Below are positions 1-28,309 of a DNA stretch of 28,309 nt, in pieces. The position numbers and the translations under genes are program-made. Each line of letters opens with the position of its first letter. Position 1 is the first letter of the stretch. The DNA lies in IMG/VR virus record IMGVR_UViG_3300009106_000022, positions 1-28,309 of that record. One strand, written 5' to 3'. Under the pieces are notes generated by a model. It saw only the letters and a program-made list of their open reading frames with translations. It searched no databases and was not told where the DNA came from. This stretch comes from a virus.

Positions 1-242
1 TCAATTTGAAACCAGTTGATGCCTTGTTCGGCATCGAATCTAGCTTGTACCATATATAAGATTTCCTGAATATCCTCGTCAGTAAGTTCCTTCCCTAGCA
101 AATACTTAGGAGGCTTATCCATGTCCATTAGATTATTGAACATCTCACGTACATCAGGAGCTGACCAAATGTCAGCAATAGCTTGCCCATCAATAAAGGC
201 TTGTTTGTAGGACTCTATGTGGTCCCAATCAGATTGGCTCAT
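1..242 (-). CDS. Hypothetical acidic protein, partial (3' end outside window)
   Basis: The gene starts with ATG at 242 after the SD GGAGGTGAGTG and stays open to the left edge (80 codons seen), so its end is missing. The first 13 residues, MSQSDWDHIESYK, are nearly those of the gene at 558-833 (MTKSDWDHIESYK), and the DNA for this stretch is almost identical in both, so the two share a duplicated 5' end although their downstream parts differ. The visible remainder is acidic and helical. No known domain was recognised. Its start overlaps the end of the 34-residue gene at 228-332, which implies translational coupling. Confidence 0.8.
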   Translation of the reverse strand, partial: MSQSDWDHIESYKQAFIDGQAIADIWSAPDVREMFNNLMDMDKPPKYLLGKELTDEDIQEILYMVQARFDAEQGINWFQI

Positions 243-332
243 CACTCACCTCCGACATTTCGTGCCAGTCTTCGGGCAAATTCTCAGATAAAAAGTGCCC
301 TGACAGGCGTTGAAACAATTGGTTTCTATTCA
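228..332 (-). CDS. Small hypothetical protein, 34 aa
   Basis: A 34-codon frame begins at ATG 332, inside the last codons of the 326-580 gene (TATGAATAG overlap), and ends with TGA at 228, past the start of the next gene at 242. Its C-terminal EVSDEPI is encoded by the SD and start region of that next gene. The tight overlap on both sides is the main support that this is a translated member of the operon, since the protein is too short for homology. No function is proposed. Confidence 0.6.
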
Positions 333-580
333 TAGTCTTTCTCCGTTAGTATTTCTTCGACCTCTAAGTGTTTCAACACTTCGTGCCATATAGTGTCTTT
401 GAACGTGAGGTCCTCTAGTATCGTAATGTAAATGTCCTTAGCGATTCTATCTACCACAGGGTCGTCGTTCAGGTGAGTCGCGCAATAGGGGATTCTCTCT
501 TGTCGTAAACGCTCGAGCATATACTGTAAGTGCCCTTGTATAGCGTCAACTTGAACCTCAGTTAGCGGTGCGTTCATCAT
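326..580 (-). CDS. Hypothetical acidic helical protein, 84 aa
   Basis: Tandem ATG codons at 580 and 577 follow the SD GGAG in GGAGAAAGACA; the second is equally plausible. The protein is acidic and probably all-helical, with a segment IAKDIYITILEDL that resembles in pattern the ERITEDMDLKSLHIFVY segment of its upstream neighbour (558-833), so the two may be diverged paralogues. It overlaps that neighbour by 23 bases at its 5' end and the 34-residue gene by 7 bases at its 3' end. No catalytic motif is visible and the function is unknown. Confidence 0.8.
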   Translation of the reverse strand: MMNAPLTEVQVDAIQGHLQYMLERLRQERIPYCATHLNDDPVVDRIAKDIYITILEDLTFKDTIWHEVLKHLEVEEILTEKDYE

Positions 581-833
581 TGTCTTTCTCCGTTAATTTA
601 TTCGTAAGGATTTGCATATACACGGGTTGTTCATCTTCTCCCTCCCACATATCAAGATCACTAACTACCTGCGCTAGTGTTTCTGCGTCTTCCATATAGA
701 TTTCGAATAAGGTCTCATAGACAAAGATATGCAGCGACTTCAAGTCCATGTCCTCGGTGATTCTTTCAGCTACTGAGTCGCATAGGTCTTCATATTTGTA
801 GGACTCTATGTGGTCCCAATCAGATTTAGTCAT
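558..833 (-). CDS. Hypothetical acidic protein, 91 aa, shares N-terminus with the gene at 1-242
   Basis: ATG 833 follows the SD GGAGGAGTGATTA. Residues 1-13 (MTKSDWDHIESYK) almost match the N-terminus of the gene at 1-242, while the rest differs. Residues ~20-50 carry a pattern of the form ER(I)-x4-MD-x3-L-x2-FVY-x6-Y that is also seen in the 23071-23493 protein (AEKLIKSMDMDELQQIVFDKF). From general knowledge, small phage proteins with such a helical motif are common, but no function is known to me. It is strongly acidic overall and probably cytoplasmic. Confidence 0.8.
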   Translation of the reverse strand: MTKSDWDHIESYKYEDLCDSVAERITEDMDLKSLHIFVYETLFEIYMEDAETLAQVVSDLDMWEGEDEQPVYMQILTNKLTEKDNDERTAN

Positions 834-927
834 TAATCACTCCTCCCTCTTCCTCAATCCTACGAACCAAGTCTTCATAGGCATCGTGATTAACGAGACT
901 ACGATCTATCTCGTCTTCCCAACTCAT
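826..927 (-). CDS. Small hypothetical protein, 33 aa
   Basis: This 33-codon frame starts at ATG 927, which overlaps the TGA stop of the 924-1187 gene (ATGA), and ends at 826 inside the start region of the 558-833 gene. The sequence begins MSWEDEIDRSLVNHDAYEDL and is acidic and helical. The ATGA junction upstream and the 8-base overlap downstream match the coupling pattern of the other genes in this cluster, which is why it is called despite its size. Confidence 0.55.
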   Translation of the reverse strand: MSWEDEIDRSLVNHDAYEDLVRRIEEEGGVIND

Positions 928-1187
928 GTTCCTGTACCATCTGCGTTGTTAAAGTAGACGCTCAACCAACTCACTAGATCATCTTTCCGGTTAGGTATTT
1001 CGACTATGTGTGGTCCTTCATGCAATGTCCACAACACGCCACAGGGTGATTCTATGGTTCTTGTTTGCTCCCCTTTCTTGGCATCACTAACCACCTCTTT
1101 CCATCGCTTCACGGCCTCTTTCTTTGTGCCAAACCACTCATAGTAATGGGCATACCCATCATCAAAGTCTATTCTCCAAATTCTCAT
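924..1187 (-). CDS. Hypothetical protein, 87 aa
   Basis: ATG 1187 follows the strong SD GGAGGTGAAAT. The protein begins MRIWRIDFDDGYAHYYEWFG and contains a basic helical stretch (TKKEAVKRWKEVVSDAKKGE, residues ~21-40), so it looks like a small alpha/beta fold. I do not recognise a family. Its stop overlaps the start of the 33-residue gene (ATGA), consistent with operonic translation. Confidence 0.8.
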   Translation of the reverse strand: MRIWRIDFDDGYAHYYEWFGTKKEAVKRWKEVVSDAKKGEQTRTIESPCGVLWTLHEGPHIVEIPNRKDDLVSWLSVYFNNADGTGT

Positions 1188-1190
1188 ATT

Positions 1191-1331
1191 TCACCTCCAC
1201 ATAGCAGGGCTGTCTTCTATAAGCCAGTCTTCTAGTTGCTCGATAACTTCTTCGTGAGAAAAATCACGATTAATTGCGTCATCTCCGAAAGTAAGTTCGT
1301 AGACTTCTTCTATAAATTGCTTATCAGTCAT
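1191..1331 (-). CDS. Small acidic hypothetical protein, 46 aa
   Basis: ATG 1331 has a full-length SD, GGAGGTGAGTG, and the frame ends at TGA 1191, four bases before the next start; its last codons (MWR) run into that gene's SD. The protein is helical and acidic, with DFSHEEVIEQLEDWLIED at residues ~24-41. The upstream gene (1324-1470) overlaps it by 8 bases. It was found by reading the gap between longer frames. Function unknown. Confidence 0.7.
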   Translation of the reverse strand: MTDKQFIEEVYELTFGDDAINRDFSHEEVIEQLEDWLIEDSPAMWR

Positions 1332-1470
1332 CACTCACCTCCTCAATATCAAACCCACTAAGATCATCACATTCAACGCAGTGTAAGAGATATTTCATAA
1401 TAGCCTCGGATACAAATATCTCATCGTCACCCTCAAACACAATTTCGAATGTCACTTTGTATTTACTCAT
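1324..1470 (-). CDS. Small hypothetical protein, 48 aa, EVSDD tail
   Basis: ATG 1470 lies behind the SD GGAGGTGAGCG. The protein starts MSKYKVTFEIVFEGDDEIFV (likely a beta-hairpin) and ends EEVSDD, where GAG-GTG-AGT-GAT is simultaneously the SD and start of the 1191-1331 gene. It may be a short relative of the 1463-1717 and 1710-2051 proteins, with which it shares beta-strand character and the tail, but the similarity is weak. Confidence 0.7.
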   Translation of the reverse strand: MSKYKVTFEIVFEGDDEIFVSEAIMKYLLHCVECDDLSGFDIEEVSDD

Positions 1471-1717
1471 CGCTCACCTCCAGTTGACTGTCGTCTAGTC
1501 CTGCAATATAATTTCTCGGCACTAACTCCACCTTAGTCACGAGCAACACAGCATATTCAAAGTCGCTCTCCTTTTTACCAGATGCTTTAATAGCGTCTTC
1601 AATAATGAAGTCGCCATTCGGGGGCATACGCCAGTCATTCCACTCTATTGAGAAAGAACAAGGCTTCTCAAACTCAACCAGAATCGTTCCATCTGCATGT
1701 GTTACTTTGTCACTCAT
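1463..1717 (-). CDS. Hypothetical protein, 84 aa, EVSDE tail
   Basis: I chose ATG 1717, which has the SD GGAGGTGAGTG immediately upstream; an in-frame GTG at 1720 lies within the SD spacer and is unlikely to be used. The protein looks beta-rich and acidic. The segment DFEYAVLLVTKVELVPRNY (residues ~52-70) is similar to DFEVLEVAKMERVFFADF in the 1710-2051 protein, so the two may be paralogues. It ends EVSDE, encoded by the SD and start of the next gene. Function unknown. Confidence 0.8.
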   Translation of the reverse strand: MSDKVTHADGTILVEFEKPCSFSIEWNDWRMPPNGDFIIEDAIKASGKKESDFEYAVLLVTKVELVPRNYIAGLDDSQLEVSDE

Positions 1718-2051
1718 CACTCACCTCCTCCCAATGTGAGAATACGTTATCCCAATTAACGAGTACTTCTTTCCATTGCTCGAAATCTTCACGGGTTTTT
1801 AATCTGGCTAACTCTGACTCCGTGATCGTCGTTGATCCGAAGTCAGCGAAGAACACTCGCTCCATCTTTGCGACCTCCAATACTTCAAAATCCATATGCT
1901 TCCCAATCACCTCCTCGTCTGGTTCAAAGTAATAGAATATTCCCTCATCATCTTCGCCAGCATCCTTGCCATCCCAGTTAGTGACGGCAAATAACGTATC
2001 CTCCTTGCCGTCGTCGTTCCACTTAACTTTCACTTTCACTCGATCATTCAT
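1710..2051 (-). CDS. Hypothetical acidic protein, 113 aa, EVSDE tail
   Basis: ATG 2051 is preferred over the in-frame GTG at 2054 because the SD GGAGGTGAGTG is spaced for it. The N-terminal half is beta-rich (MNDRVKVKVKWNDDGKEDTL); the C-terminal part is helical (ESELARLKTREDFEQWKEV). It ends HWEEVSDE, with the last codons doubling as the next gene's SD and start (8-base overlap with 1463-1717). It is probably paralogous to that gene through the shared DFE...V..V..V segment. No known domain recognised. Confidence 0.8.
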   Translation of the reverse strand: MNDRVKVKVKWNDDGKEDTLFAVTNWDGKDAGEDDEGIFYYFEPDEEVIGKHMDFEVLEVAKMERVFFADFGSTTITESELARLKTREDFEQWKEVLVNWDNVFSHWEEVSDE

Positions 2052-2178
2052 CACTCACCTCCCCATCATTACCACTAGAAAGGGGGAATATAATGGTTAC
2101 GTTATCGACGTTGCGATCTGTAATCGCATAACTCGATGGACATGTGTTTATCCACTCCCAGAATTCTTCGTTAGTCAT
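2044..2178 (-). CDS. Small hypothetical protein, 44 aa, EVSDE tail
   Basis: The frame runs from ATG 2178 (SD GGAGAATGAACGAGTG, a little long in spacing) to TGA 2044. It starts MTNEEFWEWINTCPSSYAIT and ends GEVSDE, the same C-terminal signature as its downstream neighbours, because its end overlaps the 2051 start by 8 bases. It lies in a 140-base gap between longer genes, exactly filling it, which supports it being real. Function unknown. Confidence 0.7.
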   Translation of the reverse strand: MTNEEFWEWINTCPSSYAITDRNVDNVTIIFPLSSGNDGEVSDE

Positions 2179-2193
2179 CACTCGTTCATTCTC

Positions 2194-2469
2194 CTATAGT
2201 TGATCGAACAACGCCCAATTACCACCTAATTCATTGATGTGGTTCTCGTTTAATTGATCTGCTATCATCTCATCAAGTATTGTGTACTCACCTGAACGCT
2301 CATAGTCTTCTTCCTCCCATTCGTTAGGTGGGCGTTCTTCTGCGAGGAACGCGAAGTATTCATTAGCATCTGAATCTTTCATTTCCTTTAACCGCTCGTC
2401 ACTTGGACGGCTGTTTGTTATCTCAAATAAGTACGATTGGTAAGTTCGCACTAGATCTTGTATATCCAT
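2194..2469 (-). CDS. Hypothetical acidic protein, 91 aa
   Basis: ATG 2469 follows the SD GGAGGTGAGCA. The protein is acidic and apparently all-helical, with a central proline/tryptophan-containing acidic segment (ERPPNEWEEEDYERSGEY, residues ~45-62). It starts three bases after the stop of the 2473-2751 gene and is followed 15 bases later by the 44-residue gene. No recognised family. Confidence 0.8.
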   Translation of the reverse strand: MDIQDLVRTYQSYLFEITNSRPSDERLKEMKDSDANEYFAFLAEERPPNEWEEEDYERSGEYTILDEMIADQLNENHINELGGNWALFDQL

Positions 2470-2472
2470 TGC

Positions 2473-2751
2473 TCACCTCCATTCCTGTTTTTCATGGTCA
2501 AATACATCATCAGTTAGAAGTCTGATGTGGTTAAGAATGCCGAACCTCCCGTCACCGTGGATGCTATTAAGCAGTTTCTCTGCCTGACCAATAGCGATAA
2601 GATCTTCTGTATCGAAGATAACTGTTCTTGTCACTTCTTTACTTTTATCAAATTTGACTAGAATATAGTCGTTGCCATCTTTAATTTCACAGTACTCGAG
2701 GCCATGTCTGTGTAGGGCGTCCATTAGGTCTTCTACAGTATAGGTTTTCAT
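2473..2751 (-). CDS. Hypothetical protein, 92 aa
   Basis: The start is taken as ATG 2751 (MKTYTVEDLMDALHRHG), which has the SD GGAAGGA seven bases upstream; an in-frame TTG at 2766 overlaps that SD and the preceding terminator's T-run, so it is unlikely. The protein looks alpha/beta, with a strand pair around DYILVKFDKSKEVTRTVIF. It is the first gene of the left cluster after the terminator at 2765-2789, so its expression depends on read-through or on a promoter I could not identify. Function unknown. Confidence 0.75.
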   Translation of the reverse strand: MKTYTVEDLMDALHRHGLEYCEIKDGNDYILVKFDKSKEVTRTVIFDTEDLIAIGQAEKLLNSIHGDGRFGILNHIRLLTDDVFDHEKQEWR

Positions 2752-2764
2752 AATTTTTCCTTCC

Positions 2765-2789
2765 AAAAAAATGCCCGCACGAGGCGGGC
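2765..2789 (-). terminator. Rho-independent terminator after the SSB-like gene
   Basis: On the minus strand GCCCGC, a five-base loop and GCGGGC form a perfect six-base-pair GC stem, followed by A and seven T residues. It lies 15 bases after the stop of the SSB-like gene and separates the replication module from the left cluster of small genes. Confidence 0.9.
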
Positions 2790-2803
2790 TAATGAGGGCG
2801 TGG

Positions 2804-3532
2804 TTAAAAGGGTAATTCGTCTGAAGGAATATAAGGGTCCTGCGAAATAATTTCTATAGCTTTTTCACGTAGTGGCATCAGATCAGCCATAAGATCTTTA
2901 CTTAAAGCGGGAACGACAGGGTGTATATTAGTAAGTACTGTTTTGCCTTGAAAACTAAACTGCGTTTGAGTTTGTAGGTAATGTATGCCATTTTCCCTCA
3001 AAGTCCTCATATGCTTTTCGAACGGAGCGATAGAGGATCTAATTATCTTAAAGCTGTAAGGTACATCGCCTTCTTCAAAGTTCATGGGGATTACAGCTAA
3101 TTGAATGGCGTTAGTACAGCGCTTTCCTTTGCCTCCTCTACCTGTTCCCCATACATCATGTTCACAAGTGCTGCATAGTCCACCTTCTTCTACTTTAGGG
3201 TCTTTGGCTTTTTCAGATGTAGTAGCGGATAGATTTTTCTTATCTGAATCTATTGCCCAACATGACGGTGGTTCATTATTCCCTGACATACTCCATTCTG
3301 TTTCATAATATTCGTTTTTATAGGCGTAAGCTAAGATGATTACATTTAGTAATGATAGCGGTTTGTCATTAGGGCCAGCATCAGATAAATTAAACATATC
3401 ATTCATTCTGCTGATAGAGCGCCATTGCGGTTTTTCGATTACGACTCGCTCCTCCATTTCTTTCTTTAATTCATCGGGGATAGCCGCTACTTGTTTTTGT
3501 AAATCAGTATTGATAGTAAGCTCAGTAGTCAT
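2804..3532 (-). CDS. Putative ssDNA-binding protein with Cys4 zinc motif and SSB-like tail
   Basis: This 242-residue protein has four cysteines in the pattern C-x(~26)-CxxC-x15-C (residues ~91-138, with CSTCEHDVWG and GKGKRCTNAI), a likely zinc site, and ends in the acidic tail SDELPF. Bacterial SSB ends in DDDIPF, and an acidic tail closing with a hydrophobic residue is typical of replication ssDNA-binding proteins. Similar Zn proteins of about this size sit beside polymerases and RecB-like nucleases in many phages. The start ATG 3532 has the SD AAGGA, with a recurrent dyad motif ~20 bases upstream and a terminator after the stop, so it may be made as a separate, abundant transcript. The SSB role is inferred from the tail, zinc motif and context rather than a visible OB-fold. 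Confidence 0.6.
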   Translation of the reverse strand: MTTELTINTDLQKQVAAIPDELKKEMEERVVIEKPQWRSISRMNDMFNLSDAGPNDKPLSLLNVIILAYAYKNEYYETEWSMSGNNEPPSCWAIDSDKKNLSATTSEKAKDPKVEEGGLCSTCEHDVWGTGRGGKGKRCTNAIQLAVIPMNFEEGDVPYSFKIIRSSIAPFEKHMRTLRENGIHYLQTQTQFSFQGKTVLTNIHPVVPALSKDLMADLMPLREKAIEIISQDPYIPSDELPF

Positions 3533-3547
3533 TAGTATTCCTTAGTG

Positions 3548-3571
3548 TTTATTAGTATTGCTTATATTATC
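3548..3571 (-). promoter_or_regulatory. Candidate promoter/operator dyad motif upstream of the SSB-like gene
   Basis: Reading the minus strand, ATATAAGCAATACTAATA matches the recurrent intergenic motif found at 9051, 14158, 16393, 21423 and 25425. It sits just before the SD of the SSB-like gene. It may be a promoter for the phage-encoded RNA polymerase or an operator. Confidence 0.4.
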
Positions 3572-3572
3572 A

Positions 3573-3941
3573 TTATCGAGAACGAAAGTTAATTGTTCTT
3601 CGGGTAAAAGGTTTAAGTCCGGGGACTTCACTTCCTGTTTCTAGTATTTCTCTAAAAGCTGTAATTGCTGGTCTACGTTCAAGTAGGTATGGTTGTTTTG
3701 TAGCTAATATGTAGTCATAGAAAGCTTCCCAATTATCTACTGTAGGGACGACTTTTTCAGAAATCGAGACTGTGGCTGTATCGCCTCGCATAGCAGTTAT
3801 ATTTTGATCGTCCATAGCCTCTAACAGTTGCGTTTCTAGTTCTGCCTTCTCTCGGCTTTTTTGTTTCTTTATTGATTCTAAATCAGCTAATTCTTCACGC
3901 TTTTCTTTCAAAGCTTCGATCAGTTCACCTATTGGCTTCAT
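3573..3941 (-). CDS. Coiled-coil hypothetical protein of the replication module, 122 aa
   Basis: Residues ~5-45 form a charged heptad-like coiled coil (ALKEKREELADLESIKKQKS), followed by a small alpha/beta part with LLERRPAITAFREILETG and a basic C-terminus (RRTINFRSR). In organisation it resembles small Gp157-like phage coiled-coil proteins found next to ssDNA-binding and recombination genes, but I am not sure of the family. ATG 3941 has the SD CGGAG and overlaps the end of the SNF2 helicase gene by 17 bases, so the two are translationally coupled. Confidence 0.8.
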   Translation of the reverse strand: MKPIGELIEALKEKREELADLESIKKQKSREKAELETQLLEAMDDQNITAMRGDTATVSISEKVVPTVDNWEAFYDYILATKQPYLLERRPAITAFREILETGSEVPGLKPFTRRTINFRSR

Positions 3942-5310
3942 CTTCTAACTCCGTTAATTGTTTAAATAGTTGCAGTAATGAATCCATACGATTCAATTTA
4001 CCGTCAAGTTTTTCATAGACGGCAACCTCCCAAGTATTTCTGGCAGCTATCAATATAGTTTCGGTTTTCTTCTTCTGTCCTGCCCGATAAATCCTCCTGT
4101 TAAATTGTTGGAAATGTTCAGCGTTATAAGTAGGGCTCGCCCATATAGTAGTGACTCCTTTTGTGAGTGTAAGTCCGTGAGCTGCTGATTGAGGGTGAGC
4201 GAATAGGACTTGATATGCTCCTTTTTGGTAATGTTTTACAATACTAGTTCTTTCGGAAGTCTTAACCGATCCGTCGATAACCGCAAAAGTGATACCTTCT
4301 TTTTCAGCTAGGGCGCACAACGCATTACGTTCATGAGTCCAGTTGAATGCCACTACTGAATGAGACCGTTCTTTAATTAATGAAATGATTAAGTTATATC
4401 GGGCTTCATCTATAACATGTGACGATCCTTCGTTATCATATACGGCCCCACTGGCTACTTGTAGTAGCTTTTTTACTAATACTCCAGCATGAATTGCTTC
4501 TAGAAAATTTCCGTCTGCTAGTTCTAATAGAGCGTCTTTTTTTAAAGCTTTATAGGCTCGCTCTTGTTTCTTCGATAGATCGGTATAAATTACCTTCTTA
4601 GTGTTAGGAGGGATTGATATACAATCTTCAAAACGATGTCTAATAGTTATATCTTTAAGTGAAGCAGCTACTTTAGCTTCAGCGTCTTCTTTATCAAGCC
4701 ATTGCACCATGTGTTTTCCTGCGCCTACTTGTTTCGGTTCGCAGACTTGTGCTCTGAAACTAAAAAAACGTTCTCCTAGACGTTCCCCATCATCAACGAT
4801 GAGGGTAGGGTGCCACATATCTAAGATAGTGTTCGAATTGGGGGTACCTGATAGAGCTATTCTATATTTAAATGCTTCGCGTATATATGCAGCTGCTTTA
4901 CTTCGTTGACTAGTTCTCCGTTTGTAAGCGGTAAACTCATCTATAACTAACCACTCGAACTGTTGTAATAAATCTTCTGCGTTATTAGCAATCCATTTAA
5001 CCGCATCATGGTTTGTGATTACAACGTCAGTGTTCATATCGAAGGCTTGTTTTCTATTTTTAGCGTACGCTATTGAGTACGTTAATCCCGGAGTAAAATG
5101 CTCAATGTCATCGCCCCACGAGGGTTTTAGTATAGATAAAGGGGCGAGAACTAACATACGTCCATATGATTCTTTGTTTATACGAGCTTGGTAGTAACGT
5201 TCTAACACCGCTCGAGTCTTACCTGTTCCTGGATCTGACGTAATCAGAGCTCTAGGGCTTTTCGTAAGGAACTCTACGGTTTGTTTTTGATGCTCATATA
5301 AAGGTAGCAT
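3925..5310 (-). CDS. SNF2-type superfamily 2 DNA helicase/translocase
   Basis: The 461-residue protein has ordered SF2 motifs: Walker A SDPGTGKT at residues ~25-32, a DEAH-box variant DEFT at 124-127, motif III SGTP at 154-157, and motif VI QQFNRRIYRAGQ near 400-411, whose spaced arginines and RxGQ are characteristic of Snf2 proteins. The second RecA-like domain (VVAFNWTHERNAL, GLTLTKGVTTIWASP) is complete. Such phage helicases are thought to remodel DNA during replication or recombination. The start at 5310 follows the SD AGGAGG and overlaps a possible small upstream frame as TAATG. Flanking SSB-like and nuclease genes place it in the replication/recombination operon. Confidence 0.93.
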   Translation of the reverse strand: MLPLYEHQKQTVEFLTKSPRALITSDPGTGKTRAVLERYYQARINKESYGRMLVLAPLSILKPSWGDDIEHFTPGLTYSIAYAKNRKQAFDMNTDVVITNHDAVKWIANNAEDLLQQFEWLVIDEFTAYKRRTSQRSKAAAYIREAFKYRIALSGTPNSNTILDMWHPTLIVDDGERLGERFFSFRAQVCEPKQVGAGKHMVQWLDKEDAEAKVAASLKDITIRHRFEDCISIPPNTKKVIYTDLSKKQERAYKALKKDALLELADGNFLEAIHAGVLVKKLLQVASGAVYDNEGSSHVIDEARYNLIISLIKERSHSVVAFNWTHERNALCALAEKEGITFAVIDGSVKTSERTSIVKHYQKGAYQVLFAHPQSAAHGLTLTKGVTTIWASPTYNAEHFQQFNRRIYRAGQKKKTETILIAARNTWEVAVYEKLDGKLNRMDSLLQLFKQLTELEDEANR

Positions 5311-5432
5311 TAACGCCTCCTGTTGTTTTTATATTTGAAGTGCTGCCGTGCTTCAGCAACTATACTAGCTAGTTGCAACGCTTTAATTATCGTGGACAGT
5401 ACCGAGATCGTCTTGTATATTATGTGTGCTTT
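5310..5432 (-). CDS. Possible small basic protein, 41 aa
   Basis: A frame starting MKAHIIYKTISVLSTIIKAL ends KYKNNRRR with a TAA that overlaps the SNF2 start (TAATG), the type of junction seen between real genes here. It has a hydrophobic N-terminal half and a basic tail. Against it: no clear SD precedes ATG 5432 and it overlaps the 3' end of the 5383-5628 gene by 50 bases. It may be made by reinitiation, or it may be only the 73-base spacer between genes. Confidence 0.35.
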   Translation of the reverse strand, partial: KAHIIYKTISVLSTIIKALQLASIVAEARQHFKYKNNRRR

Positions 5433-5628
5433 CATAAGTAATAATCGTCCATATAAGTTTGAGTACAATTCCGAAAAAGACGATGTATAAAACAAAGTCT
5501 AAAGTAAAATTAAGGAATAATTTCAGCGCTTCTAGTATCATGAGCGCACAACTTATATGAGTTGAATATTTTATGAATTTATCTTCTTGTAGAGCTTTAA
5601 AGGCTCTCCTATACTTGTCAAAGTTCAT
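5383..5628 (-). CDS. Small membrane protein, 81 aa
   Basis: The start is ATG 5628 (MNFDKYRRAFKALQ), preceded by AAGGAG at good spacing, 14 bases after the nuclease gene's stop; a longer upstream extension would overlap the nuclease gene and lacks this SD. After a basic amphipathic N-terminus there are two hydrophobic segments (residues ~23-42 and ~44-66, the latter FTLDFVLYIVFFGIVLKLIW), so the protein is probably inserted in the inner membrane. It sits oddly between two DNA-processing genes; no family was recognised. Confidence 0.75.
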   Translation of the reverse strand: MNFDKYRRAFKALQEDKFIKYSTHISCALMILEALKLFLNFTLDFVLYIVFFGIVLKLIWTIITYESTHNIQDDLGTVHDN

Positions 5629-5642
5629 TACATTCTCCTTCG

Positions 5643-6329
5643 TTATAAATCTACACCGTAATCGCAATCGCCCGAAGTACGATACGAACACCACCTGCAA
5701 GCTTGTTGGGATGGTTTAGGCGGGAATTCAGTAGCGGTGGTCATTGTTTTTGCGCGTTCTACCCATCTAGGATAGAAGAGCATCGCTTGTGCGCGGGTAT
5801 ATGTTTGTTCTGACACTACAGCATGGTCTAAATACCATAATTCTGTACGTATAAATTCTAGTTCTGGATATCGTACGAACGAGGCTATGGCATAAAGCAA
5901 CGCTTGTTGTCCATGGGATATCTCATTGCCGAATTTTCGTCCTGTTTTATAGTCGATAACTCGAGCTGATGTATCATCTAAACGGATCATGGCATCGAGT
6001 TTTATACGAGCCCAGACATCTTCAGCTCGCCACTCGCAGATCTCCCAATCTTGAGTAAAGCCCCAATCACCTTCTAGTTCGACTTGGCCTTCGGCGTAGA
6101 GATCTTTCAGCTCTTTAAAGCTGTCTGTAAATTTTTCTAATGTTTTCGGAAATTCTATATTACCTTTTACAAACTCTTCGGCTTGTTCATGGATATCAGT
6201 TCCACGTTTAGCCGCAGGGTGCTGCGGTTCAAGTATTTTCTTTATTTTTTGTAAATAGCTACGGAAAGGGCATTTTTCGAAAGTCGATAATGCTGAGTAT
6301 GACCATGTAGGTATACGTTCTTCAGTCAT
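5643..6329 (-). CDS. PD-(D/E)XK nuclease, Cas4/RecB-like, with Fe-S cysteines
   Basis: The 228-residue protein has the RecB-like core: RGTDIHEQAE (His 47), an acidic strand LDAMIRLDD followed by VIDYKTGRK (the D...DxK catalytic set, residues ~111-128) and QALLYAIA (motif QhxxY). Cys20 (KCPFRSYL) and the C-terminal set Cys211, Cys214 and Cys222 (ACRWCSYRTSGDC) match the four-cysteine [4Fe-4S] pattern of Cas4 and AddB nucleases. It is most likely an exonuclease for recombination or end processing; a CRISPR role is not implied, since no cas genes are near. ATG 6329 has the SD AGGAG. Confidence 0.9.
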   Translation of the reverse strand: MTEERIPTWSYSALSTFEKCPFRSYLQKIKKILEPQHPAAKRGTDIHEQAEEFVKGNIEFPKTLEKFTDSFKELKDLYAEGQVELEGDWGFTQDWEICEWRAEDVWARIKLDAMIRLDDTSARVIDYKTGRKFGNEISHGQQALLYAIASFVRYPELEFIRTELWYLDHAVVSEQTYTRAQAMLFYPRWVERAKTMTTATEFPPKPSQQACRWCSYRTSGDCDYGVDL

Positions 6330-6338
6330 TAGTATCTC

Positions 6339-6590
6339 CTAGTGGATATTAGCTTCTTCAAATTCTTCATATTGCCTATAGAACTCAGTTAGTTTAGGCA
6401 TGAACGCTTCCATGTCTACGCCTTGTAAGATATCTACAGTTGTAGCTTTTATAAAAGTGTCTAAGTCTTCAAATAATTTACTATCGTCTTCACCTCTGTC
6501 CGCCGCTTCTTGTAAAAATTCGCCTGCTGAATTAAGAGTTAATATAATAAGCATGCGTTCATTATCAGTTAATGGGTTACGTTTTGGCAT
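6339..6590 (-). CDS. Hypothetical acidic helical protein, 83 aa
   Basis: ATG 6590 follows a strong SD (GGAGG) located within the last codons of the PrimPol gene, which it overlaps by 22 bases. The protein is mostly helical and acidic (EEFEEANIH at the C-terminus). Its place between the PrimPol-helicase and the nuclease suggests an accessory replication role, but no motif proves it. Confidence 0.8.
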   Translation of the reverse strand: MPKRNPLTDNERMLIILTLNSAGEFLQEAADRGEDDSKLFEDLDTFIKATTVDILQGVDMEAFMPKLTEFYRQYEEFEEANIH

Positions 6591-9037
6591 TTATAAGCCT
6601 CCTTATCTCTATCTGAAAAATATTCGTTTATCAGTTGGGTTCTTTCGTAGGTGTCGAGTTTCCATTCAATGGCAAAACCTCTTCCTTTTCCGCGTCTATT
6701 CGTAGTCGTTAATCCGTTTCTAGCTAAAAGTTTACCGAACTTAACTGCTGAAATAGTCGCGTTGTTAAGGCAGGTATAAACTGTACGTAACTGAGCTACT
6801 GTAACGAAAGACGTACGTTGTTCTACATCAGCGATCCAATTTTTTATGAATCGTTGAGCCGCTTCAAATGTAGTGATTTCACTTATTGCTGAAGGATCCA
6901 TATCCAAAAATCGTACGAAGAAATCTAAGTTCCCTGTTTTGAGAGCGAAACAATATTCTTCTATCCACGTCATGCTCGCTTCGCGCATTTGTAATTTTGC
7001 TTCGTTCTCTAACGGAGTACGTGCTTGATCTTCATTTTCTTGGAATGAATATATGAAGTTAGTAAATAATTGAATTTCGTTAGGTAATAGATCATCAATT
7101 TCTTTACGGATAGCTGGATGCGTTTGTACCAGTGAAGATTCTTGATGTAGTCCGATATTAAAACGACGGTCAGTTGCTGATAATTTCAAAGCATCTTGGT
7201 TATTCGTATAGAACATAACGTTGTTATATAGAGGTTTATCTACCGTACTATCTACTCGCATAACACGTACCTTCCCATAAGGCTCGGTAATGAAGTTCTT
7301 TAGGAAATTCATAGTTCTAGACGAAGATGCGACATCGTTAATCCGAGCTTCATCTACAACGGTAAGGAGGTTAGATTCTTGCCATGCGTTAAACTGATCA
7401 TCGAAATCCGAAAGTTTCCGCATGACTGTATATTTATTCCCTATGAGAGGTGCTAAGACTTTATGGTAGAAAACTCCTTTACCCGTACCTTCAACGCCAC
7501 TAAAGACCCAAGCTGTTGTAGTCTTCTGTCGCCGTTTTATCCCATAAGCAAGCCAGTTCATAAAATGCTCATACTCTAGAGAGCTGTCTCCAACAAGATG
7601 CCATATTATTTTGTATATTGTTGGGCAGTAATTCTGCAGTAAAGTGGCATCTCCATATGAAAGTTCCACACCTTCTAGCGGTACAGCTTTTAATAGATAA
7701 TCAGTAGGCTGATATTTATTTAACCATTGACGTTCGAAATCTATTTGTTTATTTGTTCTTGGGTCAAATATATAATCCCAAGTAGGTATGGGTTCTGGCA
7801 TAGCTAAGCCGTGCTCAAGCATAAAATCACCTAAGTTAGATTTATTAGCTGAAGCGATACGTGGGATGTTATTATTATTCTCATCGAATACAGCGTTATA
7901 ATGGATATCAGTCCAGAAATCTCTAAAGATAAAGGGTCGTAGATTAGCGGCACCTCTTATCTCATCTTTGAATTCTTCGGTATACCATTCGTAGAAATCA
8001 CCATCGACTCGTTGCATTTCAAATGGTGGTTCATCTTTAAAAGTATAAACAATTCTAGGGTTACCTATAGGACACCAATAAGCATTACTATCGCCATTAT
8101 TAATATTGAAATAACAATATTCTTTTGTGTGATAGGCGTACGTTATACGTGCTTGATCTGGATTCTCTAAAACTTCGGTTTTATTGCCGTTTTCTAACGT
8201 AACGTAACGTGTTTTAGGAGTACGTCTTTTAAGCCCTGCATTTTTTCGTAGGGCTATTACTGTATCTTTTATGGTCTGTGTGTTCGCTTCGACGTTTACT
8301 TGTTGTAATAATTTTGTGATATTTACAGTAGGATTATCTTTCTTTGTCAGCACTATGCGCTCTACTACAGGGTCTGTCAGCGGTGCTATAAATGTAGGCG
8401 GCGCACAATAAATTAGTTTATCGTTCTGAGCTACAGTTCTGTCTATCGGATAGGACAAACTTAATCCTGATGCATTTAACGATACTTGATCTCGAAATGC
8501 TTTTATATTGAGATTAAGCCATGTAATCCAATCTTTTAAGCGCATCGGGTTTACTTCGTCATCCAGACAGAAATCTAGATGCATGCAGATAAGATTCTGT
8601 TTTAATCCTAATGAAGCTGAAGCAGTTGCTATATACGAGGAGTTAGAGAACTCGGGAGGGAGGAGTTTGATAATCCGTTCTGCTATATCTTTAATATCAG
8701 TACTGCTTATATTTTTTGGGATGGTGTAGCCTTCCAGTTCTAACCCATCTATGTCTAATACGAGGGTCTGAGTTTTTTGATACCTATCGGTATGTCCTTT
8801 ACGAGATTCATTAGTTAATGGTCTATCTAATCGCCCTTTAAGAAGGCAATGCCCTAGAGGGGCGTGTTGTTTCATTAAACTATATTGAGTGTCCCACCCA
8901 TTATTAGTTGGTGGGATGGTGTAAATATGTGATGTAAATTTATTTACATACATTGGGTATGATTGCTTACCCCGTTCAGAAAATTCTTTAGCTAGGCGCG
9001 TTCCGTTGGCAGCCTCTAAGAATGTTATATTTGGCAT
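6569..9037 (-). CDS. PrimPol (archaeo-eukaryotic primase) fused to SF3/D5-type helicase
   Basis: At 822 residues this has the length of a two-domain replicase. The N-terminal half carries a DxD metal motif (VLDIDG, residues ~93-98) and a later segment around LICMHLDFCLDD and SYPIDR that fits an AEP primase core. The C-terminal half has Walker A GVEGTGKG (~514-521), Walker B LLTVVDEAR (~557-565) and motif C MFYTNN (~606), the superfamily 3 helicase set seen in DUF5906/D5-like proteins and in phage NrS-1 PrimPol. It probably primes and unwinds at the phage origin as a hexamer. ATG 9037 has the SD AAGGGG, and a recurrent dyad motif lies 14 bases further upstream. Confidence 0.88.
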   Translation of the reverse strand: MPNITFLEAANGTRLAKEFSERGKQSYPMYVNKFTSHIYTIPPTNNGWDTQYSLMKQHAPLGHCLLKGRLDRPLTNESRKGHTDRYQKTQTLVLDIDGLELEGYTIPKNISSTDIKDIAERIIKLLPPEFSNSSYIATASASLGLKQNLICMHLDFCLDDEVNPMRLKDWITWLNLNIKAFRDQVSLNASGLSLSYPIDRTVAQNDKLIYCAPPTFIAPLTDPVVERIVLTKKDNPTVNITKLLQQVNVEANTQTIKDTVIALRKNAGLKRRTPKTRYVTLENGNKTEVLENPDQARITYAYHTKEYCYFNINNGDSNAYWCPIGNPRIVYTFKDEPPFEMQRVDGDFYEWYTEEFKDEIRGAANLRPFIFRDFWTDIHYNAVFDENNNNIPRIASANKSNLGDFMLEHGLAMPEPIPTWDYIFDPRTNKQIDFERQWLNKYQPTDYLLKAVPLEGVELSYGDATLLQNYCPTIYKIIWHLVGDSSLEYEHFMNWLAYGIKRRQKTTTAWVFSGVEGTGKGVFYHKVLAPLIGNKYTVMRKLSDFDDQFNAWQESNLLTVVDEARINDVASSSRTMNFLKNFITEPYGKVRVMRVDSTVDKPLYNNVMFYTNNQDALKLSATDRRFNIGLHQESSLVQTHPAIRKEIDDLLPNEIQLFTNFIYSFQENEDQARTPLENEAKLQMREASMTWIEEYCFALKTGNLDFFVRFLDMDPSAISEITTFEAAQRFIKNWIADVEQRTSFVTVAQLRTVYTCLNNATISAVKFGKLLARNGLTTTNRRGKGRGFAIEWKLDTYERTQLINEYFSDRDKEAYKCQNVTH

Positions 9038-9050
9038 AGTGTCCCCTTGA

Positions 9051-9073
9051 CCTATAAGTAATGCTTATATTCC
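9051..9073 (-). promoter_or_regulatory. Candidate promoter/operator dyad motif upstream of PrimPol
   Basis: The minus strand reads AATATAAGCATTACTTATAG here, in the 60-base gap between the DNA polymerase and PrimPol genes. It is the copy closest to that at 14158 (same TATAGG end and spacing). The ending TATAGG recalls T7-class promoters, whose initiating G residues follow TATA. Confidence 0.45.
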
Positions 9074-9097
9074 TGCAGCGTCTCATAATAGTCCTTT

Positions 9098-10963
9098 TTA
9101 TTTCGAATAACAATAGTCTATACCGCCGTCTGCATCTAATGGTAAGCTCGGAGCCCACGTTGGCGGGGTCTTCATAACCTGTAGCATATATCCATATGCG
9201 TCCGATGCGGTCTCGTTAGGTACAATACAGACCACCTCATCATGTACTGTTAATGCAACAGGATATTTTTCATTAATTTCCACCATTTGATCCATTACGA
9301 TAATTCTAGATAAGCCTTGTACGATGTTCTCTACTATCTTTGCCCCATACGTACGTACTGTAGTTTTACTTTCTAATATTTCACTGTCAGAAGCGGAAGA
9401 GGGTAAGGTGAGGTTGTAAACAATCTCCGGTCCTCGTTCTCCATTTATGATTCTAAGCCCCGGATATTTAAGAGCCATACCATTAGGTAGTTCTATCTGT
9501 TCGTGGGATACCATTAAAGGCCCCCAAGGAATCGGATCAATATTAGGCTGCATCATAGAGATTAACATTTTAGATGCGGCTTCCCAGTACATAGGGATCA
9601 TGTAGTTTGCAGTACGATAGGCGTAGACGACTCTTTGAGCTTCTGCGCTATCCATAATGAGAGGGTCAGCACCTAACGCTCCTGCTTCTAGGGTCATCTG
9701 GAACTTACGCCATCCCATACCGTAACCTAACCCTAAGATAGCTACTTTACCTACAAAGCGTTCTAGAGGGTAGTTTTCTTTATTTATAGGGGCTTTATCG
9801 GGGTATATGTGGTCAGCGAACGCAGAGTATACGTCAATATCATCTTCGAAATATTGAATGAGCTCTCTTTGGTTTACAAGCCATGCTAACACTCGTGCTT
9901 CTATCTGCGCTGAATCAACAACCACAACGCTGTGCCCTTCAGGCGCGTGTAGTGCACGTCTTAATATAGACCCTCTACGTAGGTTCTGGAAGTTAAGTTT
10001 TTCAGCTCCAGAAGCTCGTCCAGTATGTGCACCGTAGTATTTAAGCGCCACAGCTAGTTCATTAGTCTCAGGGTCAGCGGCCTTTAACATTCGGTTCGCT
10101 CGTGTCCGATTTATAGTACTTTTAGCAGCTAATCGAGCGTCCCAGATGTGTTTATATTGAGGGTTATTAGTTTGGAGCTCTTGGAAATTGATATCGTTTT
10201 TAGCGAATGCGAATGTTTCTTTTTCTGTTGTAGGAGATATTTTTTTAGGTACTGTTAGCCCTAGAGATTCTATGATTCCAGCGAATTGAGGGTTAGAGCT
10301 TAGCTGTTTACGTGTGTACCCTGATTTTTCAACTAGTGTCTTCTGGAGAAGTTCCTCTTCAGCGAGGAACTCTTCAACTGTTTTACGATCCAGTACAAAT
10401 TTAGGGTTAACAAACATACGTATGTGTAAGTCTATTAGCCGTAATTCTTGTTCTGGAAAATCTTCAACCATTATCTGGAATGCTTCGTAAGTAAGCTGTA
10501 CATCTTGAATGCAATAGTTACCGAGTGTTTCACTTAGTTCAGGAGATAAATTTTCTATTCCTTTAGTTTGTTTTAATTCTTCACCTTTTCGTTTAGCTGT
10601 ATTATTAGGCCATAAGCGTTCACATAAGTTAGCTAAGTTACTTTTTTGTCCTGGGAATAGTCCTGCTGACATACTCATGGTGTCGTAGTATATATCTGCA
10701 TATAACCCGAAACGTTTAGCTAATATGTAAGCATCAAAACGTGTGTTATGGCAAATAAGCTCGATGTGTTCTTCTGATTCCCATATATCACGTAAAGTTT
10801 CTTCGACATCAGTTTCATAAATGTATTCTGGGGGGTCGTTATCTATTTGTATACCCACACCGTGTATTTTAAATTGAGTATCCCGTACATACTCCATTGT
10901 AGTCATCTTTGTTAAGGAGTAAGGTACGCTATAGAAGGTTTCAAAATCTAAAGTAAGTTTCAT
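9098..10963 (-). CDS. Family A DNA polymerase with 3'-5' exonuclease
   Basis: The 621-residue protein starts with exonuclease motif I (DFET, Asp6 and Glu8), has motif II NTRFD (Asn73-Asp77) and motif III YCIQD (Tyr150-Asp154). Polymerase motif A is VDSAQIEARV (~347-356), motif B GKVAILGLGYGMG (~402-415) and motif C VHDEVV (~572-577). All catalytic acids are present, so both activities should be intact; there is no 5'-3' nuclease domain, as in T7 polymerase. Motif A has DSAQIE where most members read DYSQIE. The start overlaps the TGA of a 42-residue membrane gene (ATGA). It is the likely replicative enzyme with the PrimPol-helicase and SSB-like protein. Confidence 0.96.
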   Translation of the reverse strand: MKLTLDFETFYSVPYSLTKMTTMEYVRDTQFKIHGVGIQIDNDPPEYIYETDVEETLRDIWESEEHIELICHNTRFDAYILAKRFGLYADIYYDTMSMSAGLFPGQKSNLANLCERLWPNNTAKRKGEELKQTKGIENLSPELSETLGNYCIQDVQLTYEAFQIMVEDFPEQELRLIDLHIRMFVNPKFVLDRKTVEEFLAEEELLQKTLVEKSGYTRKQLSSNPQFAGIIESLGLTVPKKISPTTEKETFAFAKNDINFQELQTNNPQYKHIWDARLAAKSTINRTRANRMLKAADPETNELAVALKYYGAHTGRASGAEKLNFQNLRRGSILRRALHAPEGHSVVVVDSAQIEARVLAWLVNQRELIQYFEDDIDVYSAFADHIYPDKAPINKENYPLERFVGKVAILGLGYGMGWRKFQMTLEAGALGADPLIMDSAEAQRVVYAYRTANYMIPMYWEAASKMLISMMQPNIDPIPWGPLMVSHEQIELPNGMALKYPGLRIINGERGPEIVYNLTLPSSASDSEILESKTTVRTYGAKIVENIVQGLSRIIVMDQMVEINEKYPVALTVHDEVVCIVPNETASDAYGYMLQVMKTPPTWAPSLPLDADGGIDYCYSK

Positions 10964-11088
10964 TTTTTTGTTATTAGATATTTAATAATTAGGAAACTCC
11001 CAATACAAATAAGTAGAGGGAGTACTAGTAATGCTCCGAATAAAGTTACTTCGTTTTTATGGAAGTAATTTCTCCGCAAGAGGTACAT
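10960..11088 (-). CDS. Small membrane protein, 42 aa
   Basis: This frame starts at ATG 11088, seven bases after a good SD (AGGAG), and ends TGA overlapping the DNA polymerase start (ATGA). It begins MYLLRRNYFHKNEVTLF, then has one hydrophobic stretch GALLVLPLLICIGSFLII (~18-35), and closes with a basic tail, the pattern of a single-span membrane protein. It overlaps the preceding 42-residue gene by 43 bases in another frame. It is too short for homology; the SD and the two overlaps are the support. Confidence 0.65.
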   Translation of the reverse strand: MYLLRRNYFHKNEVTLFGALLVLPLLICIGSFLIIKYLITKK

Positions 11089-11174
11089 ACTTTTTCTCCT
11101 GTAGCGTAATAAATTATAAATGTGGCACATTTGTGAGGGATAACCTTATGCCATAATTTTTTTAGTTTATTCAT
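11046..11174 (-). CDS. Small basic protein with CxxC, 42 aa
   Basis: ATG 11174 overlaps the last codons of the 11167-12120 gene (AATGAATAA) and the frame ends at TAA 11046. The protein, starting MNKLKKLWHKVIPHKCATF, is basic and has Cys16 plus CTSCGE near residues 31-36, which with a histidine could form a small zinc site. Its 3' third overlaps the start of the 42-residue membrane gene. It has no obvious independent SD, so it probably depends on coupling to the gene before it. Confidence 0.55.
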   Translation of the reverse strand: MNKLKKLWHKVIPHKCATFIIYYATGEKVCTSCGEITSIKTK

Positions 11175-12120
11175 TTACTGCATCCTTTAGGGCATTTACT
11201 GCGATATTGAACTCATAAGATGATGAGTTGAGGGGGTCTATTATTTTCTGTATCGCTATTTCTAATTCAGAGTAATGGATTTGACGATCTAATTGCTTGC
11301 AGAATTCATGATATTTATGTTGATCTATATGGTTTGTGTAATATTTCCTAAACTCGTGATTAGCTTTTGTACTTAATCGTTGGTCTAGATTGGCACGGTT
11401 TTTTACATAAACTACAAGATTAGGTACGTATGCATTGTCGCTATTTTGTTCGGGATAGAACCCTTCGTATATTGCGGCGTACATTTTCTCTGTAGAGAAA
11501 TGATTTAGAGATGATGCATATTCTTTAGGTGTTTTAGCTGTAACTACTTTATATACTTTGTAATCTTCATCGTCAGTGCTTTCTTGTAGAGCTGCAGCTA
11601 TTACTTTAGTTTTACAACTTTGCATATCCTCTAGATATTGAGCGGTAGCGGCTAAGTTTTCATTAGGGATAATTACATGAGATAATTTCTTAGCGTCGTG
11701 GCTTATATACGTATGGTATGCCCCTACCTTGTTTATGTCGTTCGACACTCCGATCTTTACTTTAGCGGATGCGGGAGCCTTCCATAAAGGGCGGAGATGG
11801 TTCAGGACCCGTTTACATTTAATATGTTTATTAATTTTTTTAGCGGCTTCAGTATATTTAGTTTCTTCCTTTCGTATCCATGACCGTATCGTTTGTATTT
11901 CTAATATAGTGTCTATAATACTGCGTTGCCATAGAGTATTAAGTTCTTCATAGTGAAAAGGCTTTATATAGGGAACGGAAGTATTTCGACTAGTAAGATT
12001 CCCTTTTGAATCGAAGTATGTTTTATATACTCTATTTCTATTATAGATTTTACCGTCTAAAGTTAAGCTATGCAGTTTACGCTTCAGATCTATTAAGTAT
12101 TTTTGGCGGCTGTTACTCAT
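11167..12120 (-). CDS. Hypothetical protein, 317 aa
   Basis: The protein begins MSNSRQKYLIDLKRKLHSL and is rich in Lys, Tyr and Asn, with predicted helices throughout (ILEIQTIRSWIRKEETKYTE near 70-90). No catalytic motif, signal peptide or membrane segment is visible. It starts two bases after the stop of the HExxH/VWA gene and ends overlapping the small CxxC gene, so it is cotranscribed with both modules. I do not recognise the family. Confidence 0.85.
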   Translation of the reverse strand: MSNSRQKYLIDLKRKLHSLTLDGKIYNRNRVYKTYFDSKGNLTSRNTSVPYIKPFHYEELNTLWQRSIIDTILEIQTIRSWIRKEETKYTEAAKKINKHIKCKRVLNHLRPLWKAPASAKVKIGVSNDINKVGAYHTYISHDAKKLSHVIIPNENLAATAQYLEDMQSCKTKVIAAALQESTDDEDYKVYKVVTAKTPKEYASSLNHFSTEKMYAAIYEGFYPEQNSDNAYVPNLVVYVKNRANLDQRLSTKANHEFRKYYTNHIDQHKYHEFCKQLDRQIHYSELEIAIQKIIDPLNSSSYEFNIAVNALKDAVNE

Positions 12121-12121
12121 A

Positions 12122-13288
12122 TTAAATCTCCATCTTTATATTTTCACCGATAGAAATCTCTTCATCAGTGGTTACGATTAATAAGGGGTATGTGGGGGCT
12201 GGAGGGTTATCCCATATACCTCCGTCTGTTAGGTATACCATGCAGCTAGGATCTAAGTTTAATTTTTCTACCTGTTCAAAAATAGGTGTAAGAGTTGTTC
12301 CTCCGCGCCCGGGGAATTCATCGCTTAAAGTTCGAGGTAATTCATCGGTTTCAAACGTTTCAACTGCTTGAACTTCGCTATCGCAATAGATAACAGTTAC
12401 TGTGGCATTGAAACCCATTAAGATGCTGTTGATTTCATCGCTAAATAAAGCGAGTTCTTCGTCGGACACGGAACCTGAGGTATCAATACCAATGACAAGG
12501 TTATCTAAATCTTCTGAATGTAGGCTTGGAAGATATATATTCTGGGAGATTAAACGGCGTTTTACTTTGCTCCATGAAAAATCACGTTTCGAGTAGATTG
12601 TGAAAAATCTACGGAGGGCGGCGCGCCAATTTATTTGAGGTTTGCCTATACTTTCTATAAGCGACTCAAGTCCGATGGGTATTTTCCCTGCTGCTTCCGC
12701 ATTTTTTATAGCTTCTTGGATATTAAGTTCCCATTCTTCTTCCATGCGGTTTTTTTCAGCTATAGATTGAGCTGCTTTATTGTCATCGAATACCCAATCT
12801 GTAGGCGGAAAATCCTCTGGGTAACCATCTGCCCCTATAGGGTTAGCTTTTTCGTCATCTTCAGGGAGTAAATCGTATATTTGTTCTGTAGTTAAGTTAT
12901 AGTACTTGGGGTCGTCTAATGCGCCGGGCGGTAGCTCAAAACCTGAGTCTTTTAGCCCAGGATTTATCATATAGTCTCCTGCGATATTATATCTAACCGG
13001 TGTTCTATGCCCGCGACGAAGCATGTGTTTAAACACGCAATGCGATAACTCATGTGCTAGTAGCCCGACACACTGACGGTCAGTCAATGTTTCTGTGTAT
13101 TCAGGGTTATATAAAATAACTCTGCCATCAGTCGCTGCTGTAGGGACGGTTAGGTCTTCAATCAGATGGAGTTTTAGTAATAAGGTGGCGAAAAAAGGTT
13201 CATCAAGGATTACACGAGTTCTAGCTTTAGCCATGCGGTCAAACTGTACAGTATTTTCCATTTTTTTTATCCTACGAGGGGCAGGCAT
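12122..13288 (-). CDS. HExxH metallopeptidase-like plus VWA domain protein (DUF2201-type)
   Basis: Residues ~20-100 hold a putative zinc-protease-like domain with HELSH at 79-83. The C-terminal half contains a von Willebrand A fold with a MIDAS motif, IGIDTSGSVSDEE (~262-274), a conserved Thr in RGGTTLTPIF and a later YLTDGG, so metal-dependent partner binding is likely. This architecture matches DUF2201/VWA proteins that work with MoxR AAA+ ATPases, and a MoxR gene lies 1.2 kb upstream at 14443-15474. From memory, N4-like phages also carry a MoxR plus vWFA pair. ATG 13288 has the SD GGAG. Role in the phage is unknown; a chaperone-like remodelling complex is the usual suggestion. Confidence 0.88.
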   Translation of the reverse strand: MPAPRRIKKMENTVQFDRMAKARTRVILDEPFFATLLLKLHLIEDLTVPTAATDGRVILYNPEYTETLTDRQCVGLLAHELSHCVFKHMLRRGHRTPVRYNIAGDYMINPGLKDSGFELPPGALDDPKYYNLTTEQIYDLLPEDDEKANPIGADGYPEDFPPTDWVFDDNKAAQSIAEKNRMEEEWELNIQEAIKNAEAAGKIPIGLESLIESIGKPQINWRAALRRFFTIYSKRDFSWSKVKRRLISQNIYLPSLHSEDLDNLVIGIDTSGSVSDEELALFSDEINSILMGFNATVTVIYCDSEVQAVETFETDELPRTLSDEFPGRGGTTLTPIFEQVEKLNLDPSCMVYLTDGGIWDNPPAPTYPLLIVTTDEEISIGENIKMEI

Positions 13289-13300
13289 TATTCTTCTCCT

Positions 13301-14149
13301 CTAAATGTTATTCTTTATTATTTTTAGAACAGCATCTATTTGCTTTAAAGTGAAGGTTCGATATGCAGTATCAGTCCTTAATTTCTTTATATCTGCGATA
13401 GCTACGTTGTTTCGTATCTTGTATATCGCGTCCTGTAGCTCTGTATCATCAGGATCTACTGCAATAGATAATGCGGTGTCGCATATTTCAGGTAACCCTT
13501 CTACGGTGGTGTTCTTGAATACAGAACCTTTCTCACCAATCTGTACGCCCAATGCGCTTTGTAACCTATTTAATGGTTTATATAGACGAATCCATGGTTC
13601 TTGCTCTACGTTATTTTCAGCGCGTTGCGTTGTGTCATTAACGATAGCTTTCGATTCATCATCTAATTTGGTTAGCCAGTTATGGGTGATAGTAGGTATC
13701 TGCTGAAGATCTAGCTCAATCTCGAATTGAGAGCGTAGATCTTCTGGGTTCGGATAGTCTTCAGGGTTATAAAGATCGCCCATGCGTTTTTCTGTGGTCG
13801 CAAGAGCCGCAGGGTAGGTTTCGTTTATTAACGAATTAACTAAGCTATCTGCTTCATCTTTGTATTTGACGTATTCCTCTCTGAACGATAAGAAGTCATG
13901 CATAGGTCGTACGCGCCATCCTGTGTCATAGAAAGGGGATGTCTGTTCATAGAACCATTTCTTCATATTGCCCCAATGTAGATTTGTCGGTTTAATTACC
14001 GCTTCAGGAACAATTAATTTATTGAGTCGCGCCGACCCTTCTTCGGCTTTTGCATTTTTTGTTATGGCGCTACTTGCCGCTCTATCAAAACGTCTTCCAG
14101 ACCATTTTGCTTGGTACAGGCGCACCATTACTAGTTTCTCTTTAAGCAT
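13301..14149 (-). CDS. Hypothetical protein between MoxR and VWA genes, 282 aa
   Basis: The protein is soluble, basic in its first 35 residues (KWSGRRFDRAAS) and more acidic afterwards, with DLYNPEDYPNPEDLRSQFEI near 125-144. Being encoded between a MoxR ATPase and a VWA protein, it may be the client or adaptor of that complex; a distant DUF3150-like relationship is possible but unproven. ATG 14149 follows the SD AGGAGAAAGCA, and a recurrent dyad motif ending TATAGGAG merges directly into this SD, so it probably begins a transcript. Confidence 0.82.
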   Translation of the reverse strand: MLKEKLVMVRLYQAKWSGRRFDRAASSAITKNAKAEEGSARLNKLIVPEAVIKPTNLHWGNMKKWFYEQTSPFYDTGWRVRPMHDFLSFREEYVKYKDEADSLVNSLINETYPAALATTEKRMGDLYNPEDYPNPEDLRSQFEIELDLQQIPTITHNWLTKLDDESKAIVNDTTQRAENNVEQEPWIRLYKPLNRLQSALGVQIGEKGSVFKNTTVEGLPEICDTALSIAVDPDDTELQDAIYKIRNNVAIADIKKLRTDTAYRTFTLKQIDAVLKIIKNNI

Positions 14150-14157
14150 TGCTTTCT

Positions 14158-14180
14158 CCTATAAGTACTGCTAATATTAC
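14158..14180 (-). promoter_or_regulatory. Candidate phage promoter motif ending TATAGGAG
   Basis: The minus strand reads TAATATTAGCAGTACTTATA followed by GGAGA, in the gap before the 282-residue gene. It matches the motif at 9051 in nearly every position and resembles T7-class promoters in having TAATA at one end and TATAGG at the other, although the spacing is three bases longer than in T7. Confidence 0.45.
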
Positions 14181-14195
14181 TATCGCTTACTCCTT

Positions 14196-14262
14196 CCCCA
14201 TAATCCCCTTGGTTATGGGGCATAAGCTCTGCTTATACCTCTATAGGCAGAGCTTTTTTTTT
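14196..14262 (+). terminator. Tandem hairpins with a plus-strand terminator
   Basis: The first hairpin pairs CCCCATAA (14196-14203) with TTATGGGG (14213-14220). The second pairs AAGCTCTGC (14224-14232) with GCAGAGCTT (14247-14255) and is followed by nine T residues on the plus strand. As read, the T-run serves plus-strand (antisense) transcription; for the minus-strand genes there is no downstream T-run. The second hairpin's left arm also contains the dyad ATAAGC-n3-GCTTAT. Confidence 0.7.
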
Positions 14263-14443
14263 ACTTAGGTTGCCAGCGATATCCTGATATATCCGCGATC
14301 ATACGAACTAAAGCCCATCGAGTCAGTGCTTCTGGTGATACGCCTCTTGTGTTAGCGGCTTTAGTAACCGCCTCCTGTAGAGATGGTTCTATTGGTACTG
14401 TTAGTACATTAATACGTTCTTCCGTAGAATCGTCTTCGAACAT
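14261..14443 (-). CDS. Small ribbon-helix-helix-like protein, 60 aa
   Basis: After an acidic N-terminus the sequence RINVLTVPIEPSLQEAVTKA followed by AANTRGVSPEALTRWALVRM fits a ribbon-helix-helix fold: a short beta strand, helix, turn and second helix. Such proteins usually bind DNA as dimers and act as repressors. Its start overlaps the MoxR stop (TAATG), so the two are coupled. The tandem hairpins just downstream, with their dyad, could be a binding site, but this is only inference. Confidence 0.7.
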   Translation of the reverse strand: MFEDDSTEERINVLTVPIEPSLQEAVTKAANTRGVSPEALTRWALVRMIADISGYRWQPK

Positions 14444-15474
14444 TAAATCACCAAATGTTTATGTTTAGCGGACCAAGCTATGTAACTTGATGTTTGAGTT
14501 AGTTCAGGTTTATTTATAAAGAGATCGCGCGTCATTGTGACAGCGAAATCTTGTTGGTGGTTAACTGCTGCTAATTGCTCCGCAATATCGCAGAAACCTT
14601 GAATTGTGTTCCGCGTTACGTATTGAGTTAGGGCATTAGCAATCGCATACATTACAGAACGATCTTCTGGGGGTGTGAAACTCCAGGGTTCTTCTAGTAA
14701 TTTTTCCATATCGGGTAGTTCTGTACGCAAGTGGACCTCTAGTTCTTTAGCAGGGCCTGCGCCTATCGTACCTTTCAATGCTTGTAAACGTAGATGCTTA
14801 GGTACTGTCCTAAGAATCTGAGAAGCAAAATCCCATGTACGCGGGCTTGGAAAGGCGTTATCACTTGTGACACCTTCGGGCATCTCATGTATATGGTGGG
14901 GCGCTGCTCTAAGGAATGATAAGATTCTGGAATCTTTGTCGTTCTTTACCCACCAACTTGCTAAGTCATCTCTATCTACTTCTAGATCTATGTGAATAAA
15001 TCTATTTTTTAACGCTAGTTCCATTTCTTGGGCACCTGATCTATCTTCGACGCGGTTACCTGCAGCAATGATTACTGTATCTTTAGGGAACTTATGCTGT
15101 CCTATTTGGCGGTCAAGTATGATCTGAAATGCGGATTTTCGAACTGCAGGTGGGGCGTGGGTTATTTCATCAAAGAACATTAATGTTTTAGGGTCACCTT
15201 CTGAAGGATATATAAGAGGTGTGCCCCAAGCAGTACGTTTTTCAGAGTCTTCGACGACGATGAATGGGACACCTTGCATATCTTCAGGCCCCATTTGAGA
15301 TAATCTTATATCTAAGAATCGGTACCCGCGTCTCTTAGCTAGTTGTTTGATGATTTGGGACTTCCCGATGCCCGGGGCTCCCCATATCATTGCGGATAAC
15401 CGATCTTCGTCCGGTTTTACGTTCGCATCTATTACTGTCGTCTCTAACAGCTCTACTAAATCGCTCGGTTTCAT
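14443..15474 (-). CDS. MoxR-type AAA+ ATPase
   Basis: This 343-residue protein has Walker A GAPGIGKS (32-39), Walker B LMFFDEITHA (Asp102-Glu103), a sensor 1 segment (VIIAAGNR) and an arginine-containing ALKNRF, the usual MoxR set. MoxR ATPases act with VWA proteins to remodel or activate protein complexes, and a HExxH/VWA gene lies downstream. ATG 15474 has the SD AAGGAG at nine bases, so this start is firm even though the upstream frame (15335-15805) runs 140 bases into it. Confidence 0.92.
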   Translation of the reverse strand: MKPSDLVELLETTVIDANVKPDEDRLSAMIWGAPGIGKSQIIKQLAKRRGYRFLDIRLSQMGPEDMQGVPFIVVEDSEKRTAWGTPLIYPSEGDPKTLMFFDEITHAPPAVRKSAFQIILDRQIGQHKFPKDTVIIAAGNRVEDRSGAQEMELALKNRFIHIDLEVDRDDLASWWVKNDKDSRILSFLRAAPHHIHEMPEGVTSDNAFPSPRTWDFASQILRTVPKHLRLQALKGTIGAGPAKELEVHLRTELPDMEKLLEEPWSFTPPEDRSVMYAIANALTQYVTRNTIQGFCDIAEQLAAVNHQQDFAVTMTRDLFINKPELTQTSSYIAWSAKHKHLVI

Positions 15475-15805
15475 GTGGTTTTACTCCTTCTTTTAATACA
15501 TTTAATATGTCGTAATGAATGTCTATGTAGTTCCAAAGCCAGTTCCCCTCCTGACCGCACTGATAGTTTGCTAATTCAGCATTTTTTATACGTTGGATCC
15601 GTTCAGGGTGACAGTTGGGCGGTATGTTTATGGCGTAGGTCATCCATGCCATATCATTAATTTTAAATAAAAGATCGCCTCTGCAATCTAATGTGATTAC
15701 TCCGTTTTTAGGGTACCAATGGTAGAATACAACTGGTGTCTCTTGGTTTATCTCATATATAGCGTCTCCTACTAGAGCTCTTAGGTATTTAGATTGTCTA
15801 TCCAT
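15335..15805 (-). CDS. Hypothetical protein, 156 aa, with unusually long overlap into MoxR
   Basis: ATG 15805 has a weak SD (GGCGG). The first ~110 residues look like an ordinary small alpha/beta protein (VVFYHWYPKNGVITLDCRGD). The last ~45 residues are encoded entirely inside the MoxR gene in another frame and are rich in Arg, Ser and His (RAVRDDSNRCERKTGRRSV), as expected of out-of-frame translation. Either the gene is truly that long, or an indel has removed a stop near 15474. No family was recognised. Confidence 0.65.
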   Translation of the reverse strand: MDRQSKYLRALVGDAIYEINQETPVVFYHWYPKNGVITLDCRGDLLFKINDMAWMTYAINIPPNCHPERIQRIKNAELANYQCGQEGNWLWNYIDIHYDILNVLKEGVKPHETERFSRAVRDDSNRCERKTGRRSVIRNDMGSPGHREVPNHQTTS

Positions 15806-15845
15806 CTACCGCCGCCCATAAACTTATCCCTATGATCAGTGTCAT
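15798..15845 (-). CDS. Possible 15-residue leader peptide
   Basis: A strong SD (GGAGG) lies four bases before ATG 15845, and the frame MTLIIGISLWAAVDG stops at 15798, overlapping the start of the next gene. It is hydrophobic. It could be a leader that couples translation of the 156-residue gene, whose own SD is weak. It is too short to test further by eye. Confidence 0.3.
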   Translation of the reverse strand: MTLIIGISLWAAVDG

Positions 15846-15859
15846 ATAACCTCCTATTT

Positions 15860-15915
15860 AAAAAGTGCGGGATCACAGATCGGAGTACATCTTGATATGA
15901 GGGATCTGCTCCCGC
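15860..15915 (-). terminator. Long-stem terminator after the 116-aa gene
   Basis: On the minus strand GCGGGA pairs with TCCCGC and, inside it, AGATC pairs with GATCT, followed by AC and five T residues. It ends the transcript from the small genes at 16.0-17.4 kb. Given its length and internal loops it could also be a small structured RNA. Confidence 0.55.
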
Positions 15916-16003
15916 TGCCGAGGTTTTTTCCATTAGCCCACTCACGGCTTGGACTACCTATACATAGGTACAGGACTAGATTAGTTTTAAGGCATAAGAA
16001 AAG

Positions 16004-16012
16004 TTATCCACA
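16004..16012 (+). other. Perfect DnaA-box consensus
   Basis: TTATCCACA is an exact match to the E. coli high-affinity DnaA box and is part of the palindrome TTATCCACAGGATAA. It lies in a 200-base non-coding gap with AT-rich flanks and an adjacent CCTATACATAGG palindrome (~15957). A single box could also arise by chance, but its intergenic location makes it a candidate host-DnaA or replication-linked site. Confidence 0.4.
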
Positions 16013-16046
16013 GGATAAACTTAGTTATCTATGTAGCTAGTTGTGT

Positions 16047-16397
16047 TTATACGAATAGAGGATCCAAGTTGTCATCTACTATCTCAACGAACATTGATAC
16101 GCCTACTCCGAAGCGTTCTTGATCGCCGAGTATTTCTATATCAGCTTCATACCCATCGCCTTCGCCTGTACGTATGAAACAGTAGGTTTGCTCCGGTATA
16201 GAAGCGAACCATTTCTCAGCTTCTCGAACTTCTTCATAGGACGTGTACCATTTAACTCCACGATAGGTGTACCGGATTTGGTCAGGTAACGGTTCGCGCT
16301 CGTAAAACCATCGTTCTTTATCTGCTATACCTAAAAAGTTAAATTCATATTCTTTTTCGGGGAGCATGCATATGACTATATCGCTACGATAACCCAT
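16047..16397 (-). CDS. Hypothetical phage protein beginning MGYRSD, 116 aa
   Basis: I chose the second of two close ATGs (16397), because the SD AAGGA is correctly spaced for it and because proteins beginning MGYRS(D/E) followed by a WY-rich segment are a frequent small phage family. Here the later segments are KERWFYEREPL, GVKWYTSYEEVREAEKWF and TYCFIRTGEGDGYEADIE. Predicted fold is alpha/beta. The family has no assigned function that I know of. The upstream 65-residue gene overlaps by 14 bases. Confidence 0.82.
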   Translation of the reverse strand: MGYRSDIVICMLPEKEYEFNFLGIADKERWFYEREPLPDQIRYTYRGVKWYTSYEEVREAEKWFASIPEQTYCFIRTGEGDGYEADIEILGDQERFGVGVSMFVEIVDDNLDPLFV

Positions 16398-16581
16398 AAG
16401 CATTCCTTATATTTTTGAGCTCTTTAACGCGAGCTTGTGCTACAGTTTCCCGTCCTCGTAAGACACGGTCTGCTATTTTTAGTGCGTATGTTTCGAATAC
16501 CTCATCGGTAAGAGGTTCTTTATATAGTTTGGTTTTTAGATAGAGTATGTCTTCCTCGAAAGTGCTTAGTTCCTCATTCAT
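16384..16581 (-). CDS. Hypothetical helical protein, 65 aa
   Basis: ATG 16581 follows the SD AGGAGG. The sequence is helical with an acidic N-terminal half and a basic C-terminal half (RVLRGRETVAQARVKELKNI, residues ~39-58). No motif points to a function. It is separated by 8 bases from the gene upstream and overlaps the downstream MGYRSD gene. Confidence 0.75.
   Translation of the reverse strand: MNEELSTFEEDILYLKTKLYKEPLTDEVFETYALKIADRVLRGRETVAQARVKELKNIRNAYGLS
16393..16414 (-). promoter_or_regulatory. Dyad motif copy within the 16.4 kb gene junction
   Basis: The minus strand reads AAATATAAGGAATGCTTATG, one mismatch from the ATAAGC-n3-GCTTAT dyad. It overlaps the end of the 65-residue gene and the start of the 116-residue gene, and it supplies the SD AAGGA. 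It may be a regulatory copy or only a coincidental start region. Confidence 0.3.
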
Positions 16582-16589
16582 ACTGCCTC

Positions 16590-16742
16590 CTATTGTTCTT
16601 TAAGTTTATCAGCTAGTTTACTGCGTTCTTTTAACGCACGGAGCTCGTGTTTATCGAGCCATTCCAGTTGTTCAGAAGGGCTACGTTTGTCAGCTTCGCG
16701 TTGCTCAGCTTCTATTCTTTTTTCTAGTTTAGTTTTCTTCAT
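16590..16742 (-). CDS. Charged helical protein, 50 aa
   Basis: The frame starts at ATG 16742, overlapping the TGA of the RHH/zinc-ribbon gene (ATGA), and ends at TAG 16590, just before the next SD. The protein is almost entirely a charged helix (KLEKRIEAEQREADKR, then SPSEQLEWLDKHELRALKER). Such 50-70 residue charged proteins with a SPxEQL-like motif are common in phage genomes, without known function. Found by reading the gap between longer frames. Confidence 0.7.
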   Translation of the reverse strand: MKKTKLEKRIEAEQREADKRSPSEQLEWLDKHELRALKERSKLADKLKEQ

Positions 16743-16975
16743 TGTTGCACCGTCCATTCACCGCAAGTATCACAGCGCTCTTCAGTTATAAATTGGGTTG
16801 AATCGCAAGGTCTACACCAACCGGTTTTCTTTACGAAATTCGGAGTAGGTTCTGCCACAACCAATGAATCTATATAAGAGCGTAATAGCTTTGTCATCGT
16901 TGTTTGCTTAGATGAAGCATACGCTTTCAGTTGGGTGTGTTGTTTTACTGTTAAAGGTATGTTTACTGCTGCCAT
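16739..16975 (-). CDS. Ribbon-helix-helix plus zinc-ribbon protein, 78 aa
   Basis: Residues ~4-45 (VNIPLTVKQHTQLKAYASSK, then TTMTKLLRSYIDSLV) fit a ribbon-helix-helix DNA-binding domain. The C-terminal ~25 residues have a zinc-ribbon pattern, CRPC-x12-CDTC. The combination suggests a DNA-binding regulator stabilised by zinc. ATG 16975 has the SD GAGGAAACAG, and the start overlaps the end of the 74-residue gene by 13 bases. Function inferred only. Confidence 0.75.
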   Translation of the reverse strand: MAAVNIPLTVKQHTQLKAYASSKQTTMTKLLRSYIDSLVVAEPTPNFVKKTGWCRPCDSTQFITEERCDTCGEWTVQQ

Positions 16976-17187
16976 TCTGTTTCCTCCGCTAGTTGTCGTA
17001 TCGTATTGCCTATATTCGCATCATGCTCTTTAATTAGCAATGCTAATATATACATTGCCTGTTCATTTGTCAGTTCATTATCTGTAGCATTATGTATATC
17101 TGCCAAGTCGTATACTTCTGCAGTCGCTATCCCTGCGATTATATTTTCCCGATAGCTTAGTATGTCTTGCCAATCAGCTAGGCTCAT
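16963..17187 (-). CDS. Hypothetical acidic protein, 74 aa
   Basis: ATG 17187 follows the SD GGAGAAAAATA. It begins MSLADWQDILSYRENI, which is similar in pattern to the MSQSDWDHIESYK start of the left-cluster genes, hinting at a shared origin. The rest is helical and acidic (NATDNELTNEQAMYILALLI). The 59-residue gene upstream overlaps it by 14 bases. Function unknown. Confidence 0.75.
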   Translation of the reverse strand: MSLADWQDILSYRENIIAGIATAEVYDLADIHNATDNELTNEQAMYILALLIKEHDANIGNTIRQLAEETEWQQ

Positions 17188-17353
17188 TATTTTTCTCCTT
17201 TGGTGCTGTTAGCCCCATATCGTCGTAATATTTGTAGTGGCTTTTAATCACGTCATTATCTTTATCGAACACATCAAGTACAACACCTTCGTGCTCGAGC
17301 TTCACTTGTATAAATAAGCCTTCGTGTTCTATATCTACGTATCGGTCTGTCAT
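17174..17353 (-). CDS. Hypothetical protein, 59 aa
   Basis: ATG 17353 follows the SD AGGAG at nine bases. The first 45 residues look like a small beta sheet (DRYVDIEHEGLFIQVKLEHE, then GVVLDVFDKDND) and the end is hydrophilic. It is the first gene after the terminator at 17373-17396 and fills the gap before the 74-residue gene. No family recognised. Confidence 0.75.
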   Translation of the reverse strand: MTDRYVDIEHEGLFIQVKLEHEGVVLDVFDKDNDVIKSHYKYYDDMGLTAPKEKNNEPS

Positions 17354-17372
17354 TCGATTAATCTCCTGGCAT

Positions 17373-17396
17373 AAAAAAAGGGAGCCGAAGCTCCCT
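17373..17396 (-). terminator. Rho-independent terminator after the 141-aa gene
   Basis: On the minus strand AGGGAGC, a TTCG tetraloop and GCTCCCT form a perfect seven-base-pair stem followed by a run of T residues. The UUCG loop makes it very stable. It starts 12 bases after the stop of the gene at 17408-17833. Confidence 0.95.
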
Positions 17397-17407
17397 AAGA
17401 GGTAAGA

Positions 17408-17833
17408 TTACGCTGCTAAGCCTAATTCATCTGCGAACTCATCATTCTGCTCGTCAGTGTAAGGCGTAGTTAGGTCTTCACGTTTCATTTTCTTCAATAA
17501 CATTTCTAATTTGCCTTTTTCGGCATCAATTTCGGTGGGGGTTGAAGTAGCACAAGCTGGGCTTTGATAGAAATTAATGAACCCGACAACGCTAATGCGG
17601 TTTTCTCCTGTACCGCTAACAGTAAAACCAAGTTTACCTGCGTTCTTACCGCTAGTACGTGGGGCAGTTACGCCAACAATGGCTTTAGTGGTAAGGAAGT
17701 TATACACGCCTTGTTCGGTAACCTTGCCTGCGAAGGATTCAACCGGTACAAAACGTACACGTTGGTTGTCTAAAGATAATTGGAAATAAACTTCGTCTTC
17801 ATAATTATTGTTTACAGTTGCTTTGTTAGCCAT
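17408..17833 (-). CDS. Hypothetical protein with acidic tail, 141 aa
   Basis: The protein looks beta-rich in its first 100 residues (VYFQLSLDNQRVRFVPVES; GFTVSGTGENRISVVGFINF) and has a charged helical and acidic C-terminus (TDEQNDEFADELGLAA). It has its own strong SD (AGGAG), an upstream hairpin-rich leader and a very stable terminator, so it is likely well expressed. An ssDNA- or nucleic-acid-binding role is possible from the small beta fold and acidic tail, but there is no diagnostic motif. Confidence 0.8.
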   Translation of the reverse strand: MANKATVNNNYEDEVYFQLSLDNQRVRFVPVESFAGKVTEQGVYNFLTTKAIVGVTAPRTSGKNAGKLGFTVSGTGENRISVVGFINFYQSPACATSTPTEIDAEKGKLEMLLKKMKREDLTTPYTDEQNDEFADELGLAA

Positions 17834-17853
17834 GGTATTTCTCCTAATATAAT

Positions 17854-17867
17854 GAGCTATTTAGCTC
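17854..17867. repeat. Perfect palindrome in the leader of the 141-aa gene
   Basis: GAGCTATTTAGCTC is a perfect palindromic hairpin 12 bases upstream of the SD of the 17408-17833 gene. It could be an operator or a leader hairpin controlling translation. Confidence 0.4.
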
Positions 17868-17883
17868 GGTTAAAAATCATTCA

Positions 17884-17900
17884 AGTGGTCGGAGACCACT
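17884..17900. repeat. Hairpin AGTGGTC-GGA-GACCACT at the RNA polymerase 3' end
   Basis: A seven-base-pair hairpin overlaps the RNA polymerase stop codon. The same hairpin core, GTGGTCGGAGACCAC, occurs at 19601-19617 just before the RNA polymerase gene, so the gene is bracketed by the same element. On the minus strand it is followed by TTGAATGATTTTT, so it may work as a weak terminator. Confidence 0.6.
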
Positions 17901-19569
17901 AAGAGATCGCATATTTGCTTGCGAGTATGTCAAGGTGCAGGTCATCACTTTCTTTAGCAATGCTTATATTCTTACCGCTGATTTCCGATAAGATGTCAGC
18001 CAACAGATCACTCTGTGCGATGTCTGCTAGGATCTCACGGTATATACGTGATGCATCTTGCATGTTATCGGGGTGAAAATAGAAGCAATCGAAAATATGT
18101 GCAATATCGAATGGACAACGGCGTACCATTTCACGGGCGACGTAGCCATCGACAGAGTGGATAATATTAGGTACTAAAGAGGTTGATTTACGTGATGGTT
18201 TATTTGCTTTGTAGATATAAGCGAATCGACGATGATTCAACTCATCAATCTCAACACGCTTATCTACTGTTTCAATGACCGGTACAACTGAACGGTGCCC
18301 GTCGGGGAGAGTCCAGCTGTGCTCGAGTGCGCGTTTATTCCAGAAGGCGTTGATCGTATCCATAACGTCTACGGCACCGGGGCATAGTCCATCTAATGCG
18401 TTGTAGAACGCCTGTAGCTGTACATCGTTGAATGCCTTACGTGGTTCTTCGAGGCTATTATAATAGTGAGTCATCACCGGCTGTTTAACCATGTTGCGAT
18501 TCACATAGTCTGCAGGTGGTAACGGGCTATTCATCGTATCAGCCACGAGTGTGTACAGATCTTCTCGTGTGCCTGAATAGATCAAGTTGCATGCTTTCGC
18601 TGTGGTCTTACAGCCGATCAATGCCGCCATGATCTGTAAGCCCGAGGCAGTAGCATCTAGCCCCATCATGTAGTTACTAGGCAGTCCTTGTTCTGCTAGG
18701 GCATAAGCGCGTAATGCTTTGCGTCCTAGTAGGGGGTATTTGAATTCTTCTGTATCGAAGCCTTCTTTAAGTTGGGAATCAAACCATGCTATACGTTCTT
18801 CGAACAAGAGCTTATCGTGTCCGGCTTCGTTAGCTACGGCTATTTTTAGGTTATCGAGATTTTCACTAACTACCTTTTTGCGAGGTGATAGCAGAGCCTT
18901 GTCATATTCATGGCTCTGATAATTCACAAAATAGCTATGCATATAAGACCGTCCTCGCATGTCATAGCGCCATTTGAAATAGAACCCACGACCTATAAGA
19001 TCGTTATATATGGCTTTGAAATCAGCACGGGTCTTAACCGAGTGATGCTTAGCTTTAGGGTTCTTTTCATGACGTAGAACCTCAGTATCTATACACCATT
19101 CTATATCTTGTAAGATATTAAGTACGTCATACGACTGTGCTTGATTGTGGTGTTTCATCCCACCACCTAATATGATGGAGTCTTCGCCATTATGGTTACT
19201 ACTCCATTTGTTAGGCTTAAAAGTGGGGAAGTTGGATTTTATCAACGCTTCTTTAGGTAAGTTAGGCAGCACATAGGTGCCATAACGGGTCATATCAAGC
19301 GTGTACCACCCTTGGTTTTGACAGATTGCTAACAACTCAGCGCCAGTCTTCACCGCGTCAAGTTGATCCTTATACCCAAGGCTAGTACCTAGGCGTGTGG
19401 CTACGTTCTGGATGGGGGTTTTGTCCTGCTGGGTACGACAGAGTGCCGTCCACAGCTTCGAAGAGATATCTAACGGTGTTAGTTTCCGCTCTTTCAACTC
19501 AGCTATACGGAGCGCTTTGCTCTTATAGCTATATTGTTTATTTAGGTACTCTGATATCTGAGCTTCCAT
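17899..19569 (-). CDS. Compact single-subunit (T7-like) DNA-directed RNA polymerase
   Basis: At 556 residues this is shorter than T7 RNA polymerase (883). The catalytic set is present: a DxRGR segment (YDMRGRSY), motif A LDATASGLQ (Asp ~304), motif B with VKQPVMTHYY (Lys ~362, Tyr ~370; eight apart as in T7 Lys631 and Tyr639) and motif C HIFDCF (Asp ~494). The region before motif A is about 230 residues shorter than in T7, so much of the N-terminal domain is missing or replaced. The start is ATG 19569, seven bases after GGAG; the in-frame TTG at 19581 lies in the SD. It presumably transcribes phage genes from its own promoters; the recurrent dyad motif is the best candidate. Confidence 0.92.
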   Translation of the reverse strand: MEAQISEYLNKQYSYKSKALRIAELKERKLTPLDISSKLWTALCRTQQDKTPIQNVATRLGTSLGYKDQLDAVKTGAELLAICQNQGWYTLDMTRYGTYVLPNLPKEALIKSNFPTFKPNKWSSNHNGEDSIILGGGMKHHNQAQSYDVLNILQDIEWCIDTEVLRHEKNPKAKHHSVKTRADFKAIYNDLIGRGFYFKWRYDMRGRSYMHSYFVNYQSHEYDKALLSPRKKVVSENLDNLKIAVANEAGHDKLLFEERIAWFDSQLKEGFDTEEFKYPLLGRKALRAYALAEQGLPSNYMMGLDATASGLQIMAALIGCKTTAKACNLIYSGTREDLYTLVADTMNSPLPPADYVNRNMVKQPVMTHYYNSLEEPRKAFNDVQLQAFYNALDGLCPGAVDVMDTINAFWNKRALEHSWTLPDGHRSVVPVIETVDKRVEIDELNHRRFAYIYKANKPSRKSTSLVPNIIHSVDGYVAREMVRRCPFDIAHIFDCFYFHPDNMQDASRIYREILADIAQSDLLADILSEISGKNISIAKESDDLHLDILASKYAIS

Positions 19570-19600
19570 GATGTACTCCAATTTAATTAATTAATCACAT

Positions 19601-19617
19601 AGTGGTCGGAGACCACA
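19601..19617. repeat. Hairpin GTGGTC-GGA-GACCAC upstream of the RNA polymerase
   Basis: A second copy of the hairpin seen at 17884-17900, located 30 bases before the RNA polymerase start and 15 bases after the Nudix gene. It may delimit or process the RNA polymerase message. Confidence 0.6.
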
Positions 19618-19631
19618 GGTTTGCAGTTCAA

Positions 19632-19655
19632 CTCAGTCTCGCGTAGCGAGCTGAG
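19632..19655. repeat. Stem-loop repeat (first of three copies) at the Nudix gene end
   Basis: The arm CTCAG(T)CTCGC pairs, with one bulged base, with GCGAGCTGAG around a GTA loop. Copies are also at 21614-21637 and 22336-22359. Here it encodes the C-terminal LATRD of the Nudix protein and its TGA stop. Confidence 0.75.
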
Positions 19656-20100
19656 CTAGTTGGTCACATAGAGTTTCGTAACGTAGTTGCCAGAGGAACA
19701 GCTTAGTGGCAGACATCATGGGTAGCCTTGCTAGTGCTTTAGCAGGTGTTACCCATTTAAAATCTGCTATTTCCTCCTGCTCTTCGAGAAAATCTTCTAA
19801 GTGTTCATACTTTGAGTACTTAGAAGCGACGGAGTAAGCTACTGTGTAGAAAGTAACTTTCCCTCCTGTTTTAGAGGGGTGAACACAGCAGTCTTTTAGT
19901 AGCTGTGCCCCATTCTCGCCTAGGTCAACGCCCGTTTCTTCTCGTAACTCACGAAGAGCCGTAACTCTTGTTAGAAACTCTCCATCACGTTGCCCACCGC
20001 CTATGGGCTGCCAGAACTCTGGATTTTTCTTAGTTCTGCATAGTAGTATTCTGTTGTTTGATATGATCCCGACCATTGATGCGTTCTTTTTAGTACTCAT
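19633..20100 (-). CDS. Nudix hydrolase
   Basis: The 155-residue protein has a Nudix box GGQRDGE then RELREETGV (residues ~37-60), the site that binds Mg and cleaves nucleoside diphosphates linked to another group. The spacing between the first Glu and RE is eight residues rather than seven, a one-residue insertion. The conserved FWQPIGGG before it is typical. In a phage it could clean oxidised nucleotides, alter nucleotide signals or remove NADH-type caps; the substrate cannot be told. Its end is encoded by the stem-loop repeat, and its start overlaps the TGA of the 66-residue membrane gene (ATGA). Confidence 0.88.
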   Translation of the reverse strand: MSTKKNASMVGIISNNRILLCRTKKNPEFWQPIGGGQRDGEFLTRVTALRELREETGVDLGENGAQLLKDCCVHPSKTGGKVTFYTVAYSVASKYSKYEHLEDFLEEQEEIADFKWVTPAKALARLPMMSATKLFLWQLRYETLCDQLAQLATRD

Positions 20101-20297
20101 GAGTGTGCCTCCTTATAGCCTATGTACAGGCCAATACAGAATGTGATGATTAGGTAGTAAAAGTAATAGGTTAGCCAGAGGGTGATGTGTCCTGTATATA
20201 TGGCTATGATGAGAGTTGCCCAGAAGAACATTGTTAGGGCTTTGGTGTACCATGGGAGAGACTTCCAGATAGTTATTAATAAGTTGATTATTTGCAT
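20097..20297 (-). CDS. Small membrane protein, 66 aa (paralogue of 24376-24615)
   Basis: ATG 20297 has the SD GGAGTACACAAC; a longer frame upstream would include the preceding terminator and is rejected. The protein starts MQIINLLITIWKSLPWYTKA, then has two hydrophobic segments (~22-38 and ~42-60) and ends GYKEAHS. It shares the ITIWK start and overall layout with the 24376-24615 protein. Probably an inner-membrane protein; function unknown, possibly superinfection exclusion. Confidence 0.75.
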   Translation of the reverse strand: MQIINLLITIWKSLPWYTKALTMFFWATLIIAIYTGHITLWLTYYFYYLIITFCIGLYIGYKEAHS

Positions 20298-20361
20298 GTT
20301 GTGTACTCCTGTGTAGTAGTAAGTCGTGCGTAGAGTGGGGAGAAAATAGGTCAAATAACCT

Positions 20362-20387
20362 AAAAAAGTCCCCATCCCTAACGGGGA
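20362..20387 (-). terminator. Rho-independent terminator after the AlkB-like gene
   Basis: On the minus strand CCCC, a nine-base loop and GGGG form a short stem, followed by ACTTTTTT. It begins 9 bases past the AlkB-like stop. Confidence 0.75.
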
Positions 20388-20395
20388 AAATTGTG

Positions 20396-20989
20396 TTAGC
20401 GCACCGTGCGCCAGGTTAGGTTGAGTCTGTGTCCCTCAGGACACCCGAACGCGCCAGTGTCTCCGGTGTGTGGGTCTGGTTTTGATGCAGCGTGGTAATA
20501 GTTAGTGAAAAATTTACGGGAACCGATTACTAGATCCCCATCTTCAAGTGTTATGCGGTAGGTCTTACCGCCTTTATAGGCACGGCTGAACGTAAATTCA
20601 GCTGATGCGCCCAGAGAGAAGGACGCTAATGGCCCGACTAATTCAGGCTCGTTATCTTTATGTTGATTTATGCTATGCTGAGGTTCATAGTGATTTAATA
20701 AGACGTGGTTGAAGTAGCGGTCATGATTCTTAGCCTGAAGAAATTGCCGGACATCTTCAGATAGCTTCTTGATACTAGGCGTACGTTCCCACCCAGTAGC
20801 TACGTGGTCTTTGTGAGAGTAGTGGTAGTTCAGATCTTCATCCCCTACCCAACCCACATAGCGTCCGAACTCGTACAGGCTGGCAGACATTACCAATTCA
20901 GCTATTAATGTATTCCTAAATTTATAATCTAAGTTTAGATGCTCAGTTTTTAAGACGGCACCTGCGCCATCGTCGAAGATAGTTTTCAT
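20396..20989 (-). CDS. AlkB-like Fe(II)/2-oxoglutarate dioxygenase
   Basis: The 197-residue protein has the AlkB core: NHYEPQHSINQHKDNEPEL (HxD iron motif), a distal His in NYYHAASK, and HRLNLTWR, the RxNxTxR signature that binds 2-oxoglutarate and the iron site. It should reverse alkylation damage (methyl groups) in DNA or RNA. The start is ATG 20989 (MKTIFDDG), six bases after GGAG; the longer in-frame start at 21022 would overlap the 59-residue membrane gene. As a phage gene it may protect phage DNA or undo host-imposed base marks; the substrate is inferred. Confidence 0.92.
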   Translation of the reverse strand: MKTIFDDGAGAVLKTEHLNLDYKFRNTLIAELVMSASLYEFGRYVGWVGDEDLNYHYSHKDHVATGWERTPSIKKLSEDVRQFLQAKNHDRYFNHVLLNHYEPQHSINQHKDNEPELVGPLASFSLGASAEFTFSRAYKGGKTYRITLEDGDLVIGSRKFFTNYYHAASKPDPHTGDTGAFGCPEGHRLNLTWRTVR

Positions 20990-21165
20990 AATGTACTCCA
21001 TGATATAAAGAACAACGTCCAACTCAGGACGCTGGATAAGAGGCTAAGGGCTGCAACTGAGCCAGTAGCACAGGTAAGTTTCATGGTTGATAAGACTGCG
21101 TACCCGGCGCAGCCTGTCCCTAGAGCTGTGAGCCCTAGGAACAAAGTTATGACGTAATCCATCAT
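20986..21165 (-). CDS. Small membrane protein, 59 aa
   Basis: The frame starts at ATG 21165, overlapping the TAA of the 63-residue gene (TAATG), and its TGA overlaps the AlkB-like start (ATGA), a typical coupled pair of junctions. It begins MMDYVITLFLGLTALGTGCA and has two hydrophobic segments (residues ~3-23 and ~36-55), so it is probably an inner-membrane protein. Function unknown. Confidence 0.65.
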   Translation of the reverse strand: MMDYVITLFLGLTALGTGCAGYAVLSTMKLTCATGSVAALSLLSSVLSWTLFFISWSTL

Positions 21166-21356
21166 TAGAACGGTACGTCTTCATCAGTTACCTGATGGTT
21201 TGCGCCATCGAAGGGCGCGTAGCTAGACTGGGGCCCGTTGACCTCGTCCCAGAGCTCCGCTACGCCTGTATATGGGTATTCAGCCATAAGGTCTTCTTTG
21301 CTCATGACGCGGGCTTGGTCTTCGATATGTTCTAGAAAACGTTTAGTATTTGACAT
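21165..21356 (-). CDS. Small acidic protein ending in SSB-like tail DEDVPF, 63 aa
   Basis: ATG 21356 has the SD AAAGGAG; an in-frame upstream start would include the terminator. The protein starts MSNTKRFLEHIEDQARVMSK and ends VTDEDVPF, close to the bacterial SSB tip DDDIPF, which recruits many repair enzymes. There is no OB-fold, so it may be a tail-only decoy or an adaptor that binds SSB-interacting proteins. It is flanked by a terminator upstream and coupled to the downstream membrane gene. Confidence 0.75.
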   Translation of the reverse strand: MSNTKRFLEHIEDQARVMSKEDLMAEYPYTGVAELWDEVNGPQSSYAPFDGANHQVTDEDVPF

Positions 21357-21380
21357 GATTAGTACTCCTTTAATAGGTAT

Positions 21381-21415
21381 AAAAAAGCCCACACACTTAG
21401 GATAAGTGTGCAGGC
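21381..21415 (-). terminator. Rho-independent terminator before the 63-aa gene
   Basis: On the minus strand CACACTTA, a TCC loop and TAAGTGTG form a perfect stem, extended outward by partial GC pairs, and followed by six T residues. It ends the transcript of the 45-residue gene upstream. Confidence 0.9.
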
Positions 21416-21422
21416 ATGGGTT

Positions 21423-21446
21423 ATTAGCTATGCTTATAATTTTAAG
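21423..21446 (-). promoter_or_regulatory. Dyad motif copy near 21.43 kb
   Basis: The minus strand reads AATTATAAGCATAGCTAATA, matching the recurrent dyad. It overlaps the stop of the 45-residue gene and lies upstream of a terminator, which argues against a simple promoter role for this copy. Confidence 0.3.
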
Positions 21447-21571
21447 ATAGCCAATTCACGCTCAGCTTGTGCAAGCTCAGCGAATAACGGGGATGCAGGG
21501 CAGTTACCCTTTACATCCCATATTCTGTAGGCAAATATATAACCTAACTGGATAGTTTTTATAGTGAACAT
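21434..21571 (-). CDS. Small hypothetical protein, 45 aa
   Basis: ATG 21571 follows the SD AAAGGAGTACTAACC, shared in form with the 21356 start. The protein begins MFTIKTIQLGYIFAYRIWDV and ends with a helix AELAQAERELAILKL. The first half is hydrophobic enough to associate with the membrane but no clear span is seen. A stop at 21434 and a terminator soon after support it as a gene. Confidence 0.65.
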   Translation of the reverse strand: MFTIKTIQLGYIFAYRIWDVKGNCPASPLFAELAQAERELAILKL

Positions 21572-21588
21572 GGTTAGTACTCCTTTTA

Positions 21589-21638
21589 GTTAATGGACAA
21601 GTTAATCATTCAACTCAGTCTCGCGTAGCGAGCTGAGA
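21589..21638. repeat. 50-base direct repeat with stem-loop (copy 1)
   Basis: The 50 bases from GTTAATGGAC to GAGCTGAGA are identical to 22311-22360, as read by eye. They include the CTCAG(T)CTCGC stem-loop. Here the repeat encodes the last residues of the DUF4326 protein (LRETELND) and its stop. Confidence 0.9.
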
Positions 21639-22015
21639 TTTAAAAATAGAGGAAGGTAGCTGAGTTGAAAGAGCGCTAAGTAGTGGCTATATTCATCACT
21701 TACTTCATCCCAGTCAAAGAACGTGTTGTACGCGTATAACACCTCACGTATTATTTCGCCGTGACATTGCTTAGGTGCACAGAAACACCCTAGTACTAAG
21801 GTGTCGTGGGATACAGCTAAGTTATATAGACGTTCAAGCTCATCTATAACAGCTGGATTAGACTGGGCAATTTCACCATATAACCAGTCACGATACTGGT
21901 CACAGACCAGTTCGCGTTGGCTTTCATCCTTCATTACGAAGGGGTTGCCTAATGGCGATCCACGCCCGATGTACTGGGCGTTGGCTTCATGTTTACGACC
22001 TACTTTTATATGCAT
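21602..22015 (-). CDS. DUF4326 protein
   Basis: The start is ATG 22015 (MHIKVGRKHE), with the SD GGAGAAAAACA; the longer in-frame start at 22087 would run through the leader hairpin. Residues ~15-26 (YIGRGSPLGNPF) and ~73-86 (LVLGCFCAPKQCHG, with Cys-x5-CHG) are the signature of DUF4326, a small phage and bacterial family of unknown function, possibly nucleotide-binding. After about residue 100 there is an extra C-terminal extension containing WDEVSDE and ending in the repeat-encoded LRETELND, so the tail is likely not part of the conserved domain. Confidence 0.85.
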   Translation of the reverse strand: MHIKVGRKHEANAQYIGRGSPLGNPFVMKDESQRELVCDQYRDWLYGEIAQSNPAVIDELERLYNLAVSHDTLVLGCFCAPKQCHGEIIREVLYAYNTFFDWDEVSDEYSHYLALFQLSYLPLFLNLSSLRETELND

Positions 22016-22032
22016 TGTTTTTCTCCGGTTAA

Positions 22033-22048
22033 GGGGTCTTTCGACCCC
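22033..22048. repeat. Hairpin GGGGTC-TTTC-GACCCC in the DUF4326 leader
   Basis: A perfect six-base-pair stem with a TTTC loop (GAAA in the minus-strand transcript, a stable GNRA-type tetraloop) lies just upstream of the DUF4326 SD and downstream of the 78-residue gene. No T-run follows, so mRNA stability or processing is more likely than termination. Confidence 0.6.
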
Positions 22049-22061
22049 ATATAGTTGACGG

Positions 22062-22298
22062 TTAATGATATTGGTAATGTGATTCAACTGCTGCTCTTAA
22101 ACGAACAAGATACTCTGATGCCTCTGCTAACTCATGATCCGCTCCGGCCCAAGCATCACCAGAAAACGATACTGATGATTGGTACTCACAACGCAACTCA
22201 CCGTACTGTTGGTGGGCGATATAGTAGCGCTCCTTTAATTCAGCTAAGTCGTTATCTCCGTGATAGGCTTTAAAATCTTCAAATGTAAGTGTTGTCAT
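22062..22298 (-). CDS. Hypothetical protein, 78 aa
   Basis: ATG 22298 has the SD GGAGAAAAACA, the same cassette as the DUF4326 gene. The protein is helical, starting MTTLTFEDFKAYHGDNDLAE, with a middle segment SSVSFSGDAWAGADHELAEA. No family recognised. A 50-base repeat carrying the stem-loop precedes it. Confidence 0.75.
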   Translation of the reverse strand: MTTLTFEDFKAYHGDNDLAELKERYYIAHQQYGELRCEYQSSVSFSGDAWAGADHELAEASEYLVRLRAAVESHYQYH

Positions 22299-22310
22299 TG
22301 TTTTTCTCCG

Positions 22311-22360
22311 GTTAATGGACAAGTTAATCATTCAACTCAGTCTCGCGTAGCGAGCTGAGA
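22311..22360. repeat. 50-base direct repeat with stem-loop (copy 2)
   Basis: Same 50 bases as 21589-21638. Here the stem-loop encodes ARYARLS and the stop of the 42-residue gene, in a different reading frame from copy 1. Confidence 0.9.
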
Positions 22361-22460
22361 ATTCCAGTACTTCTTCGTAGCTGAAGGCTTCTCCAAAGTC
22401 TTCAGGTATAGGTGCTTCTATCTCTAAACCAAAAACATCGACACCTATAGGTGCTTTCAT
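22332..22460 (-). CDS. Small acidic protein, 42 aa
   Basis: ATG 22460 (MKAPIGVDVFGLEIEAPIPE) follows the SD AAGGGTGA. The body is acidic and the last residues ARYARLS come from the stem-loop repeat. It begins six bases after the stop of the 89-residue gene. A longer in-frame start at 22514 would overlap that gene and is rejected. Function unknown. Confidence 0.6.
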   Translation of the reverse strand: MKAPIGVDVFGLEIEAPIPEDFGEAFSYEEVLEFSARYARLS

Positions 22461-22465
22461 AGCTA

Positions 22466-22735
22466 TCACCCTTCGTAGTAGTCGTCGATTTTGGATTGGA
22501 TGAACTCTTCCCACTCATACTCGAGCATTTCATACTCTAGCTCTGCGTATCGTTGGGTGAAGTACTCTTCAAGGTGTTCTTCGGCTACCGGGGATCCGTC
22601 GTCCCACGAGAGAGCGGTCAAGATGTTGCCCTCTGCTGTGGTGATAGTATGGGTTGTGCGAGGCGTTGAGGCTGCCTCACGTTCTGCTATAGCTTTCTCT
22701 ATAGCAGGGTTTGGTGTATATATTCTATTGCGCAT
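22466..22735 (-). CDS. Hypothetical protein, 89 aa
   Basis: ATG 22735 follows GAGG, two bases after the AcrIII-1-like stop. The N-terminal third is basic (MRNRIYTPNPAIEKAIAERE) and the C-terminal half is strongly acidic and aromatic (YAELEYEMLEYEWEEFIQSK). A charge-divided small protein like this could bind a protein partner. It immediately follows the AcrIII-1-like gene, so a linked anti-defence role is possible but not shown. Confidence 0.75.
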   Translation of the reverse strand: MRNRIYTPNPAIEKAIAEREAASTPRTTHTITTAEGNILTALSWDDGSPVAEEHLEEYFTQRYAELEYEMLEYEWEEFIQSKIDDYYEG

Positions 22736-22737
22736 AG

Positions 22738-23067
22738 CTATACCTCTTTTTCGACTAAAAGCCAGTTAATTTCTGCTTCCTCAGGAAGCTCAGTGGCTCC
22801 TTCAGGGAGCCGTTGGTCTATCGTCCCAATGATCATCTGATCACCAAAACGAAGTTTCACTGCTATCCTATTCATTGGTATATCAGCCTTTAATAAGCTG
22901 CTGAACACCGCAGCCGTGTTTGCGTGTCCTACGCAGGACACTGTGTTCTCGCTCTCATCGAGCAGGCTTATCACCCACTCTGTTGATATTGGCTCGAACC
23001 GTACTGAGGTTCCGCCTGGTGCGTAAGTGAGCATGCTAGGGCTAAAAGCGTTGCTTATAAAGATCAT
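22738..23067 (-). CDS. acrIII-1: AcrIII-1-type viral ring nuclease (DUF1874), anti-type III CRISPR
   Basis: The 109-residue protein matches the DUF1874 family described as AcrIII-1, which cleaves cyclic tetra-adenylate and so shuts off type III CRISPR ancillary nucleases (Athukoralage and colleagues). Compared with SIRV1 gp29 as I recall it: N-terminal NAFSPSML (NAFSINML), VGHANTAA with the catalytic His at residue 48 (GHDST, His47), NRIAVKL (NRVEIKL), and QRLPEG (QRLEEG, Arg86 and Glu89 here). These residues are all present, so the enzyme should be active. ATG 23067 has the SD GGAG, and the stop of the 140-residue gene lies inside its leader. It should act in the cytoplasm as a dimer early in infection. 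Confidence 0.9.
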   Translation of the reverse strand: MIFISNAFSPSMLTYAPGGTSVRFEPISTEWVISLLDESENTVSCVGHANTAAVFSSLLKADIPMNRIAVKLRFGDQMIIGTIDQRLPEGATELPEEAEINWLLVEKEV

Positions 23068-23070
23068 GAC

Positions 23071-23493
23071 TTATTCTCCTATGATTTGTTTGTGGTTTTC
23101 TTTGACCCATTCGATGGAGTGGGTTGTGTAGTAGTCTCTGAACTTGTCGAAGACTATCTGCTGCAGTTCGTCCATATCCATGGACTTGATTAACTTCTCA
23201 GCCATTTCTATAGCTAAGCCATCGCGTTCTTTTGCCCTCTCATCGAGAGAGATGATTCGCTTAGCTTCATCACGAAGCAAGCTTAGCTCTTCCTCAGAGA
23301 ATTCATTAATCGCGAATATGTTAGTCACATACTCTTGCCCCCACTCATAATCGTACTCTATGAGCGGCTTAGCCCATTCAAGCACCTCCTTTTTAGTGAG
23401 GCGATTGGTTGTGTAGGTATAGGTATTACCACCTGACTTCTTATAACGGGGGCCGTCTTTTTCTACGAGCTGTGAATAAATGATGTATTGCAT
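23071..23493 (-). CDS. Hypothetical protein, 140 aa
   Basis: ATG 23493 (MQYIIYSQLVEKDGPRYKKS) follows AGGAG. After a beta-like first 50 residues it is helical, with AEKLIKSMDMDELQQIVFDK (~107-126) followed by FRDYY, a pattern also seen in the left-cluster protein at 558-833. No catalytic motif. It lies directly upstream of the AcrIII-1-like gene and just downstream of the iteron array. Confidence 0.8.
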   Translation of the reverse strand: MQYIIYSQLVEKDGPRYKKSGGNTYTYTTNRLTKKEVLEWAKPLIEYDYEWGQEYVTNIFAINEFSEEELSLLRDEAKRIISLDERAKERDGLAIEMAEKLIKSMDMDELQQIVFDKFRDYYTTHSIEWVKENHKQIIGE

Positions 23494-23688
23494 GATATTT
23501 CTCCTATAAATGAGGTATTCCACCCGAGCAAAAGGACTACAGGTGGACTACAGATTGTGAAACAATTATGTTTCACGGAAAAATGAAAATTGTACATTAA
23601 TTGTACAGGGACTACAGATGGTCTAAAACAGGTGTTTTTAGAGGGCATCGGTAGCTGAAAAACTCATTAAGAATCAATGAGTTACAGA

Positions 23689-23740
23689 GCGTAACAGGTG
23701 GTAACAGATGGACTACAGGTTTTTGGACCATCTGTTACGC
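23689..23740. repeat. Iteron cluster with inverted arms GAGCGTAACAG / CTGTTACGCTC
   Basis: Three direct iterons (GCGTAACAGGTGG, GGTAACAGATGG, GGACTACAGGT) are followed by the inverted ACCATCTGTTACGC. The outer arms AGAGCGTAACAG and CTGTTACGCTCT can pair over 12 bases, giving a cruciform about 58 bases wide. Confidence 0.75.
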
Positions 23741-23956
23741 TCTAAGTTATTGATATTAATAAGGAATTTCCTTGTTTTTACTAGGACTACAGATTATTTA
23801 AGTCTAGTAAGTAATAAAACTACTATAAAAACAAGAAAATGCTTAGTATAAAAGACACTAATATGTATATATGGGGCTAAGTGACCCGCACATGTCGTCA
23901 CATGTTACGCAGTGCCGAAAAGTGTCTTTTTCCCCTTTAATATCAAAGGGTTAGGA

Positions 23957-23998
23957 GCGTAACAGGTTGAAATGACCATCTGTAGTCACCTGTTACGC
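23957..23998. repeat. Inverted iteron pair GCGTAACAGGT / ACCTGTTACGC
   Basis: An 11-base perfect inverted repeat surrounds ACCATCTGTAGTC, which is itself an inverted iteron. It is just downstream of the 97-residue gene and may define one side of an origin or an operator. Confidence 0.75.
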
Positions 23999-24007
23999 CC
24001 AAAGGGC

Positions 24008-24301
24008 CTAAAATACGCTAAGTTCTAGCGCAGTGGCCTGTACTGCTTCCTCCTCAGAGGCGTACTCAGCCTCCCACCAGCGCTCGGCAGTCTCGTAAGA
24101 AACGGAGGCGTTTCTTACGAACGCCTCTATAGTTAACGGTTTCTCCATTTCACGGTTTTTCCGTACCGCCATGAGCTCATCCCACAGCGCTTGCTTCTCA
24201 GCAGGCGACGAGTTTGGGTTGTAGAACCCGTCACGAGGACGGATACCAAACTCGTCTTTGTATAAGCACGAGTAAATGTCTTCATCGTATGTGTAGTTCA
24301 T
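24008..24301 (-). CDS. Hypothetical protein, 97 aa
   Basis: ATG 24301 has the SD AAGGAGAACATC. The protein begins MNYTYDEDIYSCLYKDEFGI and continues RPRDGFYNPNSS, a pattern (Y..xYKD..G.RPR) I have seen in small phage and satellite proteins of unknown function. The rest is helical, with AERWWEAEYASEEEAVQATA near 71-90. It ends 10 bases before the iteron array. Confidence 0.75.
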   Translation of the reverse strand: MNYTYDEDIYSCLYKDEFGIRPRDGFYNPNSSPAEKQALWDELMAVRKNREMEKPLTIEAFVRNASVSYETAERWWEAEYASEEEAVQATALELSVF

Positions 24302-24303
24302 GA

Positions 24304-24377
24304 TGTTCTCCTTATTAAGTTAAGTACTGATTCAAAGTTCAACCCAGCCCACGTAGTGGGCTGGGAGTTGCTTGGCT
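24304..24377. repeat. 74-base direct repeat with perfect 10-bp hairpin (copy 1)
   Basis: The 74 bases are identical to 24618-24691, as read by eye. They contain an SD for the gene downstream and a perfect hairpin at 24343-24365 with arms CCCAGCCCAC and GTGGGCTGGG and a GTA loop. There is no T-run, so this is not a classical terminator. Confidence 0.9.
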
Positions 24378-24615
24378 ATAGTTTGTTGAAGTATGCATCT
24401 AGTGAATCTATGGTTCTTTGAGCATAACCACGCCCAAAGAAGTACCCCCAGATACCTCCGATGATGGTGCATACCAACCAGTATGCTAGATACCACATCA
24501 CCTTACCGGCGATGATGGCTGTTATTAACAACACAGTGTTGAAGATCGCGAAGACCTTCATCCATGCTGGGGTTAGATGCCATAATTCCTTCCAGATAGT
24601 TATAAAATCTTTCAT
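24376..24615 (-). CDS. Small membrane protein, 79 aa (paralogue of 20097-20297)
   Basis: ATG 24615 follows AAGGAGAACACC. It starts MKDFITIWKELWHLTPAWMK and has hydrophobic segments at ~21-37 and ~40-62, then a short charged tail (RGYAQRTIDSLDAYFNKL). The layout and the ITIWK motif match the 66-residue protein at 20097-20297, suggesting duplication. Its stop overlaps one end of the 74-base repeat. Inner-membrane location is likely; function unknown. Confidence 0.8.
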   Translation of the reverse strand: MKDFITIWKELWHLTPAWMKVFAIFNTVLLITAIIAGKVMWYLAYWLVCTIIGGIWGYFFGRGYAQRTIDSLDAYFNKL

Positions 24616-24617
24616 GG

Positions 24618-24691
24618 TGTTCTCCTTATTAAGTTAAGTACTGATTCAAAGTTCAACCCAGCCCACGTAGTGGGCTGGGAGTTGCTTGGCT
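24618..24691. repeat. 74-base direct repeat with perfect 10-bp hairpin (copy 2)
   Basis: Same 74 bases as 24304-24377, with the hairpin at 24657-24679. It lies immediately downstream of the 92-residue gene and supplies the SD of the 79-residue membrane gene. Confidence 0.9.
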
Positions 24692-24694
24692 GAC

Positions 24695-24973
24695 TTATTC
24701 AACAAAGTCAACCATTAGACCTCCATTAGCGAGGTGCTTTTCCAACCGCGCGATGCGAGTCCATACTCGCTCCTGCTGGATACGGTTATATACAAGCCGC
24801 TCAGCACCCTCGCTGAGTACGTCTGGAGATAATTCCTCCAGCTCTTCGTCAGAGTTGTAGTGCCCATCGAGGCCATCCATGATATGACCCATAAGAGCCA
24901 GCTGCAGCTCTGCAACTGACATGTCAGCTACCTCTTCGGCAGCTATTCTTCTAACGACTTCTGTTCTGTTCAT
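24695..24973 (-). CDS. Hypothetical acidic helical protein, 92 aa
   Basis: ATG 24973 has the SD AAGGAGAACACC. The sequence begins MNRTEVVRRIAAEEVADMSV and is helical, with acidic stretches (SDEELEELSPDVLSEGAERL, ~41-60). No family recognised. It stops three bases before the 74-base repeat. Confidence 0.75.
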   Translation of the reverse strand: MNRTEVVRRIAAEEVADMSVAELQLALMGHIMDGLDGHYNSDEELEELSPDVLSEGAERLVYNRIQQERVWTRIARLEKHLANGGLMVDFVE

Positions 24974-24997
24974 GGTGTTCTCCTTATATAAGTTAGA

Positions 24998-25234
24998 TTA
25001 AATACGTTTAACGCCAGCAACGTGCTGACGCCCGCGATACCAAGACTCCTTGATATCTTCTTGGAATACATAGCAACCCACGGTTACTACTGGGATGAGT
25101 AAGAGCCAGACACTCTTACCCACTAAGAAGACTATGATTTGGTACGAGATCATAGCCAATAGGATGAAGAGGCCAACTACCGTAGACCCTTCACGACTTA
25201 GGACTAAGTTTAAAGCTAGTTTTACTTTGTTCAT
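24998..25234 (-). CDS. Small two-span membrane protein, 78 aa
   Basis: ATG 25234 follows AAGGAG. Two hydrophobic segments (GSTVVGLFILLAMISYQIIV ~16-35; VWLLLIPVVTVGCYVF ~42-57) are followed by a basic tail (SWYRGRQHVAGVKRI). It is the first minus-strand gene next to the divergent junction, so it is likely the first expressed gene of the accessory operon. Function unknown. Confidence 0.8.
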   Translation of the reverse strand: MNKVKLALNLVLSREGSTVVGLFILLAMISYQIIVFLVGKSVWLLLIPVVTVGCYVFQEDIKESWYRGRQHVAGVKRI

Positions 25235-25465
25235 CTTTATCTCCTTTTATGCCTTAATTGACCCTCGTTCTCACTTCGCCCAAAACGAGGTACGAGTTTT
25301 GGAATCGGGGATGCCAAAAAGCAAATCGGGGACGGCGGTACGGAAATACTGAACATCCATATATCAAAGCACACGCCTAGAATTCAGATTTTTTCTAAGA
25401 AAATATTTTTTTGCTAAATTTTTAAATATAAGCTATGCTTATGCCCAAAATACTATGGGAAATTT
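25235..25465. promoter_or_regulatory. Divergent intergenic region between early and packaging genes
   Basis: No gene is seen. It holds a hairpin CCTCGTT/AACGAGG (~25262-25289), two direct AATCGGGGA repeats (~25302 and ~25324), and an AT-rich tract before the terminase gene. A possible sigma70-type promoter for the terminase is TTGCTA (25411-25416), 17 bases, then TATGCT; its -10 overlaps the dyad motif at 25428-25442. Confidence 0.5.
25425..25447 (+). promoter_or_regulatory. Dyad motif ATAAGCTATGCTTAT before the terminase genes
   Basis: The only copy of the recurrent motif facing the plus strand; its core ATAAGCTATGCTTAT is a perfect palindrome. It lies 24 bases before the terminase small subunit start and could be the late promoter for the phage RNA polymerase or an operator. 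Confidence 0.45.
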
Positions 25466-25951
25466 ATGTCCATTACAGCGGGTGACATTGCTTATCTTCA
25501 ATCGTGCTACCCACACGCAGACATAACACCGTTAACTGCACAGCAAGAGCAGTTTGTGCTGTATGTATTACGAGGTTTCACACCGTCTCAAGCGGCGAAA
25601 GCTGCAGGTTACAAGAGTTACAACCAGTCTGGGAGTTCATTGATGAAGATGGACAAAATTCAGGCGATATTAGGTCATCTACGGAGTGAAGAACTAGATA
25701 ATATAAAGGTGACAAGGGATAAGCTGACTATAATGCTATTCGAAGCTCATCGAAAGTCCGCTACTGCTACGGAAGAGATAACGGCGGTGAGAGAATTAGG
25801 TAAGATGCACGGACTTTATGAGCCAGAAAAGGTGCAAACGCAAAGTATGCACTATCATAAGGTGGAACAATTAGAGCGGTTAGATGATTCAGAGTTAGTT
25901 AAGTTAGCTGGCGCGGATGATTTCGCCTTACCTCCCCCAACAGAGCCATGA
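25466..25951 (+). CDS. Terminase small subunit
   Basis: The 161-residue protein has a helix-turn-helix-like segment FTPSQAAKAAGYKS (~38-51) after TAQQEQFVLYVLRG, the typical N-terminal DNA-recognition part of small terminases, followed by helices ITAVRELGKMHGLYEPEKV (~103-121). It lies directly before the large subunit with an ATGA overlap at 25948-25951, the standard arrangement. It should recognise the packaging site and load the large subunit. SD is weak (GGGA). Confidence 0.88.
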   Translation: MSITAGDIAYLQSCYPHADITPLTAQQEQFVLYVLRGFTPSQAAKAAGYKSYNQSGSSLMKMDKIQAILGHLRSEELDNIKVTRDKLTIMLFEAHRKSATATEEITAVRELGKMHGLYEPEKVQTQSMHYHKVEQLERLDDSELVKLAGADDFALPPPTEP

Positions 25952-27690
25952 TCCCGTTAAAAAAATGCAAGAAATGCAAAGAAGAGCATAAAGAGACGCT
26001 GTTCAAAGGCGAATTGTGCGTAAATTGCTTTCAAAATGCGGATATCAAAGCGACCCATCGTCGAAGTAAGGCAAAGAACCCTGAAGTAGTGGCTGAATTA
26101 GCTGAGAAGAAGCGTGAACGTCATCAAAAAGCGCGGGACAGTCTCCGGGGCAAAACCAAAGCGAAGAAAGAGAAGGAATTAGTTAAGAAAGAGGTCGAGC
26201 GGTTACAGCCAGACGCTAAAGAACTAGCTAAAAAAGAGTTAGCGCGGCGGGAGTTGGCTAAGCGACGACTGTTACCGTTCGTTACACGATTTTTCCCAGA
26301 ATATCAGGCGGGCTGGGTGCATAAGGACATATGCGAGCGGCTTGAGAAGTTCTCAGAGGCAGTGGCGAATAAAGAGTCCCCACGTTTGATGCTATTCATG
26401 CCGCCACGCCACGGTAAGAGCCTACTGGCATCGACGTATTTTCCAGCGTGGCACCTAGGTCGTAACCCCACACATGAGTTTATTGCGTGTTCATACTCTG
26501 GGTCGCTGGCGATGAGCTTCAGTAGGAAAGTCAGACAGGTTCTGCGGGAGAAGCCGTACCAAACGGTGTTCAAAGAATCGCGGTTGGACAGGGACAGTCA
26601 GTCGGCAGAAGCATGGCTGACCGATAAGGGCGGCGGTTATGTCGCGGCAGGTGTCGGCGGTGCGATCACAGGTAAGGGTGCCCACGTTTTGGTGATTGAC
26701 GATCCGGTTAAGAATAGAGATGACGCAGAGTCGGAGACGGGTCGGCAGTCGGTTAAAGATTGGTACACATCTACAGCGTACACACGGTTAGCCCCCGGCG
26801 GAGGGGTGCTGGTGATCTTAACGCGGTGGCACGATGACGATTTAGCTGGATGGCTGCTCTCGCAGCAGGACACCGGCGACAAGTGGGAGGTGATCAAATA
26901 TCCGGCGATAGCGGAGATCGACGAGCCGCATCGTGAGAAAGGCACCCCGTTGCATGCAGCTCGGTATGACTTAGAGGCTCTCAGACGGATCCGCGCTGCG
27001 GTAGGCCCGCGCGATTGGTCGGCGCTATATCAGCAAAATCCAGTCGCGGATGAGGGCGAATACTTCACACGTTCGATGATACGGTATTACACCGAGGAGC
27101 CACCTCGCAAGGAGATGAAAATCTACGCGGCGTGGGACTTGGCGATTGGGCAGCGAGAGGCTAATGACTACACCGTTGGAGTGGTCATGGGCGTGAGTAC
27201 TGAGGACAAGCTGTACTTATTACACGTTGAGCGCGGTCGGTGGAACGGACACGACATCGTAGAGAAGATGCTCGATGTGTACGAAGCGTGGCGGCCAGAC
27301 ATCATCGGGGTTGAGAAAGGGCAGATTGAGATGGCTATCGGACCGTTCCTAGAGAAACGTATACGGGAGCGTAACTTATTTGAGGCGTACTTCAAGGATC
27401 TGAGACCGGGTAAACGGGACAAGATGGTACGCGCCCGTGCGATCCAAGGTCGGATGCAGCAGGGTATGGTGCTATTTCCTAAAGACTCCGAGTTCACCAC
27501 TTCACTTATTAATGAGATGCTCCGTTTCCCTAACGGGGTGCATGACGATCAGGTTGATGCCATGGCATGGATCGGTCTGATGATGGCAGAGTTTAACATT
27601 TACAGAGCCCCAGTCGAGAAGCCACCACCAAGCTGGCGTGACAAATTAACAGCGTTCGGAAAAAGTAAGAAGAACGCAATGACAGCATAG
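25948..27690 (+). CDS. terL: Terminase large subunit (ATPase and nuclease)
   Basis: The 580-residue protein has Walker A MPPRHGKS (~150-157), Walker B VLVIDD (~247-252), a coupling segment VILTRWHDDD, and a C-terminal RNase H-like nuclease with acids in AAWDLAIG (~396), GVEKGQIE and HDDQVDAMAW (~532). All needed residues are present. It drives packaging and cuts DNA concatemers. It is unusual in starting with a zinc-finger-like CKKC-x13-CVNC segment (Cys7, 10, 24, 27), followed by a long Lys/Arg-rich helical stretch (~40-110) before the ATPase core. Confidence 0.95.
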   Translation: MIPLKKCKKCKEEHKETLFKGELCVNCFQNADIKATHRRSKAKNPEVVAELAEKKRERHQKARDSLRGKTKAKKEKELVKKEVERLQPDAKELAKKELARRELAKRRLLPFVTRFFPEYQAGWVHKDICERLEKFSEAVANKESPRLMLFMPPRHGKSLLASTYFPAWHLGRNPTHEFIACSYSGSLAMSFSRKVRQVLREKPYQTVFKESRLDRDSQSAEAWLTDKGGGYVAAGVGGAITGKGAHVLVIDDPVKNRDDAESETGRQSVKDWYTSTAYTRLAPGGGVLVILTRWHDDDLAGWLLSQQDTGDKWEVIKYPAIAEIDEPHREKGTPLHAARYDLEALRRIRAAVGPRDWSALYQQNPVADEGEYFTRSMIRYYTEEPPRKEMKIYAAWDLAIGQREANDYTVGVVMGVSTEDKLYLLHVERGRWNGHDIVEKMLDVYEAWRPDIIGVEKGQIEMAIGPFLEKRIRERNLFEAYFKDLRPGKRDKMVRARAIQGRMQQGMVLFPKDSEFTTSLINEMLRFPNGVHDDQVDAMAWIGLMMAEFNIYRAPVEKPPPSWRDKLTAFGKSKKNAMTA

Positions 27691-27698
27691 GAGCTAAG

Positions 27699-28309
27699 AT
27701 GGCCGAATTTGACCCGATAAGTATAGAAGATTTAATTGATGACCCCGAAGGATATCTAGGTACGCGGATACAGGAAGCGTTACCTTTATTAGGTAAAGAT
27801 CCGCAGGACGTTACGCTACGTGACGTGCTGTCGCTAGCGTTTAAATCCGGCGGAGTAGGTAGGGTAGGTGGCTCGTCGGGGGAGCATATGGCTAAAGAAG
27901 TAGCGGAACGGGGGGTACGCGCAGGGCTCGGAGTTAAGGCACAACAGTACGCCCCCCCAACTTTAGAGCGTAAATTTTACCCAGATGCGTTATCGCCACA
28001 GGAGGCGCGAGCCCAGTATCGCCGTCGTAAACAACAAGAAGAGGGTTGGTTTGTCGGAGACGACGGCAGACTCTATCAGGGTAATACGCAGTTAGCACCT
28101 GACGTACCTAGAGATATAGGAGCGGCACGGCATATGGCTGACAATATGTTGTTCTACGGTATTCATTCGCCCGACCCTAGTACCGATGAGAGCTCGTGGT
28201 ATCGTAAATTTATGCGAGCAGGTAAAGATGCTATGGATCGAAAACACAACCCTAAATGGGTTAATGGCCTAGCGGACGAGCACTCGTTGACTCCGGGAGA
28301 GCGTCGTAC
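27699..28309 (+). CDS. Hypothetical virion-region protein, partial (3' end outside window)
   Basis: ATG 27699 follows GGAG five bases upstream and nine bases after the terminase stop. The 203 codons seen run off the right edge. It starts MAEFDPISIEDLIDDPEGYL and later has a helical, Arg- and Gln-rich part (QEARAQYRRRKQQEEGW) and LFYGIHSPDPSTDESSWYRK. No portal signature could be seen in this part. It may be a head-region or ejected internal protein; uncertain. Confidence 0.75.
   Translation, partial: MAEFDPISIEDLIDDPEGYLGTRIQEALPLLGKDPQDVTLRDVLSLAFKSGGVGRVGGSSGEHMAKEVAERGVRAGLGVKAQQYAPPTLERKFYPDALSPQEARAQYRRRKQQEEGWFVGDDGRLYQGNTQLAPDVPRDIGAARHMADNMLFYGIHSPDPSTDESSWYRKFMRAGKDAMDRKHNPKWVNGLADEHSLTPGERR

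Follow-up and report, generated by a model that had tools for sequence, protein, structure and literature searches.

A predicted AcrIII-1-family ring nuclease carried as an accessory gene by a tailed phage with an N4-type RNA polymerase

The window analyzed here, a 28.3-kb virus contig (28,309 nucleotides, IMG/VR record IMGVR_UViG_3300009106_000022), contains a gene for a 109-residue protein which, judged from its sequence and its modeled fold, is very probably a viral ring nuclease of the AcrIII-1 family that degrades cyclic tetra-adenylate (cA4) and thereby acts against type III CRISPR immunity. The gene is a clear-cut though unremarkable new member of an established anti-CRISPR family. It and the features that bear on its interpretation are as follows:

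17899..19581, minus strand: N4-type RNA polymerase, single chain, 560 aa
22466..22735, minus strand: downstream neighbor, 89 aa, its second half kept in the related record L002
22607..23487, minus strand: stretch missing in L002, with a 10-bp junction; it covers the ring nuclease gene completely and nearly the entire upstream gene
22738..23067, minus strand: predicted AcrIII-1-family (DUF1874/PF08960) ring nuclease, 109 aa, with active-site residues H48, R67, R86 and E89
23071..23493, minus strand: upstream neighbor, 140 aa from an ATG with an AGGAG site; an orphan, missing from relatives along with the ring nuclease
23075..23080, minus strand: AGGAGA ribosome-binding site of the ring nuclease gene, read directly from the sequence
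23494..24007, minus strand: conserved non-coding region upstream of the operon, rich in CTGTAGTCC and GTAACAG/CTGTTAC repeats
25948..27690, plus strand: terminase large subunit, which marks the record as a tailed phage

The sequence-only reading of positions 22738-23067 had given no strand; the coding strand is the minus strand, as the plus strand is full of stops across this interval and only the minus strand is open, with an ATG start at 23067. The gene begins 3 bases past the stop of its upstream neighbor, and this spacing makes it very likely that the two share one transcript. The encoded protein, MIFISNAFSPSMLTYAPGGTSVRFEPISTEWVISLLDESENTVSCVGHANTAAVFSSLLKADIPMNRIAVKLRFGDQMIIGTIDQRLPEGATELPEEAEINWLLVEKEV, displays SNAFS (residues 5-9), GH with H48, NRIAVKL (66-72) and QRLPEG (85-90), so that all the DUF1874/AcrIII-1 landmarks previously claimed for it (NAFS, GH with His48, NR-x-x-VKL and QRLPEG) are indeed present. 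The search with the PF08960 model suggested at that stage recovered the protein at 53.9 bits (E=2.1e-14 in Pfam), about twice the gathering score of 26 bits and hence not a weak score, and phrog_5063 matched it at 77 bits (E=1.9e-21). Sequence matches in the PDB were AFV3-109 (E=7e-11), STIV B116 (8e-8) and SIRV1 gp29 (1e-7), with none outside the AcrIII-1/DUF1874 family. By these sequence comparisons the family match is far beyond chance. The Csx16 model of PADLOC also matches the protein, at 34 bits; in a control the same model matched SIRV1 gp29 and other DUF1874 proteins, so that it fails to tell the two families apart, and the label was set aside. In Pfam the protein retrieves PF08960, and up to E 1 there is no Csx16 family among its matches; this favors DUF1874 over Csx16.

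A comparison of the predicted active site with characterized members of the family showed that: 1) In a pairwise alignment H48, R67, R86 and E89 correspond to H45, R64, R83 and E86 of AFV3-109, which are the conserved interacting residues of that protein; in its structure His45 touches Arg64 and, across the dimer, Glu86, and Arg83 is a dimer contact (PMC1796864). 2) H48 also aligns with H47 of SIRV1 gp29, the H47A form of which is described as inactive (PMC7213978), and in the Csx1-Crn2 fusion H495A abolishes cA4 cleavage by the Crn2 domain (PMC7293037). The correspondence of H48 with H47 of SIRV1 gp29 and H45 of AFV3-109 supports the earlier assignment of His48 as the catalytic residue. 3) In an alignment of nine members from named viruses N6, G47, H48, N66, R67, R86, L87 and G90 are invariant. 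4) In a larger alignment of 36 sequences, which includes the window protein and draws nearly all its rows from IMG/VR contigs, R67 is kept in every row, R86 in 34 and E89 in 32; H48 is likewise found in 36/36, a count biased by the presence of GH in one of the two scan patterns.

An AlphaFold2 model of the monomer built on the 36-row alignment (pLDDT 94.8, pTM 0.86) predicts a five-stranded sheet with helices on one side, which is the fold of 6SCF and 2J6B. The top PDB match of the model in Foldseek is SIRV1 gp29 (6SCF, E 7e-10), the first 17 PDB hits are all AcrIII-1/DUF1874 family members, and the other best matches are AFV3-109, STIV B116 and Csx1-Crn2. Superposition with VIA-align yielded Z-scores of 14.8 for STIV B116, 14.7 for 6SCF (over 105 residues), 14.6 for AFV3-109 and 13.7 for the Crn2 domain; scores within the family extend from 14.8 to 10.1 and then fall to 2.6 for unrelated proteins. 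Thus the proposed structural check against SIRV1 gp29 returned the same fold.

Among the known systems, AcrIII-1 itself, SIRV1 gp29 (PDB 2X4I, 6SCF), resembles the window protein in its fold and in the positions of the catalytic His, Arg and Glu residues, and both are small, stand-alone, virus-encoded proteins; however, it comes from an archaeal rod-shaped virus rather than a tailed phage, and shares only 26% identity with the window protein, about the level of identity that the latter shows to any biochemically tested member. AFV3-109, the best PDB sequence match, and STIV B116 (PDB 2J6B, 2J85) belong to the same family and fold, but are likewise from archaeal viruses and are 27-30% identical. 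DUF1874 proteins at about 31-43% identity are encoded by Thermoanaerobacterium phage THSA-485A, Fusobacterium phage Fnu1, Microcystis phages and Nitrosomonas stercoris plasmid 1, yet in these the neighboring genes are unrelated and the stretches compared share no backbone genes with the window. The cellular Crn2 and the Marinitoga Csx1-Crn2 fusion have the same domain fold and the active-site histidine (Z 13.7), but Crn2 is encoded in type III CRISPR loci, whereas the window gene lies in a phage and away from recognized cas genes: none were detected among 20 window proteins with Pfam or among 15 with PADLOC.

We infer a host with a type III CRISPR system, dimerization of the protein, cA4 cleavage and early expression. 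In the proposed mechanism the host type III complex would recognize phage RNA, upon which its Cas10 subunit would make cA4, switching on toxic effectors such as Csx1. A dimer of the phage protein would close around cA4, bound in the inter-subunit cleft, and cleave it to linear A2>P; H48 is the putative catalytic residue, R67, R86 and E89 would shape the site, and the removal of cA4 would keep the effectors off. Early expression is probable, the gene being second in an operon that reads leftward from a conserved non-coding region. As an accessory gene, it would come and go between close relatives.

It is also conceivable, though improbable, that the protein uses the same fold as a ring nuclease or binding protein for another ligand, such as cA3, cA6, or a CBASS or new cyclic nucleotide. 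Its low identity to the tested members leaves some room for this, as does the breadth of the family in uncultivated phages (73 loci), which is almost untested; but the catalytic and dimer-contact residues match those of the cA4 enzymes in position and type, and the distant members that have been tested, SIRV1 gp29 and Csx1-Crn2, both cleave cA4 (PMC7213978, PMC7293037). We give similarly little credence to a shift of the variants in uncultivated bacterial phages, that of the window included, to a signal other than cA4; were it true, the accessory gene would counter a defense other than the known cA4-signaling type III CRISPR. Very improbable is the view that the DUF1874 protein binds DNA and regulates phage transcription, with no anti-CRISPR role. 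DNA binding was the function first proposed for AFV3-109 and STIV B116 (for AFV3-109 in a 2007 reading, PMC1796864), and several archaeal virus records are still named 'DNA binding protein'. Although AFV3-109 bound dsDNA by fluorescence quenching, its closed dimer is without a strong positive patch and its conserved residues ring the cavity (PMC1796864); later work showed fast, histidine-dependent cA4 cleavage (PMC7213978, PMC7293037), and the active-site residues are all kept in the window protein. That the gene is a decayed or inactive homologue retained by chance can practically be dismissed in view of its full-length frame, good ribosome-binding site, complete set of active-site residues and confident full-length predicted fold. 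The preferred reading is that of a cA4-degrading ring nuclease of the AcrIII-1 family.

The setting in a tailed phage, also part of the sequence-only reading, is upheld by the terminase and the replication genes. Beyond the terminase and the RNA polymerase, the window encodes a DNA polymerase A, an AAA ATPase with a VWA/DUF2201 protein, a DUF5906 protein, a SNF2 helicase and a PD-(D/E)XK nuclease. The best named relative of the terminase is that of Aeromonas phage phiA008 (53%), followed by Pseudanabaena, Aggregatibacter and Pseudomonas phages, and the relatives of the RNA polymerase are in N4-like phages of Pseudomonas, Alteromonas and Acinetobacter. These relationships make a host among the Pseudomonadota plausible, an assignment that we hold with low confidence. 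The 560-aa RNA polymerase appears to combine both subunits of the N4 enzyme (PDB 6DT7) in a single chain: its residues 173-237 align with the end of RNAP1 and its residues 244-494 with RNAP2, which are separate genes in N4-like phages. In six distant relatives (L038-L041, L043, L044) the terminase gene contains insertions of roughly 0.6-1 kb at two sites, which fall near residues 157-250 and 516-536 of the window terminase; these insertions are probably inteins or introns.

Three viral records, L002-L004 (62, 44 and 61 kb), share the gene order of the window and encode RNA polymerases 89-91% identical to that of the window. No PF08960 match was found across the whole of these records or of phiA008, nor in 27 further terminase-sharing records, many of which are fragments; the ring nuclease is thus present in 0 of 31 records, fragments included, of phages related by RNA polymerase or terminase. 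As the three near-syntenic relatives lack it, the ring nuclease is an accessory gene, in agreement with its earlier placement in an accessory region, and the existence of close relatives without it indicates that it is dispensable in some hosts. In L002 the leader continues through ATGCAA, the first two codons of the upstream gene, and passes at the junction in frame into the latter half of the 89-aa downstream gene. A deletion in the ancestor of L002 is the simpler reading, since L002 retains part of the downstream gene behind a start codon that is not its own; acquisition of the stretch in an ancestor of the window phage is the less simple one. The site differs in L003 and L004, and in L003 a 103-aa gene is found there.

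The upstream neighbor is listed as a frame of 150 aa from a GTG further up than its ATG. A gene of 140-170 aa lies just upstream of the ring nuclease at several other loci, as in the window. A conserved two-gene cassette was nevertheless rejected: in an all-against-all comparison of neighbors from about 85 loci the upstream and downstream genes proved unrelated, and shared neighbor families occurred only in small groups of similar phages. The window upstream protein had no match at the ring-nuclease loci or in viral contigs and no convincing match in phage records, and its structure predicted from the single sequence has a pLDDT of 42.7. The suggestion that the 20-25 kb region is a place to look for other anti-defense genes stands insofar as the region holds variable small genes; in 19.6-25 kb none besides the ring nuclease was recognizable as a known anti-defense gene, PADLOC being a catalog of defense rather than anti-defense genes. 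Among the variable genes are those for NUDIX, AlkB-like 2OG oxygenase and DUF4326 proteins (19633-22087, minus strand): in the corresponding stretch AlkB is absent from all of L002-L004, NUDIX from L003 and L004, and DUF4326 from L002.

The non-coding region preceding the operon contains CTGTAGTCC five times (0.2 expected in the window) together with the inverted GTAACAG/CTGTTAC repeats, and is conserved in L002-L004. It is a possible to probable regulatory region or origin. Two further repeats occur in this part of the window. An exact 24-bp hairpin, CTCAGCTCGCTACGCGAGACTGAG, is present three times on the minus strand (19632-19655, 21614-21637 and 22336-22359). The copies lie at the ends of genes or close to them, and in that position the hairpin can be translated as the tail QLATRD; the first 18 bases have two copies in each of L002-L004. 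A terminator, a promoter hairpin and a recombination site are candidate roles for this unexplained element. An 81-bp direct repeat (24297-24377 and 24611-24691, 99% identical) carries another GC-rich hairpin (CCCAGCCCACTACGTGGGCTGGG) and flanks a 79-aa gene, and the pair is a possible cassette boundary.

In one partial scan of viral contigs a four-member alignment recovered 73 loci with relatives of the ring nuclease, so that genes of this kind are common; the window protein alone retrieved no close relative. In a tree the window protein lies, on its own long branch, in a poorly resolved group of 13 rows (support 88/86) with other viral contigs, the Nitrosomonas plasmid and one uncultured bacterium. 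Only two cellular contigs carry a relative; of these, the one that the tree places near the window protein has, when read by eye, ordinary-looking chromosomal genes and not a CRISPR locus. A DUF1874 gene annotated as 'YddF family' (66 bits) on Vibrio aerogenes plasmid pLMG19650 (L016, 2905-3222) sits between cas1 and a RAMP CRISPR superfamily gene and is likely a cellular Crn2. In an annotated phage set 52 records match the family, including Sulfolobales viruses and phages of Thermoanaerobacterium, Fusobacterium, Microcystis, Methanobacteriales and Hydrogenobaculum, and none of these is obviously of the window lineage with its N4-type RNA polymerase. A survey of 28,114 phage genomes in a curated database reported AcrIII-1 in 36 (PMC12409355); set against this, the 73 loci suggest a wider distribution of the family in uncultivated phages. 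The window gene leaves the picture of what the AcrIII-1 family does unchanged. It extends the known carriers of AcrIII-1 to a lineage of phages that have an N4-type RNA polymerase and named relatives infecting bacteria such as Aeromonas and Pseudomonas, and in which closely related phages offer a natural comparison with and without the gene.
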